A stretch of 64,000 nt of DNA from positions 186,591 to 250,590 of the forward strand of contig KE159560.1 of the NCBI GenBank assembly GCA_000403215.2, in the 5' to 3' direction. This DNA comes from Lachnospiraceae bacterium A4. GTDB taxonomy: Bacteria > Bacillota > Clostridia > Lachnospirales > Lachnospiraceae. Numbering within the stretch: position 1 is the stretch's first letter; each line of letters begins with the position of its first letter. Below the pieces are notes generated by a model, which worked only from the letters and a program-made list of their open reading frames with translations, was not told the origin of the DNA and ran no database searches. The position numbers and the translations under genes were made by a program. Below, piece by piece: positions 1 to 64,000 of the stretch.

Positions 1-2
1 CA

Positions 3-71
3 TACATAACACAGATAATTCATGAGCTACAGGAAGAGTCAGAAAAACACTGGGATTTTCTGGCTTCTTAG
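3..71 (+). CDS. possible 3' end of a gene entering from the left edge
   Basis: An open frame enters from the left edge and reads 22 codons to a TAG at 69-71, ending ...EKHWDFLAS. The composition is compatible with the C-terminus of a real protein, but the fragment is too short to assign a family. It could equally be a chance open frame. Confidence 0.3.
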   Translation, partial: YITQIIHELQEESEKHWDFLAS

Positions 72-209
72 TGGTACAAACTTTTAACTCACAAGAATAG
101 AAACAAGGATTGAAATTGAATGGCTTCTTTCTGCCGGACTCAGCTTTGTAACTTATTAACTATGTAACCTATGCCGCTATATCATTATAAAACAGGGAGG
201 TATTTATAT
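72..209 (+). promoter_or_regulatory. intergenic leader of the decayed HTH-methyltransferase gene
   Basis: About 140 bp of AT-rich DNA with no gene. A GGGAGG ribosome site lies at 195-200, ten bases before the ATG at 210, so the translation signal of the dead gene is still intact. No convincing promoter pair was recognised. Confidence 0.35.
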
Positions 210-888
210 ATGAATATTGGTTCAGTAATTATGAGTAAAAGAAAGGCTTTAGGCTATACGCAGCAAACCTTGGCGGATAAATTGAATGTTTCTTTTCAGG
301 CAGTGTAAAAATGGGAGAATGGAACGAATTATCCGGAAATGGAAATACTTCCTATGATTGCAAGTGTATTGGACACAAGTATTGATTCCCTTTTGGGATA
401 TAAGTCTTTTGTGGTTTCCGATTATGACAAACGGTATGACACGACGGATTATTATTGGGGAATAACCCCTAACAATTTATGCTATGAAATAATGAAATTG
501 CGACCACCGGTTAAGCCGTTAAAAGTGTTGGATATTGGCTGCGGAGAGGGGAAAGATGCTGTTTTTCTTGCCAGAAACGGTTATATTGTAACGGCTTTTG
601 ATTTGTCTGAAACCGGAATAGAAAAGGGGAAAAAGCTTGCAGAAAAATGTAATACTTATGTAGATTTTTTTAAAGCTGATATAACTGATTTTCGTGCAAC
701 CGAATACTATGACATTATTTTCAGTAGTGGCGTATATCATTTTATTAAGCTGGAAATCCGGAGAGCTTTTTATGCTCTACCATGATTGGAAACTGCATAA
801 GACAGAAGAAAACATTTTTAACTGCAATAGCGGCGGAATCCCACACCAGCATTGTATGGATATTATGATTGCGGAAAGGATGAAATAA
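210..888 (+). pseudogene. broken XRE-HTH / SAM-dependent methyltransferase fusion
   Basis: The frame from ATG 210 reads an XRE-type HTH (QQTLADKLNVSFQAV) and then hits TAA at 306-308, where relatives carry Ser (AVSKWENG). The same frame resumes with KWENGTNYPE, a linker and a class I methyltransferase core with the SAM-binding motif VLDIGCGEGKD, up to about 785. The native C-terminus (WKSGELF...YHDWKLHKTEE...GIPHQHCM) is only present in the next frame, ending at 888. The segment normally between HFIKPE and WKSGELF is missing, so an internal deletion also shifted the frame. Two independent lesions make this a pseudogene. TehB-like methyltransferases fused to an HTH are known in Clostridia. The ribosome site is intact, so a 32-residue HTH peptide could still be made. 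Confidence 0.8.
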
Positions 889-895
889 TTCTATT

Positions 896-1708
896 ATGAG
901 AACATTGTATGTGACTGATTTAGATGGAACTTTAATGCGGGATGATAAAACAATTTCAAATGAAAGCGTTGCCATATTAAACCGTCTGTTTTCCCAAGGT
1001 ATATTTCTTACATATGCGACCGCAAGATCGCTTAGCTCCGCTTCTGAAATCACAAAAAATATATCTTTTAACCTGCCTGTTATTATACGCAACGGAACAA
1101 TCCTTGCCGATCCTCAGTCCAAGAAAGAAATCGAGATTTCAAAGTTTGGAGAAGAATTGCAGCACATACGGCGGGCTTTGTCTGACGCCTCCATCCCCGG
1201 CTTCGCGACCGCTTATTTTGGCTCGAATGAAGTAAAATTATGCCTGGCAGGAAGAACGAATGAAGGTTTTCAGGATTATCTGCAAAACCATTCTGCGGAC
1301 AGGCGTATCCATATGGTTGATACAGAAGATAAATTGTATGAAGGGGAAACCTGCTACTTTACATTTATTGCTCCCAAAAATGAATTACAGCCGCTTTATG
1401 AACGCGTAAGACATATAGAGGGAATTAATTGTGTTTTTCAACAGGATAAATACAGACCGGAATATTGGTTAGAACTGTGTCCGGGGAATGCAACAAAGGC
1501 ATCGGCAATTCAAAGAGTAAAGCAGTTATGCGGCTGCCAGAGGGTAATTGTATTTGGCGATTCCGCAAATGATATTTCCATGTTTCAAATGGCAGATGAA
1601 GCATATGCAACCCAAAACGCAATTAATGAATTAAAAGAAATTGCTACAGGAATCATTGAAAGCAATAATGCTGACGGAGTAGCAAAATGGTTAGAAGCAC
1701 ATTTATGA
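896..1708 (+). CDS. HAD-superfamily (Cof-type) sugar-phosphate phosphatase
   Basis: The 270-residue protein has the Cof/HAD subfamily IIB layout. Motif I is YVTDLDGTL, with the nucleophile and acid pair at D8 and D10. A cap domain follows, and motif IV GDSANDISMF near residue 222 binds Mg2+. Such enzymes dephosphorylate sugar phosphates, flavin or nucleotide phosphates in the cytoplasm; the substrate cannot be read from sequence. Length is normal for the family. The start lies only 7 bp after the pseudogene stop, with a weak GGAAAGG site upstream, so it was probably cotranscribed with the pre-decay methyltransferase gene. Confidence 0.88.
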   Translation: MRTLYVTDLDGTLMRDDKTISNESVAILNRLFSQGIFLTYATARSLSSASEITKNISFNLPVIIRNGTILADPQSKKEIEISKFGEELQHIRRALSDASIPGFATAYFGSNEVKLCLAGRTNEGFQDYLQNHSADRRIHMVDTEDKLYEGETCYFTFIAPKNELQPLYERVRHIEGINCVFQQDKYRPEYWLELCPGNATKASAIQRVKQLCGCQRVIVFGDSANDISMFQMADEAYATQNAINELKEIATGIIESNNADGVAKWLEAHL

Positions 1709-1788
1709 CAAAGGGGCATATTATTTCCGATAAGCTGAAAGAAAAAAATCAGACACAGGGCCAGTCTTAGGAACTGAATAACAAAAAC

Positions 1789-1829
1789 TTTCCCTTGTAA
1801 CTTACTGATAAGGGCAAAAACAAGGGAAA
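1789..1829. terminator. possible bidirectional terminator between convergent genes
   Basis: A 10-bp perfect inverted repeat (TTTCCCTTGT / ACAAGGGAAA) with a 21-nt loop lies between the convergent HAD phosphatase and acetyltransferase genes. The T-rich arms on both sides fit termination in either direction, but the loop is long and the U-tract short. Confidence 0.45.
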
Positions 1830-1839
1830 AGGATACCTA

Positions 1840-2439
1840 TCATTCCATTTTGTCTTTTTCCGTGATTTCTCTAATAACTCTGCATGGATTGCCTACAGCA
1901 AGACTATGTGGTGGAATATCTCTTGTTACAACACTACCAGCTCCAATAACAGCCCCCTCACCGATTGTTACACCTCCACAAACAACCACGTTGGCAGCTA
2001 ACCAACAATTATTCTCAATGGTAATGGGTTTCGCATATTCAAGATTATATACACTGCCATTTTCTCGAAACCTGCAATTTCGTTCACCAGGGAGCAGTGG
2101 GTGCATAGGTGTAGCAAGGGTAACATTTGGACCAATCATCACATTATCTCCAATGTGGACAGGACAAACATCCAAACAAGTAAAATTAAAATTTGCCCCA
2201 CTATATTTTCCAAAATACGTATTGCAGCCGTAATCAAAATAGACAGGTGCCTGCAATAAAGGCATTTCCCGCGTATTCGGAAGCAATTCTTTGAGGATTT
2301 CATATTGCTTTTCGCATTCATCCTCGTCAGTCAGATTATAGTGTCTTGCCAGTTTACGTGCTTTCAAGCGTAATTGTTCCAACTCTGAATCAGACGGATC
2401 ATAAAGTTGCCCTGCAAGCATTTTTTCTTTTTCAGTCAT
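1840..2439 (-). CDS. maa: maltose/galactoside-type sugar O-acetyltransferase
   Basis: This 199-residue protein matches the maltose/nodulation (Maa/NodL/LacA) acetyltransferases. It has an N-terminal helical Mac segment (MTEKEKMLAGQLYDPSDSEL) and then a left-handed beta-helix of hexapeptide repeats, including the stretch around ITIENNCWLAANVVVCGGVTIG. The catalytic-His region is ATPMHPL. It transfers acetyl from acetyl-CoA to the 6-OH of sugars, probably for detoxification or export. An AGAGAGG site precedes the start. Family assignment is firm; the acceptor sugar is unknown. Confidence 0.9.
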   Translation of the reverse strand: MTEKEKMLAGQLYDPSDSELEQLRLKARKLARHYNLTDEDECEKQYEILKELLPNTREMPLLQAPVYFDYGCNTYFGKYSGANFNFTCLDVCPVHIGDNVMIGPNVTLATPMHPLLPGERNCRFRENGSVYNLEYAKPITIENNCWLAANVVVCGGVTIGEGAVIGAGSVVTRDIPPHSLAVGNPCRVIREITEKDKME

Positions 2440-2500
2440 TATTTATACCTCTCTACTAAAAATTTCAATTTGTTTACGGATTCATTATAACTCTATTCAT

Positions 2501-2580
2501 CACTTTTTGGAATACCTGATTACATTCTCATACCCAAAATATAATCAGGTATTCCCAAAAGTGGTAAATAAATGTATAAT
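2501..2580 (+). promoter_or_regulatory. 22-bp inverted repeat overlapping a promoter of the 2620 gene
   Basis: Arms 2501-2522 and 2542-2563 match at 21 of 22 positions when one is reverse-complemented, with a 19-nt spacer. A TATAAT -10 sits at 2575-2580. Seventeen bases upstream is a poor -35 (TTCCCA, 2552-2557) inside the right arm. The position between divergent genes and over the -35 fits an operator better than a terminator, since no T-run follows. The binding protein is unknown. Confidence 0.5.
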
Positions 2581-2619
2581 AAATCCGAAGATAAATCGAC
2601 ATTGTAAGGAGAAAAAAGA

Positions 2620-3738
2620 GTGAAAGAATGTGACAAAACTGCAAGCCGGGCTTCCAACAGTGATCAAAGCAGCATGCTTGACAGGATATCAGAGTTTTTA
2701 GTGCAGCATGCGAATCCCTCGATTGTTTATCATGTTAAAAACGATATTCTGAAAAATATCACAGACGACGAAAAAAGAGATTTGCAAGATAGGATTTTGC
2801 AAGAGAAAATAATCCAAAGCATCATTACATGCCAAAAAGAAAACGGTTGGCTGGGCAATGGTTTTCATGGGTCTAACAAAAATGCAGGACCATATGAAAA
2901 TCAAGAGGTTGGTGTAAAATATCTTGGCGAAAAACTGGTGTATAAAGATACTCCTGTTCTGAAGAATGCAATAGAAGCATTCAAAATGATATCCCCGAAA
3001 TTGTTCGGAGAAGGCGATATTGACTGCAGCAGATACGCAGCCGCCGGATCGGACATTATTAAAGCTGCTTGTGTTGCAAGAGCTGGTTATGAATACACCT
3101 TTGATATTACAAAAGAAATTACCACGGCACTGGAATCTTTTAGAAGAGTTACTGAAATAAAATCGGTGACAGATATCGTGAAAATAAGAAGGAGACGTCC
3201 CGAGCGAATCAACCCCGAGGGTATCGTATACGTTTTTAACGACTATGAAAAATGGCCCTGTTGGTATCATCTGGATATTTTGGCTCATACAAACAGTTGG
3301 CGGAACAGTGCGAATATAGCAATGCTGGCGGATTCCTTTAATAAGTTACTGAAAGACACAGGCTTGAATTATTCACCTGCCTATTGTGTAGATATTGGAC
3401 ATTTGGTTGGCTGTTGCGGTGCATATAAGGAGGGCATGAAACTGGGTATAGAAACTGGCGGAGAGCATTATGTATTTCTGGATTTGGTAGAGTATATGTG
3501 CCGATGTGGTTTATACAGTCTTGTTCCACCGCTAAAAAAAGAGGTTGATATTATTTATGATTCTATAGATGAGCAGGGAATATGCCGTGCAAACTACGTC
3601 GAAAAGGCACTTAAAGGAATGGGATGCTATGGTGGCGGGCAGCTGGAGGTAGACTGGAGGAGCAGTACCAGGAAACTTTGCGATGTAACATACAGAGGAC
3701 TGTTGATACTGTATCATTCGGGATTGCTGACACACTAA
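2620..3738 (+). CDS. conserved hypothetical protein, probably all-helical barrel
   Basis: 372 residues starting at a GTG that is well spaced from AAGGAG at 2606-2611. I do not recognise a named family. The N-terminal third reads as alpha-helical (ISEFLVQHANPSIVYHVKND). The middle has Gly/Asn-rich turns (GWLGNGFHGSNKNAGPYENQ), and the C-terminus carries GGGQLEVDWRSSTRKLCDVT. This alternation of helices and Gly-rich turns resembles prenyltransferase/squalene-cyclase-like alpha barrels, but no catalytic motif is evident. It is monocistronic and faces away from the acetyltransferase gene, with a strong palindrome in its promoter. Confidence 0.75.
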   Translation: MKECDKTASRASNSDQSSMLDRISEFLVQHANPSIVYHVKNDILKNITDDEKRDLQDRILQEKIIQSIITCQKENGWLGNGFHGSNKNAGPYENQEVGVKYLGEKLVYKDTPVLKNAIEAFKMISPKLFGEGDIDCSRYAAAGSDIIKAACVARAGYEYTFDITKEITTALESFRRVTEIKSVTDIVKIRRRRPERINPEGIVYVFNDYEKWPCWYHLDILAHTNSWRNSANIAMLADSFNKLLKDTGLNYSPAYCVDIGHLVGCCGAYKEGMKLGIETGGEHYVFLDLVEYMCRCGLYSLVPPLKKEVDIIYDSIDEQGICRANYVEKALKGMGCYGGGQLEVDWRSSTRKLCDVTYRGLLILYHSGLLTH

Positions 3739-3777
3739 GAGTGAGGCTTGATTATTTGACGATTATTAAGTAAGCTA

Positions 3778-3856
3778 AGGAACTGTAGAAAAATAACTGA
3801 CGCATCTTGACTTGTCTGTTTCTTCGATTTGCATCACTTATTTTCCTACAATTCCT
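3778..3856. repeat. short fold-back element (79 bp), AGGAACTGT family
   Basis: The left end AGGAACTGTAGAAAAATAA and the reverse complement of the right end (AGGAATTGTAGGAAAATAA) are near-identical terminal inverted repeats. About 35 bp of unique centre contains TTGACTTGTCTG, a word also present near the end of the 157-bp copy at 8140. It carries no coding sequence. It reads as an internally deleted, non-autonomous MITE-like copy and could also act as a terminator for the gene ending at 3738. Confidence 0.65.
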
Positions 3857-3909
3857 TATTTATTTTCTTATCGAGATACAGAGACTGAAGTATGTGAAAC
3901 TATAAAATT

Positions 3910-4980
3910 TTAATCTCCGGTTGATTCTCTGTAAATCAGACTGGTTTCTGTGTAAATCCTGCGGAAGTTCAGCGAAGGTTCCTTGATTCGCGACATAAGC
4001 AGGTGCACTGCGGAGAATCCCATAATCTGGCTGTGGATATGGATTGTGGTCAGTGTGGGCGAGGTCACATGCGATTCGGGGGAATCGTCAAAACCGCACA
4101 GGTAGACATCCTGCGGCACACGGATTCCCAACTGTTTGAACACAGACATGACGTCCACGGCAATAAAGTCGTTTGCGCAGATGAACACGTCTGGCAGTTC
4201 TTTTCGTTTCTGAATCTCCTCCATTATATATTCGCGGTATAGATTATATCCGGGCACCTTTACGCCTGTTTTGTTTTTGGTGATGCAGTATTCCTCAGGA
4301 CAGGAGAGCCCGGACAGATACATGGCATTCCGGTACCCCAGAAAGCGCTCATGAAAAGACTGGCAGTGCGAGATGTCGCCGATAAATCCGATTCGTTTCT
4401 TACCCCTGCGGATCATCTCGCGCACAAAACAGCCTATGTCTGTCTGGTTATCCATGTAGAGGCAGTCCGATTTAATCGGGTTATCAAGATCCGCTACCGG
4501 TGAATCAACAAATAGTGTAGGAATGTCGAGCCCGCAGAGCATATGGCAATAGTCCTTGTGAAACATTTCAATGCAGATGATTCCTGCAGTCCGTTCTTCA
4601 TTGTAAGAGCCGGGAAGGGACAGGCTTTCGATCTCATGTTCCTGAAGCCTGTGCATGGTGAAACTGTAACCCATGCTGGAAAGTTCCCGCTGAAATTTGT
4701 CCAGCATCGTGGAGGCAAAGTGGGAGCTTCCTATAAAATTGGACGTAAACAGCGAAATCTCCCGTTTGTTTGTCGCGGGAGTAAGGTCGGTTTCGGGCTT
4801 GCCGGAACCATAGATATTTATATAGGAGAATTGTTTATATCCCATTTCGATCGCCTTTTTCAAAACGCGTTCCCTGGTGGCGTCGGCGAGTAGCCCTGTA
4901 TTGTTGATTGCTTTGGATACAGTGTTGCGCGAGACGCCCAGTTCATCCGCGATGTCCTGAATGGTGACACGGTCAGCCAT
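3910..4980 (-). CDS. LacI-family transcriptional regulator, copy 1
   Basis: 356 residues. The N-terminal LacI HTH (TIQDIADELGVSRNTVSKAI plus hinge) is followed by a periplasmic-binding-protein-like sensor domain. ATG 4980 is preferred over the in-frame TTG at 5001 because it gives the same length and leader (AAAGGATGTGA) as copy 2 at 10436-11506. The two are paralogues with most residues identical. Copy 1 stands alone with no transport or hydrolase gene beside it, so it may act on the fructoside locus 7 kb away. It has a perfect consensus promoter upstream. Confidence 0.92.
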   Translation of the reverse strand: MADRVTIQDIADELGVSRNTVSKAINNTGLLADATRERVLKKAIEMGYKQFSYINIYGSGKPETDLTPATNKREISLFTSNFIGSSHFASTMLDKFQRELSSMGYSFTMHRLQEHEIESLSLPGSYNEERTAGIICIEMFHKDYCHMLCGLDIPTLFVDSPVADLDNPIKSDCLYMDNQTDIGCFVREMIRRGKKRIGFIGDISHCQSFHERFLGYRNAMYLSGLSCPEEYCITKNKTGVKVPGYNLYREYIMEEIQKRKELPDVFICANDFIAVDVMSVFKQLGIRVPQDVYLCGFDDSPESHVTSPTLTTIHIHSQIMGFSAVHLLMSRIKEPSLNFRRIYTETSLIYRESTGD

Positions 4981-5082
4981 GGAAGTCACATCCTTTCTCA
5001 ATATAGTGTATTTTGATATTTTCCCCAGATGGTTTTTCTCTCATATCTGCATGATATGCGAGAATTTTTTGAGTTTTATATC

Positions 5083-5111
5083 ATTATAATGTAAAAAATA
5101 AAATGTGTCAA
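5083..5111 (-). promoter_or_regulatory. consensus sigma-A promoter of LacI copy 1
   Basis: On the minus strand TTGACA (5111-5106) and TATAAT (5088-5083) are separated by exactly 17 bp. The same pair with the same spacing precedes LacI copy 2. The element is flanked by AAATGTAAAAAA-type words that recur upstream of the ABC operon. Confidence 0.8.
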
Positions 5112-5282
5112 ATGTAAAAAATGAAAAAAATATGCAGCTTGTATTTCAATTGCTGCGTGAGGAAACCTCACTCAATGCGTGGTTGATCCTGTCAGGAAAA
5201 TCTGATAAATTGAACAGTAGAAAGAGGCGCACCTTTCAGTAAACGATAAGAATAAGTTTGAGTGATTGGAGGAAGTATAAAA

Positions 5283-6371
5283 ATGAATCTGAATGTTGGA
5301 GATAAAATCAGGTGTCTGCGGCATGAAAAGGATATTACGCAGGAAGAGTTTGCGGCAATCCTTGGGGTATCTTGTCAATCTGTATCACGTTGGGAGAATG
5401 GTATCTGCTATCCTGATATAGAGCTGCTGCCAGACATCGCGGAGTTTTTCGGAGTTACTGTTGACTGTCTGATGGGGATAAACGAAACAGTCAGGAAAGA
5501 GAGGATTGCGAAGTATCTGGAACAGTTTCAGGAGGCAGTCAGTCAGGGAAGAATTGACGACTGTATTGCTGTCGCGAGAAATGGCATTGCGGAATACCCC
5601 AATAGTTATATGCTGCTGAACAAGCTTATGTATGCGTTGTTTCTGGCAGGCGATAGTGATGGAAACATACCAGAGTGGCAGGAGAATATGAAAAAATATG
5701 ATTCAGAAATCACAATGATCGGCGAGCGGATTATGAAGTATTGCCCTGATCAGGATATCCGGCTGGAAGCGGCGGCAAGGCTTGCGTTTAACCATTGTGA
5801 AATGGGACGTAGAGCAATAGGCAGGGCAATTTTTGAAACATTACCGTCCCAGAAATATTGTAAAGAAACACAGATTTGGTGGGCGCTGGACGAAGAAGAG
5901 AAACTTCCGTTTATCCGCACCAGAATCCAGGAGGGGTATGCAGCGATGCATCATGGAATTTACCTGCTGCTTGGGGAAAGGCTTCTTCCGGATGAAGAGT
6001 TGTTGAAGGTATGCCGCAAATTGTTTGCCTTGCAGGAACTTGTTTTTGACGGAAAAGAACCTGTCGAATGGGGGACTGTAAAAAACCATTGCACTATGGC
6101 GGCGTTGTTAGCCCGGTTAAAGCAGTATGATTTGATGTATGACGAGTTAAAGACTGTTGTAAAGACTGCGAGGGAGTTTGATATGCGTTCAGGGAAATAC
6201 AGTGTTTCGTCGGTGCTTCTCGGCGAAATGAAAAAGGAGAGAACGGATTTTGAAACATCTGATTCCAGAACACTTTGCGAGATTGTGCGGGATAAGTGGC
6301 TGGCAGCAGAGGATTTTGATGCTGTCCGCAGTATGGAAGAATTTGATAATATGATACAGGCATTGTCGTGA
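5283..6371 (+). CDS. XRE-family regulator with helical C-terminal domain
   Basis: 362 residues from ATG 5283, which has GGAGG at 5268-5272; the longer in-frame start lacks a ribosome site. Residues ~4-60 form an XRE HTH (ITQEEFAAILGVSCQSVSRWENG) with the typical DIAEFFGVTVDCLMG tail. The remaining ~300 residues are helix-rich and read like TPR-type repeats (for example a segment around ARNGIAEYPNSYMLLNKLMY), as in peptide- or protein-sensing XRE regulators. The ligand and target are unknown. The gene lies between divergent LacI copy 1 and the convergent GNAT gene. Confidence 0.85.
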   Translation: MNLNVGDKIRCLRHEKDITQEEFAAILGVSCQSVSRWENGICYPDIELLPDIAEFFGVTVDCLMGINETVRKERIAKYLEQFQEAVSQGRIDDCIAVARNGIAEYPNSYMLLNKLMYALFLAGDSDGNIPEWQENMKKYDSEITMIGERIMKYCPDQDIRLEAAARLAFNHCEMGRRAIGRAIFETLPSQKYCKETQIWWALDEEEKLPFIRTRIQEGYAAMHHGIYLLLGERLLPDEELLKVCRKLFALQELVFDGKEPVEWGTVKNHCTMAALLARLKQYDLMYDELKTVVKTAREFDMRSGKYSVSSVLLGEMKKERTDFETSDSRTLCEIVRDKWLAAEDFDAVRSMEEFDNMIQALS

Positions 6372-6439
6372 GCAGGGGATGCTGTGAAGGGATGACAGCC
6401 AGTTGCTCCCCTCACGGCATCGTTTCCTTTGGATACGAT

Positions 6440-7471
6440 TCACAGTTCTTTTACCAGACATAATGTCAATTCATCATTATTCCGGCAGACAGCATCTGTT
6501 TCACATATTTTTTCTTCATAATAAACTCCTTTTCCATCAGGAATGTAGCCTCTTTTTATATAGAATCTCTGTGCAGGACCATAGTCGCTGTTTAAGCAGA
6601 CATCCAGATATATTTTATTACAATGCTGTTTTGCAATGGTTTCTGCTGCATCCAATAACATGGTAGCTATTTTCTTCTGCCGGTATTTTTCAAATACAAT
6701 CAAATCGACTATACCCGGAATATTATGACCGGACAGCCCGCCCCATCTGCATTGGTAGTACAAAAATACATATCCTGCGGCAGTACCGTTGTACAATGCC
6801 AGCAATGCGGTACACTCACGTTTTTCCTGGTTATCCAGCTGCCGTTTTAAATAGGCGATATTCTTCTGGCTCTCGTCGCCGTCTGCCTTGCAGATGAATG
6901 GAATATCATCATAATTCATGATGCGGATATCTATGTTTGCTGAATGAAGTAAAGAATCCATTTTGCAGATTTTCCTTTCCCAATCTTCTTTTAAAATAGA
7001 GTAGCACAGTGTATCGCTTTTATCACGCGCGTGCTTTCTTAATCTTCCTTCAAAGGTAAAGGAACATTTATCTAAAACGCTTATGCTCGCCCGATTGTGT
7101 GACCTTACCCATGCGGCGATGACTGATAAATTCATCTCTTTGAATCCATATTCAAGCATCCTTTTCACTGTCTGTATTGCGTAGCTGTTGTTCCGGTATG
7201 GGGCAGCGATAGCGTACTCTATTTCCATATAGCCATCATATCGGTTCATGCCACCCAGGCTGATAAATCCTATAAAGTTATCATTTCTTTTGTCGGCAAT
7301 CACTTTAAATCCACTGTCATTCATCCAACATTGGATAGCACTCTGGCTGTCAGTAATCGAATTGTAGAAATCAATCCCGCTTTTTCTCAAGGCTTCGTCA
7401 AGACACATTTCATATAAAGCCTTTGCATCACTGTCACGCCAGTTTCGCAATATCAAATCTTTTGTTTCCAT
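6440..7471 (-). CDS. tandem GNAT N-acetyltransferase
   Basis: 343 residues with two GNAT domains. Residues ~1-165 resemble RimJ/RimL-type acetyltransferases (METKDLILRNWRDSDAKALY at the N-terminus; SVIAAWVRSHNRASISVLDK before the last strand). Residues ~175-343 are a second GNAT with the acetyl-CoA loop VFEKYRQKKIATMLLDAAE and a terminal AQRFYIKRGYIPDG. Both halves look complete, so the protein may acetylate two substrates or keep one half as a sensor. Substrates cannot be inferred. Confidence 0.88.
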   Translation of the reverse strand: METKDLILRNWRDSDAKALYEMCLDEALRKSGIDFYNSITDSQSAIQCWMNDSGFKVIADKRNDNFIGFISLGGMNRYDGYMEIEYAIAAPYRNNSYAIQTVKRMLEYGFKEMNLSVIAAWVRSHNRASISVLDKCSFTFEGRLRKHARDKSDTLCYSILKEDWERKICKMDSLLHSANIDIRIMNYDDIPFICKADGDESQKNIAYLKRQLDNQEKRECTALLALYNGTAAGYVFLYYQCRWGGLSGHNIPGIVDLIVFEKYRQKKIATMLLDAAETIAKQHCNKIYLDVCLNSDYGPAQRFYIKRGYIPDGKGVYYEEKICETDAVCRNNDELTLCLVKEL

Positions 7472-7558
7472 GGATGGTTCCTTTCCTTTGCGAATTTCAT
7501 ATTGTCAATATTCTAAATGTTATTTTTTATTATGTAATTTTCCGATCAACAGAAATAT

Positions 7559-8125
7559 TTATTCAGCAGTATATCTTTCCCACACTTGTGGTAATTTTGA
7601 TTTTATGAAACAGGCATAGGAGCAGTCAGGGGTTTCTATCATGTGTTTTTCCTTTAAATAGTCGACAAGGCATGAATACCACCATTCCAGCTGCTGCTCC
7701 GATTTGTCTTCAAAATGGCTTACCTTCATTTTTCCCTGTTTCACATATTCCATAAATAGATCGTATGCATTTTCTACCCGGACATACTTCGTTACTTCAA
7801 CAGGTTCTGTCGCCAGCCGCGCACAGGGGATATTTTTGAATGGAATGACCTGGTTTTCTTCTGCATGGACTTCGTAGATATATCCGCTGACACCGTCCGA
7901 TACTTCTCTTAGCGCATCCGGGTACAGTTCGTGGTAGACCGGGATATCGCTGCCGCCTTCAAAACCATAAGGAAACCAGTAATAAGGCCTGTCCACGGCG
8001 TTGCATAGATAGAATGCGGCCACGACATCGATTGTGGTCATATATACATAGGGGCGGTCATGGTCAGCCTGGTTTGGTTTTAATACTTTAATGTTTCCTG
8101 TGTTGCTGCCGTGGTATAGTATCAT
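7559..8125 (-). CDS. hypothetical protein with ADP-ribosyltransferase-like N-terminus
   Basis: 188 residues, unrecognised at family level. The N-terminus MILYHGSNTGNIKVLKPN, followed by VYMTTIDVVAAFYLC, matches the H-Y layout of ADP-ribosyltransferase-fold proteins (His in a YHGS strand, then an aromatic/Thr strand and a helix). The final acidic residue of an H-Y-E triad cannot be placed with certainty; a VSGYIYEVHAEEN strand is a candidate. The function could be an ADP-ribosyltransferase or a degenerate relative. It starts 15 bp from the fold-back element at 8140 and has no obvious partner gene. Confidence 0.6.
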   Translation of the reverse strand: MILYHGSNTGNIKVLKPNQADHDRPYVYMTTIDVVAAFYLCNAVDRPYYWFPYGFEGGSDIPVYHELYPDALREVSDGVSGYIYEVHAEENQVIPFKNIPCARLATEPVEVTKYVRVENAYDLFMEYVKQGKMKVSHFEDKSEQQLEWWYSCLVDYLKEKHMIETPDCSYACFIKSKLPQVWERYTAE

Positions 8126-8139
8126 GGCGGTTCCCCCTT

Positions 8140-8296
8140 AGGAACTGTTCAGAAATAACTCATCAATTTGACTTGTCTAAATGTCCATCTGCGGCATCAG
8201 ATAATCTTGACGTAGCCCGCTACGCCTGCGATTATCTTCTTTGCAGCTGAACATTTATACGGCGTCAAATTAACAAGTTATTTCTTAACAGTTCCT
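8140..8296. repeat. full-length 157-bp fold-back element, AGGAACTGT family
   Basis: Bounded by AGGAACTGT and ACAGTTCCT, with inverted repeats extending inward (about 25 bp nearly perfect). The centre holds nested complementary words: AAATGT/ACATTT, GATAATC/GATTATC and a central hairpin GTAGCCCGCTAC. The reverse complement aligns end to end with the copy at 41488-41644, also 157 bp. The flanks read TTA on both sides of GGAAC...GTTCC, compatible with a 3-bp target duplication. It encodes no protein; it is a MITE-like element that would form one long hairpin in RNA. Confidence 0.8.
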
Positions 8297-8396
8297 TAAA
8301 TCTCAATAGTTTTCCTGTTAAACTTCCCGGCCGCTATGTCATTCATCCGGAAGTCTGAATCATCGGGCTGACAGCGCAGATTCTCCGACGTGCGGC

Positions 8397-8950
8397 TTAG
8401 GATCTGTCTGACAGCGCAGGTCGCGCATCTTCCCGTGTGGTTCCGCCATAGGCGTAAGTGACTGGAAGGCATAGCAGCGATGGTTTTTCGCGTATGGATT
8501 TGTCCAGCAAAAGCCTTACGCACAGCTCCGCAATGTCCGGCACTGGCTGGACAATCGTGGAGCATAAGTAGTCAGCGTCCCCGAAAAAGCGGATGCCGTC
8601 GTACCCAATCAGCTGGATGTCCCGTGGGACGTCCAGGCCAAGCCTGCGCAGAATTTTCAGTATAAAATATGCGAGCCCGTCTGTCACGCAGAAAATTCCG
8701 TCCAGGGACATTTTTCCGCCGGGGGCGTGGTCCGCAAGGAACTGTTCGAATGTGTCATAGGGTTCGTTGTCGCCCACTATTTTCAGCTCACAATGGAGTC
8801 CGCGGGCAAGGCAGCCGTTCTCAAAGCCGGCTTTGCGCTTGAAGAGTCGCCGACCGGTATGCCGTTAACTACCTTGGATACGGTGCCAAGGGCAACGCCA
8901 GCCTCCCTTGCCACGTCTTTCATTGTCGGATTGGAGATTTCTGGTTTCAT
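8397..8950 (-). pseudogene. LacI-family regulator with large internal deletion
   Basis: From ATG 8950 the frame encodes a LacI HTH and hinge (PTMKDVAREAGVALGTVSKV, then VNGIPVG) and then drifts to a stop about 55 codons in. The neighbouring frame resumes as the second half of a LacI sensor domain, including MSLDGIFCVTDGLAYFILK, DIQLIGYDGIRFFGD and LPVTYAYGGTT, to the stop at 8397. About 130 residues of the sensor domain are missing, so a frame-shifting deletion inactivated the gene. Its start overlaps the stop of the upstream gene by 4 bp (ATGA), so it was the last gene of a coupled operon. It is not a close relative of the two intact LacI copies. Confidence 0.8.
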
Positions 8951-9690
8951 TGGATATCACTTCCTGACGATTCGTAGTTGTATAGGTATTTTAAATAGTC
9001 CACGGCGTTGTCCGTGCGCGGTGTATTTGCAATGATGCCGAAGTAGACGGGTTCATGAAACCCGGCACTGTCGATCAGCGTCGTGCGCGACAGGTCGATG
9101 CCGTAATAGTGCTCCTCGGTCACCGCATGGTAGGATGCGGATGAGTCAAACATCAGTTCCTCCTGGTTGTCCTCGAGAATGACAATATTGGCGGCAAGAT
9201 CCGGCTTTACGGCGTTATATAAGCCGGAGTCCGCCTGCGGAAGAAAGTCCTCGAGATCATACAGGTAGCCGTTCTGGGAAAACGCATCAAACGCTTCTTG
9301 GTTCATCAGGACAACATCGAGCAGTTCCCCGTCGATGACAGCGAGGATTTTCATGCGTGACGCGTAGGTGTACTGGTGGTTTTCGTTCAGCTCGTCATCG
9401 GTCAGGTACAGTCCGGTGTACAGTTCTAGCTTGTTTTTGGACGGATTCAGGTTCCTGTGGCCGAGAAAATCTTCCCCGAGTCCTTTTTTCAGATTTCCGC
9501 CGGCGTTCACATTGACGAGCGCGACATACAGTACAGGCTCCCTGGCTGTAAAATGGCCGTACAGGATATAGGCGAGTACATACAGCAGGATGCCGAGGAT
9601 AGCGAGCGGAAGCTTGTAGTAATCCCAGATATACTGTATTTTTGTCCTGCCTTTCAGTGTTTTGAGATTGTCATCGCGGATTGCTTTCAT
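8947..9690 (-). CDS. membrane-anchored extracellular protein of the YesL operon
   Basis: 247 residues with one membrane segment near residues 28-48 (LPLAILGILLYVLAYILYG) and an extracellular remainder of mixed alpha/beta character. No named family is recognised. Parts such as GELLDVVLMNQEAFDAFSQN resemble solute-binding-protein fragments. The start overlaps the YesL stop by 4 bp and its stop overlaps the LacI pseudogene start by 4 bp, so all three were translationally coupled. Context suggests a role with the YesL protein at the envelope during oligosaccharide uptake; this is inference. Confidence 0.75.
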   Translation of the reverse strand: MKAIRDDNLKTLKGRTKIQYIWDYYKLPLAILGILLYVLAYILYGHFTAREPVLYVALVNVNAGGNLKKGLGEDFLGHRNLNPSKNKLELYTGLYLTDDELNENHQYTYASRMKILAVIDGELLDVVLMNQEAFDAFSQNGYLYDLEDFLPQADSGLYNAVKPDLAANIVILEDNQEELMFDSSASYHAVTEEHYYGIDLSRTTLIDSAGFHEPVYFGIIANTPRTDNAVDYLKYLYNYESSGSDIQ

Positions 9691-10397
9691 GAGAGTTCAC
9701 GCTCCTTTATTTCTATTTCGGAGGATTCAATGATTCCGGCAGGTTCTTCTGTCCCAGTGGGTTTGCTGTTTGAGGCGGGTTCTTCCTGTTTTTCCTGGCA
9801 GAGCAGCAGGATGTTGGAGAGCAGGTAGGAGCACAGCAGTGCGCAGAGTCCCTCCCCGAAGACAATCATCGGCGTAAAGACGTTGATGATGACAAATGCC
9901 ATGGCAAAGTATATGACGGCCATGACCGCCGTGCAGAGCAAAAAGCGCATGCCGAGCATGATGGCGTTCTTGAACATTGCCGCGGTGGTGTTGTCAAATC
10001 GCGCAAGCAGCGGGAATATGTACATCAGTATGATGGCATAGGCGGCCGCGGCGACGAGAAAAACTGCTGTGGCAACAGTCCAGAAGGCATTCTCAAACCG
10101 CATATGATAAAAGATGTAGCCGTCAACTCCGAGAACGATCCCCACGGCGAGAAGGATCAGCCAGATGACAGTGGCCTGCCTGAAATTTTCCCGAAATGAG
10201 TGGAAAAACGATTTCGTCAGGCTGCCCTCCTCGTTTTTGGCAACCTTCAGGGTCACATAAAACAAGGCGGTAGTGGACGCGCCGGCTGTGACAATGGGCA
10301 GGCAGCAGATCAGCCATAACAGATTCAGGTAGGCGCTGTAAGTGATCTTGGTAATGAAAGACATAACCGGACCTTCGGGGTTTAAGATACCATGCAT
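9687..10397 (-). CDS. YesL (DUF624) family membrane protein
   Basis: 236 residues from ATG 10397. AGAAGGGAG lies 8 nt upstream and overlaps the longer in-frame ATG at 10421, so the inner start is preferred. About five to six membrane segments; the N-terminal pattern NPEGPVMSFITKITYSAYLN, then LLWLICCLPIVTAGASTTAL, is diagnostic of DUF624. YesL-like proteins accompany LplB/LplC-type ABC importers for complex carbohydrates; their biochemical role is not known. It sits directly downstream of LacI copy 2, and upstream of the anchored protein with a 4-bp overlap. Confidence 0.9.
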   Translation of the reverse strand: MHGILNPEGPVMSFITKITYSAYLNLLWLICCLPIVTAGASTTALFYVTLKVAKNEEGSLTKSFFHSFRENFRQATVIWLILLAVGIVLGVDGYIFYHMRFENAFWTVATAVFLVAAAAYAIILMYIFPLLARFDNTTAAMFKNAIMLGMRFLLCTAVMAVIYFAMAFVIINVFTPMIVFGEGLCALLCSYLLSNILLLCQEKQEEPASNSKPTGTEEPAGIIESSEIEIKERELS

Positions 10398-10435
10398 AAA
10401 ACTTCTCCCTTCTATATACATATATGAATCCTTTT

Positions 10436-11506
10436 TTAATCTTCGGTAGACTCCCTGTAAATCAGGCTGGTCTCCGTATAAATCCTGCGAAAGTTCAGGG
10501 TGGGCTCCTTGATTCTTGACATGAGCAGGTGCACCGCGGAAAGCCCCATGATCTGGCTGTGGATATGAATCGTAGTCAGCGTGGGCGAAGTGACTCTTGA
10601 TTCCGGGGAATCATCAAAACCGCACAGCCAGACATCCTCGGGGACACGGATACCTAACTCCTTAAATACCTGCATGGTATCCAGTGCGACAAAGTCGTTT
10701 GCGCAGATAAACACGTCTGGCAGTTCCCGCCGTTTTTGGATTTCTTCCTTTATGTATTCACGGTATGGTTCATACCCTGGGATTCTGGTGTTTCTCCTGT
10801 TTTCGGTGATGCAGTAGTCACTGGGGCAGGAGAGCCCGGAGAGATACATGGCATTCCGATAGCCCAGGAAACGCTCATAGAAGGACTGGCAGTGCGAAAT
10901 ATCGCCGATAAACCCGATGCGCTTCTTGCCCCTGCGGATCATCTCATGTACAAAGCAGCCGATGTCCGTCTGGTTATCCATATAGAGGCAGTCTGACTTT
11001 AACGGCCTGTCGAAGTCTGCCACCGGCGAATCCACAAAGAGCGTGGGAACGTCAAGTCCGCAGAGCATGTGACAGTAGTCTTTGTTGAACATTTCGACAC
11101 AGATGATTCCGGCAGTCCTTTTTTCATTATAAAAACTGGGAAGGGACAGGCTTTCGATTTCGTGTTCCCGGAGCCGGTGCATGGTGAAGCTGTGTCCCAT
11201 TCCGGAGAGTTCCCGCTGGAATTTGTCCAACATGGTGGAGGCAAAATGGGAACTTCCAATGGAATTGGATGTAAACAGGGAAATTTCCCTTTTGTCCGTC
11301 TCGGACGGGAGACTGGTTCCGGTTCTGCCGGAGCCATAGATATTGTCATAGGAAATCTGTTTATAGCCCATCTCGATCGCCTTTTTCAAAACGCGTTCCC
11401 TTGTGGCGTCGGCAAGAATTCCTGTATTGTTGATTGCTTTGGATACCGTATTGCGGGAAACGCCCAGTTCATCCGCAATATCCTGAATCGTAACGCGGTC
11501 TGCCAT
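10436..11506 (-). CDS. LacI-family transcriptional regulator, copy 2
   Basis: 356 residues. HTH TIQDIADELGVSRNTVSKAI, hinge, then a sugar-sensing domain ending TEDSL-like (...SLIYRESTED). It is strongly similar to copy 1 along the whole length. It is divergent from the ABC importer/GH32 operon that starts at 11968 and is followed by the YesL genes on its own strand, so it is the likely local regulator of beta-fructoside uptake. The promoter is a consensus TTGACA-17-TATAAT on the minus strand. Confidence 0.93.
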   Translation of the reverse strand: MADRVTIQDIADELGVSRNTVSKAINNTGILADATRERVLKKAIEMGYKQISYDNIYGSGRTGTSLPSETDKREISLFTSNSIGSSHFASTMLDKFQRELSGMGHSFTMHRLREHEIESLSLPSFYNEKRTAGIICVEMFNKDYCHMLCGLDVPTLFVDSPVADFDRPLKSDCLYMDNQTDIGCFVHEMIRRGKKRIGFIGDISHCQSFYERFLGYRNAMYLSGLSCPSDYCITENRRNTRIPGYEPYREYIKEEIQKRRELPDVFICANDFVALDTMQVFKELGIRVPEDVWLCGFDDSPESRVTSPTLTTIHIHSQIMGLSAVHLLMSRIKEPTLNFRRIYTETSLIYRESTED

Positions 11507-11967
11507 GAAAGATCACATCCTTTCTTATAATATAATGTAATATAACGTTTTTTTGCAATGGTTTTCTGTACGTTATCTCCCTGAATGAGCCACTTCGATT
11601 TATACATTTGATTTGCATATGCATCGATTTGATTTCAGGTATGCACTTACGGAAAAAGAATGTTTTGTATTTTTGGTGCGCTTAATGATATTATAGTGTA
11701 AAAATATAAATGTGTCAAATGCAAAATACACAAAATAATAATTTCCTAAAATTTATAAAAAATAACGTTTTGAATCGTGAAATAAAACATTAAATGTAAA
11801 AAACATAAAAATTTTTTAGGCAGATTTATAAAAAAACTATTGACCAAATGTAAAAAATATGGTAACTTATATTTACAGAGTTAAATCGCGATTTTTACAA
11901 ATGCACAAATGAAAGGAAACAAATATAACATTTTAACAAGAATCAAAATCAAGAAAGGAGCAAAACG
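11507..11967. promoter_or_regulatory. divergent control region between LacI copy 2 and the ABC operon
   Basis: 461 bp, very AT-rich, without a gene. It contains the minus-strand promoter TTGACA (11718-11713) / TATAAT (11695-11690), spacer 17. For the ABC operon there is a plus-strand TTGACC at 11840-11845 with a weaker -10 (TAACTT, 11863-11868). AAATGTAAAAAA occurs at 11792 and 11846 and again beside the LacI copy 1 promoter at 5110. ATAACGTTTT occurs at 11542 and 11762. These repeated words are candidate operators for the two LacI proteins. Confidence 0.6.
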
Positions 11968-12906
11968 ATGGGCAAAACAAAAACTGTCACTGCAAACCAG
12001 AAAGATGCAGGACTGCACAACTCGCTTGTCTATGTTGTCCAACACTGGCAGCTGTATGTATTCTTCCTGCTCCCGGCGTTGGCATTGACAATTATCTTTC
12101 GGTACATACCAATGGGCGGTATCCTGATTGCTTTTGAGAAGTATAATCCAATCAAGGGCATACTGGGAAGCGAGTGGGTAGGGTTTAAGCACTTTCAGCG
12201 TTTCCTGTCATCGCCCGATTTCCTGAGCTATCTGGGAAATACCATTAAGCTGAGTGTATTCGGTATGCTTTGGGGATTTCCGATTCCAATCCTTCTGGCA
12301 TTTCTGCTGAACAGGATTGAGCGCACAGGCGTCAAGAAGAAAATCCAGCTGGCGCTGTACATGCCGAACTTTATTTCCGTCATTGTACTTTGCGGTATCG
12401 TCAGGATTTTCTTATCTGTCACAGGTCCTGTAAACATGCTGCTTGGCACACAGATTAACTTTATGACCATGCCGGAGGCATGGCGCACAATCTACATCGC
12501 CAGCGGAATCTGGCAGGGCGCAGGCTGGGGGTCTATCATTTATACAGCGGCGCTGTCAAACGCAAGCACGGAATTAAAAGAAGCCGCAGTGATTGACGGG
12601 GCAAACATCTTCCAGCAGATCAAGGCGGTGGAGTGGCCTGCCATCAAGAGCACGGTAGTCATCCAGTTTATCATGCAGGCCGGCAACATTATGAGCGTCG
12701 GCTTTGAGAAGGCTTATGCACTGCAGACCGATTTGAACCTTTCATCATCAGAAATCATTGCGACCTATGTGTATAAGAAAGGTCTTATCAGCGGCGACTA
12801 CAGCTTTTCGACCGCGGTGGGATTATTTAACACAGTCATCAATGTCATTCTGTTGGTTGCCGTGAACAAGATTGTTGCAAAAATGAATGACGGTCAGGGA
12901 ATATAA
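11968..12906 (+). CDS. sugar ABC transporter permease, LplB type
   Basis: 312 residues with six predicted membrane segments and the cytoplasmic EAA loop (EAAVIDGANIFQQIKAVEWP) that docks the ATPase. The N-terminal extension and YIPMGGILIAFEKYNP are typical of LplB/YtcP-partner permeases (MalF side) of oligosaccharide importers. An AGAAAGGAG site precedes the ATG. It is the first gene of the importer operon, followed at 11 bp by the second permease. No ATPase gene is in the operon, as usual for systems that use a shared MsmK-type ATPase encoded elsewhere. Confidence 0.94.
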   Translation: MGKTKTVTANQKDAGLHNSLVYVVQHWQLYVFFLLPALALTIIFRYIPMGGILIAFEKYNPIKGILGSEWVGFKHFQRFLSSPDFLSYLGNTIKLSVFGMLWGFPIPILLAFLLNRIERTGVKKKIQLALYMPNFISVIVLCGIVRIFLSVTGPVNMLLGTQINFMTMPEAWRTIYIASGIWQGAGWGSIIYTAALSNASTELKEAAVIDGANIFQQIKAVEWPAIKSTVVIQFIMQAGNIMSVGFEKAYALQTDLNLSSSEIIATYVYKKGLISGDYSFSTAVGLFNTVINVILLVAVNKIVAKMNDGQGI

Positions 12907-12917
12907 GGAGGGACAGC

Positions 12918-13817
12918 ATGAAAAAGAAAAGTAAATTTGCCAGATATTCTTTGCAGGATAAGGCATTGCTGACAGTAGGCTATATACTGCTTGGATTGTT
13001 TGTCGTTGCAATCATTGTTCCTATGATTTATATTATCGTTGCATCCTTTATTGACCCTGTTACCTTGCAGAACAAGGGAATTACCTTTGATTTCAGCAAA
13101 TGGACGCTGACTGCCTACGAGCGTGTCATGACCAATGACCAGATATGGATTGGCTTTAAAAATGCAGTCATCTATTCCGTGGTATTTACTTTTGTTTCGG
13201 TACTGATTACCATGCTGGCTGCCTATCCCATGTCAAGGCCGGATTTCAGGGGAAAGAAGTTTTTTAACGTTATCTTTGTGATTACCATGTTCTTTGGCGG
13301 CGGTCTGATACCGACTTACCTGTTGATCAGCGATATGGGTTTGAAAAACAGTATGTGGGCGATCATCCTTCCAGGAGCGTTCAGCGTCTGGAACATGATT
13401 ATCGCAAGAACTTATTATCAAGGGATTCCGGGAGAACTCAGGGAAGCCGCTGATGTGGACGGCGCAAATGAGCTGACCTTTTTCTTCAAGATTCTGCTCC
13501 CGGTATGTACGCCGATCATTGCGACGCTGTCCCTGTGGCAGTTTGTAGGCATGTGGAACAGCTATTTTGATGCAATGATTTACCTGGATGAGTCATCCAA
13601 ACAGCCCCTGCAGCTCGTACTCCGCGCAATCCTGATTCAGAGCAAACCTGACGAGGGAATGATTTCAGATATGCAGAGTACCGCGGAGCGCGCACAGCTC
13701 AGTGAGCTGCTCAAATATGCAACCATTATTATTTCGAGCCTCCCGCTGCTTGTCATGTACCCGTTCTTCCAGAAGTATTTTGACAGCGGAATTATGGCAG
13801 GTTCTGTAAAAGGCTAG
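12918..13817 (+). CDS. sugar ABC transporter permease, LplC type
   Basis: 299 residues, MalG-like, with six membrane segments and the EAA motif REAADVDGANELTFFFKILL. It forms the heterodimeric channel with the upstream permease. The start has AAGGAGGG at the expected distance and lies 11 bp after the previous stop. The C-terminus ...FDSGIMAGSVKG is characteristic of LplC/YtcP permeases. Confidence 0.94.
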   Translation: MKKKSKFARYSLQDKALLTVGYILLGLFVVAIIVPMIYIIVASFIDPVTLQNKGITFDFSKWTLTAYERVMTNDQIWIGFKNAVIYSVVFTFVSVLITMLAAYPMSRPDFRGKKFFNVIFVITMFFGGGLIPTYLLISDMGLKNSMWAIILPGAFSVWNMIIARTYYQGIPGELREAADVDGANELTFFFKILLPVCTPIIATLSLWQFVGMWNSYFDAMIYLDESSKQPLQLVLRAILIQSKPDEGMISDMQSTAERAQLSELLKYATIIISSLPLLVMYPFFQKYFDSGIMAGSVKG

Positions 13818-13857
13818 ATAAATAAAAAGGAATTGATAAAAGAAAAGGAGAGCAGTT

Positions 13858-15531
13858 ATGAAAAATAAGTTGGCAAAACGAATAATAGTTCTTGCACTGG
13901 CGGCAAGTATGCTCGCTTCCCTGGCGGCATGCGGCGGAAACAAGTCTGATAATACACTGGGTAGCGGTGAAATGCAGGAAGTGGATGTGGCGGACCTGCA
14001 ATTCCCGCTGGCTGAGAAAGCGACCCTGACCGGAATGACCCAGTATCCGGCAAATACGGAGTCGGATCCAAACAACCGCACCATCTTTAAGCGGCTGCAG
14101 GAAAAAACCAATGTGGAGATTGAGTGGAAGGCGATTCAGGGGGATCAGTGGGGTGAAAAGATTACGCTGGCAATGGCGGATACGAACACATTGACAGATT
14201 TCATTTTCTCGGCAGGTTTTGGCGATAATGATCTGCTGCGGTACGCTGACCAGGGCGTCATTATTCCGTTGGAGGATTATATTGACGCTTACATGCCAAA
14301 CCTGAAAGCTGTATTCGACAAGTACCCTGAATACAGGAAAATGAGTACGGATACGAACGGCCATATATGGGCGCTTCCATGGATAGAACAGCTTGGCTCT
14401 GAGAAAACGGCAATTCAGGCAGTGGGCGATATGAGCTTTATCAATAAAAAATGGCTTGATTTTCTTGGACTGGATATTCCGACAACTGTTGACGAGTTTG
14501 AGCAGGTTTTGATTGCGTTCCGCGACCACGCCTCTGAACTGCAGAAAGAATTCAATATTGACGGAAGCATTATTCCGATGTCATGCATTGTAAATGACGG
14601 AAACCAGGATCCCGCTATTTTAATTAACGGATTTGGCGAAGGCTATGGGGACTGCGACCAGGGCAGGCATATTGCGGTTACAGACGACAAGAAGGTAATC
14701 TGTACAGCGACACAGGAAGGTTTTAAGGATGGAATCGCATGGCTGCATAAGCTGTACGAGGAAGGCCTGATTGATCCAGAAGCATTTACGCAGGAGTGGT
14801 CTACCTATGTGTCAAAGGGTAAATCAGGGCGTTACGGTGTGTGCTTTAGCTGGGATAATGCCAATATTATTGATGATTTTAACGGCTGGGTGCCGCTTCC
14901 GGCGCTGACTGCCGATGTCAGAAACATTACGCCTGAGAACGGTTCCTTTACCAGCGGCTATGACCGCGGACGCTGTGTTGTGACGGCTGTCGCAAAGAAT
15001 CCCGCGCTTGTGTGCGCATGGCTCGACCAGATGTACGACCCGTTCCAGTCCCCGCAGAATAACTGGGGTACGTATGGCGAGGATGATGACTTTGATATCT
15101 TCGTGCTTGGAAAGAATGAAAACGGAAACGATATGCTGCAGCATGCGCCGCTTGGGGACGCTTCTCCTGTAGAAGTAAGGGAGGCTGAAAGTGTAAACGG
15201 GCCGCTGGCAATCCTGGATGAATACTATGGCGTGTATGTCACATGTCCGGACGACGCGCAGTACAGACTGGACTGGATCAAGGATTACTACACGCCGGAC
15301 ATGAACACCAAATATGTTTATCCGAATGTGTTTATGAGCCAGGAGGATACAGAGGAACTTTCCAATCTGCAGACGGACATTACAAAGACAATCAACGCAA
15401 AGCGGTCTGACTGGATCATGAACGGCTTTACGGATGCGGACTGGGATGAGTATATCAAGAGCCTTGACGCATACGGCCTCAAGGATATGCTTGCAATCTT
15501 CCAGAAGTATCTTGACGCTTACTATGAATAA
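13858..15531 (+). CDS. extracellular solute-binding lipoprotein of the sugar importer
   Basis: 557 residues. The lipoprotein signal peptide has lipobox LASLAAC with Cys25 as the predicted lipidated residue. The mature part is a large family 1-like solute-binding protein (two lobes; aromatic clusters such as YWD/DWD-rich C-terminus), the size class seen with LplB/LplC permeases. It captures the oligosaccharide at the cell surface. Co-encoded GH32 proteins suggest fructo-oligosaccharides or levan/inulin fragments; that specificity is inferred from context. AAAGGAG precedes the start and a strong terminator follows. Confidence 0.93.
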   Translation: MKNKLAKRIIVLALAASMLASLAACGGNKSDNTLGSGEMQEVDVADLQFPLAEKATLTGMTQYPANTESDPNNRTIFKRLQEKTNVEIEWKAIQGDQWGEKITLAMADTNTLTDFIFSAGFGDNDLLRYADQGVIIPLEDYIDAYMPNLKAVFDKYPEYRKMSTDTNGHIWALPWIEQLGSEKTAIQAVGDMSFINKKWLDFLGLDIPTTVDEFEQVLIAFRDHASELQKEFNIDGSIIPMSCIVNDGNQDPAILINGFGEGYGDCDQGRHIAVTDDKKVICTATQEGFKDGIAWLHKLYEEGLIDPEAFTQEWSTYVSKGKSGRYGVCFSWDNANIIDDFNGWVPLPALTADVRNITPENGSFTSGYDRGRCVVTAVAKNPALVCAWLDQMYDPFQSPQNNWGTYGEDDDFDIFVLGKNENGNDMLQHAPLGDASPVEVREAESVNGPLAILDEYYGVYVTCPDDAQYRLDWIKDYYTPDMNTKYVYPNVFMSQEDTEELSNLQTDITKTINAKRSDWIMNGFTDADWDEYIKSLDAYGLKDMLAIFQKYLDAYYE

Positions 15532-15553
15532 CATTAAATAAGCGCTGAAGATG

Positions 15554-15585
15554 AAAAGAGCTGGCTGAACAGCCAGCTCTTTTTA
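15554..15585 (+). terminator. intrinsic terminator after the binding-protein gene
   Basis: A perfect 13-bp stem (AAAAGAGCTGGCT with its complement) and a GAAC loop, running into T residues. It lies between the binding protein and the GH32 gene, so it probably attenuates rather than blocks readthrough and raises importer expression over the hydrolases. Confidence 0.88.
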
Positions 15586-15641
15586 GAAAATAAAATATGA
15601 ATATGAAAGGTAAGGAATAATTCCTAAACAGGTGATTTGTT

Positions 15642-17129
15642 ATGAACAGTCAGACATTGCGCGAAGCGCGCAAGTACGAGGAAGCTTCGGAAAAAATGAT
15701 ACCTGCCGACCACAGACCGTCATTTCATTTGTCTGTGCGTACAGGGTGGATGAATGACCCGAATGGTTTTTCTTATTATAAAGGAAGATACCATATGTTT
15801 TATCAGTATTATCCCTATGATTCCCACTGGAATTCCATGCATTGGGGGCATGCGGTGAGCGATGACCTGCTGCACTGGGAGTATCTGCCGGCGGCGCTTG
15901 CACCGGACGAGTCGTATGACAGGGATGGATGTTTCTCAGGAAATGCAATGACACTGCCTGACGGCAGGCAGCTTTTGATGTATACCGGTGTCGTCCAGGA
16001 GCGGCAGAAAAATGAGGCGGTCGTTGACTGGCAGAACCAGTGCATCGCAGTGGGTGACGGCGTGGATTATGAGAAATATGAGAACAATCCTGTGATTGAT
16101 GCAAAGGATCTGCCGGAGGGATTCAGCAGACAGGATTTCCGCGATCCGAAACTGTGGCGCAAATCCGATGGAACGTACCGCTGCATTGTCGGAAACAGGC
16201 CTGCGGACGGGAGCGGACAGATCCTGCTGTTTTCCAGTCCGGACTGTTTTTCATGGAAATATGAGAAGGTGTTTGCGGCCAACAACAACCGCTTTGGGCT
16301 TATGTGGGAATGCCCGGATTTCTTCGAACTTGATGGCAGCGCGGTACTGCTTGTCAGTCCGCAGGATATGCTTCCCGAGGGATTTGAGTATCATAACGGC
16401 AATGGGACGCTCTGCCTGATCGGTGATTATGACGAAAAGACAGATACCTTCACCGAACGGTATAATCAGTCGGTTGATTATGGCATTGACTTCTATGCGC
16501 CCCAGACAGTGCTTACGCCGGATGGGCGGCGCATTATGATCGGCTGGATGCAGAACTGGGACACCTGCAATTTCCGTTCGCAGAATGTGTCATGGTTTGG
16601 GCAGATGAGCCTTCCGAGGGAGCTGCATGTCAGGGACGGAAGGCTGTACCAGACTCCAATACGGGAACTCGACCAGCTGCGGCGCAACCGGGTGGATTAC
16701 CAGAATGTGCTGGTTTCCGAGCAGATTCATCTGGAGGGCATCCGCGGCCGGAGGGTAGATATGGAGCTTGCAATCAGGCCGGAGGACGGGCAGGAGGTCT
16801 ACCATGAGTTTATACTGAATTTTGCACAGAATGATAAATACCATACAACACTCAGCTTTCATACCAGAAATTCGATTCTCAAGATCGACAGAAAGTTTTC
16901 CGGTTCGAGGAGGGCGATCATACACCAGCGCAGAAGCCTTGTCAACAGTAAAAACGGCGCGCTGAAACTCAGGGTAATTTTAGACCGTTTCAGTGCGGAG
17001 ATCTTTGTCAACGACGGAGAACAGGTGATGACTGCGACCATTTATACAGAACAGGAGGCAGACGGCATTTCCTTCTCGGCGGACGGTGCTGTGCGGATGG
17101 ATATTACCAGGTATGAGCTGGCTGATTGA
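15642..17129 (+). CDS. GH32 beta-fructosidase (sucrose-6-phosphate hydrolase / fructan hydrolase)
   Basis: 495 residues with the GH32 five-bladed propeller and C-terminal beta-sandwich. The catalytic triad is visible: nucleophile D39 in WMNDPNGF, transition-state stabiliser D168 in FRDPK, acid/base E223 in WECPDFF. There is no signal peptide, so the enzyme is cytoplasmic and splits imported fructosides or sucrose(-6-P). Length is typical of ScrB/FruA-type enzymes. Lack of a phosphotransferase gene nearby and the ABC importer upstream favour unphosphorylated fructo-oligosaccharides as substrate (inference). Confidence 0.93.
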   Translation: MNSQTLREARKYEEASEKMIPADHRPSFHLSVRTGWMNDPNGFSYYKGRYHMFYQYYPYDSHWNSMHWGHAVSDDLLHWEYLPAALAPDESYDRDGCFSGNAMTLPDGRQLLMYTGVVQERQKNEAVVDWQNQCIAVGDGVDYEKYENNPVIDAKDLPEGFSRQDFRDPKLWRKSDGTYRCIVGNRPADGSGQILLFSSPDCFSWKYEKVFAANNNRFGLMWECPDFFELDGSAVLLVSPQDMLPEGFEYHNGNGTLCLIGDYDEKTDTFTERYNQSVDYGIDFYAPQTVLTPDGRRIMIGWMQNWDTCNFRSQNVSWFGQMSLPRELHVRDGRLYQTPIRELDQLRRNRVDYQNVLVSEQIHLEGIRGRRVDMELAIRPEDGQEVYHEFILNFAQNDKYHTTLSFHTRNSILKIDRKFSGSRRAIIHQRRSLVNSKNGALKLRVILDRFSAEIFVNDGEQVMTATIYTEQEADGISFSADGAVRMDITRYELAD

Positions 17130-17221
17130 TATGATGCGCACAGCCGCGTAAGGAAACATGCCGCATTGCGGATGCGGCTGGCGCGATTAAGGAGCAGCAA
17201 ACATCAGATGGAGGGTATGGA

Positions 17222-17314
17222 ATGGAGAATGGGACTATGGAAAAACAGTTTGACGTGGTGGCGCTGCGTGTGATGCCATCGGAGGAGGAAGTGGAGGCGT
17301 TGATGAGTCTATGA
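17222..17314 (+). CDS. possible 30-residue small ORF coupled to the next gene
   Basis: An ATG at 17222 with GGAGGG at 17210-17215 opens a 30-codon frame (N-terminus MENGTMEKQFDVVALRV). It ends TGA at 17312-17314, overlapping the ATG of the surface lipoprotein gene at 17311 (ATGA). The overlap suggests translational coupling, so it may be a leader peptide. It may equally be the remnant of a larger gene. No homologue is recognised. Confidence 0.4.
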   Translation: MENGTMEKQFDVVALRVMPSEEEVEALMSL

Positions 17315-18804
17315 AAAGAATACGGAAAAGATTATATAGTATTCTATGCCTGTCTATGAGTTTTCTGCTCTGCAGCTGCGGGCAGTCCGGTGTGAAGGAT
17401 AAAGACTTTTCCGAACTGACAACACCGGGGAGTCAGGAGGAGGCGTATGAGTACCGCACATTTTTTCTGCCTGCCAAGGATGGGCCGATTCAGCCGTATG
17501 TCGGGGATACAATGCCGTATTACGAGGACGGGGTGTATTATATTTACTATCTGAAAGAAGGCGGCGACTCCTATAACCATTCCATATATCTTACGACTAC
17601 AAAGGATTTTGTGACCTACACGGAACAGGACGAGGTCGTGCTCGAAGCTTCCGACACCGGGCAGGATGCCTGGATCGGTACGGGGTCTGTCGTGAAGGCA
17701 GGAGGAAAGTATTATTTCTTTTATACCGGTCATGCAGACTCGGCAGACGTGGAATACAAAGAAAAGATAATGGTTGCCGAGGGCGATGATCTGACAGCGT
17801 TTCATAAGATTTCGGGATGGGAGATCACGCCGCCTGACGAACTGGGGCAAAAAAACGATTTCAGGGACCCGCAGGCCTATTATGATTCGGATACAGACAC
17901 GATATCCCTGACAATAACAGCGTCGAAGGACAATGTGGCAAGGATTTTGAAGTATACGGTCAGCGCGGACCTGCAGGAAACACAGTATGACGGCATTATT
18001 TTCACCAACACCGCAGGGGATTTCTGGAACCTGGAGTGCAGTGATACATTCAAAATAGGTGATAAGTGGTATCTGACGTACTCCGCGCAGGATGATACGC
18101 TCTGGTACGCTTCCGCCGATGAACAGTTTGGACCTTATTCCGAGGCAAAGCGCCTGGATGGAAAGCTGTTTTACGCGGCAAAGCATGTGGAGGATGGCGA
18201 AAACGTGTATATGGCGGGCTGGGCAAGAAGGTCAGAATCTCCTGCCTCCACACGGAGTGTTTCGGCATGGGCGGGGAATCTGGTCGTACAAAAGATCATC
18301 CAGAAAGAAAACGGGGACCTGGCGCTGGCTCCGGCAGACACGGTTATGCAGCAGTTTCAGAACAAGCGCAAGCTGCTGTCTGGCGACACGCAGATGTCTG
18401 TCGAGGCGGGGGATGCGTATCAGTACGCCGATGTGTGCACCTGTTATGAAAGGTTCCTGCTCAAAGGAAACTTTACATATTCGGGAAGCGGCTCCTTTGG
18501 GCTCTGCTTTGACTACAATGGCGAGGCTGACAAATACAAGCTGATCTCAATCTGTCCGGATGACAACATCCTTCAGCTCTCATTTAATGAAGGAATCACG
18601 CCGATTGCGGAGACAGAGATTCACCTTGAGCCAGGAAAAGACTATTCTTTTACGTACATACAGGAGGGGTCTGTGGGCGTGTTTTATATTGACGGCATGG
18701 CGGTATTGACAGTCAGGCTGTACGGCGTGAGCGGAAAGCCGGTTAAGCTGTTTGCCAGGAACAACAGCGTGACGTTTTCCGCATTGGAGCAGTATTCAAA
18801 TTGA
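17311..18804 (+). CDS. surface-anchored GH32-like fructan-active lipoprotein
   Basis: 497 residues. Signal peptide with lipobox LLCSC (Cys23 lipidated). The body is a divergent GH32/GH68-clan five-bladed propeller. The triad can be placed at D66 (YVGDTMPYY), D186 (NDFRDPQAYY) and E242 (NLECSDTF), although the usual NDPNG context is lost. The C-terminal ~120 residues form a beta-sandwich (YERFLLKGNFTYSGSGSFGL). It probably trims or binds fructans at the cell surface before ABC uptake. The 3' end is duplicated downstream at 20685-21068. Hydrolase activity versus pure binding is unproven. Confidence 0.82.
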   Translation: MKRIRKRLYSILCLSMSFLLCSCGQSGVKDKDFSELTTPGSQEEAYEYRTFFLPAKDGPIQPYVGDTMPYYEDGVYYIYYLKEGGDSYNHSIYLTTTKDFVTYTEQDEVVLEASDTGQDAWIGTGSVVKAGGKYYFFYTGHADSADVEYKEKIMVAEGDDLTAFHKISGWEITPPDELGQKNDFRDPQAYYDSDTDTISLTITASKDNVARILKYTVSADLQETQYDGIIFTNTAGDFWNLECSDTFKIGDKWYLTYSAQDDTLWYASADEQFGPYSEAKRLDGKLFYAAKHVEDGENVYMAGWARRSESPASTRSVSAWAGNLVVQKIIQKENGDLALAPADTVMQQFQNKRKLLSGDTQMSVEAGDAYQYADVCTCYERFLLKGNFTYSGSGSFGLCFDYNGEADKYKLISICPDDNILQLSFNEGITPIAETEIHLEPGKDYSFTYIQEGSVGVFYIDGMAVLTVRLYGVSGKPVKLFARNNSVTFSALEQYSN

Positions 18805-18871
18805 TTTGAAGAACCCGTTTTGAATAGTCCACCATCCGGTTAGAAATTGGGTGGTGTACTATAATTATTTA
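18421..18871 (+). repeat. direct repeat, left copy (~450 bp)
   Basis: The last ~385 bp of the lipoprotein gene plus its terminator (CACCATCC...GGGTGGTG hairpin near 18829-18857) is repeated at 20685-21135. The offset is a constant 2264 bp with no indels and only scattered substitutions. Homology starts abruptly at the CAGTACGCC/CAATACGCC codons and ends at ATTTA. Confidence 0.9.
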
Positions 18872-18895
18872 TTGTGCATGGGAAAGGGGAAAGAA

Positions 18896-20569
18896 ATGAA
18901 CATTATTAAAAAAGAAAAGAAATGGATTGCTGTTTATTTGACTTTTTCTTTGCTTCTGACCGCTATTCGGTTGATAAATCCCCTTCTGGTATCAAGATTT
19001 TTTGATAATGCGGGCGGTTCGGATATTGAATACTTGTTAAAAATCGTCCTGATACTATTGTCTGCATCTATATGCGGGGGCTTTTTAAACATTTTTTGTG
19101 CGATTTTAGATACAAAAGTCAGAAACAGGATCGTCCGGAAGGCAAAGAAAGAGTATTTGGAAAAGCTGCTGCGTCTTAATTATGAAACGCTTGAGAAAAT
19201 GGATTTTGGTGATAGGAAAACCAGATACGATTTCAATGAGGTTTATGGAGAATTAGCGGTTTCTTTTATTTCCAATACAATCATTGAACTGTTCACCTGC
19301 GCGTTTATTTTCGTTTATTTGCTGACAATAAACAGGATCATGACGGCAGTCTTTGTAGTTTGTCTTCTGATAAATTCCGTTCTTGAATTTCATATCGGTA
19401 AAATCAGTTACAAATTTTCGAAAGAGGTCACAGAGATCGTATCCGAGGGCGAATCGAAGGTCTGTAATGCCTTGAAAAACATAGCTTATATCAAAACGAA
19501 TCATTGTGCAGATATTATTGTGAATAATATAGACGCCCATCAACTGCGCCTGTCACGAAGGCAGGAGCAGCACACAAAGGAAGTTGTTTCCATTGATAAT
19601 CTAAATTCACAGATTTACAAATTGATTGAAGTGATCATATTTGCGGCCGCTGCCTTTATGTTAAAAAATAATACCATTTCGGTGGGGCAGATCTATTTAT
19701 TCATTAATTATATGGGCTGGATAGACAACGCATTCTCAACGATTTGGGATAATCATATAAAATATAAGGCATCAAAGGCAAAAATTGACATGATAGAATC
19801 AACTTTTGAAAACATAGGTGATATCAATAGTGAATCTCCGTGTGTGGTTCCTAAAGACAGAGTATCTTCACTTACGGTAAGCGATGTAGGTTTTCAATAT
19901 CATCCGGGAGAATTTGAAATCTGCAGTCTGAATATGAATCTGGAAAAAGGTGATTTTGTTGCCATTGTCGGCGGGTCTGGCTGCGGAAAATCAACACTGA
20001 TGAAGCTTATAAGCGGACTGTACCGCCCAAAAACCGGTAAAATTTTATACAACGGTGAAGATATCACAACCCTTTCTCCAGAAAGCCGATCCTATATGAT
20101 GGCATATGTTTCGCAAAACATTGCAATAATGGATGGCAGATTATACGATATTGTCGATTTTTTAAACACAGGCGTATCAAAGGAAGCCATTTGTCATGTG
20201 CTAAGACTTGCCGGTTTATCGCAGTTTGTCAGTGGCCTGGAAGACGGTCTGGACACTTATATTTCAGAAAGCGGTATCAATTTGTCAGGCGGCCAGCTGC
20301 AGCGCCTGGCTGTTGCACAGGCAATGATTTACAGCAAGGAAGTGTACCTGTTTGATGAAATTACTTCCGGTTTAGATGACCTGACACAGAAACAGTTGAT
20401 AGAGAATCTCAAAAGCATATCAGATGATAAAATAATGATTTTTGTCACACACAGGCTTAATGCTTTGGGTCAATTTAATAAAGTGTTTAGAATTGAAAAT
20501 GGTACGATGAGTCAAATCAGGTTAGCCCCAGAACTTTTCACAAAATGTGAAGGAACAGGATGTTCATGA
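18896..20569 (+). CDS. ABC exporter, fused membrane and ATPase domains
   Basis: 557 residues from ATG 18896, which has GGAAAGGGG upstream; the longer GTG frame begins inside the terminator of the previous gene. Six-helix exporter membrane domain (residues ~10-290), then an ATPase with Walker A GGSGCGKST, signature LSGGQLQRLA, Walker B YLFDEITSGLD and H-loop THR. The type is the peptide/lipid/drug half-transporter that works as a homo- or heterodimer. No substrate gene is adjacent. It is enclosed by direct repeats, and its AT-richer sequence differs from the GC-richer fructoside genes, suggesting later insertion. Confidence 0.9.
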   Translation: MNIIKKEKKWIAVYLTFSLLLTAIRLINPLLVSRFFDNAGGSDIEYLLKIVLILLSASICGGFLNIFCAILDTKVRNRIVRKAKKEYLEKLLRLNYETLEKMDFGDRKTRYDFNEVYGELAVSFISNTIIELFTCAFIFVYLLTINRIMTAVFVVCLLINSVLEFHIGKISYKFSKEVTEIVSEGESKVCNALKNIAYIKTNHCADIIVNNIDAHQLRLSRRQEQHTKEVVSIDNLNSQIYKLIEVIIFAAAAFMLKNNTISVGQIYLFINYMGWIDNAFSTIWDNHIKYKASKAKIDMIESTFENIGDINSESPCVVPKDRVSSLTVSDVGFQYHPGEFEICSLNMNLEKGDFVAIVGGSGCGKSTLMKLISGLYRPKTGKILYNGEDITTLSPESRSYMMAYVSQNIAIMDGRLYDIVDFLNTGVSKEAICHVLRLAGLSQFVSGLEDGLDTYISESGINLSGGQLQRLAVAQAMIYSKEVYLFDEITSGLDDLTQKQLIENLKSISDDKIMIFVTHRLNALGQFNKVFRIENGTMSQIRLAPELFTKCEGTGCS

Positions 20570-20585
20570 ATTGATTGAGGACGCC

Positions 20586-20620
20586 AAAACCCTGTGCTGC
20601 TTATGGCATGGGGTTTTTTT
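20586..20620 (+). terminator. terminator of the ABC exporter gene
   Basis: AAAACCC...GGGGTTTT hairpin with a short loop and a run of seven T, 17 bp after the exporter stop codon. Confidence 0.75.
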
Positions 20621-20684
20621 GAGGGTGTTGTGTTTGATTTCTGGTATACGTATTGACTTTGCTTTAAAAAGTTTTTGGACATAA

Positions 20685-21068
20685 CAATACGCCGATGTGT
20701 GCACCTGTTATGAAAGGTTCCTGCTCAAAGGAAACTTTACATATTCGGGAAGCGGCTCCTTTGGGCTCTGCTTTGACTACAATGGCGAGGCTGACAAATA
20801 CAAACTGATCTCAATCTGTCCAGATGACAACATCCTTCAGCTCTCATTTAATGAAGGAACCACGCCGATTGCGGAGACAGAGATTCACCTTGAGCCAGGA
20901 AAAGACTATTCTTTTACGTACATACAGGAGGGGTCTGTGGGCGTGTTTTATATTGACGGCATGGCGGTATTGACAGTCTGGCTGTACGGCGTGAGCGGAA
21001 AGCCGGTTAGGCTGTTTGCCAGGAACAACAGCGTGACGTTTTCCGCATTGGAGCAGTATTCAAATTGA
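20685..21068 (+). pseudogene. duplicated 3' fragment of the surface lipoprotein gene
   Basis: Encodes the last ~123 residues of the 17311-18804 protein with four or so substitutions (for example I to T in EGTTPIAETE and R to W in TVWLYGVSG), ending at the same ..EQYSN stop. There is no start codon with a ribosome site and no catalytic residues, so it is a gene fragment. Retained reading frame and few changes mean the duplication is recent. Confidence 0.88.
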
Positions 21069-21090
21069 TTTGAAGAATCCGTCTTGTATA

Positions 21091-21133
21091 GTGCACCATC
21101 CGGTTAGGAATCGGATGGTGTACTATTTTTATT
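21091..21133 (+). terminator. terminator of the duplicated fragment
   Basis: Perfect 9-bp stem CACCATCCG / CGGATGGTG followed by TACTATTTTTATTT. The left repeat copy at 18829-18857 carries the same hairpin with wobble pairs. Confidence 0.65.
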
Positions 21134-21134
21134 T

Positions 21135-21215
21135 AGGAACTGTAGGAAAATAAGGGATGCAACTCAATTTTTCCGTCGGCATCCAACTGCCTCAAATTAA
21201 AAAATAAAGGATTTC
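21135..21215 (+). repeat. one-ended or decayed AGGAACTGT fold-back element
   Basis: Starts AGGAACTGTAGGAAAATAAGG exactly where homology between the 450-bp direct repeats stops. No matching right end (ACAGTTCCT) is found before 21310. An internal GGATGC/GCATCC hairpin follows. It reads as a truncated copy; the right boundary is arbitrary. Confidence 0.5.
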
Positions 21216-21310
21216 TATACAAATGACAAGGTAAATTCATGAAAACAGGTTGTGTTCTAGTCGAATTTTTTATATATTAGAACTGAGAGCCGGACAATCG
21301 TTCACTTACT

Positions 21311-21472
21311 AGGGCGTGTTTCAAAAATCATTCCCGCCATTTGTACGCCCCACTTTGCGTGATATTTGCACCGAATTCAGTCAACATAGCCCGCTATGCC
21401 TCCTTCATTCGGCACAAATCTCCCACAAACTGTGACGCACATCTGGCAGAAAGCATTTTTGAAACACGCCCT
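21311..21472. repeat. 162-bp fold-back element with AGGGCGTGTTTC ends
   Basis: Perfect inverted ends (AGGGCGTGTTTCAAAAAT...ATTTTTGAAACACGCCCT) flank a nested palindromic centre with CATAGCCCGCTATG. That central hairpin is shared with the 157-bp AGGAACTGT elements, although the ends differ. A TA dinucleotide abuts each end of GGGCG...CGCCC. It is non-coding and MITE-like. The open frame that runs through it into the next gene is an artefact. Confidence 0.78.
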
Positions 21473-21493
21473 AGGAAAGGAAAGAAGATACAT

Positions 21494-22261
21494 ATGAATA
21501 AAAATAACACTATAAACAAGAATGACGTACTGACAGACCCCGCCCAAATAGTTCGTCTGGAGCTGGAAAATGCTGGCTATGATATGGATACTATTCATAT
21601 CCCCAAAAGAGTATTTCTGCTGGCAGACAGCTTTTATGATACTATGCTTTCCAGAAAGTGCGGGGAATATAGATATCCGTTGGGCGGAGAACTCTACGTA
21701 TTTTATGAAAACGAAGAAGTAGGATTTATCAAAGGGCATATGTGTTCGCCCGCAATTGCAACGCAGGCGGAGGATTTGATTGCGGGCGGCGTTGAGGAAT
21801 TGATTCACATAGGCTTTGCAGGCGGATTGCAGACCGATTTGAAGCCGGGAGATATCGTGCTGACAGACGGTGCATACAATGACACAGCGGTTGCAAGACT
21901 GTATGGATTTGATGAGGAGATCATCGACGCCACGAAAGCACTGACAGACGGTCTTGACAGGCTTCTCACCCAAAATGCCATTTCATTTCGAAGGGGAAAA
22001 CACTGGACCACCGACGCGGGATACCACGAGACATGGGGGCAGATTATAGACTACAGGGAAAAAGGCGCTTTATGCGTGGAGATGGAAGGCGTAGGGCTAT
22101 TTACAATCGCAAACTATAGAAAATGCGCAGCGTCAGCAATCTATGTGATTTCAGATGTGTTTGATGAGAACCGCTGGGAATTAGGCTGGGGCGAAAGCAA
22201 TCTGGGCGCGTCCATTGACAAAATAACAGACGTGATAATTTCTCATTTTATGGAGGTGTGA
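21494..22261 (+). CDS. nucleoside phosphorylase family protein
   Basis: 255 residues from ATG 21494, preceded by GGAAAGG. The upstream in-frame extension to 21341 lies in the fold-back repeat and is rejected. Features of the PNP/UDP phosphorylase family are the GHMCSPAIATQAEDLIAGGV phosphate-site region, HIGFAGGLQ, and the ribose/base site CVEMEGVGLFTIA. It would cleave a purine or pyrimidine nucleoside with phosphate; the base specificity is not readable. It starts a run of closely spaced accessory genes (22264, 22621). Confidence 0.88.
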   Translation: MNKNNTINKNDVLTDPAQIVRLELENAGYDMDTIHIPKRVFLLADSFYDTMLSRKCGEYRYPLGGELYVFYENEEVGFIKGHMCSPAIATQAEDLIAGGVEELIHIGFAGGLQTDLKPGDIVLTDGAYNDTAVARLYGFDEEIIDATKALTDGLDRLLTQNAISFRRGKHWTTDAGYHETWGQIIDYREKGALCVEMEGVGLFTIANYRKCAASAIYVISDVFDENRWELGWGESNLGASIDKITDVIISHFMEV

Positions 22262-22263
22262 AC

Positions 22264-22608
22264 ATGGAGGGGCGGATATTGGGTTTTATAGTAGTCTGTA
22301 TGATTGGGGTGGCATTTCTTTGCTGGGCTGTTTATGCATGGTTTTCAAAGAAACCAAGACCAATGGGATTTTGGGCAAACGCGGAGATGTTTGAAGTTAC
22401 GGATATTAAAAAGTATAACCATGCGATGTCGAAGCTGTTTGGCACATTTGGCGTTGTGCTGATGGTCTTAGGCTTTCCGCTGCTTGCAGGGCAAAATTCC
22501 GCATGGGCAATGCTCTCCATAGTGGGGGTCATGATCGAAAGCATTGCTGCCATGATGGTTTATGTGCTCGTCATCGAAAAGAAGTACAGAAAGAGGAATA
22601 CAAAATAA
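22264..22608 (+). CDS. small membrane protein (DUF3784-like)
   Basis: 114 residues with three hydrophobic segments (VVCMIGVAFLCWAVYAWF; FGTFGVVLMVLGFPLL; AMLSIVGVMIESIAAMMVYV). The central WANAEMFEVTDIKKYNHAMS is typical of DUF3784-like proteins of Clostridia. ATG 22264 is favoured by GGAGG just upstream; a GTG two codons earlier overlaps the phosphorylase stop. The function is unknown. Confidence 0.75.
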   Translation: MEGRILGFIVVCMIGVAFLCWAVYAWFSKKPRPMGFWANAEMFEVTDIKKYNHAMSKLFGTFGVVLMVLGFPLLAGQNSAWAMLSIVGVMIESIAAMMVYVLVIEKKYRKRNTK

Positions 22609-22620
22609 GAGGTAATACAA

Positions 22621-23304
22621 ATGGATATGTGTGTGGATATAGAAGAACAATTTAACAAAATCGCAAGAGGATATGATGTAAACCGCAAGAAATTTATTCC
22701 CTGCTTTGACGAATTTTACCTGAAAACAACAGCGTTCATCACGTCAAATATAGACGCACCAAACAGAGTTATTGATTTGGGGGCGGGAACGGGATTACTG
22801 ACTTCTTATTGGTATCAGCATTTTCCCGGCGCTGAATATATCCTTGTCGATATCGCTGATGATATGCTGGACATAGCCCGCAAACGCTTTGACCACATAG
22901 AAACCATATCCTATGAAGTCGGTAATTATAGTCATAAGCTGCCCGACGCGGCGTTTGATGCAGTGATTTCAGCACTGTCTATTCATCATTTGGAAGATAA
23001 GGAGAAAAAGAACTTATTTTCAGAACTATATGACCGACTGCCGCAGGGAGGCGTGTTCGTAAACTATGACCAGTTCTGTGCAGGTCAGCCTGAACTGAAT
23101 CGATGGTTTGACGCCTATTGGGAAAACCAGTTGTCAGACCGTGGCCTGACAGACAAGGATATCGCGCTGTGGCGGGAACGCAGGAAATTAGACAGAGAAT
23201 GCTCTGTAGAACAGGAGACACAGTGGCTTATACACAGCGGATTTGACCTTGTCAAATGCGTCTATACCTGTCAAAAGTTTTCTGTGATTGTTGCGGTGAA
23301 GTAA
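22621..23304 (+). CDS. class I SAM-dependent methyltransferase
   Basis: 227 residues. Rossmann-fold methyltransferase with motif I VIDLGAGTGLLTSYW, the acidic ribose-binding strand ILVDIADDML and the post-I segment DAVISALSIHHLEDKEK. It resembles UbiE/Tam-like small-molecule methyltransferases. The gene starts 12 bp after the membrane protein gene, probably in the same transcript. The acceptor is unknown. Confidence 0.88.
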   Translation: MDMCVDIEEQFNKIARGYDVNRKKFIPCFDEFYLKTTAFITSNIDAPNRVIDLGAGTGLLTSYWYQHFPGAEYILVDIADDMLDIARKRFDHIETISYEVGNYSHKLPDAAFDAVISALSIHHLEDKEKKNLFSELYDRLPQGGVFVNYDQFCAGQPELNRWFDAYWENQLSDRGLTDKDIALWRERRKLDRECSVEQETQWLIHSGFDLVKCVYTCQKFSVIVAVK

Positions 23305-23375
23305 TGTGCTGGCAAGGAATTAGATAGAATATTAAAATATTGTTGTATATAATTATGGGAAAGGCAGGGGTGTCT

Positions 23376-23645
23376 GTGGCAGAAACATATGAAGAGGAAG
23401 GAATTATTTATTTTGAAGAGCCATACAAAACAGATTTATGGGCATGGCTGGATACACATATAGGGCTAGATACATTATTTGTCAGAAACAGACAAGCACT
23501 AGACAATGATGTAATCTATGTCCTAGCATATGCAAAAGATAAACGTTTTAATGCAAAGTTAAATGAGATTAATAAAAACAGACAGGATACAAGTTTGTAC
23601 AGAGGTATTCCTGAAGAGGAGGTTTGCAGCATTGATTCATTTTAG
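23376..23645 (+). CDS. hypothetical acidic protein upstream of the retropepsin-like gene
   Basis: About 89 residues. The start is uncertain: a TATAAT at 23348-23353 overlaps the in-frame ATG at 23355, so the GTG at 23376 behind GGCAGGGG is preferred. The sequence (EEEGIIYFEEPYKTDLWAWL) is unrecognised. Its last codons overlap the TTG start of the next gene by 14 bp, so the two are probably translated together. It may be an inhibitor, chaperone or partner of that gene product; this is inference. Confidence 0.55.
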   Translation: MAETYEEEGIIYFEEPYKTDLWAWLDTHIGLDTLFVRNRQALDNDVIYVLAYAKDKRFNAKLNEINKNRQDTSLYRGIPEEEVCSIDSF

Positions 23646-24105
23646 ATACAACAAGACAACCAGAAGTTATAGAACCTCTTTGGATATACAGAAGAATGAA
23701 AAAGATTTTGTATCTATAAAATTTGATACAGGGGCACCGAATACTATAATTACTACTGGTGCGCTAGGATTTGATGATGTGCAGACTTCTGTACTTTTGA
23801 AGAATATACAAGAGGGCAGATTAAAACCGAAGAAATTTACATCAGCATCAGGAAATACCTTCATGGGATATCCGTGTTATTGTGACAATTTGAAGATTGG
23901 AAATGTATTGTTAAAAAGATTTTATTATTACATAGTTTTGCATAATAATCCAAAAGCTTTGCTAGGAGATGATTTTATTTGCTGTTGTACCTTTAGTCAT
24001 AGCTTCAAAAGTGACATTATTGTCACAGCCTTTCACTCTGAGGAATATGAACAGCAGTGTGGATATCATGCCGATAGTATAGACGTTTTTCAGGCGATGT
24101 CTTAA
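23632..24105 (+). CDS. retropepsin-like aspartic protease domain protein
   Basis: 157 residues from TTG 23632, which has AAGAGGAGG at 23613-23622; no ATG is suitably placed. D32 lies in the clan AA motif KFDTGAPNTIITTGAL. Near the C-terminus KALLGDDFICCC matches the hydrophobic-Gly-Asp/Asn strand of retropepsins (usually LLGMDFL). Family members are single-lobe proteases that dimerise. Cys-rich stretches (PCYCD, ICCCTF) are unusual. Whether it cleaves the small peptide encoded downstream or the upstream partner is unknown. Confidence 0.68.
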   Translation: MIHFRYNKTTRSYRTSLDIQKNEKDFVSIKFDTGAPNTIITTGALGFDDVQTSVLLKNIQEGRLKPKKFTSASGNTFMGYPCYCDNLKIGNVLLKRFYYYIVLHNNPKALLGDDFICCCTFSHSFKSDIIVTAFHSEEYEQQCGYHADSIDVFQAMS

Positions 24106-24157
24106 TGGTTAAGAAGAAATACAATATAGATTCAAACAACATTGGAGGTGAATACAC

Positions 24158-24223
24158 TTGAAGAAATTAATCCGAGATAACTACTCAGTACAGTTGATCA
24201 AAACTGTTAGCAGATTGTGCTGA
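24158..24223 (+). CDS. possible 21-residue peptide gene before the ABC exporter
   Basis: GGAGGTG at 24144-24150 precedes a TTG at 24158 that opens a 21-codon frame, (M)KKLIRDNYSVQLIKTVSR ending in Leu-Cys, then TGA. After the TGA the same frame stays open for 21 more hydrophobic codons. It lies 90 bp before an ABC exporter and just after a protease-like gene, the placement expected of an exported peptide. It could also be a leader or debris. Confidence 0.35.
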   Translation: MKKLIRDNYSVQLIKTVSRLC

Positions 24224-24314
24224 GGAACTTTGAACTTGCTGACAGTCGCAACTGTACTGATTCAAAGACACGAATATGTGGCAGAATGATTGAATTTAGT
24301 AAAGGAGTACAGTT

Positions 24315-26033
24315 ATGCGCTATATGAAAGAAATTGTAAGAAAAAATAAAATTTGGGTTCTTGTATATCTGGCAATTGGATTGTTGAATGCATTTATGGC
24401 AAATTATAAGGCGGACTATTTTCAAAGGATTGTAGACGGTCTGACAGAACGAACAATAACCATTTCTGGAATACTGTTGTACGGTGTGGTGCTTGTTATC
24501 AATTATGGAATGAATTATCTGGATGAGTACCCGACGGCAAAACTGTCCAATGAGATTTATCTGGATTTTAAACTGCTGGCATTACAGAAAATTGGCAGAA
24601 TGGATTATGCGGAATACCAAAAGCTCGGCACAGGGAAATTGGTACAGCAGATTGAAAACGGCGCCAATGCAGGGAAAGGAGTCCTCTATAACTTTTGGTT
24701 CTGCGTTGTCAGACAAATACTTCCAACGATTTTGTTCAGCTTATTTTTTATCTGGAAAATCGACCCCAAGATAACATATTCCCTGATTGCAGGGTATGTC
24801 GTAGTTTTTATTGTGACCAATTTACTGCTGAAGGGACTGTATCAAATTAAAGAAAAGATATTGAACAACGAGGAGCAGCTCAATCATTTCCTCGTGCGGG
24901 GCTTTATGGAAATGCCTGTTTTTCGCATGAAGCATCAATTTCCAACCGAGCTTCATAGGGCGTCCCGTGCCAAGCGAAGCATCGTGGCATCAAAAGTCAA
25001 AATGACCATGATACATGAAGCCTTTTTTACCATATTTGCTTTGTTGGTTGCCTGCCTGGATATCGGGCTTATGGTCTATGCGTGGAATAACCGCCAGTTG
25101 TCCGTTGGTTCTGTCGTTGCGCTCATCACGCTGATTGACAACGCATACACGCCCATTGCCATATTAAATGTCATATATATTCAGTACAAATTGGACAAAG
25201 CTGCATGGGTACGATTTGAAGGACTGCTGGATTTGAAGGAGGACAGGCAACTACAGGAAGGAGAACTTTTTGATGCGTTCTCTAATGAAATTCGTGTTGA
25301 AAACGTTTCATTTTCTTATAGTTATGAAAATATCGCAGAAAATAACAAGAAAATACTAAACAATGTGAGTCTGACAATTCAGAAGGGGCAAAAGGTGGCA
25401 TTTGTCGGGGAGTCCGGTTCTGGAAAATCAACATTGGCAAAAATATTAATCGGCTTGCTCAAGTATGAGTCTGGCGAAGTTCTGATTGATGATAAACCAT
25501 TAAAAAGGTTCTCGCTGGAATCACTGTATGAAAAGGTGTCTTATCTCTCGCAGGATACGCCTGTATTTGATGGTACAATCAGAGAAAATCTGGTTTTTGA
25601 GAAGGAAGTCCTGGAGGACGAACTCTATACGAGTCTCGAAAATGCACAACTGCTGCCACTGCTTGCAGCTTTGGACAGTGGTCTTGACACGAGAATCGGT
25701 GAGAAGGGAGCTTGTCTGTCCGGCGGTGAGAAGCAGCGGCTTGCACTGGCTAGACTATGGTTTGACCATGCAGAGATTGTCGTTTTGGATGAAGCGACAT
25801 CCGCGCTCGACAATGTCACAGAGCACATTGTTATGAAAAATGTTTTGGCACAGGTAAAAGATGCAGCCGTGATTGCAATTGCCCACCGCCTAACTTCCAT
25901 TCGCGATTTTGACAAAATCTATGTCTTTCGGGAGGGAAGCATTGTCGGCAGTGGAACTTTTTCTGAGCTGTTGGAAAAGAACGCTTATTTTAACGAATTA
26001 TATCAAAAGGAGAAGAATTTAGAATGCATTTGA
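24315..26033 (+). CDS. ABC exporter, fused membrane and ATPase domains
   Basis: 572 residues. Six membrane helices (residues ~15-300), then an ATPase domain with Walker A GESGSGKST, signature LSGGEKQRLA, Walker B IVVLDEATSALD and H-loop AHR. It has MsbA/LmrA-type peptide, lipid or drug exporter architecture. AAAGGAG precedes the ATG. The next gene overlaps its end by 10 bp. It resembles the exporters at 18896 and 62373-63964 in type but not enough to be a recent duplicate. Confidence 0.92.
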   Translation: MRYMKEIVRKNKIWVLVYLAIGLLNAFMANYKADYFQRIVDGLTERTITISGILLYGVVLVINYGMNYLDEYPTAKLSNEIYLDFKLLALQKIGRMDYAEYQKLGTGKLVQQIENGANAGKGVLYNFWFCVVRQILPTILFSLFFIWKIDPKITYSLIAGYVVVFIVTNLLLKGLYQIKEKILNNEEQLNHFLVRGFMEMPVFRMKHQFPTELHRASRAKRSIVASKVKMTMIHEAFFTIFALLVACLDIGLMVYAWNNRQLSVGSVVALITLIDNAYTPIAILNVIYIQYKLDKAAWVRFEGLLDLKEDRQLQEGELFDAFSNEIRVENVSFSYSYENIAENNKKILNNVSLTIQKGQKVAFVGESGSGKSTLAKILIGLLKYESGEVLIDDKPLKRFSLESLYEKVSYLSQDTPVFDGTIRENLVFEKEVLEDELYTSLENAQLLPLLAALDSGLDTRIGEKGACLSGGEKQRLALARLWFDHAEIVVLDEATSALDNVTEHIVMKNVLAQVKDAAVIAIAHRLTSIRDFDKIYVFREGSIVGSGTFSELLEKNAYFNELYQKEKNLECI

Positions 26034-26365
26034 AAAATAAAACCGTGTATATAGAAAAATGGGTTTATAACAAACCCAAACTTATGCCAAACCAGGACGG
26101 AAATATCATTCTCATCTCAAAAGGATGTTTTGGACCAGTAGAGGTCTATGAGTGGGGCATAGATGCGAACAAACAAGCATATGAACGCTATGAATGGCTC
26201 GAGAATGATTTTTATCAAAGCGATAACTATTGGATTACCATAACGCAGGAACAATTGCTGCAGCAGATCCAGAATGTTATCGTTTTGTTCAGGAACAACG
26301 GGTTTCCTGACTGGGCGGAGATGTACGAAACAATTCTTGAACAATTAAATTGTGACTTGAAATAA
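26024..26365 (+). CDS. hypothetical protein coupled to the ABC exporter
   Basis: 113 residues, overlapping the exporter gene by 10 bp. Soluble, aromatic-rich (WITITQEQLLQQIQNVIVLF; NNGFPDWAEMYETILEQL). No family is recognised. The overlap suggests coupled translation and possibly an accessory or immunity-like role. Its TAA stop forms part of the junction with the 56-bp repeat that begins at 26365. Confidence 0.65.
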   Translation: MHLKNKTVYIEKWVYNKPKLMPNQDGNIILISKGCFGPVEVYEWGIDANKQAYERYEWLENDFYQSDNYWITITQEQLLQQIQNVIVLFRNNGFPDWAEMYETILEQLNCDLK

Positions 26366-26420
26366 GGAACTGTAGGAAAATAACCGGTGCAACTTGCGCA
26401 GGATATTTTTTACAGTTCCT
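26365..26420. repeat. 56-bp minimal fold-back element, AGGAACTGT family
   Basis: AGGAACTGTAGGAAAATA and the reverse complement AGGAACTGTAAAAAATA form the ends around ~20 bp. The flanks read TAA at both outer junctions of GGAAC...GTTCC, compatible with a 3-bp duplication. The left TAA is the stop codon of the upstream gene. It may double as its terminator. Confidence 0.68.
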
Positions 26421-26434
26421 AAGGGAGGGAAAAC

Positions 26435-26863
26435 ATGGAGTGGACAAAATTAAACAAGAAAGAAGTTATTTATTACTGTAAATCATTTGAGGTTGATTTC
26501 TCTTGTTCGCCATTTAGCTTACAGCTCGAAGAACTTGTTCTCATGTTTCATTATTATGGAATCGAGCAGTTTACAGTAAAAGATATACAGGATTTTTACC
26601 AAAAAATGCAGATACCAAAACCAAAAAGTCAAGGACTCATCACACCGACTCCCGGCAAAATACGGCAAAGTATAGGGCAGATGCAGAATGTGAAATCTAT
26701 AGATGAAAATACTTTTGAGATTGTTCCAGCTAAGAAAGGTCATTTTTTGCCGTTTGATACCAGCATTTATTCCGATGAGATCGAAAAAGGATATCAAGCA
26801 GGAATTGCCAGAAGCAGGATTGAGGGCTATTATGAAAAGTACTGTAATATTTTGAATCTCTAA
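26435..26863 (+). CDS. hypothetical protein
   Basis: 142 residues, preceded by GGGAGGG. The N-terminal half is helical (SLQLEELVLMFHYYGIEQFT). A Pro-rich linker (MQIPKPKSQGLITPTPGKIR) leads to a basic C-terminal segment (YQAGIARSRIEGYYEKYCNI). No family is recognised and there is no signal peptide. It starts 15 bp after the 56-bp repeat, so its promoter may lie within or before that repeat. Confidence 0.6.
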   Translation: MEWTKLNKKEVIYYCKSFEVDFSCSPFSLQLEELVLMFHYYGIEQFTVKDIQDFYQKMQIPKPKSQGLITPTPGKIRQSIGQMQNVKSIDENTFEIVPAKKGHFLPFDTSIYSDEIEKGYQAGIARSRIEGYYEKYCNILNL

Positions 26864-26906
26864 ACTTATGTTGCATCATGATAGAAAGATGAGAGGAGTG
26901 CGTATT

Positions 26907-27578
26907 ATGAAAAGAACTTATCAAAAAAGCTGTGTGTTTATGTTGGGACTTTCGCTGTGTACCTTGCTCACAGCATGTAAAATTGGAGACCACAACGTAT
27001 TTGAATTTTATACAGACAACAACGGAGAAAAACATTTTATGCTTGTTGGCAAGCACAATATGCAAGGTCCAGACAGCGAAACGATGTCAGAAGAACAGTC
27101 AGATTTGACCGGTGAAACTTCGTCTAGCAAGCCGCAAGATGCAGACAGCGAAACGATAATAGAAGAATCATTGGAACTATCTAGTGATGCAGCGTCAAAC
27201 AGCACTGAAAATGCTGAAAATCCGAAAAGCATTGTTGGAAGATCTCTGAAAAGAGGGTGGACCTCCTCTGACCACTCCATTTTAAAGGGAAAAGATGTGC
27301 AGGTAAACGAGGACAGTAAGTTGTTTTCAGTTGATTTAGGGCAGGAAAAAGAAGTTACCATTTCCTATAACATTGTATTAGAGACAGGTACATACCAGCT
27401 TGTACAAATCAGTCCAGACGGTTCAAAACATGTTTTATGCGACAGCAATAACATGCAGGCAGATGAAACGATATTGTTTGAACAAGGGAAAAATGAGATC
27501 TATATTTTAAGCAGTGATGCAGTTTTCAAAAAAATAAATCTATCAATCGAAGGGATAGAGATGTCTGACTTCATGTGA
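26907..27578 (+). CDS. putative lipoprotein with Ser/Glu-rich linker
   Basis: 223 residues from ATG 26907 (GAGAGGAG upstream). Signal peptide with lipobox LLTAC, so anchored at the membrane outer face. It continues with a low-complexity acidic linker holding two related units (QGPDSETMSEEQSDLTGE and KPQDADSETIIEESLELS) and a C-terminal beta-rich domain of ~90 residues. No enzymatic motif is seen; it could sense or bind a ligand at the envelope. Confidence 0.75.
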   Translation: MKRTYQKSCVFMLGLSLCTLLTACKIGDHNVFEFYTDNNGEKHFMLVGKHNMQGPDSETMSEEQSDLTGETSSSKPQDADSETIIEESLELSSDAASNSTENAENPKSIVGRSLKRGWTSSDHSILKGKDVQVNEDSKLFSVDLGQEKEVTISYNIVLETGTYQLVQISPDGSKHVLCDSNNMQADETILFEQGKNEIYILSSDAVFKKINLSIEGIEMSDFM

Positions 27579-27692
27579 TCATTGCCATATAAGCAATGAA
27601 AGACATTCAATATCATGGCATTGTGTAGGCTTTTGTGGTAAGATAATAACGATAAACTATTCATAAACACTTGGAATTTGGAGGCATAACAG

Positions 27693-28322
27693 ATGATTTC
27701 TACAAGAATTAAAGATGTTGATATGGTATTTGAAACGTCACCTTCAATTTTTTCGCCCAATTCGATTGACAATGGTACATTAGCCATGTTATCAGTTGTA
27801 GATTTCTCACCGTATGATAAAGTACTGGATTTGGGTTGTGGGTATGGCATTGTAGGTATACTAGCAGGCAAACTGATCGGTGAAGAAAACGTCGTAATGT
27901 GTGATGTTTCTGAGCAGGCGATAGCGTATGCAGCAATGAATTTGCGCAGGAACCATGTGCCCAATATTAGAATTACAGTGAGTGATGGCTACAATAATAT
28001 AGAAGAAGGGGATTTTACACTGATATTGTCTAATCCACCCTATCACGCAGATTTTTCTGTTCCAAAACATTTTATTGAGGTTGGATATAAAAAATTGGTT
28101 ATAGGCGGAAAGCTGGTTATGGTTACAAAGAGACTTGACTGGTACAAAAATAAGCTGACTTCTATCTTTGGTGGCGTTAAGGTTCATGAAATAGACGGAT
28201 ATTATGTTTTTGTTGCAGAGAAAAGAATCCAATCCAGAAAAGAGAAGGAGAAAACGACAAACACATTATCCAAAAAATTACAACGTAAACAGCAGCGCAG
28301 TAAAATTCATCGAAAAAAATAA
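27693..28322 (+). CDS. RsmC/RlmG-like methyltransferase (MTS domain)
   Basis: 209 residues. Methyltransferase small domain: motif I VLDLGCGYGIVGILAG, and the catalytic motif SNPPYH (NPPY) used by guanine-N2 and adenine-N6 methylases. Likely substrates are rRNA bases, as for RsmC/RlmG. A Lys/Arg/Gln-rich tail of ~30 residues (KKLQRKQQRSKIHRKK) is suited to RNA binding. TTGGAGG precedes the ATG. Confidence 0.85.
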   Translation: MISTRIKDVDMVFETSPSIFSPNSIDNGTLAMLSVVDFSPYDKVLDLGCGYGIVGILAGKLIGEENVVMCDVSEQAIAYAAMNLRRNHVPNIRITVSDGYNNIEEGDFTLILSNPPYHADFSVPKHFIEVGYKKLVIGGKLVMVTKRLDWYKNKLTSIFGGVKVHEIDGYYVFVAEKRIQSRKEKEKTTNTLSKKLQRKQQRSKIHRKK

Positions 28323-28333
28323 ATTATATTTGA

Positions 28334-28380
28334 CAAAAGGAGTTGTGCGCAAGTATACCAAATGCGCCAAACTCCTTTTG
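28334..28380. terminator. bidirectional terminator between convergent genes
   Basis: Arms CAAAAGGAGTT (28334-28344) and AACTCCTTTTG (28370-28380) are perfectly complementary, with an inner GCGCA/TGCGC pairing. Located between the RsmC-like gene and the minus-strand XRE gene. Confidence 0.75.
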
Positions 28381-28391
28381 CTCCAATATCC

Positions 28392-28844
28392 CTATTCTTT
28401 TCGGCCCAGCTTCTGAACACAGATCAAGATGACAATTGCAGTCGCAATCAGAAATTCCGAGAAAATCACAGATGCATTCCATATTTCAAAATAATAATGT
28501 CCGATAAAATATACCGCAATGTAGATCAGATACACTGCAACTGCATACAGGATACAGCCAGAAACCTGCCGCTGTTTTTGTTCCCGCACAAGCATCTGTT
28601 GTTGCTGTTTTTCCAGCATGTTTGTTTTCACTGACAAATCATCAATCTCGGACGATTTGAGCAGATAATCAGTAGAGACATCAAAAACTGCACTTAATGC
28701 CACGATTTTTTCCAGTTCAGGCGTCGCCTGTCCGCTTTCCCATTTTGAGACAGATTGTCTCGACACCTCCAGCTTTTCAGCAAGCTGCTCTTGTGTCAGA
28801 TTGTTTGCCTTTCGAAGTGTTAATAATTTTTCTGAAAAATCCAT
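28392..28844 (-). CDS. XRE-family regulator with two membrane segments
   Basis: 150 residues. N-terminal XRE HTH (NLTQEQLAEKLEVSRQSVSK, WESGQATPELEK) and then a Gln-rich coiled linker. Two hydrophobic segments follow (SGCILYAVAVYLIYIAVYFI and VIFSEFLIATAIVILICV), so the regulator is membrane-tethered. This architecture is common in Clostridia; the signal is unknown. The promoter region faces the Rpn gene. Confidence 0.85.
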   Translation of the reverse strand: MDFSEKLLTLRKANNLTQEQLAEKLEVSRQSVSKWESGQATPELEKIVALSAVFDVSTDYLLKSSEIDDLSVKTNMLEKQQQQMLVREQKQRQVSGCILYAVAVYLIYIAVYFIGHYYFEIWNASVIFSEFLIATAIVILICVQKLGRKE

Positions 28845-28994
28845 ATGTTTCTCCTCCTTGTCTTGATGTTTATATCATAACAAAAAATGTATAGATTCAC
28901 TATATCGTTACCTGTACATCTGTGCAACCAGCGGTAGAACCGCGGTGACAATTTGTGGAAATGGGAAGTTTTTTGCTCTTTTGCCCGATTGATC

Positions 28995-29073
28995 TATAAT
29001 TTTACAGGAGAAATATAAATAAAAGCAACTATGAAGTAGTAGATTGCTACCGTGTGGCTGCTTTTTTATATAC
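28995..29073 (+). ncRNA. possible short terminated transcript
   Basis: A TATAAT at 28995-29000 is followed about 20 bp on by a hairpin. The outer stem AAAAGCA/TGCTTTT encloses GTAG/CTAC and ends in a six-T tract near 29069. This would give a ~65-nt RNA or a leader that terminates before the Rpn gene. The -35 is poor. The rest of 28845-29222 shows only a GCGGT/ACCGC hairpin at 28931-28943. Confidence 0.35.
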
Positions 29074-29222
29074 AAATTAGGTTCGATGTAGAATTAACAA
29101 GATACTGTTGATTGAAACTTCAGAATACCTGTGATACTATGATTACAGGAGATAAAAATATCCTCCGTAAGGAAAAAACAGCACTCATAAAAACTTACCA
29201 GAACAGGAGAGCAGTAGAATAC

Positions 29223-30263
29223 ATGACTATGCAGGATAAAGAACACACACAGAAAAATCATACCGACAATGCGCATGACAAGGGATACAAGAGGATATTT
29301 TCGATCAAAAAGAATTTCCTAGATTTTATCAAAAAATACATCGCGCTTGACTGGATGATGCCTCTCGAAGAAAAAGATTTGGAACTGATTGACAAAGAAT
29401 TTATTACAGACCAGTTTGATACCTATGAATCTGATTTAGTCTATAAGGTGTATACAACGAAAGGCGTCATATATTTGTTCTTCCTTTTTGAGCTGCAAAG
29501 TTTCAATGATTTTACTATGCCCTTTCGGTTACTAGTATATATGACGGCAATCTGGCTGGACTACTTTAAAAACTGTGATAAAAATGAACGCAGCAGGAAG
29601 GATTACAGGCTGCCAGCCATTATGCCCATCGTCCTGTATAACGGCGAGCGCAGCTGGACTGCACCGTGCAGGTTCAGCCAGATGATCGATCAGGCGGAGC
29701 TATTTGGGAAATATGTTGTAGACTTTGAATATGCACTCGTATCTGTCAATAAGCTCACAGAATCCGAAATCAGCAATTCAAACACACTGATCGACAACAT
29801 ATTTCTGGCAGACAGGAAACGGACAAGGCAGGAATGGACAGACGGCATCGCAGGGCTGATGCACCGGATCAGAACAATGGATACAAACGACTTAAATGAA
29901 TGGATTACATGGTTTTCAAATGTCATACGGAAACTGAACGAAAAAGAACGGGCAGAATGGATAGAACAGTTAAGAAAGGGAGATGAGAAAGATATGTGCA
30001 GTTCATTTGAAAGACTTTTAAATAAAGAAAAGGCAGAGGGATGGAAAGATGGCAGAGCAGAGGGAAGAAAAGAGGGCAAAGCGGAAGACCGGGCAGAAGC
30101 TGTAATTGAACTTCTTGAAGATCTTGGAGAACTTTCAGATTCACTCAAAACCTGCATTCTGCAACAGACGGATTTAGAATTATTGAAAAAATGGCATAAA
30201 GCTGCCGCAAGAGCGGAATCCATAGAGGCATTTGAACAGGCTGTGGGACTGGTGCAGATATAG
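29223..30263 (+). CDS. Rpn-family recombination-promoting nuclease / putative transposase
   Basis: 346 residues from ATG 29223 (GGAGAG upstream); the longer frame to 29112 has no ribosome site. The N-terminal part matches Rpn/PDDEXK_2 proteins: HDKGYKRIFSIKKNFLDFIK, then ESDLVYKVYTTKGVIYLFFL followed by FELQS, carrying the PD-(D/E)XK-type D...ExQ core, and AIMPIVLYNGERSWTA. The C-terminus has the usual EGWKDGRAEGRKEGKAEDRA repeat region. Rpn proteins are DNA endonucleases linked to recombination and possibly phage defence. It is followed 19 bp on by the A8-broken gene. Confidence 0.85.
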   Translation: MTMQDKEHTQKNHTDNAHDKGYKRIFSIKKNFLDFIKKYIALDWMMPLEEKDLELIDKEFITDQFDTYESDLVYKVYTTKGVIYLFFLFELQSFNDFTMPFRLLVYMTAIWLDYFKNCDKNERSRKDYRLPAIMPIVLYNGERSWTAPCRFSQMIDQAELFGKYVVDFEYALVSVNKLTESEISNSNTLIDNIFLADRKRTRQEWTDGIAGLMHRIRTMDTNDLNEWITWFSNVIRKLNEKERAEWIEQLRKGDEKDMCSSFERLLNKEKAEGWKDGRAEGRKEGKAEDRAEAVIELLEDLGELSDSLKTCILQQTDLELLKKWHKAAARAESIEAFEQAVGLVQI

Positions 30264-30282
30264 CAATGGAGGGGACGATATC

Positions 30283-31156
30283 ATGACTTTTGAACAGGAA
30301 TTTACAAACCAGCTCATACGTCTTGCAGAATGCCGTATAGACTCTGCGGCATGGCAGAGTTGGTGGGCGCTGCATTCAGAAGAGGTAAAAAAAATGGGTT
30401 GGCAGCGGGGAATACCTGTTTTTAGACTGCCATATAGGCACCTATGGACCCGATATCTATATCGCAATGGCAACATGCCAAAAAGGAGCAGAACAATATT
30501 TGACAAGGAAAGAGATTCCATTTCAGCATGCTACGCTCTATGAAGAAGGGGCAGACAGAGAGCGGAGACTTTATGCTGAAAAATTGGAGCAGGAGCGCAG
30601 AAAGCAGCAGGAGGAACGGCAAAAAGAATATGAACAGAAAAAGTGCAGACGCAGGGCGTTTTTAGATTATCAGATACCAGAGGCAAACAAGTTGAAAACA
30701 GGGTTGCGCACAGTGCCGGCAGATGCCGATGAGCTCGAACTGATCAAGCTGCTTATCGAATGGACAGAATATTTGGCGCAGGAAAAATACAAAGAAGCCT
30801 TCGAGATGTTTCTACTAGATGAAAAGAACGAATTGGACTGGACGCCAGCGCTGCTGGAATCCGCGGTTTATACGTATGGATGTCCCGGCTATACAAGGGA
30901 GGAAGCAGAACAGGAATTTGGTTCTGCTGATTATAAAGTGACCTCGCTGCTGGACAATCCCGATAAAGATGAAATTATCACAGGGATTGACATTTCGTCA
31001 GATTTTGGCTGGATGGGCAAAGAGGATATCGCAGTAATTCACTATGATAATGTCCCACTAAACGGAAAAATGAGTGATCTGACAGCCCGCTTTTTTGTCC
31101 GTAAAATCAGTGAGGACGAACTGACACTGGCATTTATTGATTTGCATGTGATGTAG
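30283..31156 (+). pseudogene. hypothetical gene split by a frameshift at an A8 tract
   Basis: From ATG 30283 (GGAGGGG upstream) the frame encodes MTFEQEFTNQLIRLAECRID... to EEVKK, then leaves the coding frame in an eight-A run at 30387-30394. With seven A the frame would continue WVGSGEYLFLDCHIGTYGPD and join the long open frame ending at 31156. That frame has a charged coiled region (RERRLYAEKLEQERRKQQEE) and a conserved C-terminus (DDFGWMGKED-like). The full product would be ~291 residues of unknown function. The cause could be a mutation, sequencing error, phase variation or transcriptional slippage. The 30467 start that opens the second part has no ribosome site. Confidence 0.7.
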
Positions 31157-31173
31157 AATGAACAAAATAGAAT

Positions 31174-31202
31174 TTGTATTCAATCGAAATATATGGTATG
31201 AT
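31174..31202 (+). promoter_or_regulatory. promoter of the small gene and hisS
   Basis: TTGTAT (31174-31179), 17-bp spacer, TATGAT (31197-31202), 39 bp before the 82-residue gene. Confidence 0.5.
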
Positions 31203-31240
31203 ACGATATGATAATGATATGACTAAAGGAGGAGTATAAT

Positions 31241-31489
31241 ATGGCAGTATTCAGTGGTCTGGAAGATATGGATGAGCTTGAGGCGAAAAAGCAGCGCCAG
31301 CAAGAGCAGGAAATCGACGATATTATCAAGATGCTTGACAGCAAGACCGAAAACGGCGTGAGCCGCATCAAGGTCAATGTGTCGGACGAGCAGCAGGAGG
31401 GCACCGTCAACACCCAGTACCACCACGGACGTTGTGACGTGGGCAGTCCGTGGTCAAAAGGAACTGTCGGAAATTTTGGTTGTGATTGA
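31241..31489 (+). CDS. conserved small protein upstream of hisS
   Basis: 82 residues, preceded by AAAGGAGG. The N-terminal half is a charged helix (GLEDMDELEAKKQRQQEQEI). The C-terminal half has YHHGRCDVGSPWSKG and a final Cys, suggesting metal binding. Similar small proteins occur in Lachnospiraceae but have no assigned role. Placed 36 bp before hisS in the same orientation. Confidence 0.7.
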   Translation: MAVFSGLEDMDELEAKKQRQQEQEIDDIIKMLDSKTENGVSRIKVNVSDEQQEGTVNTQYHHGRCDVGSPWSKGTVGNFGCD

Positions 31490-31525
31490 GTGTGACATAG
31501 TATATAAAAGAAATGAGGTACAGTT

Positions 31526-32788
31526 ATGGCACTGAACAAAAAGCCCGTGACAGGCATGAAGGATATCATGCCGGAAGAAATGCAGATTCGTGATTACGTG
31601 ATCAGTGTAATCAAAGAAACATATGGTAAATTTGGATTTACTCCGATGGAAACGCCCTGTATGGAAAATATCGAAAATCTCAGCAGCAAGCAGGGCGGCG
31701 AAAATGAAAAACTGATATTTAAAATCTTAAAAAGGGGAGAAAAGCTCAATCTTGAAACAGCGCAGTCAGAGTCCGATGTTGTGGATTTTGGAATGCGCTA
31801 TGATTTGACGGTTCCTCTCGTGAGATATTACGCAAACCATGCCAACGAGCTGCCTTCCCCGTTCAAGGCATTGCAGATCGGAAATGTATGGCGGGCAGAC
31901 AAGCCGCAAAAAGGCAGATACCGCCAGTTTATGCAGTGTGATATTGACATACTTGGCGAGGAGTCCAATCTCGCAGAGATCGAGCTGATTCTTGCGACGA
32001 CCACCACACTGGGCAAACTGGGCTTCAAGAATTTTCAGATTCGGATTAATGACCGCAGACTCTTAAAGGCAATGGCAGCCTACAGTGGTTTTGAGGAGAA
32101 AGATTTTGATGATGTGTTTATCACATTGGACAAAATGGACAAGATCGGCTTGGAAGGTGTGGCGCGCGAACTGATTGCAGACGGATACGACAGCGGCAGC
32201 GTTGAAAAATATCTCGCACTGTTTCGGGATCTGGACGCGTCAGAGGACAGACTGTCTTTTATCGAGGAAAAGATGACTGGATTTTTTGACGAGGAAGCCA
32301 AGGCGGGCTTTCGTGAGATTATCGAGAGCGTCAATGCCACAAAAGACGACTGTTTCCAGCTTGTCTTTGATCCTGCATTGGTGCGCGGTATGTCCTATTA
32401 TACAGGCACAATCTTTGAGATCATGATGCCTGAGCTTGGCATAAGCTGTGGCGGCGGCGGGCGCTATGACAAGATGGTCGGCAGGTTTACAGGGAAAGAT
32501 GTACCTGCGTGCGGCTTTTCCATCGGCTTTGAGCGCATTATACTGATTCTGATGGAGAGCAGCTTCAAGGTGCCAAACCAGAGCAAAAAGACAGCGTACT
32601 TGATTGAAAAAGGAGTGTCCGGCGACCGGCTTTGTGAGATTATTGCAGAGGCACAGCGAGAGAGACAGGACGGCACACAAGTGCTTGTGGCCCGCATGAA
32701 CAAGAATAAAAAATTCCAGAAGGAGCAGCTCACCGCCCAAGGCTATGAGGAGTTTAAGCAGTTTTATAAAGATGAGTTAAAGAAGTAG
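31526..32788 (+). CDS. hisS: histidyl-tRNA synthetase
   Basis: 420 residues, class II synthetase. Motif 2 WRADKPQKGRYRQFMQCDID, the His-specific loop LVRGMSYYTGTIFEI and motif 3 GFSIGFERI are all present, followed by the anticodon-binding domain. It charges tRNA-His in the cytoplasm. Length is normal. ATG 31526 has AAGAAATGAGG upstream. The nth gene follows at 13 bp. Confidence 0.96.
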   Translation: MALNKKPVTGMKDIMPEEMQIRDYVISVIKETYGKFGFTPMETPCMENIENLSSKQGGENEKLIFKILKRGEKLNLETAQSESDVVDFGMRYDLTVPLVRYYANHANELPSPFKALQIGNVWRADKPQKGRYRQFMQCDIDILGEESNLAEIELILATTTTLGKLGFKNFQIRINDRRLLKAMAAYSGFEEKDFDDVFITLDKMDKIGLEGVARELIADGYDSGSVEKYLALFRDLDASEDRLSFIEEKMTGFFDEEAKAGFREIIESVNATKDDCFQLVFDPALVRGMSYYTGTIFEIMMPELGISCGGGGRYDKMVGRFTGKDVPACGFSIGFERIILILMESSFKVPNQSKKTAYLIEKGVSGDRLCEIIAEAQRERQDGTQVLVARMNKNKKFQKEQLTAQGYEEFKQFYKDELKK

Positions 32789-32801
32789 CAGAAAGAGATA
32801 T

Positions 32802-33458
32802 ATGAGAAAAAAGAGCAAAAAGAGAAAGAAGGCGTTTGCGCTTGAGATCATAGAGCGACTCAAGAAGGCGTATCCAGACTCAGACTGTACACTAGATTAC
32901 AATGAGGCGTGGAAGCTGCTAGTCAGTGTGCGTCTGGCGGCACAGTGCACCGACGCGAGAGTCAATGTAATCGTGCAGGACTTGTATGCAGAGTATCCAA
33001 CGATCGACGCCATAGCAAATGCCGATGTTGAGGAGATTGAGCGCATTGTCAGACCATGCGGACTGGGGCGCAGTAAAGCAAGGGACATCAGCGCCTGTAT
33101 GAAAATGCTGCGGGACGATTTTGACTGCAAGGTACCCGATGAGTTTAACACGCTGTTAAAACTTCCGGGTGTCGGGAGAAAGAGTGCAAATCTCATCATG
33201 GGAGATGTGTTTGGCAAACCGGCGATCGTGACAGATACGCACTGTATACGACTCACAAACCGCATGGGACTGGTGGATGGAATCAAAGAACCAAAAAAGG
33301 TAGAAATGGCATTGTGGGAGTTGATTCCGCCAGAGGAGGGCAATCAATTCTGCCACAGGCTTGTAGATCATGGACGTGAGATTTGTACGGCAAGGACAAA
33401 ACCGTATTGTGACAGATGTTGTCTGAACGATATCTGTGAGAAACATATTAACGAGTAG
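32802..33458 (+). CDS. nth: endonuclease III (DNA glycosylase/AP lyase)
   Basis: 218 residues. Helix-hairpin-helix LPGVGRKSANLIMGDVFGKP with the catalytic Lys, the catalytic Asp in VTDTHCIRLTNRMGL, and a C-terminal [4Fe-4S] cluster motif in CTARTKPYCDRCCLNDIC. The first Cys spacing is 7 rather than the usual 6. It removes oxidised pyrimidines and cleaves the abasic site. The stop codon lies inside the stem of the shared terminator. Confidence 0.95.
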   Translation: MRKKSKKRKKAFALEIIERLKKAYPDSDCTLDYNEAWKLLVSVRLAAQCTDARVNVIVQDLYAEYPTIDAIANADVEEIERIVRPCGLGRSKARDISACMKMLRDDFDCKVPDEFNTLLKLPGVGRKSANLIMGDVFGKPAIVTDTHCIRLTNRMGLVDGIKEPKKVEMALWELIPPEEGNQFCHRLVDHGREICTARTKPYCDRCCLNDICEKHINE

Positions 33459-33476
33459 GAGGAAAACCCTACTCGT
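33451..33476. terminator. shared terminator of nth and comFB
   Basis: ACGAGTAGG / CCTACTCGT, a 9-bp perfect stem with an 8-nt loop, followed by TTTTCG on the plus strand. It overlaps the nth stop and abuts the comFB stop. Confidence 0.75.
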
Positions 33477-33747
33477 TTTCGTCATGATGAGGATGCGAAC
33501 CTATTTTATTGATGGCTGTGACAACAGCGGTAAGAATTTCAGTTTTTGCCTGTGTGGACGAGGTATTTAGTTTATGAAACAGTGCACCAGCGTCTGTTCT
33601 GACATAGTTAGGTTTTAGGCGGTTGAGCGCATAAGTCGCCATATCCAGCCTGCAAGCCTCACAGGAACAGATCTCTGGCATTGTGGGAAGCAGTTTTTTA
33701 AGCTGGTACTCCACATCATCCTCCATGATATTCTTTAAGCCTTCCAT
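33469..33747 (-). CDS. comFB: ComFB-like late competence protein
   Basis: 92 residues from ATG 33747, preceded by GAAAGGGG; the longer frame begins at 33792 without a site. ComFB family pattern: N-terminal VEYQLKKLLPTMPEICSCEA, then CRLDMATYALNRLKPNYV with the Cys residues that bind zinc. In Bacillus it lies in the comF operon; its role in transformation is unclear and it is often found alone in Clostridia. Confidence 0.82.
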   Translation of the reverse strand: MEGLKNIMEDDVEYQLKKLLPTMPEICSCEACRLDMATYALNRLKPNYVRTDAGALFHKLNTSSTQAKTEILTAVVTAINKIGSHPHHDENE

Positions 33748-33975
33748 ACTGTGTACCCCTTTCTTTTGTTTATCGTAATGCACTTCATACATCTAATACT
33801 ATGTTAGTATAAAATTGTCAGATAATCAATAGAATTTTTATATTTTTTCAAACAATATGTTTTTAGATTGACATTCGGGCAGATTAACTATAAACTGGAA
33901 AAACAGGCGGAAGGCAATATTTAAAAGACTTTCGGACATACTAATGGAATGATTAATATAGGACGGAGAATTGAA

Positions 33976-35772
33976 ATGCAGGAACAGGAAAAACTGATTT
34001 TTCATCCTATTTCACTGGATGACAGAGATTGGATGAATGAAAAGCTGAGAGAAGAGAAGCTGGAGGCTTGCGAATATACGTTTGCTAATAATTTTATGTG
34101 GGCAGAAGTGTATGATGTTCGGGTTGCAAACGCCTATGGCTGCGGCGTGATTCGTTGTATGGGACAGAGGCATGTACAGTATTCATTTCCGTTTGGCAAT
34201 GGAGACCAGAGGGCAGTCATCGTGCATCTGAAAAAAATATGTGTGGTCTACGGACGTCCGCTGATTTTATATCCCATCACAGAGAGCAGCAGGCTCAAGC
34301 TAATGGAATGGTTTCCGGGAGAATTTGAGATTTACTCAGACCGGGCGGATGCAGATTATGTGTACACGACAGAAAAACTTTCCTCGCTCAAAGGAAAAAA
34401 ACTGCATGGCAAGAGAAATCACATCGCCCGCTTTATGGACGGAGACGACTGGCGCTATGAACCGATGACGCAGGAAAATATCCCAGAGTGCCGCAGAATG
34501 GCAAAAGAATGGGAGACGCTTCGGGCAGAGAAATGGAATGAGGAGATGGAGCAGGAGATTGGCGTGCTGGAGGTGGCATTTTCCAATTTCACGAAACTGG
34601 GGCTTACAGGCGGTGTCTTATATAAAGAAAATAAAATCGTAGCCTTCACCATTGGCGAGGCGTTGAATGAAGATACATTTGTGGTGCACTTTGAGAAGGC
34701 GTTTCCCGATTTGCAAGGCGCCTATCCAATGATTAACCAGCAGTTTGTGCTTCACGAGGCGCAGGATTTCCAATATGTCAACCGCGAGGAGGACACAGGA
34801 GACTTGGGACTCAGAAAGGCAAAGCTGTCCTATTATCCAGATCTTTTGTTAAAAAAATACTGGGCGCAGGAGAGCCGTGTCGTGTTTGCAAACGAGCGCA
34901 AGCCGCAGGAAATCATCAATCTGTGGCAGCAATGCTTTCACGACGACACAGCATATATACAGATGTACCTTGACAATCGGTTTGAGACGGAAAATATGCT
35001 CGTGATTTATGAGGACGGCTGTCTGGTATCAATGGCAAGCCTGCTGCCGGTACAAGTCACAATTAACGGAACCAAAGAAAATGCGCGCTATGTCTACGCA
35101 GTGGCAACGCTTCCAGCGTATCGGAAAAAAGGCTATGCGTCAGATCTTTTGCGTCATGCGCTTGAGAAATACGGTGAACCGTTAATTTTACAGCCGGCGG
35201 ACAGAGAGTTGCAGGAATATTATGAGAAGCATGGTTTTGTGGATGCCTTCGGTGAAAGTCCCTGCTGGATTTATGCCGGAAAATGTACAGGGCCCCCCGT
35301 TATTCCGTCAGGCAGTGAGAACAATTTGAGAGCCGCAGAGGCAGAGGAGGAAACTTCTCAAATCGAAGAGCTTGGCGGCTGGTCTGTCACCGATGCCGAT
35401 GCAAAAGCATACAAAGCGCTTCGCGATGAAGCCTTTGAAAAAGAAGGCTATGTGGAATGGGATGAGCAGGCTGTCGCGTATGCGATCAAAGAAAACCAGT
35501 TCTGCGAGGGAAGAACGCTGCTGCTGGCCAGAACTGTACATGATATCGGGGTGCAGCGCGCTGTACTGATGTACCGCATAGAAGGCGACAGCCTTCACGT
35601 CATTGAGACCACGCTTCATGACAATGAACTGCATGAAGTGCTGCCAGAGCTGCTTCTTCATACAAATACAGCGTGGGCATTCGAGCGCAATATGGGCGGC
35701 ATGATCATGCTGCCGGAACATTTTGCAGCGTGGGATTATAAGGAAGGATATCTGAGCCTGACATTAGGATAA
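33976..35772 (+). CDS. DUF2156 (phosphatidylglycerol lysyltransferase-like) + GNAT fusion
   Basis: 598 residues from ATG 33976 (GGACGGAG upstream). Residues ~5-290 are a DUF2156 domain (PISLDDRDWMNEKLR, FANNFMWAEVYDVRVAN, KLHGKRNHIARFMDG), the double-GNAT fold of aminoacyl-lipid synthases. Residues ~300-430 are a GNAT with the acetyl-CoA loop VATLPAYRKKGYASDLLRHA and EYYEKHGFVDA. A further ~160-residue GNAT-like C-terminal region follows. There are no membrane helices, so it is not an MprF flippase. The substrate is unknown. Confidence 0.85.
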   Translation: MQEQEKLIFHPISLDDRDWMNEKLREEKLEACEYTFANNFMWAEVYDVRVANAYGCGVIRCMGQRHVQYSFPFGNGDQRAVIVHLKKICVVYGRPLILYPITESSRLKLMEWFPGEFEIYSDRADADYVYTTEKLSSLKGKKLHGKRNHIARFMDGDDWRYEPMTQENIPECRRMAKEWETLRAEKWNEEMEQEIGVLEVAFSNFTKLGLTGGVLYKENKIVAFTIGEALNEDTFVVHFEKAFPDLQGAYPMINQQFVLHEAQDFQYVNREEDTGDLGLRKAKLSYYPDLLLKKYWAQESRVVFANERKPQEIINLWQQCFHDDTAYIQMYLDNRFETENMLVIYEDGCLVSMASLLPVQVTINGTKENARYVYAVATLPAYRKKGYASDLLRHALEKYGEPLILQPADRELQEYYEKHGFVDAFGESPCWIYAGKCTGPPVIPSGSENNLRAAEAEEETSQIEELGGWSVTDADAKAYKALRDEAFEKEGYVEWDEQAVAYAIKENQFCEGRTLLLARTVHDIGVQRAVLMYRIEGDSLHVIETTLHDNELHEVLPELLLHTNTAWAFERNMGGMIMLPEHFAAWDYKEGYLSLTLG

Positions 35773-35879
35773 TTATTGCATATTAAAATTTATCAATAAA
35801 AATGATTAATTTTAACTATTCCAAAATAGAGAAATGTATGGTATCATAGTCCTATCAGTTTTGATAATAAATCAAAAGG

Positions 35880-36160
35880 CAATGAAAAGAACCAGTAGCC
35901 GCAACGAGCATTTCAGAGAGCTGCCGCAGGGTGCGAGGCAGCATGGGAAGTGCGGTGAACTCATCTTGGAGCTGTGCGCCTGAACAGACAAGTCATTCAG
36001 TAGGGCGCAACGGATTACCTGCCGTTATCCGGGGAAGGCATTATCGTGCTGAAGGAGTGCATATTTTTGTATAAAAATATGAAGTAGAGTGGTACCGCGA
36101 AAGAATATGGAGAAGTCTTTCGTCTCTGCAATAATATGTTGTGGAGCGAAAGATTTTTTT
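35880..36160 (+). promoter_or_regulatory. T-box leader, probable leucine specifier (CTC)
   Basis: The conserved T-box core AGAGTGGTACCGCG is at 36086-36099. About 130 nt upstream the Stem I specifier loop holds GAACTC at 35957-35962, with CTC (Leu) as the specifier. The terminator is TCTTTCGTCTC (36116-36126) with GAGCGAAAGA (36144-36153) and seven T. Uncharged tRNA-Leu would favour the antiterminator and allow expression of the DUF5713-like gene and leuA. The leucine-synthase gene downstream supports the specifier call. Confidence 0.9.
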
Positions 36161-36189
36161 GTTGGCAGGGATGATGTATGGAGGTTGAT

Positions 36190-36516
36190 ATGAAGCGCTT
36201 TGATGAAACATATCGGTTTTTAACGGGGATGTATCACGACGGTTATTTTCCAGATTTTCTAGTAGATAAGATTAGAGCAGAGTTGGAGAACATGGTTGCT
36301 TTTTTAGAAACTGGCGTATCGGATCTTGGACAGATTCAGGAGAAATTTGACAGGATGACGATGGCAATCAACGATTTACAGGAGGAATTTGAAGAGAACG
36401 GCAGTGAGATCGAGACAGTGGCAAGAGACAGCATTGCGACAGATGTAGATAAGATTCTAAAATGGTTTGATGTTAATCTGAATGTGGACGATGCTATCGG
36501 GGAACGGGATTGGTAA
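36190..36516 (+). CDS. DUF5713-like protein under T-box control
   Basis: 108 residues. ATG 36190 is chosen because GGAGG lies five bases upstream; an in-frame ATG at 36178 is possible. The pattern RFLTGMYHDGYFPDFLVDKI, ending NDLQEEFEENGSEIETVARD, is typical of DUF5713. The function is unknown. It is placed between a leucine T-box and leuA with 25 bp to leuA, so it should be made when leucine-tRNA is uncharged. Confidence 0.72.
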   Translation: MKRFDETYRFLTGMYHDGYFPDFLVDKIRAELENMVAFLETGVSDLGQIQEKFDRMTMAINDLQEEFEENGSEIETVARDSIATDVDKILKWFDVNLNVDDAIGERDW

Positions 36517-36541
36517 AACAAATAAAATGGAGGAATGAGAC

Positions 36542-38533
36542 ATGGAACATGCAGGCAAGTACGAAAAATCATATTTTTTACCGCCAGTCTGTACATATGA
36601 CTGGGTGAAGAAGGATGCGGTTACTGAGCCGCCAATCTGGTGTTCGGTTGATTTGAGAGACGGGAATCAGGCACTCATAGAGCCTATGAGTCTGGAAGAA
36701 AAATTAAATTTCTTTGAGATGCTTGTGGACATTGGCTTTAAGGAAATTGAGGTTGGATTTCCAGCGGCGTCAGAGACAGAGTATGAATTTATGCGCGCTT
36801 TAATAGAAAGGAACATGATACCAGAGGACGTGACAGTTCAGGTGCTCACGCAGGCAAGAGAGCACATTATCAAAAAGACGTTTGAGGCAGTCAAAGGCGC
36901 GCCTCATGCAGTCATTCATCTGTATAACTCCACCTCGGTAGCGCAGCGTGAACAGGTGTTTAAAAAGAGTAAAGAGGAGATCAAGAAGATTGCGACAGAC
37001 GGCGCGGAGCTGTTAAAAAAGCTTGCAGCAGAGACAGACGGAAACTTTTCGTTTGAGTACAGCCCGGAGAGCTTCCACGGCACAGAGGTGGACTATGCCG
37101 TTGAGGTCTGCAATGCCGTGCTGGACATCTGGCAGCCGACTGCGGACAACAAGGCAATCATCAATATCCCGACAACTGTTGAGAATGCGATGCCGCATGT
37201 GTTCGCCACGCAGGTAGAGTATATTCATAAAAATCTCAAATACAGAGATGCCGTTGTGTTATCCGTCCATCCGCACAATGACCGCGGCTGTGGTGTGTGC
37301 GACGCGGAGTTCAGCATTCTTGCCGGTGCGGACCGCGTGGAGGGAACACTTTTTGGCAATGGCGAGCGGACTGGAAATGTAGACCTGATCACCGTGGCGA
37401 TGAACATGTTCTCGCACGGTGTGGACCCCAAGCTTGACTTTTCGAATATGCCGGAAATCAGAGAGAATTACGAGCTTTTCACGCGCATGAAAGTGCACGA
37501 GAGACAGCCATATTCCGGCGACCTTGTATTTACAGCGTTCTCAGGCTCGCATCAGGATGCCATCGCAAAAGGAATGCAGTGGCGTGAGGAGAAACAGACA
37601 GACAAGTGGACAGTACCTTACCTGCCAGTTGACCCAAAGGATGTCGGCAGAAATTACGACGCAGATGTAATCCGCATCAACAGCCAGTCTGGAAAGGGAG
37701 GCGTAAACTATATTTTAAAACAAAATTACGGCATTTCACTTCCCTACGCGATGCGCGAGGAGGTCGGCTATCTGGTGAAAGATGTCTCAGATCAGGAGCA
37801 TAAAGTGCTCTCACCACAGTGGGTTTACGATATTTTCTGTGAAAATTATGTGGATAACATGCCGTTGTTCCAAATCAGCGACTGCCATTTTAAGCAAGTG
37901 GACGGCATCATGGCGGAGGCAGTGATTGTCTGCGGCGACAAGAAAACAACCGTCGATGCCAATGGAAACGGGCGTCTTGACGCAGTGAGCAACACGATTA
38001 AACAATATTTTGGCGTGAGCTACCAGTTGTCTGACTATGAGGAACACGCCCTCACAAAAGGCTCGTCCTCCAAGGCGATCGCCTATGTGAGCGTCACCTG
38101 CAACGGCGAGAAATTCTGGGGCGTCGGCATGGATGATGATATCATCAAGGCGTCTATACACGCACTCTGTGTCAGCGTCAACAAACTGCCGCAGATCCAG
38201 ACCAGTGAAGCCTGCCAAGATGAGCGCATGATGGAGATTTTTAATTATATTCAGGCAAATTATCAGGCGACGGCGCTCAGTGATGTCGCAGAGCATTTTC
38301 ATCTGTCAGAGCCGTATTTAAGCAAATATATTCATGAAAAGTCAGGAAAGACTTTTGGCGATATTCTGATTAACATTCGTTTGAAAAAAGCAAAGACCTT
38401 GCTTCGAAATGGCAATATGACCGTCGAGAATGTGGCAATGGCAGTCGGATATCCAAATGTCGAGCATTTTAACCGCATCTTTAAGAAAAAAATGGGCATG
38501 ACGCCAGTGCAGTACAGAAAAGGCGGTCAATAA
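36542..38533 (+). CDS. leuA: 2-isopropylmalate synthase fused to an AraC-type DNA-binding domain
   Basis: 663 residues in one uninterrupted frame, with GGAGG upstream. Residues ~25-300 are the LeuA TIM barrel ([17 protein letters not shown]; metal ligands in [23 protein letters not shown]). Residues ~420-550 are the LeuA C-terminal allosteric domain ([16 protein letters not shown]). Residues 560-663 are a complete AraC/XylS double [23 protein letters not shown], then [20 protein letters not shown] and MTPVQYRKG. LeuA normally ends near residue 550. The enzyme condenses acetyl-CoA with 2-ketoisovalerate. The fused domain suggests it also binds DNA, perhaps in a leucine-dependent way; that is inference. 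Confidence 0.92.
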
Positions 38534-38536
38534 CTT

Positions 38537-39343
38537 ATGCGGCAGGAAATCAGAAATATGCTAATGCAGTATGCAGAACAGCAGTACAAAGATTTTTCAT
38601 CAAGTCTGATTCCCGGTGCGAAGCCGCTGCTGGGTGTGCGTCTGCCACAGTTAAGACAGCTTGCAAAGAGCATTGTAAATGATAAAACGAACAAGTCAAG
38701 GTGGCGGCAGGAAACTGCTGCCTATGACGGCGACTGTGAGGATTTGTTTTTTGAGGAGACCATGCTGCGCGGTATGCTCATCAGCTATGGCACCGCCCAA
38801 AAAGAAATTTCCTGCAAAGAAGGGCTTCTATACCTAAAGGAATTTATTCCTTGGATTGACAACTGGTCTGTGTGTGACAGCTTCTGCAATTCATTTACCT
38901 TTGCCAACCGGTATCGGGAGGAGGTCTGGGCATTCTTGCAGCCTTATTTGTATTCAAATCAGGAATTTCAGGTTCGGACAGGGCTTATCCTGCTCTTGAG
39001 CCAGTATCTGAAATATGATGCGGAGAACCAAAAGATTCCGAGAAACAAAACTGTCTGTATGGCAGACCTTGAAAAGGATCAAAACCAAAAAGCGCAGTAT
39101 CCTTATCTGGAAAAGATTCTTATGACCCTAAACAGGCCGTTTTCACAGGGCTATTATGCGCAGATGGCTGCGGCATGGCTGCTGGCAGAGACATTCATAT
39201 GTTTTCCATACGAAACACACCAGATGCTTGTAAACGGCTGCAAAATGGATACATGGACGTATCATAAAGCGCTGCAAAAACTTCGGGAATCCTTAAATCC
39301 TGACAAAGAAGTGAAGGAATATTTGAAAAGTCTTAAAAACTGA
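38537..39343 (+). CDS. AlkD-like DNA alkylation repair protein
   Basis: 268 residues, starting 3 bp after leuA. All-helical HEAT-like protein with the AlkD hallmarks GAKPLLGVRLPQLRQLAK and DNWSVCDSFCNSF (D-N-W region of the active cleft) and a C-terminal AAAWLLAETF. AlkD removes bulky cationic alkyl adducts such as N7-methylguanine without flipping the base. Tight spacing suggests readthrough from the leuA transcript. Confidence 0.85.
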   Translation: MRQEIRNMLMQYAEQQYKDFSSSLIPGAKPLLGVRLPQLRQLAKSIVNDKTNKSRWRQETAAYDGDCEDLFFEETMLRGMLISYGTAQKEISCKEGLLYLKEFIPWIDNWSVCDSFCNSFTFANRYREEVWAFLQPYLYSNQEFQVRTGLILLLSQYLKYDAENQKIPRNKTVCMADLEKDQNQKAQYPYLEKILMTLNRPFSQGYYAQMAAAWLLAETFICFPYETHQMLVNGCKMDTWTYHKALQKLRESLNPDKEVKEYLKSLKN

Positions 39344-39396
39344 TGACAAATCCCGTAAAAAATGATAGAATTTTGACAGATTGGAGGGAAGTAGCT

Positions 39397-39747
39397 ATGA
39401 GTACTTTTAAGGAAAGCCTGTATGAAAAGAAAAGTTTTATTTATCAGATTGGCGCTGATTATTATGCCATTGGCGCAAACACCTTTGCCAAAGTGACAGC
39501 TTCACAGGAGCTGGACAATCTGGAGTTGTTTCAGAACGCCTTGAAAAAGCAGAATGACAGACAGATTGCCAAATATCTGGAGAAGCTCATGCGCATTGCC
39601 AATTCTTACCGTGTCGATGCAAGAGAGCACTATAGACTGCAGGAGAAGCTGTTTCAGTTTATAGACCATCTGCAAGCGGAGGAGGAAGCCGCGCTGCAAA
39701 AACAGGTGTTTGCATTCGATGAGCTGTGTGCAAAATATCAAAGCTAA
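39397..39747 (+). CDS. hypothetical protein
   Basis: 116 residues from ATG 39397, which has GGAGGG upstream; the longer frame to 39343 overlaps the AlkD stop without a good site. A short beta-like N-terminus (SFIYQIGADYYAIGANTFAK) is followed by long amphipathic helices likely to coil (DRQIAKYLEKLMRIANSYRV; LQEKLFQFIDHLQAEEEAAL). No family recognised; cytoplasmic. Confidence 0.6.
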   Translation: MSTFKESLYEKKSFIYQIGADYYAIGANTFAKVTASQELDNLELFQNALKKQNDRQIAKYLEKLMRIANSYRVDAREHYRLQEKLFQFIDHLQAEEEAALQKQVFAFDELCAKYQS

Positions 39748-39779
39748 AATTAGGAATCAAAAAAATTTGTGTTCTTGTG

Positions 39780-39808
39780 TAGACAAATGAGAAAAATTGT
39801 GTTATGAT
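39780..39808 (+). promoter_or_regulatory. promoter of tRNA-Arg
   Basis: TAGACA (39780-39785), 17-bp spacer, TATGAT (39803-39808), 17 bp before the tRNA 5' end. Confidence 0.55.
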
Positions 39809-39824
39809 TACAAACGTAATGCAA

Positions 39825-39896
39825 GCACCCGTAGTCTAATGGATAGAACGAAGGCCTCCGACGCCTTTAATGCAGGTTCGATTCCTGCCGGGTGCA
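39825..39896 (+). tRNA. tRNA-Arg (CCG)
   Basis: 72 nt. The acceptor stem GCACCCG / CGGGTGC has A as discriminator. Anticodon stem AAGGC/GCCTT with loop CTCCGAC gives anticodon CCG, reading CGG. T-arm GCAGG-TTCGATT-CCTGC. The CCA end is not encoded. It is a singleton and could serve as an integration target, but no att duplication was seen. Confidence 0.95.
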
Positions 39897-39936
39897 TTTC
39901 CTGGGATAGACTTGACAGCGGCAGATAGGAGTATCG

Positions 39937-41433
39937 ATGGAGAACAGGAAAAAGAAAAAATCCAAGAAAAATAATCAAACTACCAATAATCAGAATATAA
40001 AGACAAATACTACTTCTGAAAATACAGAAGTTTTAGATCATAAAGCAGCGCAGACGGCAGCAGAGAACATATCTGCACCGGAAGCCAATACCGAAGAAAA
40101 AATACAACCAGTACAACCCCAAAACGAAGAAAAAACATCTGAAAATAGAAAAACCACACAGTCCCTTGATTCGATGATTGGAAAAGACATAAAAGATTTT
40201 TCTGCCGATCATGTCAAGGGAATTGCTATCAATGCCGCAAAGATTTTACTCCCAGTGGCGGCATGTGCGATTGTGATTGCTGTGATTATTTCCTATGCAG
40301 GCGCTCAGAAGGCGCAGGTGGTGGACAATACCATAGACAATGGAGAGAGCGGACCTGCAACGGCCAGTGTGGCTGCATTGAATGAAACGCCTTTGGCTGA
40401 GAACGCATATACTGATGTCAACGGTATGATGAATACATTCTACAATGCACTGGCGTCCGGCGATATGGACACCGTAAGAGCCGTCAAGGATTATAACAGC
40501 GACAAAGAAATTATCGCGTATGAGAAAAAGAGTGAATTTATAGAACGCTATGACAATATCAAGTGTTATACCAAACCGGGAATTGAAGAGGATTCCTATT
40601 TTGTGTATGTTACATATGATGTCAAAATTCAGGATATTGACACAGAGGCACCCGGTCTGAATGCATTTTATGTGTATACGTCAGAGGATGGAAGCCTCAT
40701 GATTGATGGTGACACAGAGGAAAATATTAAAGCCGCATTTAAACTTGTCACAAACCAGGATGATGTTGTAGACCTTTATAATAAAATTAATGTAGATTAC
40801 AATGAAGCGGTTGCTTCCGATGAAGCACTTGATCAGTTTCTAAGTGAACTGCCACAGGTTTTGAAGGAGTCTGTCGGTGTTGAGCTGGCAAAATTAGAGA
40901 CACAAGATGATACGGCGAGTACACCGCCTGCGGAGGAGACAGAGGCGCCAGAGACAACGGCCGCAGAAACCGAGCAGACACAGCCTGTACCGGAGGAAAC
41001 ACCGGCAGAACCAGAACAGCCGCTTGAAAATAAGACAGTCAATCAGATTGTGCGGACGACAGATACTGTCAATGTGCGATCTTCAGACAGCGAAGAGGCG
41101 GACAAGATTGGCAAGGCACCGGCTGGAACAGAACTCACCCGCATTGAGGAGCGCATCAATGGCTGGAGTAAGGTGATTTTTGAGGACAAAGAAGCCTATA
41201 TTAAGAGTGATTATCTTGAGGTATTGACCGCTGAGGTCACAGCAGCGCCGATTGGTACCATCACAGCCAAGACCAATGTCAATGTCAGAAGTCAGGCAGA
41301 TCAGGAATCCGCAAAACTTGGAACAGCGCAGGCTGGCAGCTCTTATGAATTGCTTGAAGAGCAGGGTGAGTGGTTTAAGATTAACTATAACGGTACAACA
41401 GGTTTTGTAAAGGCAGAATTTTTTGACAGATAA
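39937..41433 (+). CDS. membrane-anchored protein with two SH3b domains
   Basis: 498 residues. The N-terminal ~85 residues are charged, Asn/Thr/Glu-rich and disordered, cytoplasmic. One membrane segment (AAKILLPVAACAIVIAVIIS) at about 100-120. An extracellular domain at ~145-320 (MNTFYNALASGDMDTVRAVK) resembles NTF2-like or DUF4878-type folds. A Thr/Glu/Pro-rich linker leads to two SH3b repeats (VNVRSSDSEEADKIGKAPAG; VNVRSQADQESAKLGTAQAG). SH3b domains bind cell-wall peptide; a role in wall sensing or attachment is likely. Confidence 0.85.
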   Translation: MENRKKKKSKKNNQTTNNQNIKTNTTSENTEVLDHKAAQTAAENISAPEANTEEKIQPVQPQNEEKTSENRKTTQSLDSMIGKDIKDFSADHVKGIAINAAKILLPVAACAIVIAVIISYAGAQKAQVVDNTIDNGESGPATASVAALNETPLAENAYTDVNGMMNTFYNALASGDMDTVRAVKDYNSDKEIIAYEKKSEFIERYDNIKCYTKPGIEEDSYFVYVTYDVKIQDIDTEAPGLNAFYVYTSEDGSLMIDGDTEENIKAAFKLVTNQDDVVDLYNKINVDYNEAVASDEALDQFLSELPQVLKESVGVELAKLETQDDTASTPPAEETEAPETTAAETEQTQPVPEETPAEPEQPLENKTVNQIVRTTDTVNVRSSDSEEADKIGKAPAGTELTRIEERINGWSKVIFEDKEAYIKSDYLEVLTAEVTAAPIGTITAKTNVNVRSQADQESAKLGTAQAGSSYELLEEQGEWFKINYNGTTGFVKAEFFDR

Positions 41434-41487
41434 TGAACAGTTTATCTTGAAATAATATCTCTATATCGTCTATAATAGAATCGTGCT

Positions 41488-41644
41488 AGGAACTGTGATG
41501 AAATTACTTGTGACAAGTACGCCGTATAAATGTTCAGCTGCAAAGAAGAAAATCGCAGGCATAGCGGGCTATGTCAAGATTTTCTGATGACGCAGATGGA
41601 CATTTAGACAAGTATTTGTCATGAGTAATTTCATCACAGTTCCT
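41488..41644. repeat. full-length 157-bp fold-back element, AGGAACTGT family
   Basis: AGGAACTGTGATGAAATTAC and its inverted copy bound nested palindromes with centre CATAGCGGGCTATG. It is the same length as the 8140-8296 copy and aligns with its reverse complement. Inner words AAATGTTCAGCTGCAAAGAA and GCAGATGGACATTTAGACAA are conserved. A TA dinucleotide flanks both ends of GGAAC...GTTCC. It lies between the SH3 gene and the oxidoreductase gene and would form a long RNA hairpin. Confidence 0.8.
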
Positions 41645-41725
41645 AAACATTGAAAACCCATGTGGCTTTGTGCTGCATGGGCTTTCATTTATACGGTTGA
41701 TGATTGTGAAAGGCAGGGAAGAGCG

Positions 41726-42793
41726 ATGTTTAAACAGAAGAGAATCGGTATCATGGGAACAGGCAGAATGGCAAGTGTCATGGCAGGCACGATCAAGAAA
41801 ATGAAGAACGTGAAGTGTCATGGTGTGGCGTCGAGGAGTGAGGAACGGGCGCAGCAGTTTGCAGATGAATATGGTATCAAAGTGGCATATACCTCCTACG
41901 AAGAGATGATGATTGATGATAAGCTTGATTTAATCTATATTGCGACGCCGCACTCAGAACACTATGCAAACATGAAGCTTTGTATTGAAAATGGCAAAAA
42001 TGTGCTCTGTGAGAAGGCGTTTACCGCCAATGCAGCACAGGCAGAGGAAATACTGGCACTAGCGGAGGAAAAGGGCGTGTTTGTCGCAGAAGCGATGTGG
42101 ATCCGGTATATGCCGATGCTTACCACAATCAAGGGAATACTTAATTCCGGCATCATAGGAGAACCCACCATGCTGACAGCCAATCTTGGCTATTCGATCG
42201 CAGGCAAGAAAAGGCTTACAGACCCAGCGCTTGCCGGCGGTGCATTGCTGGATTTGGGGATATATCCACTAAATTTTGCAGCGATGATGTTTGGCAAAGA
42301 AATAGAAAAAATGGCGTCCTCCTGTATCCTGACAGATTCCGGCGTAGATGCGTCTGAAAGCATCACGATCACTTATAAGGGGGGCAAAATGGCAGTGCTC
42401 AACTGCACAATGAATGGCCTGAGTGACCGCCGGGGTGTGATCTATGGCCCCAAAGGGTATATTGCAATTGAGAATATTAATAATTTTTCTTCCGTGACGG
42501 TGTACGATACAACCTATAAAGTAATGAAATCAGAAAAAGCGCCCAAACAGATTACAGGCTATGAATACGAGATCAGCGCCTGTCTGGAAGCGATTGAGAA
42601 GGGAGAGAAGGAGTGCTGGGAGATGCCGCATCAGGAGACGCTCTACATTATGAAGCAGATGGACGAGCTTCGTGCACAGTGGGGCGTGGTCTATCCTTTT
42701 GAGAAGCTTGGGAACACTGGAATAGAAAAGATAGAAGTTCTGTCTGGTGAAGTGGAGGATACCATACCGCAGGAGTCCAATCTACAGGCATAA
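41726..42793 (+). CDS. Gfo/Idh/MocA family oxidoreductase
   Basis: 355 residues from ATG 41726 (AGGGAAG upstream). Rossmann NAD(P)-binding motif IGIMGTGRMASVMAG at the N-terminus, then IYIATPHSEHYANM and the conserved CEKAF (EKP-type) motif, then the Gfo/Idh C-terminal beta-sheet domain. It oxidises or reduces a sugar or inositol-like substrate; the specificity is unknown. Monocistronic behind the 157-bp fold-back repeat. Confidence 0.92.
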   Translation: MFKQKRIGIMGTGRMASVMAGTIKKMKNVKCHGVASRSEERAQQFADEYGIKVAYTSYEEMMIDDKLDLIYIATPHSEHYANMKLCIENGKNVLCEKAFTANAAQAEEILALAEEKGVFVAEAMWIRYMPMLTTIKGILNSGIIGEPTMLTANLGYSIAGKKRLTDPALAGGALLDLGIYPLNFAAMMFGKEIEKMASSCILTDSGVDASESITITYKGGKMAVLNCTMNGLSDRRGVIYGPKGYIAIENINNFSSVTVYDTTYKVMKSEKAPKQITGYEYEISACLEAIEKGEKECWEMPHQETLYIMKQMDELRAQWGVVYPFEKLGNTGIEKIEVLSGEVEDTIPQESNLQA

Positions 42794-42859
42794 GACACTA
42801 AATTATGGCAATACTATAGCTATCTCAACAGTTCAAAACAGGCAGAAAGGATGATAGCT

Positions 42860-43291
42860 ATGAAAAAAGATGATCAGGAAATCTTAAAAGAAGTCCAGAA
42901 AAACTCTTCGATGGCGATTAATGCCATCAATACGATCTCAGAAAAGGTTCATGACAATGCGTTGCAGCAAGAACTTTCCAAGCAAAAACTCTGGTATTCT
43001 GTGATACAGAACAAAGCAACGGACAGGCTGCAAAATGAGCGGGCTGAGGAATACCATACCAGCGCGATGCAGGATTTGATGCTCAAAGGCGGCATACAGA
43101 TGAATACTTTTACAAATTGCAGTACCAGCAAAATCGCAGAGCTGATGATACAGGGCAGCAATCGGGGCATCACAAGTATGTGGAAGTCAATGAACCATCA
43201 TCAGAACTCAGGAAATCTGTCGATGGAGGTCGCAAAGGAATTAGTGGATTTTGAGCAGAAGTCCATCGCAAGGCTCAAAAAATTTTTATAA
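42860..43291 (+). CDS. hypothetical helical protein
   Basis: 143 residues from ATG 42860 (GAAAGGATG upstream). All-helical four-helix-bundle-like sequence with Gln/Met-rich segments (NSSMAINAINTISEKVHDNA; TSMWKSMNHHQNSGNLSMEV). It is reminiscent of DUF2383/ferritin-like bundles but without an iron-ligand pattern. Directly upstream of the pseudouridine synthase gene by 11 bp. Confidence 0.62.
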   Translation: MKKDDQEILKEVQKNSSMAINAINTISEKVHDNALQQELSKQKLWYSVIQNKATDRLQNERAEEYHTSAMQDLMLKGGIQMNTFTNCSTSKIAELMIQGSNRGITSMWKSMNHHQNSGNLSMEVAKELVDFEQKSIARLKKFL

Positions 43292-43302
43292 AAGGAGTAA
43301 CA

Positions 43303-44022
43303 ATGACCAGACTAAATAAATATCTCGCGGAGTGCGGACTGTGTTCTAGGCGTGAGGCGGATAAACTGATTGATCAGGGCAGGGTATATGTAAATGGCCA
43401 AAGGGCTGTGAGCGGTATGAAGGTCTGTGACAGGGATATTGTTGAGGTCAATCATCAAAGACTGCAATCAGCAGCAGCGTCAAAAGTTGTCTTAGCATAC
43501 AATAAACCCGTTGGGATTACCTGTACAGAAAAGGACCGTTATGCAGAAAAGACAATTGTGGAGGCGGTCAATTACCCCGTTAGGCTTACCTATGCGGGGC
43601 GCCTTGACAAGGCTTCCGACGGGCTGATAATTCTTACAAATGATGGAGAGCTGATACAGCGCATGATGAAAGGGGCAAATGGTCATGAGAAGGAATATTT
43701 GGTCAAAGTAGACCGGGAACTCACAGAAGAATTTCTCACGAAGATGGCGCAGGGCGTATATCTTAGGGAACTCGATGCGACGACACGGCTCTGTACCCTA
43801 AAACGCATTGGCAAATACACGTTTCAGATCACACTCACACAGGGACTGAACAGGCAGATTCGGCGAATGTGCGGGTGTTTTGGATACAACGTCAAGTCCC
43901 TCACACGCATTCGGGTGATGAATATTGAACTGAATGGGCTAAAGAGCGGAGAATACCGTGAGATTAAAGGGCAGGAGCGTGAAACACTGTACCGGTTATG
44001 CGGAATATCAGACAGTCAATAA
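43303..44022 (+). CDS. rRNA pseudouridine synthase, RluB/RluF type
   Basis: 239 residues. S4 RNA-binding domain (MTRLNKYLAECGLCSRREAD), then the RsuA-family catalytic domain with the active Asp in AGRLDKASDGLIILTNDGE and the motif QGLNRQIRRMCGCFGY. It isomerises uridine in large-subunit rRNA. GTMKG-type variants near MKGANGHEKEYLVKV fit RluF. AAAGGAG precedes the start. Confidence 0.92.
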   Translation: MTRLNKYLAECGLCSRREADKLIDQGRVYVNGQRAVSGMKVCDRDIVEVNHQRLQSAAASKVVLAYNKPVGITCTEKDRYAEKTIVEAVNYPVRLTYAGRLDKASDGLIILTNDGELIQRMMKGANGHEKEYLVKVDRELTEEFLTKMAQGVYLRELDATTRLCTLKRIGKYTFQITLTQGLNRQIRRMCGCFGYNVKSLTRIRVMNIELNGLKSGEYREIKGQERETLYRLCGISDSQ

Positions 44023-44047
44023 AATAGAAGGAAAAATGGAGGAAAGT

Positions 44048-46027
44048 ATGGCGGCAACGAACGAAACATTACATAGAATGAAAAGGCTTGTGGAGAAGCT
44101 GCAAGAAGCGTCAAAGGCATATTATGCACAGGATAAGGAAATTATGAGCAATTTCGAGTACGATAAACTGTACGAGGAGTTGGAAGCACTAGAGCAGGAA
44201 ACTGGCATGGTGATGGCAGGAAGCCCGACAATTCGTGTCGGATACGAGGCGGTTGACGAGCTGCCCAAGGAAGCGCACGAGAGCCCAATGCTGTCCCTTG
44301 GCAAGACCAAAGAGCGGGACGAGCTCAAAGACTGGCTCGGTGACAAAGATGGGCTGCTTAGCTGGAAACTAGACGGACTGACGATCGTGCTGACCTATCA
44401 AAATGGTGGGCTGTTGAAGGCAGTCACACGCGGAAATGGAGAGGTGGGCGAAGTCATCACCAACAATGCGAAAGTGTTCAAGAACATTCCACTTCGCATC
44501 GGTTATCAGGATGAGCTGATTCTTAGAGGTGAGGCAGTTATTACTTATCAGGATTTTGAGGAGATCAACCGCCAGATCGAAGATGTGGATGCCAAGTATA
44601 AAAATCCAAGAAATCTTTGTTCCGGGTCTGTGAGACAGCTCAACAACCAGATTACGGCTGAGCGGAATGTACGGTTTTATGCATTTTCACTCGTGAAGGC
44701 GGACGGGATTGATTTTGAAAATTCAAGAGAGAAGCAGTTTGAATTTCTGATCAATCAGGGATTTGATGTCGTTCCATATGTAAGAGTCGATGCAGATACC
44801 ATCGTCGATGCAGTCGCAGACTATGAGAAGCTCGTCCAGACATACGATGTGCCCTCAGATGGTCTGGTGCTGATTTATGATGACATTGCGTATGGACGTT
44901 CGCTTGGCAGGACGGCAAAGTACCCGCGTGATTCGATCGCATTTAAATGGGCAGACGAGCTTCGGGAGACGACACTCAAAGAGATTGAATGGAGTCCAAG
45001 CCGTACTGGACTGATTAATCCAGTTGCGATTTTTGAGCCAGTAGAGCTTGAAGGCACGACAGTGAGCCGGGCATCTGTACACAATATCAGTATCCTAAAA
45101 GGGTTAAAGCTCGGCATTGGCGACAAGATTACAGTGTATAAAGCAAACATGATTATACCGCAGATTGCAGAGAATCTCACGGGCAGCGACAGCATAGAGC
45201 TGCCAGAGGTCTGTCCGGCATGCGGCGGAAAGACGGAGATCCGCGCAGTCAACGAAGTGCAGTCACTCTATTGTACGAATCCTGACTGTGATGCCAAGAA
45301 GATTAAGTCGTTTACCTTGTTTGTCAGCCGTGATGCGATGAACATAGACGGTTTGTCAGAAGCAACACTTGAAAAATTTATCGCAAAAGGTTTTATTCAC
45401 CAATATCAGGATATGTTTCATCTTGACCGCTACAAAACAGAAATTGTCGAGATGGAGGGTTTTGGCGAGCGGTCTTATAAAAAGCTTATGGACGGCATTG
45501 AGAAATCAAGAGATGTAGAGCTTCCCAAACTGATTTACAGCCTCGGCATCGCGAACATTGGACTTGCCAACGCCAAAGTCATCTGCCGCTATTTTAAGTA
45601 TGACATTGACGCCATGCGGCAGGCTACGGCGGAAGAGCTCAGTGAGATTGACGGAATTGGCGAGGTGATTGGCAAGGCTTTTGCAGATTACTTTGCCGAC
45701 GAGCAAAACAATAAACGGTTTGAAAACTTATTAGGAGAGGTTCGGATTATCAAGGAGGAGATTGACGAGGCAGGGCAGACGCTGGAAGGAAAAACCTTTG
45801 TCATAACGGGCAGCCTGAATCATTTCGGCAGTAGAAATGAGCTCAAAGACCTGATCGAGAAAAAGGGCGGAAAGGTGGCAGGCAGCGTTTCTGCAAAGAC
45901 AGTCTGTCTCATTAACAATGATGCTGCCTCCGCCTCCTCCAAAAATAAGAAGGCGAAAGAGCTCAATGTGCCTGTTTTGACAGAAGAACAGTTTATGACA
46001 GAATATTTGGAGATGGAGGAGGTATAG
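44048..46027 (+). CDS. ligA: NAD-dependent DNA ligase
   Basis: 659 residues from ATG 44048, five bases after GGAGG; an ATG at 44036 is possible. Ia and adenylation domains with the active-site Lys in SWKLDGLTI, OB domain, four-Cys zinc finger (CPACGG...CTNPDC), HhH repeats (MEGFGERSYKKLMDGIEKS; LSEIDGIGEVIGKAFADYF) and a C-terminal BRCT domain (LEGKTFVITGSLNHFGSRNE). It seals nicks in replication and repair. Length and order are normal. Confidence 0.95.
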   Translation: MAATNETLHRMKRLVEKLQEASKAYYAQDKEIMSNFEYDKLYEELEALEQETGMVMAGSPTIRVGYEAVDELPKEAHESPMLSLGKTKERDELKDWLGDKDGLLSWKLDGLTIVLTYQNGGLLKAVTRGNGEVGEVITNNAKVFKNIPLRIGYQDELILRGEAVITYQDFEEINRQIEDVDAKYKNPRNLCSGSVRQLNNQITAERNVRFYAFSLVKADGIDFENSREKQFEFLINQGFDVVPYVRVDADTIVDAVADYEKLVQTYDVPSDGLVLIYDDIAYGRSLGRTAKYPRDSIAFKWADELRETTLKEIEWSPSRTGLINPVAIFEPVELEGTTVSRASVHNISILKGLKLGIGDKITVYKANMIIPQIAENLTGSDSIELPEVCPACGGKTEIRAVNEVQSLYCTNPDCDAKKIKSFTLFVSRDAMNIDGLSEATLEKFIAKGFIHQYQDMFHLDRYKTEIVEMEGFGERSYKKLMDGIEKSRDVELPKLIYSLGIANIGLANAKVICRYFKYDIDAMRQATAEELSEIDGIGEVIGKAFADYFADEQNNKRFENLLGEVRIIKEEIDEAGQTLEGKTFVITGSLNHFGSRNELKDLIEKKGGKVAGSVSAKTVCLINNDAASASSKNKKAKELNVPVLTEEQFMTEYLEMEEV

Positions 46028-46032
46028 AGAAA

Positions 46033-46938
46033 ATGCCTATTAAAGTACAAGGGGATTTACCAGCAAAAGGGATATTGGAGAACGAAAATATATTTGTAAT
46101 GGATGAAAACAGAGCAGTCCATCAGGATATTCGTCCATTGCAGGTATGTATCCTGAATCTAATGCCTGTGAAGCAGGATACAGAGCTTCAGCTTCTGCGT
46201 GCGTTGTCCAATACACCGCTGCAGGTCGATGTCACCTTCTTAATGGTGACAAGCCATGTATCGCTCAATACATCCGCCAATCATCTGAATCGCTTTTATA
46301 CTACGTTCGAACAGATTGCAGGCCAGCGCTACGATGGCTTGATTATCACAGGGGCGCCGGTGGAAGATATCGCGTTTGAGGAGGTCGATTACTGGCAGGA
46401 GGTGTGCGCGATTATGGACTGGGCGGAGAAGCATGTGACTTCGACACTGCATATATGCTGGGGCGCACAGGCAGGATTTTATCATTATTATGGGATTCAG
46501 AAACAGCTTCTGCCGGAAAAGCTGTTTGGATTGTATTCTCACAAAGTACAAAACCGCAAGGTTCCGCTTGTGCGTGGTTTTGACGATTTCTTTCTCGCAC
46601 CGCACAGCCGCCATACGGAGACACCCGCTGCGGCGATTCATCAATGCGACCAGATTACAGTGCTTGCGGAATCGCAAGAGGCAGGTGTATTTCTGGCATA
46701 TGCCGAGAATGGTAAAAAAATCTTTGTAAACGGTCATCCAGAATATGACCGCTATACATTAGATGCGGAATACAAGCGGGATTTAGGCAAGGGACTGCAG
46801 ATTCATATTCCAAGAAATTATTATCCAGATGATGACCCTGCCCAAAAACCAGCGCTGCAATGGCGTTCACATAGCAATAATCTTTACACAAATTGGTTGA
46901 ATTATTATGTGTATCAGGCAACGCCGTATGAGTGGTAG
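46033..46938 (+). CDS. metA: homoserine O-acetyltransferase/succinyltransferase (MetA)
   Basis: 301 residues. Nucleophilic Cys in LHICWGAQAGFYHYYG, then the catalytic His in VNGHPEYDRYTLDAEYKRD. N-terminus PIKVQGDLPAKGILENENIF and VLNLMPVKQDTELQLLR-like are typical. It acylates homoserine, the first step of methionine synthesis. Enzymes from Firmicutes named MetA often use acetyl-CoA. It is 5 bp after ligA. Confidence 0.94.
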   Translation: MPIKVQGDLPAKGILENENIFVMDENRAVHQDIRPLQVCILNLMPVKQDTELQLLRALSNTPLQVDVTFLMVTSHVSLNTSANHLNRFYTTFEQIAGQRYDGLIITGAPVEDIAFEEVDYWQEVCAIMDWAEKHVTSTLHICWGAQAGFYHYYGIQKQLLPEKLFGLYSHKVQNRKVPLVRGFDDFFLAPHSRHTETPAAAIHQCDQITVLAESQEAGVFLAYAENGKKIFVNGHPEYDRYTLDAEYKRDLGKGLQIHIPRNYYPDDDPAQKPALQWRSHSNNLYTNWLNYYVYQATPYEW

Positions 46939-46976
46939 GAACGCCGCATAATTGCTAGGTTTTATGCACGCTTGAG

Positions 46977-47061
46977 AGTTTATTGAAACTCACGTATTTT
47001 CACGGCTAAACGGTGTAGTAGATGGTGTAATAAAAAATACCGGTACGAATCCGGCAGAGTT
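46977..47061 (+). pseudogene. possible decayed integrase tail
   Basis: After metA a short open stretch reads IETHVFSRLNGVVDGVIKNT and GTNPAEF before TAA. THVF followed by a V-V-D-G-V tail resembles the C-terminus of tyrosine recombinases of integrative elements. There is a stop immediately upstream and no catalytic core, so this can only be a scar. The assignment is tentative. Confidence 0.25.
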
Positions 47062-47088
47062 TTAACAGCAGGTTCTGAATTTGACAAT

Positions 47089-47108
47089 TTAATAAGGCTT
47101 TACACCTT
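47089..47108 (+). repeat. 20-bp direct repeat, left copy
   Basis: TTAATAAGGCTTTACACCTT, repeated exactly at 47425-47444. The pair brackets the 62-residue ORF. Possibly an attachment-site scar, or duplicated terminator half. Confidence 0.65.
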
Positions 47109-47177
47109 ATACATAATCTGTTATGATTAAAATGTAACAATCAGTACAGATTATTAATTGAAAGTAGGTGATTGTAT

Positions 47178-47366
47178 ATGCCAAGTGCAGCAGATATAAT
47201 AAAAGATTATGTGATAGAATTTTCCAGATTGCAGGATTGGATGGTGCCAATAAAAGAAACGAATCCTGAAACATACGACTCAATGCATAAAAGATACATT
47301 GAATTAAAAGTAACATTGTCAAGTTTAGGCGTTAATCTTGCAGAAATTGACAGAATCAAAGAATAA
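47178..47366 (+). CDS. small hypothetical protein between 20-bp direct repeats
   Basis: 62 residues from ATG 47178 with AGGTG eight bases upstream. Helical and charged (SAADIIKDYVIEFSRLQDWM; MHKRYIELKVTLSSLGVNLA). No family recognised. Lies between direct repeats at 47089 and 47425 and next to a possible integrase scar, so it may be the cargo remnant of a small element. Confidence 0.55.
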   Translation: MPSAADIIKDYVIEFSRLQDWMVPIKETNPETYDSMHKRYIELKVTLSSLGVNLAEIDRIKE

Positions 47367-47398
47367 TAACTGTATAGCAATTAAACAGTAATCACGAA

Positions 47399-47447
47399 CC
47401 AAAAGGGTGTAAGGTTTTATGAAATTAATAAGGCTTTACACCTTTTT
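47399..47447 (+). terminator. terminator after the small hypothetical gene
   Basis: AAAAGGGTGTAAGG pairs imperfectly with GGCTTTACACCTTTTT around an AT-rich loop and ends in five T. The right arm is the right 20-bp direct repeat (47425-47444). Confidence 0.5.
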
Positions 47448-47505
47448 CAATTGAATATTCTTCTATACTAAAAGTCTATCTGCATTTCCCCATTCATTTT
47501 TTTAG

Positions 47506-47559
47506 TTGACAATATTTTACAAGTATTGTATACTTTATCTGTGTTAAGCGTATTAATAC
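47506..47559 (+). promoter_or_regulatory. promoter and putative operator of the GntR operon
   Basis: TTGACA (47506-47511), 17-bp spacer, TATACT (47529-47534). Just downstream GTGTTAA (47541-47547) and TTAATAC (47553-47559) form an inverted repeat over the transcript start. This matches how YtrA-type GntR repressors autoregulate. Confidence 0.65.
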
Positions 47560-47580
47560 AGTTGGAAAGGAGAAGGGATC

Positions 47581-47988
47581 ATGATTTTGATTGATCACAA
47601 GGACAGGCGCCCGATTTATGAACAAATTATCGAACGGTTTCAACAGATGATATTGTGCGGCGCGATGCAGCCAAATGCGTCCATGCCATCTGTCAGAAGT
47701 CTGGCGATGGAGTTGTCATTGAATCCGAATACGATTCAACGCGCCTATCAGGAATTAGAGCGCGCCGGGTACATCTATACCATAAAAGGAAAAGGCAGCT
47801 TTGTGAGTGATACAGCGGCAGCGGCAGCCCATAAACGGCAGGAGATTCAGCGTGAGATGCAGGTCACTGTCGATAAGGCGCTGCTTTCCGGCATAACGGC
47901 AGAAGAACTGCCGGAAATCCTTACAGCCTGTATCCAAAACAGTAGTGTATTGATTAACAGAGGGTCGATGAAGGGGGAACTGACATGA
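47581..47988 (+). CDS. GntR-family regulator, YtrA type
   Basis: 135 residues. Winged HTH at the N-terminus (PSVRSLAMELSLNPNTIQRA and YIYTIKGKGSFVSD) with only a ~50-residue helical C-terminus, the YtrA subfamily layout. Such proteins repress their own ABC-transporter operons. Its stop overlaps the ATPase start by 4 bp (ATGA). Preceded by GGAAAGGAG. Confidence 0.9.
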   Translation: MILIDHKDRRPIYEQIIERFQQMILCGAMQPNASMPSVRSLAMELSLNPNTIQRAYQELERAGYIYTIKGKGSFVSDTAAAAAHKRQEIQREMQVTVDKALLSGITAEELPEILTACIQNSSVLINRGSMKGELT

Positions 47989-48887
47989 TAACAGCAGCAA
48001 ATGTGACAAAACATTTTGGAGAGGTTACGGCGGTAAATGATATCAGTGTAACCATTAGAAGCGGAGAAGTTTTTGGACTGATTGGTACAAATGGTGCTGG
48101 CAAAAGCACATTTTTGCGCATGGCATCCGGCGTGCTCAAACCCGACAGCGGGAAAATTCTCATGGACGAACAGCCAGTCTATGAAAATCCGTCTGTGAAG
48201 GCTGATATATTTTATATACCAGACGACCAGTATTTTCTGCCCAATGCCACACCGCGGGACATGGCTGGATTTTATCAGGATTATTATGCGTCATTTGACA
48301 GCGTGCGGTTTGATGAGATGCTTGGAAATTTTCAGTTAAAACCAGACAGAAGGATTCATACTTTTTCCAAGGGCATGAAAAAGCAGCTCTCCGTACTTCT
48401 TGGCATCTGCGCAAACACAAAATATCTGTTCTGTGATGAAACTTTTGACGGATTAGACCCTGTCATGCGGCAGGCGGTCAAGAGTATTTTTGCCGGTGAA
48501 TTGTCAGAGCGGGATTTTACACCGGTAATCGCCTCCCACAACCTGCGCGAGCTGGAGGACATCTGCGACTATGTGGGCATCCTGCATCAAGGCGGCATCC
48601 TCATGCAGAAGGATTTGGAGGAAATGAAGCTTAATATCCACAATGTCCAGTGTGTATTTCAAAATGCAGAGGAGGAAAAGACAGCACTTGGCCTGCTAGA
48701 GCTTGTCAAGGCAGAGAAAAGGGGAAGCCTGAACAATATCACTGTGCGCGGCTCGGAGAAAGAGATTATGGAGAAAATTAATACTTTTTCGCCTGTTTTT
48801 GCAGAAATTGTACCGCTGACCCTTGAGGAAATCTTTATTAGTGAAACGGAGGTTGTCGGATATGATATCAAAAAACTTATTTTTTAA
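47985..48887 (+). CDS. ABC transporter ATP-binding protein
   Basis: 300 residues. Walker A GTNGAGKST, an unusual signature TFSKGMKKQLSVLLGI, Walker B KYLFCDETFDGLDP, switch His in ASHNL. YtrB-like ATPase, coupled to the regulator upstream and the permease downstream (26-bp overlap). It powers the large permease, probably for export or antibiotic response. Confidence 0.92.
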   Translation: MITAANVTKHFGEVTAVNDISVTIRSGEVFGLIGTNGAGKSTFLRMASGVLKPDSGKILMDEQPVYENPSVKADIFYIPDDQYFLPNATPRDMAGFYQDYYASFDSVRFDEMLGNFQLKPDRRIHTFSKGMKKQLSVLLGICANTKYLFCDETFDGLDPVMRQAVKSIFAGELSERDFTPVIASHNLRELEDICDYVGILHQGGILMQKDLEEMKLNIHNVQCVFQNAEEEKTALGLLELVKAEKRGSLNNITVRGSEKEIMEKINTFSPVFAEIVPLTLEEIFISETEVVGYDIKKLIF

Positions 48888-51084
48888 GCTCATCAAACAG
48901 GATCTAAAGAGGAGAATATGGTGTCCGATTTTGATATTCGTCGCATGTTTTCTGAGTTTGGAAGTGCGTATGCTCATGAGTATGGAGGAGTTTGTGCGCT
49001 ATCCCAATAGACATTCCTACAGTCTTACATTGTATATCAGAGAGTATTTCTTTGGCAGAGAAGCTTTGATTATGTCAATTGTTGTGTGTATGGCAGCATT
49101 TTTGTGCGGACTCAGCGGCTATGCCTATCTGCATTCCAAAGTGCAGATTGACCTGTATCACAGCCTTCCCGTCAGCAGAGCCCGTTTTTTCTGGGCAAGG
49201 TATGTGTCAGGCGTCATGCAGTTTTGTATCCCGTTTGTGCTCAATGTGATGATCTGTACAGGGATTGCGGCAGGCAGAAAGGTCGTTACGGCAGAAACAG
49301 TGCTCGCAATCATATCGTTTATCGGGATACAGATGACTATCTTTGTGCTGGCGTACAGTGTGGCAGTCATTGCGGCAGGACTTACAGGCAACATGATTAT
49401 CGGCATTTTAGGAACAGGAGTTCTATTTTCATATAGTGCAGTGCTTGGGCTGCTTAAATATTTAATGGCTGCGCGTTTTTATGATACTTATAAAGTTTAT
49501 GAAAACAGAGGGAATTTTATATTCGACAGCAGTATTTGGAATTTTTCACCGCTGTCTATGATAATCAAGTTTTTTTCCAGTCCGACCAATACGACAATGG
49601 CGGAGGCACAAAAGTTTTTCACGTATGATACCTCCTATGTGGGCGTACTGCTCATAGCAGCAGTGCTGTACAGTCTGGCAGCTTATTTGATCTTCATGAA
49701 AAGGGCGTCTGAGGCAGCAGGCAAGCCAATCGCATTTCGCATTGCGGAGCCTGTGATTAAGACCATGGTCGTCTTGCCATTTTCATTTTTGTCAGGTTTT
49801 TTCTTTTGTGCAATGTCGTCCAGATCAGATGCAGATACATGGTTTGTGTTCGGTGTGATCTTTGGCTTTACAGTGCTTTGTATCCTGATGGAAATTATTT
49901 ACCGGCTGAGTCTGCGCGGCGCACTGATGCACAAGAAGCAGTTCCTGTTTAATGCGGTCTGCACAGCGCTGGTCTTTGTGGTATTCCGCTACGATGTGAC
50001 AGGATACGACACCTATGTGCCAGCGGATTCACAGCTTCAAAGCTGTGCTGTATCAATCTCTGATCTCATACCGCTCGGACAGGAAATCCGTGTCAATGAA
50101 TTTGGTATGCATTATCTTAGCCCGGGCGAATACCGCATGGCAAATATGGAGCTGCAGGGAAATCCAAGCGTGATGGAGCTTGCGCGGAAAGCAGCCAAGG
50201 AGCAGCTTGCGTTTCGTTATTTCGACTATTATGAGGGCATTGAGGAATCTCCTGAGTATATGGAAACGTTGGAAAGACAGGATAATTACCGCTGGATTGA
50301 TTTTGGATACAAATTATCGAACGGGAAAACGCTTTATAGAACATATGTCATTGATATCGCAGACCCAGATACCCTCCGACTGCTTTCTGAGATTTTTGAG
50401 GATTATAATTATAAGCTTGCTTCCACGCCGCTCTTTAATGACAGTTGGAATCTTACCTTCGATGCGGTCAGATGTGAGAGTAACTTCAGGAGCGAAGATA
50501 TCACACTCACACCCCAGATGCAGTCAGAACTGATCGGGGTTTACCAAAAGGAGTATATGAAGCTTACATTGGATACCATCATCAATACACCGCCTGTGGG
50601 AAGCGTTGATTTTCTTTTCAGGGATAAAAATGAAGAAATGCTCTATACCAGCTATTCTGGAAAAATGTATGTGTATCCACAGTTTACAGAGACGCTTGCG
50701 CTGATAAAAGAGTACGGGATTGATATGCAGGAGCGGCTAAATGCAGAAGATGTGGCGGTGATTCGCGTAAAAAAGCAAAATTTGTATTCAAATTCTTATT
50801 ATCATCGTGTTTATTATGGCACCTATGAACGCAGGAACGAGATGTACACCAGCGTGGAAAATGATGCGGTGGAGTATACTGATCAAGAACAGATTCAGGA
50901 GATTCTTGACAACATTGTCAGTGACAGTTTTATATGGATGGCCCGCGGATACGCCGACTATTATGACGAGCGTTATCTTGTCACGATCCAATTTGAAAAG
51001 AGCGACTTGATGTATTCCTATGCTACCCACTGTTTTTTGAAGGGACAGCTTCCAGCGTTTATCCAATCGGAAAAAAATCTATAA
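48862..51084 (+). CDS. large ABC transporter permease with extracytoplasmic domain
   Basis: 740 residues from ATG 48862 (GGAGG upstream), overlapping the ATPase gene by 26 bp. Residues ~15-390 hold about eight membrane segments. Residues ~395-740 are a soluble, probably extracellular domain rich in acidic and aromatic residues with no recognised motif. It is the membrane partner of the YtrB-like ATPase. Related clostridial operons respond to cell-wall stress; that role here is inferred. Confidence 0.85.
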   Translation: MISKNLFFKLIKQDLKRRIWCPILIFVACFLSLEVRMLMSMEEFVRYPNRHSYSLTLYIREYFFGREALIMSIVVCMAAFLCGLSGYAYLHSKVQIDLYHSLPVSRARFFWARYVSGVMQFCIPFVLNVMICTGIAAGRKVVTAETVLAIISFIGIQMTIFVLAYSVAVIAAGLTGNMIIGILGTGVLFSYSAVLGLLKYLMAARFYDTYKVYENRGNFIFDSSIWNFSPLSMIIKFFSSPTNTTMAEAQKFFTYDTSYVGVLLIAAVLYSLAAYLIFMKRASEAAGKPIAFRIAEPVIKTMVVLPFSFLSGFFFCAMSSRSDADTWFVFGVIFGFTVLCILMEIIYRLSLRGALMHKKQFLFNAVCTALVFVVFRYDVTGYDTYVPADSQLQSCAVSISDLIPLGQEIRVNEFGMHYLSPGEYRMANMELQGNPSVMELARKAAKEQLAFRYFDYYEGIEESPEYMETLERQDNYRWIDFGYKLSNGKTLYRTYVIDIADPDTLRLLSEIFEDYNYKLASTPLFNDSWNLTFDAVRCESNFRSEDITLTPQMQSELIGVYQKEYMKLTLDTIINTPPVGSVDFLFRDKNEEMLYTSYSGKMYVYPQFTETLALIKEYGIDMQERLNAEDVAVIRVKKQNLYSNSYYHRVYYGTYERRNEMYTSVENDAVEYTDQEQIQEILDNIVSDSFIWMARGYADYYDERYLVTIQFEKSDLMYSYATHCFLKGQLPAFIQSEKNL

Positions 51085-51182
51085 AAAAATAATTAACAAA
51101 CGCGCTCTCTTGTGATAAGATATTTATATATGATTTCGTTATAAGAAAATTTATATAAATGTGTAATCAGGAGGACAACAGG

Positions 51183-52238
51183 ATGGCAGAAAAGAAATGT
51201 GTAGCCTATGTATCAACCTATACGATGGGCGATAAGCACGGCATTAAAATCTATGATGTTGATATGGAGAATGGACGGTTCAAGGAGAAGGGCGAGGTGA
51301 ACATCACCAATTCCTCGTATGTCACAATCTCGCACAACCGTAAGTATCTCTATGCGATCACGGATACAGGCGTTTCCAGCTATAAGATTTTGCCGGACGG
51401 AAATCTCGACTTTGTGAATACCGCGTCCACAAACAGCATGAGAGGCTGCTATCTCTCCACAGACTATGAGGACAAGTTCTTGTTCTGTGCGGGATATCAT
51501 GATGGAAAGATTACGGTGCTGCATCTGGATTCCAGCACAGGCGCGGTGGACGCCATTACGGACGAGGTGTTTCACAAGGGGCTTGGCAGCATCGCGGAGA
51601 GAAGCTACAGACCGCATATAAGCTGTGTGAAGATGACGAGGGACAACAAATATCTGTGTGCGGCAGACCTTGGGATTGACTATGTGAATATCTACCGCCT
51701 TGACCATGACAGAGGCGTTTTGCGGCAGGTGGATATCATTCGTTGTGATATCGACTCGGCGCCAAGGCACTTGAAATTTACAGAGGACGGGCGTTTTCTC
51801 TATATCATCAGCGAGATGAAGAACTGTATTGATGTATTTGAGTATCATGAGGAGGACAATGTTCCGTATTTTGACCCAATTCAGACGATTCCTACCTCGG
51901 ACAAGTTCGAATTTAAGGGCGTGGCGGCAAGCGCCCTCAATATCTCTGATGACGGCAAGTATATTCTGGCATCGACAGCAGGAGATAACTGTGTCTCACT
52001 GTTTCAGATTAACCAGCAGACAGGCGAGCTGACGCGTCTGTTTTATCTGCCGACGAGCGGAGAGTATCCCAAAGATGCGGCGCTGTTTCCAGATAACAGG
52101 CATCTGGTGAGCCTGAATCATGAGTCGAACACAATGACCTTCTTCCGTGTGGACTACGAACACAATTATATGGTCATGAACGGCAAAGAACTTGAGATTA
52201 ATCAGGCAAACTGCATTATTTTCCATGAGCTTCCTTAA
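51183..52238 (+). CDS. lactonase-family seven-bladed beta-propeller protein
   Basis: 351 residues from ATG 51183, eight bases after AGGAGG; the ATG at 51159 lies upstream of that site. Repeated blades with the DG/GK turns of 6-phosphogluconolactonase-type propellers (SHNRKYLYAITDTGVSSYKI; DSAPRHLKFTEDGRFLYIIS; LNISDDGKYILASTAGDNCV). The YbhE/Pgl family hydrolyses sugar lactones in some members. No pentose pathway gene is adjacent, so the role stays open. Confidence 0.85.
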   Translation: MAEKKCVAYVSTYTMGDKHGIKIYDVDMENGRFKEKGEVNITNSSYVTISHNRKYLYAITDTGVSSYKILPDGNLDFVNTASTNSMRGCYLSTDYEDKFLFCAGYHDGKITVLHLDSSTGAVDAITDEVFHKGLGSIAERSYRPHISCVKMTRDNKYLCAADLGIDYVNIYRLDHDRGVLRQVDIIRCDIDSAPRHLKFTEDGRFLYIISEMKNCIDVFEYHEEDNVPYFDPIQTIPTSDKFEFKGVAASALNISDDGKYILASTAGDNCVSLFQINQQTGELTRLFYLPTSGEYPKDAALFPDNRHLVSLNHESNTMTFFRVDYEHNYMVMNGKELEINQANCIIFHELP

Positions 52239-52268
52239 TGAAAAGCTTCGTGTATCAAAATGTATAAG

Positions 52269-52311
52269 CAAAAAGAATGAGGGCATTGCAGCAATGCCCT
52301 CATTCTTTTTG
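52269..52311. terminator. strong bidirectional terminator
   Basis: A perfect 19-bp stem with a GCAGC loop; A-rich on the left and T-rich on the right. It lies between the convergent propeller gene and aroC and abuts the aroC stop codon. Confidence 0.93.
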
Positions 52312-53424
52312 TTAGGAATAAAACTGTTGGATTTTGTCGATTCTGGCTGTCATATTCTGTAGCAGCATATCCAATACCGTAATTGCTGTCATAGCCTCCA
52401 CTACAACCACAGCTCTCGGCACAATTACAGGGTCGTGCCTGCCCTTAATCTGAATCGTAATCTCCTCCCCGTCCCTGTTTACCGTTTCCTGTTGCTGGAA
52501 AATAGATGGTGTCGGCTTGAAATAGGCTCTCAGCACAAGTTCAGAACCATCACTGATGCCTCCTAAAACGCCTCCTGCATGATTGGTAGCCTTGGTTACG
52601 GCAGCGCCGTTCATACGGAAACTGTCATTGTTTGTCGAGCCGTTTGCAGAAGCAGCCCGAATGCCGTCACCGATTTCAAAGGCTTTGACAGCGCCAATCG
52701 ACAGGATTGCTTTTGCAAGATTGGCGTCCAGCTTCTCAAATACAGGCTCTCCTATACCGGCAGGCAGATTTTCGACACGGCAGGCAACAACACCGCCAGC
52801 GGAATCCAACCGCTCCATACATTCCTCGAGATATTTTTCCGCTTTGGCGGAAGCTTCCTTGTCCGGCATTCCTGTCGGGTTTTTTCTTGCCTCCTCCAGA
52901 TCAAGCTGGTCTATGGGGCACTGCGGGTTTGGAAGCTCGATGGCGCCGATTGCCTGCGTGTAGGCAGTGACAGTGATGCCAAGCGCTGCCAGCAGCTTTG
53001 CGGCAATGGCGCCTGCCGCGACGCGCCCGATCGTCTCGCGCCCGGAGGAGCGCCCGCCGCCGCGGTAGTCCCGAAAACCGTATTTCTGGTCAAAGGTGTA
53101 GTCTGCGTGCCCGGGGCGGTAGTAGGAGGCAATCTCACTGTAGTCTGCCGACCGTTGCGATGTATTGCGCACAAGCATGGATATGGGCGTTCCGGTCGTT
53201 TTTCCCTCAAAAATACCAGACAAAATTTCGACACTGTCCGCCTCCTTTCGCTGCGTCGCGTAGCGTGACGCGCCGGGCTTTCTCCTGTCGAGATAGGTCT
53301 GAATATCCGCCTCGCTCAATGAAAGGCCTGCGGGACAGCCATCGACGACAACGCCGATGCCCGAACCGTGGGACTCGCCCCAAGTGGTAATTTGAAATAT
53401 ATTTCCGAATGTAGATCCTGACAT
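52312..53424 (-). CDS. aroC: chorismate synthase
   Basis: 370 residues from ATG 53424, with AAGGAG nine bases upstream. Typical motifs: TWGESHGSGIGVVVDGCPAG near the N-terminus, KPGASRYATQRKEADSVEIL, RGGGRSSGRETIGRVAAGAI, and GGISDGSELVLRAYFKPTPS. It converts EPSP to chorismate using reduced FMN, the last common step of aromatic amino-acid synthesis. Monocistronic with its own promoter region facing the VanY-like gene. Confidence 0.96.
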   Translation of the reverse strand: MSGSTFGNIFQITTWGESHGSGIGVVVDGCPAGLSLSEADIQTYLDRRKPGASRYATQRKEADSVEILSGIFEGKTTGTPISMLVRNTSQRSADYSEIASYYRPGHADYTFDQKYGFRDYRGGGRSSGRETIGRVAAGAIAAKLLAALGITVTAYTQAIGAIELPNPQCPIDQLDLEEARKNPTGMPDKEASAKAEKYLEECMERLDSAGGVVACRVENLPAGIGEPVFEKLDANLAKAILSIGAVKAFEIGDGIRAASANGSTNNDSFRMNGAAVTKATNHAGGVLGGISDGSELVLRAYFKPTPSIFQQQETVNRDGEEITIQIKGRHDPVIVPRAVVVVEAMTAITVLDMLLQNMTARIDKIQQFYS

Positions 53425-53723
53425 GATACTGTTCTCCTTTTTTATTCGCATTTTTTTATTAGGGTATTTGTTGGACATTGTGCATAATCACTATTTTTTG
53501 CATGTACTCTAAGATATTATAATTGCAAATCCTTTAAAAATCAAGAAATAGCAGAATAGCAGATTATTTAATAACAGATTATTTTTAAAAAATTTTACTT
53601 GATTTATGTAATATAATGATGCAAAATAAAAAATAGTGTGTTATGATTAAATTGTATAATTATGTATTGTGCAGAATACATTTGTCATATGGACAGGACT
53701 TCACGACAAATTGGAGATGGGAC
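53425..53723. promoter_or_regulatory. divergent AT-rich promoter region, aroC / VanY-like gene
   Basis: About 300 bp, extremely AT-rich, no gene. TTGCATG and TATAAT-like words are frequent, so individual promoters cannot be assigned with confidence. No hairpin or repeat of note was seen. Confidence 0.35.
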
Positions 53724-54761
53724 ATGATGAAAAAGACATGGAAAGATAATCTGGCAGCAAGAATGAAACAGCAGGTTAAACGGCATAAGCGGCTGAAAAA
53801 GCCGATTACAATAGTTATGCTTCTCGTTACTTTATTCTATAACATAGGTGTTTATATAGAATACAATACGAAGCGTTTTGCAAGTGTTTTGGTTATTTTG
53901 ATATTTTTTGTGATCAGCAGCAGTTTTTCCTTCCTGCCGGCGTTGGAGCGTATCGACACGGCATATGAGTCAGAATGGGCAGAGATACAGGATAGCTACG
54001 AATATGTTCCGACAATGTTCCATATCTCAGAGGACGCACTGGATGATAATGATGTACTGGCAGGGTATGACAACGAAGAACTCGACGTGTCAGCCGAGGA
54101 TATTGACCAGTATTCACTGGACGATATCTTGGAGGCAAACGAGGTGCGCAAGGGAACGCGCCGTGCAGAGTCTGCCAAGACTGCCCGCCTGTCAAAAGAT
54201 GACTGGCAGTTGGTGCTGGTAAACAAGCAGCATCCCGTGCCGGAGGATTATACCTTTACACTCGGAAAAATTAAGGGGTCCATGAAATGTGACGAGCGGA
54301 TTATTGACGATCTGATGGACATGATGCAGGCTGCAAAGAAGGACGGCATCAAATTAGTCGTCTGTTCTCCTTACAGGGATTACAACCGTCAGACGGTACT
54401 TTTTAACCGGAAAATTGACTATTATATGGAAAAGGGACATTCTTATATGGAGGCATACAAGTTTGCCTCCATGACTGTGACTGTTCCCGGTGCGAGCGAG
54501 CATCAGATTGGGCTGGCTTTGGATATTGTATGTACGACCTACGCGGGACTAGAGATCGGATTTGGCGAGACGGCAGCAGGAAAGTGGCTCAAAGAGCATT
54601 GTGATGAATATGGCTTTATCCTTCGGTATCCAGAGGGAAAAGAATATATTACAGGCATTCAGTATGAGCCATGGCATTTTCGCTATGTGGGGAAGGAGGC
54701 CGCTTCTCAGATTATGGACCGCGGCATCACACTAGAAGAGTTTCTTGAGGAGTTGGAATAG
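53724..54761 (+). CDS. VanY-type D,D-carboxypeptidase (LAS family), membrane-anchored
   Basis: 345 residues from ATG 53724 (GGAG upstream). A basic N-terminus and two close hydrophobic stretches (TIVMLLVTLFYNIGVYI; ASVLVILIFFVISSSFSFL) anchor it. The peptidase domain at ~195-335 has the zinc ligands in SEHQIGLALDIV and EPWHFRYVG. It trims D-Ala from peptidoglycan stem peptides outside the membrane. Ends one base before tgt, so cotranscribed. Confidence 0.9.
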   Translation: MMKKTWKDNLAARMKQQVKRHKRLKKPITIVMLLVTLFYNIGVYIEYNTKRFASVLVILIFFVISSSFSFLPALERIDTAYESEWAEIQDSYEYVPTMFHISEDALDDNDVLAGYDNEELDVSAEDIDQYSLDDILEANEVRKGTRRAESAKTARLSKDDWQLVLVNKQHPVPEDYTFTLGKIKGSMKCDERIIDDLMDMMQAAKKDGIKLVVCSPYRDYNRQTVLFNRKIDYYMEKGHSYMEAYKFASMTVTVPGASEHQIGLALDIVCTTYAGLEIGFGETAAGKWLKEHCDEYGFILRYPEGKEYITGIQYEPWHFRYVGKEAASQIMDRGITLEEFLEELE

Positions 54762-55898
54762 ATGTATAAAATATTAAAACAAGAGGGGCGCGCCAAGCGC
54801 GCAGAAGTGACAACCGTTCATGGCACGATTCAGACGCCGGTGTTTATGAATGTAGGCACCGTGGCGGCAATCAAAGGTGCGGTATCGACAGCAGACTTAG
54901 AGGAAATTGGCACACAGGTGGAGTTGTCAAACACATACCATCTCCATGTCAGAACGGGCGATGAAGCGATTAAGAAATTAGGCGGATTGCACAAGTTTAT
55001 GTCATGGAACAAACCGATTTTGACAGACTCCGGCGGATTTCAGGTGTTTTCGCTCGCCGGACTTCGCAAAATTAAAGAGGAGGGTGTCTGTTTTCATTCG
55101 CATATAGACGGCAGAAAAATTTTTATGGGACCGGAGGAGAGTATGCGGATCCAGTCCAATCTTGCCTCCACGATCGCGATGGCATTTGACGAGTGCCCGC
55201 CCAGCAAGGCAGACAGACAGTATGTCGAAAATTCTGTCGCGCGCACAACGCGCTGGCTTGTGCGGTGTCAGGTAGAGATGCAGCGGCTGAATGCACAGGA
55301 GGATACCATCAATAAAAATCAGATGTTATTTGGAATTAATCAGGGGGCAGTCTATGCAGACCTTCGAATCGACCATGCAAAGCGGATTTCAGAGCTGGAT
55401 TTAGATGGTTATGCAGTCGGCGGGCTGGCTGTCGGAGAGACACATGAAGAGATGTATTATATTTTGGAGGAGACGGTTCCGTATCTGCCGAAAGACAAGC
55501 CGACTTATCTGATGGGCGTAGGAACCCCCGCAAATATTCTGGAAGGCGTAGAGCGCGGCATTGACTTTTTTGACTGTGTGTATCCCACCAGAAACGGACG
55601 TCATGGACATTTATACACAAACCAAGGCAAAATCAATCTGTTTAATGCCAAGTATGAACTGGATACCAGACCGATTGAGGAGGGATGTGGCTGTCCTGCG
55701 TGCCGCAGATATTCGAGAGCCTATATCCGCCATCTGTTAAAGGCGAAAGAAATGCTTGGTTTGCGGCTCTGCGTACTGCACAATCTGTATTTTTATAATA
55801 CCATGATGACCGAGATTCGGGATGCGCTTGATGCGGGGGAGTTTGCCGCATACAAAAAGCGCAAACTGGAAGGCATGGCGGCGAATGGAATGAAATGA
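54762..55898 (+). CDS. tgt: queuine tRNA-ribosyltransferase
   Basis: 378 residues. Base-exchange active site with DSGGFQVFSL and FDECPPS, the nucleophile region DCVYPTRNGRHGHLYT and the zinc site GCGCPACRRYSRAYIRHL plus a later His (CVLHNLYF). It exchanges guanine for preQ1 in GUN-anticodon tRNAs. The usual downstream partner yajC is separated here by one AT-rich gene. Confidence 0.96.
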   Translation: MYKILKQEGRAKRAEVTTVHGTIQTPVFMNVGTVAAIKGAVSTADLEEIGTQVELSNTYHLHVRTGDEAIKKLGGLHKFMSWNKPILTDSGGFQVFSLAGLRKIKEEGVCFHSHIDGRKIFMGPEESMRIQSNLASTIAMAFDECPPSKADRQYVENSVARTTRWLVRCQVEMQRLNAQEDTINKNQMLFGINQGAVYADLRIDHAKRISELDLDGYAVGGLAVGETHEEMYYILEETVPYLPKDKPTYLMGVGTPANILEGVERGIDFFDCVYPTRNGRHGHLYTNQGKINLFNAKYELDTRPIEEGCGCPACRRYSRAYIRHLLKAKEMLGLRLCVLHNLYFYNTMMTEIRDALDAGEFAAYKKRKLEGMAANGMK

Positions 55899-56863
55899 AA
55901 GAGTATGAATTGTTGACAAAAGTAATTGTCAGCAGTATGATAGCGATTATTGTTTTTTTGCCAATTATCCTTACTGCGATATTAAGAAAGAAGAAAGACC
56001 CATTAAAAAAATATACATCTGGTCTGGTATTATATCTTTCAACACAACATCTGTTTATTGGATTATTGGGATCTGTAGTAGGTTATATTTTTACATTAAT
56101 AGGAATCTATGGATGTGATTTAGGATCAGATATTTATTTTCTTTTCATATTTATAGTGTTAGCTTTGGCAGGAACATATATTTGCATATGTTGTATGCTT
56201 GAAGTTATCATACTGGAGTTAGATTCATTGACGATAGTTAGCCCGATGCGACCCGAAAATAAAATATATTTTTACGAATTGTCACATATACGTTATTATG
56301 AGAACAGAACATTAAATTATTATTTGTCTACAAAAAAGATCTTGGAGGGATATATCAATACTAAAAAAGTTTTCAGCATTGATGAAGGTTTCAGTGGCTT
56401 CTTTATTTTATATTACTTATTAGTAAACGCAGGAAAAATAGAAAAAACTCAGATAAAAGAAGAATTTGTTGTTACAGAACAACCCAGCAATATGTTGAGA
56501 AATTTTTTTGGTGTAGTATTTTTTGGCAGCATGTTAGTCGCAGCAGTAGTTTTTAGAGATGAAGTGGACAGAATAAGCTGCTTAATTATTTTGGGGTTCT
56601 TTTTACTCTTTATCTCGGTATTAATAAGAGCATTATTGTGGAAGATAACTGTTACATACAGCACGTTGCATATCAGGGGATTTTGTGGTCAGGTAAGTCT
56701 TTGCAGTATTTGTGATATTACTACAGTTATTGAAGAGCAAAATTATATTACACTATATTCAGGAAAAAGAAAGGTTGTAAAAGTTTGCAAAGATTATAAA
56801 AACTTTGAGTTGCTGCAAAACCGTCTTGAAAATGAAAATATAATGTTTTATCGTACTTATTGA
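55895..56863 (+). CDS. AT-rich membrane protein inserted between tgt and yajC
   Basis: 322 residues, overlapping the tgt stop by 4 bp (ATGA). The two halves share a plan: two hydrophobic segments, then a soluble beta-rich stretch (LTIVSPMRPENKIYFYELSH; LHIRGFCGQVSLCSICDITT) resembling PH-like or DUF6560-type domains. Base composition is clearly more AT-rich than tgt or yajC on either side, suggesting transfer. The function is unknown. Confidence 0.72.
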   Translation: MKEYELLTKVIVSSMIAIIVFLPIILTAILRKKKDPLKKYTSGLVLYLSTQHLFIGLLGSVVGYIFTLIGIYGCDLGSDIYFLFIFIVLALAGTYICICCMLEVIILELDSLTIVSPMRPENKIYFYELSHIRYYENRTLNYYLSTKKILEGYINTKKVFSIDEGFSGFFILYYLLVNAGKIEKTQIKEEFVVTEQPSNMLRNFFGVVFFGSMLVAAVVFRDEVDRISCLIILGFFLLFISVLIRALLWKITVTYSTLHIRGFCGQVSLCSICDITTVIEEQNYITLYSGKRKVVKVCKDYKNFELLQNRLENENIMFYRTY

Positions 56864-56974
56864 AATACATCTTTATAAATATTTTACTTGAAGTATTGGA
56901 AAATATTGTGTATGATATATACTATGTGTTTGACTGTTTACAGACAGCGCCAAACGGCAATATAGGAGGAATAA

Positions 56975-57304
56975 TTGAAGATGAATTTATTGTTGGCAGA
57001 AGCAGATGTGGCGGCTGGACAAGGGGCTGCAAGTATGATATCACTGGTTGTCATGGTGGTATTTTGGTTTGGAATCATGTATTTTCTGATGATTCGTCCT
57101 CAGAGAAAAGAGCAGAAAAAGAAGGCTGCTCTGGTCAATTCGGTGGAGGTAGGCGACAGTATCTTGACTACCAGCGGTTTTTACGGCATTGTGATTGATG
57201 TCACAGACGAGGATGTGATTGTAGAGTTCGGCAACAACAAGAACTGCCGTATTCCTATGAAAAAGGTGGCAATCGAGCAGGTTGAGAAGCCAGACAGCGA
57301 ATAA
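56975..57304 (+). CDS. yajC: preprotein translocase subunit YajC
   Basis: 109 residues. TTG 56975 is chosen since AGGAGG (56964-56969) is five bases upstream; ATG 56981 would be eleven bases away. One membrane helix (SMISLVVMVVFWFGIMYFLM), the hallmark IRPQRKEQKKK, then LVNSVEVGDSILTTSGFYGI and a short cytoplasmic domain. It is an accessory subunit of the Sec-DF complex. Confidence 0.93.
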   Translation: MKMNLLLAEADVAAGQGAASMISLVVMVVFWFGIMYFLMIRPQRKEQKKKAALVNSVEVGDSILTTSGFYGIVIDVTDEDVIVEFGNNKNCRIPMKKVAIEQVEKPDSE

Positions 57305-57319
57305 TACGAGCTTAAAAGG

Positions 57320-57346
57320 TCTCCTGAGTGAATCAGGGGATTTTTT
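57320..57346 (+). terminator. terminator of yajC
   Basis: TCTCCTGA / TCAGGGGA stem with one wobble pair, a GTGAA loop and six T. Confidence 0.75.
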
Positions 57347-57419
57347 ATCATGAAACAAATTATTTTGACAGATTTTGTAGAGAAATGTACAGAGGTCTGG
57401 CTGTTGCATGGAGGGTTGT

Positions 57420-57956
57420 ATGGAAACAGTTGATGGGCAGATTTTACTTTTTATTCAGGAACATATACGAAATGCAGTGGGCGATGTATTTTTTGGAGGA
57501 ATCACACATTTGGGCGATGCAGGCATCTTCTGGATTGTGCTGACGCTCGTGCTGCTGTGCTTTAAGCAGACAAGGAGAGCTGGCATCTTTTCAGCGAGTG
57601 CCCTGCTTGGCTCTCTGATTATCAATAATATGCTCTTAAAAAATCTGATTGGCAGAGTCCGTCCCTATGAGGTGGTGACAGGGCTGCAATGCATCGTTGC
57701 CCCCGCGGTGGACGCGTCCTTTCCATCAGGACATACGGGCGCCAGCTTTGCCTCCGCGGTATCAATGTATGGGGAACTGCCAAAAAAATATGCCGTGTTC
57801 CTGATCATACTGGCAGCGCTGATTGCCTTTTCCAGACTGTATGTCGGGATTCATTATCCGACAGATGTGCTGGGCGGTCTGGTGACAGGTGTTGCTATAG
57901 GACTGCTTGCCAGAAAGCTTGGAAATAAAATAGTTGGGTTTATTTTCCCGCAATAG
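57420..57956 (+). CDS. PAP2-family membrane phosphatase
   Basis: 178 residues from ATG 57420 (GGAGGG upstream). The three PAP2 signatures are present: KNLIGRVRP, FPSGHTGASFAS and SRLYVGIHYPTDVLGG. Five to six membrane helices. It dephosphorylates lipid phosphates such as undecaprenyl pyrophosphate or phosphatidic acid on the outer face. Monocistronic. Confidence 0.93.
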   Translation: METVDGQILLFIQEHIRNAVGDVFFGGITHLGDAGIFWIVLTLVLLCFKQTRRAGIFSASALLGSLIINNMLLKNLIGRVRPYEVVTGLQCIVAPAVDASFPSGHTGASFASAVSMYGELPKKYAVFLIILAALIAFSRLYVGIHYPTDVLGGLVTGVAIGLLARKLGNKIVGFIFPQ

Positions 57957-58079
57957 TTCTCCGCACTTTAAAGTTGCGCGATTCAGAAAAATAGCACATA
58001 TGGATTGGTGGCAGTTTGTCGGAAAATATACTATACTGATCATGCGGCGCGGCGCAGGAATAGGAAAGGAGAATATTTT

Positions 58080-58748
58080 ATGAGCTTTGGAAAAAATCTA
58101 CAGTTTTTAAGACATCTGAGAGGAAATATGACACAGGAGGAGTTGGCTGAAAAAATGAATATCAGCCGTCAGACTGTATCGAAATGGGAGTTGGAGACCG
58201 CGCAGCCCGAAATGGACAAGGCGATTGAGCTTTGCAATCTTTTTCAATGCACGCTGGACAACTTGTTTCGTGAGGATATGGTGGTTTGTGGCGAAGCGTA
58301 TTCCAATCTGCGTGTCGAGACTGTCCCCGCTTTCCGCTATATAAAACACGCCGTTATAAGCTCTGTCCCGGAGGGGGACGCGATTGACAGAGTATTTTCC
58401 ATTGCCCGCAGCTGCGGCGTAGAAAAGCCTCGTGTCATCGGCTGGGACTTTCCAAAGGTGTCGCAGGAGCAGATTAATGTTTTCAATATGCACGGTTATG
58501 AAGCGGCATGGATACTTCCTGACGGAGTTGTTCCTCCTGACATTGAAATATATGAGCAGGCAGCGCACAAGTATGCGGCAATACACATTGAAAAGCCCTT
58601 TGAAAATCCTTTTGTAACCATTCCAAACGCCTACAAAACGCTTATGGAGTATATGCGCGTAAATGGTCTGGAACACACGGAAAAAGATGTTATTCCCTGC
58701 TTTGAAACGGATGGGGAGAGTATGGATGTTTATATTGCTTGTAAGTAA
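58080..58748 (+). CDS. XRE regulator fused to a GyrI-like effector domain
   Basis: 222 residues from ATG 58080 (AAAGGAG upstream). HTH at residues ~5-60 (MTQEELAEKMNISRQTVSKW). The C-terminal ~150 residues match the GyrI-like/AraC effector-binding fold (VETVPAFRYIKHAVISSVPE; YEAAWILPDGVVPPDIEIYE; YAAIHIEKPF; IPCFETDGESMDVYIACK). Such domains bind hydrophobic drugs or small molecules, so it may be a drug-responsive regulator. Confidence 0.88.
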   Translation: MSFGKNLQFLRHLRGNMTQEELAEKMNISRQTVSKWELETAQPEMDKAIELCNLFQCTLDNLFREDMVVCGEAYSNLRVETVPAFRYIKHAVISSVPEGDAIDRVFSIARSCGVEKPRVIGWDFPKVSQEQINVFNMHGYEAAWILPDGVVPPDIEIYEQAAHKYAAIHIEKPFENPFVTIPNAYKTLMEYMRVNGLEHTEKDVIPCFETDGESMDVYIACK

Positions 58749-58798
58749 CACATATATGAATATTTATATATAAGGAATACGAACAAGATCTCAATCAT

Positions 58799-58854
58799 AG
58801 TTTTCAAAATCTATAAAAATGTTAAACTTTTTATAGATTTTGAAAACTTTTTTT
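58799..58854 (+). terminator. long-stem terminator
   Basis: Perfect 21-bp arms (58799-58819 and 58828-58848) with an 8-nt loop, followed by a run of T to 58854. Likely terminates the XRE gene and insulates the sigma-factor operon. Confidence 0.88.
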
Positions 58855-58946
58855 CGGTGTCAGGACAATATATACATGCAAGGGCAAATCTTTGCAAGTT
58901 GGCGAGTCGATAAATCAACTTGAAGAAAGAAGGAGGGACGGCTGCG

Positions 58947-59486
58947 ATGAATCATGACGAATTTGAGCGGTTTGTCCTGAAGTTTGGAAAAGACATTCTG
59001 CAATTTTGCCGAATGACGGCTGGAAATGCGGAAAATGGGGACGAACTGTATCAGGACACGATGCTCAAGCTGCTGGAGAAAAAGAAAAGACTGGACTCCA
59101 TGCAGAATACAAAGAGTTACGCTTTATCCACTTCAATTTATTTATGGAAAAATAAGAAGAAAAAATATGCAAACAGGATGAGGCTGGTTCCGATTGACAG
59201 CATGGATGAGATGTCTGATGAGGGACATGAAGTTTCTGGTCATGACAATGAAGTATCACCAGAACACATTGTATTGCAGCAAAGTGAGGTGGATATGATT
59301 CAGGGATTTGTGGCATCTCTGCCTGAAAAGTACAGAATCCCAATCTATTTGTATTATTCAGCAGATATGCAGATCAATGAGGTATCTAAGATTCTTGGAC
59401 TGCCGGAAGGAACCGTCAAAAGCCGAATGCGGAAAGCAAAGCAACAGTTAAAGGAAAAATTGGAGGCGATAGGATATGACAGATGA
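58947..59486 (+). CDS. RNA polymerase sigma-70 family factor (ECF-like)
   Basis: 179 residues from ATG 58947, behind GAAGGAGGG. Region 2 (ILQFCRMTAGNAENGDELYQ and DTMLKLLEKKKRL) and region 4 (LPEKYRIPIYLYYSADMQIN; KILGLPEGTVKSRMRKAKQQ) are present without regions 1 or 3. It pairs with the DUF4179 gene that overlaps its end by 11 bp, so the pair probably forms a sigma/anti-sigma switch reading an envelope signal. Confidence 0.92.
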   Translation: MNHDEFERFVLKFGKDILQFCRMTAGNAENGDELYQDTMLKLLEKKKRLDSMQNTKSYALSTSIYLWKNKKKKYANRMRLVPIDSMDEMSDEGHEVSGHDNEVSPEHIVLQQSEVDMIQGFVASLPEKYRIPIYLYYSADMQINEVSKILGLPEGTVKSRMRKAKQQLKEKLEAIGYDR

Positions 59487-60558
59487 AAAATTGGATCAAA
59501 TCTTAAAGCAGGCCCTTGCTCCTGAAATAAGTGACGCGGAAATTCAGATACATAGAAGGAGGAAGGATAAAATGAAGATATTAGGCAAACTAGGAAGAGG
59601 TGTGGCTGCGGCAGTGGCTGCGGCGGTTATTGGAACCCTTGGAATGGGATATTTGAATCCGGCGCTGGCAGCAAAGCTTCCGCTGATTGGAAATATTTTT
59701 GAGAAGGTTGAGGAGGATGCCATATATTCTGGTGACTATACGGATAAGAAAATTGTCCTGACAAATGAGGATCATGCGGGAAATTTGAATACTTCAGATT
59801 ATACTGTATCGGATCAAGGTATCACACTGACAGCATCAGAAGTTTATTGTGATGGATATTCTATATTTCTCACAGTAAATATTGAGTCGGAAGATGCAGA
59901 TTTTACGCACATTCCCAGACATTACACTGGCATGAATGCTGCTGATAACCGAACTGCCGCGGGATTTTATATAGACGGAACATGGAGCGTGAATGGAACT
60001 TCCCCAGAATGGATCGAAAATACGTTTGACGGCGAGGTGATTGACAGCAATACATTTGCAGGTATGCTGAAGATAGATCTAGCAAAGAAATATACAGGCA
60101 GCGGCGAACTGAACTTAAATGTAGACGGTCTTGGTTATGATGATGACAGGATGCTTGACGGCGAGGAAATATCCGCATCTCACTGGACAGATGGCAGCTG
60201 GAATATTGTCATTCCGTTTGAGATAAACGCAGCAGATGTAAAAACAATTGAAGTGGGCGATAAAAAGGGAAATATTACGCTTGAAGATGTAGTGGTATCT
60301 CCATATCAGGTAATTGTCCATGCTGGGTGGTCTTATGAGCCCTGCTCTACAATTTGCTTTAATCAGGATGGGGAAATGCTTCACCCAGACATGGAAATGG
60401 CAGGCAGAGCCGTATTTGCTGTTCAGGGGAAAGAGATAAAAACCTTGTATGTCTACATTTTTGACAATCCTGATGACTGGTCTTTGATGGCGCAGGAAGG
60501 AATGAACAGCAGCATTGCGGACAGGGCTGTCATTTCAAAGGAAATTTATGTAGAGTAA
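59476..60558 (+). CDS. DUF4179-type putative anti-sigma factor
   Basis: 360 residues. A ~35-residue cytoplasmic N-terminus (MTDEKLDQILKQALAPEISD) likely contacts the sigma factor. One membrane helix follows (VAAAVAAAVIGTLGMGYLNP), and then a DUF4179 extracellular domain beginning AAKLPLIGNIFEKVEEDAIY. The C-terminal domain is beta-rich. Overlap with the sigma gene by 11 bp indicates coupled synthesis. No protease motif is seen, so release would need a separate factor. Confidence 0.88.
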   Translation: MTDEKLDQILKQALAPEISDAEIQIHRRRKDKMKILGKLGRGVAAAVAAAVIGTLGMGYLNPALAAKLPLIGNIFEKVEEDAIYSGDYTDKKIVLTNEDHAGNLNTSDYTVSDQGITLTASEVYCDGYSIFLTVNIESEDADFTHIPRHYTGMNAADNRTAAGFYIDGTWSVNGTSPEWIENTFDGEVIDSNTFAGMLKIDLAKKYTGSGELNLNVDGLGYDDDRMLDGEEISASHWTDGSWNIVIPFEINAADVKTIEVGDKKGNITLEDVVVSPYQVIVHAGWSYEPCSTICFNQDGEMLHPDMEMAGRAVFAVQGKEIKTLYVYIFDNPDDWSLMAQEGMNSSIADRAVISKEIYVE

Positions 60559-60613
60559 GCGGGCAAAATTTTTAAAGCAGTCTATGATACTGAAAAGAAT
60601 GAAATAGTAAGGC

Positions 60614-60654
60614 AGAAAAGCGTTTGTTGGAAGCAAAACAATGAACGCTTTTCT
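60614..60654 (+). terminator. terminator of the sigma/anti-sigma operon
   Basis: AGAAAAGCGTT (60614-60624) and AACGCTTTTCT (60644-60654) form an 11-bp stem; an inner TGTT/AACA pairing closes the loop. The T-run is interrupted. The rest of 60559-60774 holds no gene that I can support. Confidence 0.6.
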
Positions 60655-60774
60655 TAGGTTGCGATCAAAACAAATTGGTGTTAGTATATAAGTGGAACAG
60701 TCTGAACACCAGAACGCCTGCGGATACAGATCTGACAATGGAAGAAGCGGCGGAAGCCGGAAAGGATATACAAC

Positions 60775-61356
60775 ATGATTACGAACATGGTCGCTGAAAA
60801 AGATGGTTATTGGATACGGCTGGCAAAAGCAGAGGATGTAACAAATTACTATGAACAGAATTATTGCCCATTAGATAAGGAAGTGGCACGCTTAACAGGT
60901 TGTAAAGAAGAATTTACGAAAGAAGAAATAACTTCCTTTTTTCTAAAATCCATTGGTGAAGATGACAGATATTTCTTTTTGATCATAGCACCAGACGGGA
61001 AAATTATCGGCGAAAGTGTAATTAACGAAATTGATTGGGATTTGCGTTGTGCTAATTTCCGCATTGGTCTTTACCACATGACTGAGCGCGGAAAAGGGAT
61101 TGGCACTTGGGCAACGGAAGTAACCCGTGATTTTGCATTTGAAGAATTAAAACTACATCGTTTAGCGCTGGATGTATATTCGTTTAATCCAAGCGCAGAA
61201 AAGGTATATTTAAAAGCTGGTTTTAAGCGGGAAGGTGTTTTGAGAGATGCTATTATGGACGGTGATAAGTATGCAGATGATATCTTGATGTCAATTTTAG
61301 AAGATGAGTGGAGAGCGTTAAAGACCGATCGGAATACGGAGGGTGATCTGCAATGA
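60775..61356 (+). CDS. GNAT N-acetyltransferase, RimJ/RimL type
   Basis: 193 residues. YWIRLAKAEDVTNYYEQNYC at the N-terminus, ESVINEIDWDLRCANFRIGL, the acetyl-CoA loop MTERGKGIGTWATEVTRDFA and SFNPSAEKVYLKAGFKREGV are RimL-like. GGAAAGG lies 8 bp before the ATG. The stop overlaps the next start by 4 bp. The acceptor is unknown. Confidence 0.9.
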   Translation: MITNMVAEKDGYWIRLAKAEDVTNYYEQNYCPLDKEVARLTGCKEEFTKEEITSFFLKSIGEDDRYFFLIIAPDGKIIGESVINEIDWDLRCANFRIGLYHMTERGKGIGTWATEVTRDFAFEELKLHRLALDVYSFNPSAEKVYLKAGFKREGVLRDAIMDGDKYADDILMSILEDEWRALKTDRNTEGDLQ

Positions 61357-61844
61357 CAAAACAAATAGAAAATTACATAGCGGAAAATTTAACGGATAGG
61401 GCGCAGCAAACGGCACTGGAGTTTACGAATTATTTAAGGGCGAATGAATTGGAAATAGTGAAAGATCAGGGATATTGGAAAGACAAAATCTATTATCTGA
61501 TAAAATTTAGGAATGAGTGTGTATGTTTTATTGCGATTAAAGACCCCGATGAACCGAAAAATCTTTGGACGGTATGGTCTGACGACAGCAAAGCATACGA
61601 AGCTTCTGATGTGGAAGAAGAGATAAAGAATATTGCTTGGAACTATGTAGATCACTGCGGCAAATGCGGTTCATGCGGAGGCGGCAAACACAAAGTAGTG
61701 TTTGGAAAGCACTTTGACAGCGTGTGTGGCTGTACTTTCCGAGTTGATAATCCGACGGCATTCGACCTGCCTTTTTTGAAAAAGATGGTTGAGCTGCGGA
61801 AAAATGAAATATTGAACAATGTTCAAAATGCAACGATATGTTAA
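61353..61844 (+). CDS. hypothetical protein with Cys-rich centre
   Basis: 163 residues, translationally coupled to the GNAT gene (ATGA overlap). The middle holds CGKCGSCGGGKHK and later CGCTF, a likely zinc or iron site. The N-terminal half resembles small DUF-type alpha/beta proteins (YYLIKFRNECVCFIAIKDPD). No named family is recognised. GNAT pairing hints at a modified-protein or antibiotic context only weakly. Confidence 0.65.
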   Translation: MTKQIENYIAENLTDRAQQTALEFTNYLRANELEIVKDQGYWKDKIYYLIKFRNECVCFIAIKDPDEPKNLWTVWSDDSKAYEASDVEEEIKNIAWNYVDHCGKCGSCGGGKHKVVFGKHFDSVCGCTFRVDNPTAFDLPFLKKMVELRKNEILNNVQNATIC

Positions 61845-61912
61845 ATACTAGGAGGAACAGAGGCATTGCCAGACAAATTAGAAAAGAATGATTACATTTT
61901 TGGGGGGCCATT

Positions 61913-62215
61913 ATGAAATTAAGTCATTCAGTAAGCGGAGCGATCAGACAATTTTCCTATTGGATTGCAAATGGAACTGTTGGTTATCCGCTTTTAGAGG
62001 GAATTGATTATTTTGATGAATTTAGAGAAAGTCCAAGTTTGCTTGAAATCGTGTATGCAATATTTATTAACAACCTTGAGGTCGATGAGAGCGGCGAGGT
62101 TCTAAATGCGAAATACGCAGAACAGCGGGCTGCCCAGTATATAAAACAATGGTGCGTGCAAGGATACATTGCGGACCCTGCGTTTGAAGGTTCAGAGGAA
62201 GTGGAATTATACTAA
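61913..62215 (+). CDS. hypothetical protein
   Basis: 100 residues. Pattern GAIRQFSYWIANGTVGYPLL, then DYFDEFRESPSLLEIVYAIF, with an acidic C-terminus. Helical and soluble. No family is recognised with confidence. The ribosome site (GGGGGGCC) is unusually G-rich. Lies 68 bp after the Cys-rich gene. Confidence 0.6.
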   Translation: MKLSHSVSGAIRQFSYWIANGTVGYPLLEGIDYFDEFRESPSLLEIVYAIFINNLEVDESGEVLNAKYAEQRAAQYIKQWCVQGYIADPAFEGSEEVELY

Positions 62216-62372
62216 AAATTTCTCTATTTACGGTTTATGCTTTCGGCTGGTATGCGTCTGGCTGCTCTTCCGAAATTTGGCTTGACCTTGCCCCTAGGGC
62301 ATAGCCTATGCTATATGTGAAGTAAATTTTACAAAGGCATAGCAATGCCCCAATAGAGGCAGGAGAACTTTT
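62216..62372 (+). promoter_or_regulatory. intergenic region before the split ABC exporter
   Basis: 157 bp with no gene. An imperfect inverted repeat GGGCATAGCCTATGC / GCATAGCAATGCCC (about 62307-62355) could form a leader hairpin. GGCAGGAG is the ribosome site for 62373. Confidence 0.4.
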
Positions 62373-63335
62373 ATGAAAATTTTAAGGAAGCTTATTCAAT
62401 TACACAAATTTCTATTTGTGACAGCGGTGTTGTTCACATTTCTGTCTGTCATTCTGAATTTGTGCTGGAACAAATTTTTGGCACAATTGTTAGACGTTCT
62501 TGAAAACACAAATCTTTTTTATTCAACGCATGAAATGAAACTATTTTTGGCAGTCGGCGTATTGATTATTCTGATGCACACCATAAGCGAGTATGTATCG
62601 CTGTATCTATCCGCCTATACGTGCGAAACTTTTGCGCATGAAATGCGAATGGGGTATGCTAGAGCTTATTTACAAAGTGACATTCAAACACTCTCAGGGC
62701 TTAATGTCGGAGAAGAACAGTCTGCTATGCAAAATGAGTTAAAAGAAATCTCAGATTATATGAGTGAAAATCTTTTTTCGTTGATGAGGCAGTTTGGCAC
62801 ATTTGTGCTCACTGTTCTATTTCTGCTATGTCAAAACTATAAATTGGCTATGATATCCATATTTCCAGTACTTCCGCTGATTCTTTATTGTTCCTTTTCG
62901 AGCAGGATTATTAAAAATTATACACAGCAATGCCAGAACAGCAGGAAAAAAATCAATGGGTTTGCGGACATGATTCTGGAATTGTTTCCAATCATTCAAA
63001 TTTATGGCGCATATGAACTGATTCGGGGTGCGATGGAGGAAAATCTTTCGGAATGGGGCGCTTCTAATGTTAAGAAAGAGCAGATTTCAGCCAGACTGAT
63101 GTCGCTTTCAGGCGTGCTTTCTTTTGTACCGCTGTTGTTATTGCTTGGATTTGGCGGCTTTATGGTGATAAATGAAACAATAAGCATGGGAACTTTTTAC
63201 ATATTTATCAATTTATCGGGAAATGTTTCAGGTTTCTTACAGAATATGCCGGGAAGTTATGCAGCTTTTCGGCGGTTTCGTGCATCTGTTGACAGATTAG
63301 AGGAAAAGATATGGTTCAATACGCAGTTTATTTAG
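62373..63335 (+). CDS. ABC exporter, membrane-domain subunit
   Basis: 320 residues of an exporter-type membrane domain with six helices (FVTAVLFTFLSVILNLCWNK to PLLLLLGFGGFMVINETISM), ending VDRLEEKIWFNTQFI without an ATPase. The next gene supplies the ATPase in another frame. In related half-transporters the two are fused at this point, so this is either a natural split or an old frameshift. Confidence 0.85.
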   Translation: MKILRKLIQLHKFLFVTAVLFTFLSVILNLCWNKFLAQLLDVLENTNLFYSTHEMKLFLAVGVLIILMHTISEYVSLYLSAYTCETFAHEMRMGYARAYLQSDIQTLSGLNVGEEQSAMQNELKEISDYMSENLFSLMRQFGTFVLTVLFLLCQNYKLAMISIFPVLPLILYCSFSSRIIKNYTQQCQNSRKKINGFADMILELFPIIQIYGAYELIRGAMEENLSEWGASNVKKEQISARLMSLSGVLSFVPLLLLLGFGGFMVINETISMGTFYIFINLSGNVSGFLQNMPGSYAAFRRFRASVDRLEEKIWFNTQFI

Positions 63336-63964
63336 AGAATATTTGTTTTTCATATGAGAAGCATGTGGTAATAAAAAATTTGTCGCTCAGGGCAAAGCCC
63401 GGTGAGCATATCGGAATTGTCGGGGACAGCGGATGTGGTAAAAGCACGTTATTGAAAATCCTTGCCGGTCTATATACGCCTGATCATGGAACGGCTGTCA
63501 TAGCAGGCGAGCATTTGCCAGAAAATATCAGAAAGCAAGTAGCGCTTGTTATGCAGAATAACAGCCTTTTTCCGCTGTCTATAAGAGATAATATCACTTG
63601 CGGCCATGATATTTCAGATGAGACGGTATGGGCGGCCTGCCAAAATGCAAGCCTCGCAAACTGGATTGAAAAGCTTCCGAATGGGTTGGATACAAAGGTG
63701 GGCGAACGGGGAAACCAAGTGTCAGGCGGGCAGGCGCAGAGAATCCAGATCGCCAGAGCACTGTGCAAAGATGCGCCCGTCATCTTGCTAGATGAGCCAG
63801 TCTCCGCGCTAGATCAGGATACTGGACAATCCGTTTTGGCTGCTTTATGCAAACTGACGGAGGGCAGGACCGTGATTCATGTTACCCATCATCAAGAGAC
63901 GCTGGACGATAGTTATACTATTTACCGTATGGAAGGAGGAACAATGGCTCATGGGTGCACTTAG
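63311..63964 (+). CDS. ABC exporter, ATP-binding subunit
   Basis: 217 residues. Walker A GDSGCGKST, signature VSGGQAQRIQIARAL, Walker B VILLDEPVSALD, H-loop THH. The ATG lies in the last codons of the membrane subunit (25-bp overlap) with its own AGAGG site seven bases upstream, which supports a functional split with coupled translation. It pairs with the 62373 membrane domain and probably with the next exporter gene as heterodimer. Confidence 0.88.
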   Translation: MVQYAVYLENICFSYEKHVVIKNLSLRAKPGEHIGIVGDSGCGKSTLLKILAGLYTPDHGTAVIAGEHLPENIRKQVALVMQNNSLFPLSIRDNITCGHDISDETVWAACQNASLANWIEKLPNGLDTKVGERGNQVSGGQAQRIQIARALCKDAPVILLDEPVSALDQDTGQSVLAALCKLTEGRTVIHVTHHQETLDDSYTIYRMEGGTMAHGCT

Positions 63965-64000
63965 AGAGTTGGTCAAAAGAATGGGACTTTGGCGCAAATA
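63951..64000 (+). CDS. start of a further gene, truncated by the window (probable ABC exporter)
   Basis: ATG 63951 overlaps the ATPase gene by 14 bp, behind GGAAGGAGG. It reads MGALRELVKRMGLWRK, the kind of N-terminus seen in clostridial exporter half-transporters. Only 16 codons are in view. Confidence 0.55.
   Translation, partial: MGALRELVKRMGLWRK

Follow-up and report, generated by a model that had tools for sequence, protein, structure and literature searches.

The leuA-araC locus

The window, a stretch of 64,000 nucleotides corresponding to contig C34, 186591-250590, of a 6.96-Mb genome in 40 contigs (G000), carries on its plus strand a leuA gene, encoding the enzyme that opens leucine synthesis, that continues in frame into the DNA-binding domain (DBD) of an AraC-type regulator. 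Below, G numbers stand for genomes and L numbers for loci. The features of the locus, in order, are as follows.

35792-35820, plus strand: putative operator of the LeuA-AraC protein, ATCAATAAAAATGATTAATTTTAACTATT (core 35792-35815), from conservation upstream of leuA
35839-35847, plus strand: extended -10 element TGG-TATCAT, with the -10 hexamer 50 bp after the operator start and no good -35, from sequence, spacing and comparison with unfused promoters
35873-36130, plus strand: T-box leader with a CUC (Leu) specifier, as judged from the alignment; Rfam RF00230, 137.9 bits (gathering cut-off 93)
36178-36516, plus strand: DUF5713 gene between T-box and leuA; Pfam PF18977, E 2.6e-39
36542-38533, plus strand: leuA-araC fusion gene, from the open reading frame list, Pfam and NCBIfam
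36635-37465, plus strand: LeuA catalytic barrel (HMGL-like, residues 32-308, E 1.4e-71), from Pfam and a whole-model fold match to M. tuberculosis LeuA 3hps/1sr9/3fig
37520-37720, plus strand: IPMS_D2 domain (residues 327-393), from Pfam
37823-38188, plus strand: LeuA_dimer allosteric domain (residues 428-549, E 1.2e-23), from Pfam
38189-38221, plus strand: junction linker (residues 550-560), without an A-tract in this genome, at the position of the A8-A10 tract of a sister lineage
38222-38521, plus strand: AraC-type DBD with both helix-turn-helix units (residues 561-660), from Pfam, alignment and a model with pLDDT 76-90 over 561-660

The fusion gene is a single frame of 663 amino acids with an ATG start. 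Its catalytic barrel, IPMS_D2 and LeuA_dimer domains are present at nearly full length, and the best NCBIfam model is PRK03739, 2-isopropylmalate synthase (residues 15-548, 800 bits). The LeuA part resembles M. tuberculosis LeuA both by sequence and by predicted fold, the fusion model and PDB entries 1sr9, 3fig and 3hps sharing 43-44% identity over about 565 columns. R39, D40, H243, H245, H337 and Y372 are invariant among the 33 fused proteins aligned and also align with M. tuberculosis LeuA; the RD of RDGNQ, the histidines of HPHND and the histidine of SGSHQDA have active-site roles in LeuA. The fusion is the only full LeuA match in its genome, in which many other AraC-type proteins are encoded.

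Over the DBD, Pfam places HTH_18 at residues 583-660 (E 9.5e-21) and HTH_AraC at 621-660, with PF12833 and PF00165 both above cut-off. The earlier note had named loss of the helix-turn-helix contact residues as a weakness to look for; the residues are in fact kept, with 21 of 105 columns invariant in 31 diverse leuA-linked copies (31 of 36 picks, after exclusion of L002, a solo AraC, of L069 and L116, and of the degenerate DBDs of L083 and L090). As read from its sequence, the DBD of the fusion is complete and intact. Fold prediction of the whole protein gives good domains but, at a pTM of 0.54, is no guide to the placement of the DBD on LeuA. The 50 matches listed from a PDB fold search comprise LeuA and related folds, with no AraC structure among them; AraC structures were matched by sequence search instead.

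Elsewhere in the window, two closely alike regulator genes (LacI-type by eye) lie on the minus strand at 3910-5001 and 10436-11506. The last ~123 codons of a gene at 17311-18804 (hydrolase-like by eye) are nearly repeated at 20697-21068, beyond an ABC-transporter-like gene at 18851-20569, as if that gene had come with a duplication of its flank, again as judged by eye.

Distribution of the fusion

The fusion recurs in 30 of 35 other genomes of the same genus, in 29 as one match and in G006 split across two contigs. This recurrence excludes the frameshift or assembly error at the junction that the earlier note had considered, and its reading of the gene as a genuine fusion stands: a complete LeuA with its allosteric domain and a complete AraC DBD share one continuous, widely conserved frame. 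Its statement that LeuA normally stops near residue 550 also agrees with the unfused relatives, which match to about residue 549 and then soon end. The fusion is missing from G001, G027, G029, G030 and G032, where G001, G029 and G030 have only an unfused LeuA of 50% identity and G027 and G032 have no LeuA match. Five genomes (G008, G011, G014, G021 and G023) have an unfused LeuA, at about 50% identity to the query, in addition to the fusion.

Searched with a profile of 31 leuA-linked DBDs, 50 of 392 genomes of the order, the window's own included, have a clearly leuA-type DBD (E <= 2.3e-46), always in a single frame of 662-778 amino acids; the next match below the threshold is that of G370, at 138 bits. 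In the family of G426, whose genome draw overlaps that of the order, 91 of 397 genomes have a DBD match (E <= 1e-36); the DBD is in frame in 88 and out of frame in the other three, G426, G428 and G523. At the level of the class, 13 of 391 genomes match, again including the window's own, and three of these belong to other families (f35 twice, f94 once). Named records with fused copies, among the best 80 of the 153 confirmed, include Butyrivibrio, Eisenbergiella, Konateibacter, C. beijerinckii and C. chromiireducens. Gut bacteria are numerous among the carriers. Many of the genomes surveyed are metagenome-assembled.

A putative operator upstream of leuA

Alignment of the leuA-upstream sequences of two distant lineages gave one common block in otherwise unrelated sequence. 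The 29-bp operator consensus is ATCAAtaAAAaTGATTAAaTTTAatcaTt, which starts about 50 bp before the -10 of leuA; eight of the 29 do not vary between the seed sites, which is due in part to the choice of seeds. Upstream regions of 900 nt were scanned with a leave-out 29-bp matrix seeded with 62 sites fitting the first consensus, at a threshold of 12 bits; shuffled sequences reach at most 9.6 bits with this matrix. After removal of loci with less than 300 nt upstream or with identical upstream ends, 101 of 182 loci were kept, comprising 79 with a DBD, 21 called without one (including L092, which is fused in frame with a DBD too degenerate for detection) and L187. An operator on the plus strand scoring at least 12 bits is found at 73 of the 79 DBD loci (63/69 in frame and 10/10 out of frame) and at 0 of the 21.

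Scores close to the threshold (12.0-12.4) are seen at L186, L089 and L116. The six misses are L021, L027, L029, L081, L083 and L090. The first three (in G024, G009 and G019) have a perfect operator 1.3-1.5 kb upstream, beyond the 900 nt scanned, and L083 and L090 have degenerate helix-turn-helix regions; L081, like L257, has a DBD without a scoring operator. L257 is also the one miss in a held-out set of 18 further fused loci, hand-picked from the G426-family and class matches, in which the other 17 have an operator of at least 16 bits with the -10 at 49-50 bp in 17/17 and with an operator sequence absent from the training sites in every case. Of 20 loci taken for this set, L244 and L251 were left out as copies of L097 and L060, which were already in use.

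Within the genus, 29 of 31 fusion genomes (the window's included) have leuA and an operator 5' of it on one contig, three of them at a distance of 1.3-1.5 kb. The exceptions are G005, with its operator on another contig (1 mismatch), and G023, with only a diverged copy at leuA. No operator is found in the fusion-less G001, G029, G030 and G032; the incomplete G027, which has no LeuA match, has one with 0 mismatches. That the operator before leuA tracks the DBD across lineages makes direct regulation of DNA by the enzyme, as the earlier note had suggested, likely.

The same note had expected branched-chain amino-acid promoters to be the targets, and this is probably not so. The pattern with up to two mismatches occurs once in the 6.96-Mb genome, at 35792-35815 upstream of the leucine T-box of leuA itself; within the window it fits with 0 mismatches, the chance expectation being 0.08 at up to three. 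A branched-chain regulon was thus rejected as the operator target, and the upstream pattern suggests that the fused DBD probably acts on leuA alone. Among 60 relatives, each site lying clearly off leuA in a fusion genome differs from the pattern at two positions, as does every site outside the genus, and a reversed-pattern control gives a similarly small number of sites (8 over all genomes). Covariation between helix-turn-helix residues and the right half of the operator was also considered: every TCACT-type site (14 of 14) is paired with a helix that begins F[Y/F]LSKPY, a suggestive pattern that is confounded by descent and not clean. The 29-bp operator was not found at L187 (G370), where leuA and araC are separate genes, so the separate AraC regulator there may read another site.

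The T-box leader

As the DUF5713 gene lies between them, leuA is the second gene after the T-box. Operator and leuA are 721 nt apart here; in the genus, the other leaders of T-box length mostly have about 360-460 nt between the two, with 769 nt in L025. The DUF5713 gene therefore looks like an insertion into the leader. Directly 5' of this leader, 33949-35772 encodes a protein with LPG_synthase_C and GNAT acetyltransferase domains (Pfam). The window's genome has 11 T-box matches, seven of them above cut-off.

The earlier note had two layers of leucine control meeting at this gene. The T-box is confirmed here, but it is not a constant partner of the fusion. It reaches the Rfam gathering score in eight of 26 loci scanned (L189, L055, L038, L187, L082, L111, L077 and L091), which include the unfused L082 and L111 as well as L187, where it stands above the separate leuA and cupin-AraC genes. 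The eight loci of the A-tract lineage that were scanned (L172-L176, L178, L183 and L185) give no T-box at gathering score, and in them just 60-130 nt or so separate the operator from leuA; several further fused loci that were scanned likewise give none. These counts are Rfam-based, and a loose pattern shows T-box-like leaders in loci outside the Rfam scan, which may thus have one. At gathering score, then, a constant partnership is unsupported. At L081, a c-di-GMP-I riboswitch match lies at 4740-4813 on the opposite strand, just 5' of leuA-araC.

Promoter layout and a model of activation

The distance from the start of the operator to the -10 hexamer is 50 bp at 57 of 73 loci, 49 bp at eight and 51 bp at one, with the -10 elsewhere or not found at seven; when the choice of -10 is restricted to 49-51 bp, 50, 49 and 51 bp account for 65, 9 and 2 of 76 sites. 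An extended -10 (TG) is present at 69 of the 76. With the -10 counted as -12 to -7, the operator spans about -62 to -34, and it adjoins or overlaps the -35 position at a fixed distance from the -10 (49-50 bp in 65/73), which is the layout of a class II activator. In class II activation by AraC/XylS regulators the operator lies next to the -35.

The fused promoters match the -35 consensus at four or fewer of six positions in 75 of 76 cases. Four matches are reached in 25 of 76, against about 12% expected by chance; the -35 is thus somewhat better than random, and the dependence on an activator may be less than full. A direct comparison was made at 18 of 22 hand-picked loci, those with a locatable T-box start. 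The unfused leuA promoters (n=9) have TTGACA at 6/6 in L082, L102, L109, L110 and L111, 5/6 in L105, 4/6 in L093 and L117, and 3/6 in L094, whereas the fused ones have 3-4/6 in 7/7 loci measured (the best-scoring promoter of L023 and L088 differing from the one at the operator); the degenerate-DBD loci L090 and L083 have 5/6 and 3/6. L082, where the loss of the DBD is nested in the fused group, has TTGACA-N17-TATAAT. This weak -35 in the presence of the DBD, as against a normal one after its loss, is taken as evidence for activation by the fused DBD; L094 and L083, in which the DBD is lost or degenerate, show no such replacement of the -35.

In the model suggested by this layout, the C-terminal AraC domain of LeuA would bind the 29-bp operator, which stands in for the -35, and the bound protein would activate transcription of its own gene. 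In LeuA enzymes generally, the allosteric domain binds leucine. Here it would serve as the sensor in the position that a cupin has in ordinary AraC regulators, such that the leucine or substrate state of the enzyme may set the strength of leuA activation, and in this genome the leucine T-box downstream would add a second check at the level of RNA.

The position of the operator, which abuts the would-be -35, would equally suit a repressor, with leucine-bound LeuA-AraC blocking RNA polymerase, and for a biosynthetic gene nothing would be simpler than repression by the end product. Repression does not require a weak -35, however, and no good -35 exists in 7/7 fused promoters compared with 5-6/6 matches to TTGACA in 6/9 unfused ones, with the nested loss at L082 having a perfect TTGACA-N17-TATAAT; we regard repression as improbable. 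It is less probable again, and indeed very unlikely, that the operator belongs to a separate regulator, with a structural role or some other site of action for the AraC domain of LeuA. Binding by LeuA-AraC is a prediction and the genome offers many other AraC-type proteins, and some other regulator that disappears along with the DBD could be what reads the operator. Yet the operator has gone wherever the DBD was lost or degenerated in several nested lineages, it stands at leuA in 29/31 fusion genomes of the genus and in 0/4 without the fusion, and the DBD is under strong constraint. Activation of leuA by its own product thus remains the preferred reading.

A sister lineage with an A-tract at the junction

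In the genus of G426 a DBD is present in 16 of 20 genomes. G430 and G444 have ordinary in-frame fusions, and the other 14 species have an uninterrupted run of A between LeuA and the DBD. The run is A9 in 11 of these (DBD in -1), A8 in G440 and G443 (DBD in +1) and A10 in G441 (in frame), leaving the DBD out of frame in 13. The length varies between close relatives: in the 900 nt leading up to the tract, G440 has 96-97% identity with both G443 and G439, yet the tract is A9 in G439 and A8 in G440 and G443. In 10 of 11 A9 loci the LeuA frame ends at a TGA directly after the tract codons. The A-tract clade is nested in in-frame fusions (SH-aLRT 100), and on a different branch G523 has an A8 with the DBD in -1. 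The operator is found in 11 of the 14 A-tract genomes (in G438 on a different contig from the DBD); in G436, G439 and G443 the available sequence ends before or inside the operator position.

The run is unbroken by substitution in 14/14 despite a mean pairwise synonymous difference of 0.57 in LeuA and 0.63 in the DBD. By comparison, six Lys columns invariant in all 14 genomes use AAA in only 21% of cells and none of the six is all AAA; one codon is kept throughout in 27 of 196 amino-acid-invariant columns. Runs of at least eight A at the junction occur in 29 of 30 out-of-frame rows, 2 of 130 in-frame rows (both from G441) and 1 of 21 DBD-less rows (after the stop), in counts that include duplicate fetches. 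The DBD has a median dN/dS of 0.063 (LeuA, 0.077), a low value that indicates purifying selection even though the DBD is out of frame in 13/14. From these features we infer that slippage on the A-run probably makes both products, so that a cell of this lineage would hold a mixture of plain LeuA and LeuA-AraC.

A different route to the second product would be -1 ribosomal frameshifting at A AAA AAA. In 11/14 species the A9 supplies the A_AAA_AAA heptamer in perfect form and the DBD follows in -1; the same holds for the A8 of G523. Shine-Dalgarno-like bits (GAGG, GGAG) stand just upstream of the tract in G426 and G427, if not in all genomes. Against this, the A8 of G440 and G443 places the DBD in +1, beyond the reach of -1 frameshifting, and a stimulatory RNA structure was sought and rejected, as none conserved was found downstream of the tract (alignment z +0.25 to +1.04; single sequences -1.83 to +1.28). 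Moreover, nine is a known slippage-prone length, being, in the portion of Baranov et al. available (PMC1088944), the length of A/T run where many bacteria show selection against slippage. Frameshifting is hence a minority possibility, although it is a better candidate than re-initiation, which we consider doubtful. In the latter case a free, MarA-like DBD of 99-101 amino acids would be made from an ATG after the LeuA stop, and the six loci listed do have such a frame, starting 14 nt past the stop in five of them and 8 nt past it in L172. Slippage accounts for all three junction frames and re-initiation for less: it leaves unexplained the uninterrupted run in 14/14 species (compared with AAA in 21% of conserved Lys cells), the conserved residues between tract and ATG (pN 0.154 and pS 0.469 over 7 codons) and the A10 of G441, where the same junction is in frame. 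Sequencing errors or gene decay are scarcely credible as the source of the variants. Homopolymers are error-prone, the genomes are drafts and G432 (L175/L151), one of the 14, has an in-frame stop early in its LeuA part, but the same A9 is shared by 11 species of one clade, the median DBD dN/dS is about 0.06 and the operator is present in 10/10 out-of-frame loci scanned, eight of them from the A-tract lineage.

A possible self-regulating enzyme and its relation to known systems

Taken as a whole, it is likely from the comparative sequence evidence that LeuA-AraC is a self-regulating enzyme, whose AraC domain would activate leuA through the operator with the allosteric domain as sensor, and with slippage in one sister lineage. 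Somewhat better than an even prospect is given to the broader formulation, in which the enzyme of the committed step would be a ligand-sensing activator of its own gene and A8-A10 slippage would set the DBD-bearing fraction, making it tunable and possibly phase-variable.

BirA, NadR and PutA are trigger enzymes with a fused DNA-binding domain, and they are alike in joining a metabolic enzyme and a DNA-binding regulator of its own pathway in one chain. Unlike them, the present protein is a LeuA with a C-terminal AraC domain, and its single predicted target is its own promoter. With the cupin-sensor AraC/XylS regulators it shares the two-HTH DBD and an operator beside the -35 as in class II activation, but it has a biosynthetic enzyme with its allosteric domain in the position of their sensor. 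M. tuberculosis LeuA has the same enzyme fold and domain order as the LeuA part, without the DBD. A leucine T-box on leuA is the same RNA element in the same pathway, differing here in that it lies downstream of an operator bound, by prediction, by the gene's own product. The product of Shigella mxiE is an AraC member, and its slippery run is T9.

MocR regulators (a GntR DBD with an aminotransferase-like domain) similarly use an enzyme-like fold as the sensor of a transcription factor, according to the accessible part of PMC5320631; in contrast, the enzyme here appears to be the working copy of the cell, the window's genome having no other full LeuA match. In Shigella mxiE and Thermus dnaX, transcriptional slippage at a slippery run yields two products from one gene, and for mxiE a longer regulator (PMC1088944 and PMC5009743, in the portions available). 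The A-tract differs from both in deciding whether an enzyme carries a DBD, by a slippage that is deduced from sequence. No earlier description of a LeuA-AraC fusion was found in the literature searched, which did not extend to subscription papers. The available text of PMC5882156, in which 106 companion domains are counted for AraC/XylS, does not contain 'LeuA', and 'isopropylmalate' is absent from that available for PMC1088944 and PMC5009743.

If the reading is correct, the locus would be a minimal closed circuit in which the protein that makes a product also senses that product through allostery and controls transcription of its own gene, and each link gives a sharp prediction: one operator, one promoter and one ligand. 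The cultivated species C. beijerinckii and Butyrivibrio carry the fusion. The A-tract lineage would represent a natural experiment on why only some subunits would bind DNA, and plain-looking leuA genes may turn out to be regulators.

Origin and loss of the DNA-binding domain

The proposal of the earlier note that the LeuA allosteric domain has replaced the AraC sensor fits the arrangement of the protein, in which that domain occupies the usual position of the cupin, and it is strengthened by G370 (L187). There, a gap of 4 nt separates leuA from a full-length AraC gene downstream, of 349 amino acids and with a match to AraC_binding (cupin; PF02311, E 7e-5), and the DBD of this gene is the closest in score to the fused DBDs. 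In the DBD tree the fused DBDs sit beside those of G370 and other AraC proteins of roughly 350 amino acids (with weak support and few columns).

In the LeuA tree, the unfused LeuA of Bacillus, Paenibacillus and Blautia type lie outside and the fused LeuA form a nested group, within which L082 with L093, and L094, are without a DBD; the tree has 85 rows, was made by a quick method and was rooted on three outgroup rows that do not form one side, with G370 as a long branch. Together, the two trees and the G370 gene pair suggest that the fusion probably happened a single time: a leuA gene would have been joined to a cupin-AraC gene behind it, the cupin sensor going in the process, and several losses would have come later. 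The DBD-less loci L082, L093 and L094 and the degenerate-DBD loci L083, L090 and L092, all nested inside the fused group, are all without the operator.

At L069 (G428) a +1 break without an A-tract is seen in a single genome, and this may be an error or decay. L083, L090 and L092 are in-frame fusions with a degenerating helix-turn-helix region and an operator that does not score, and may be intermediates of loss.
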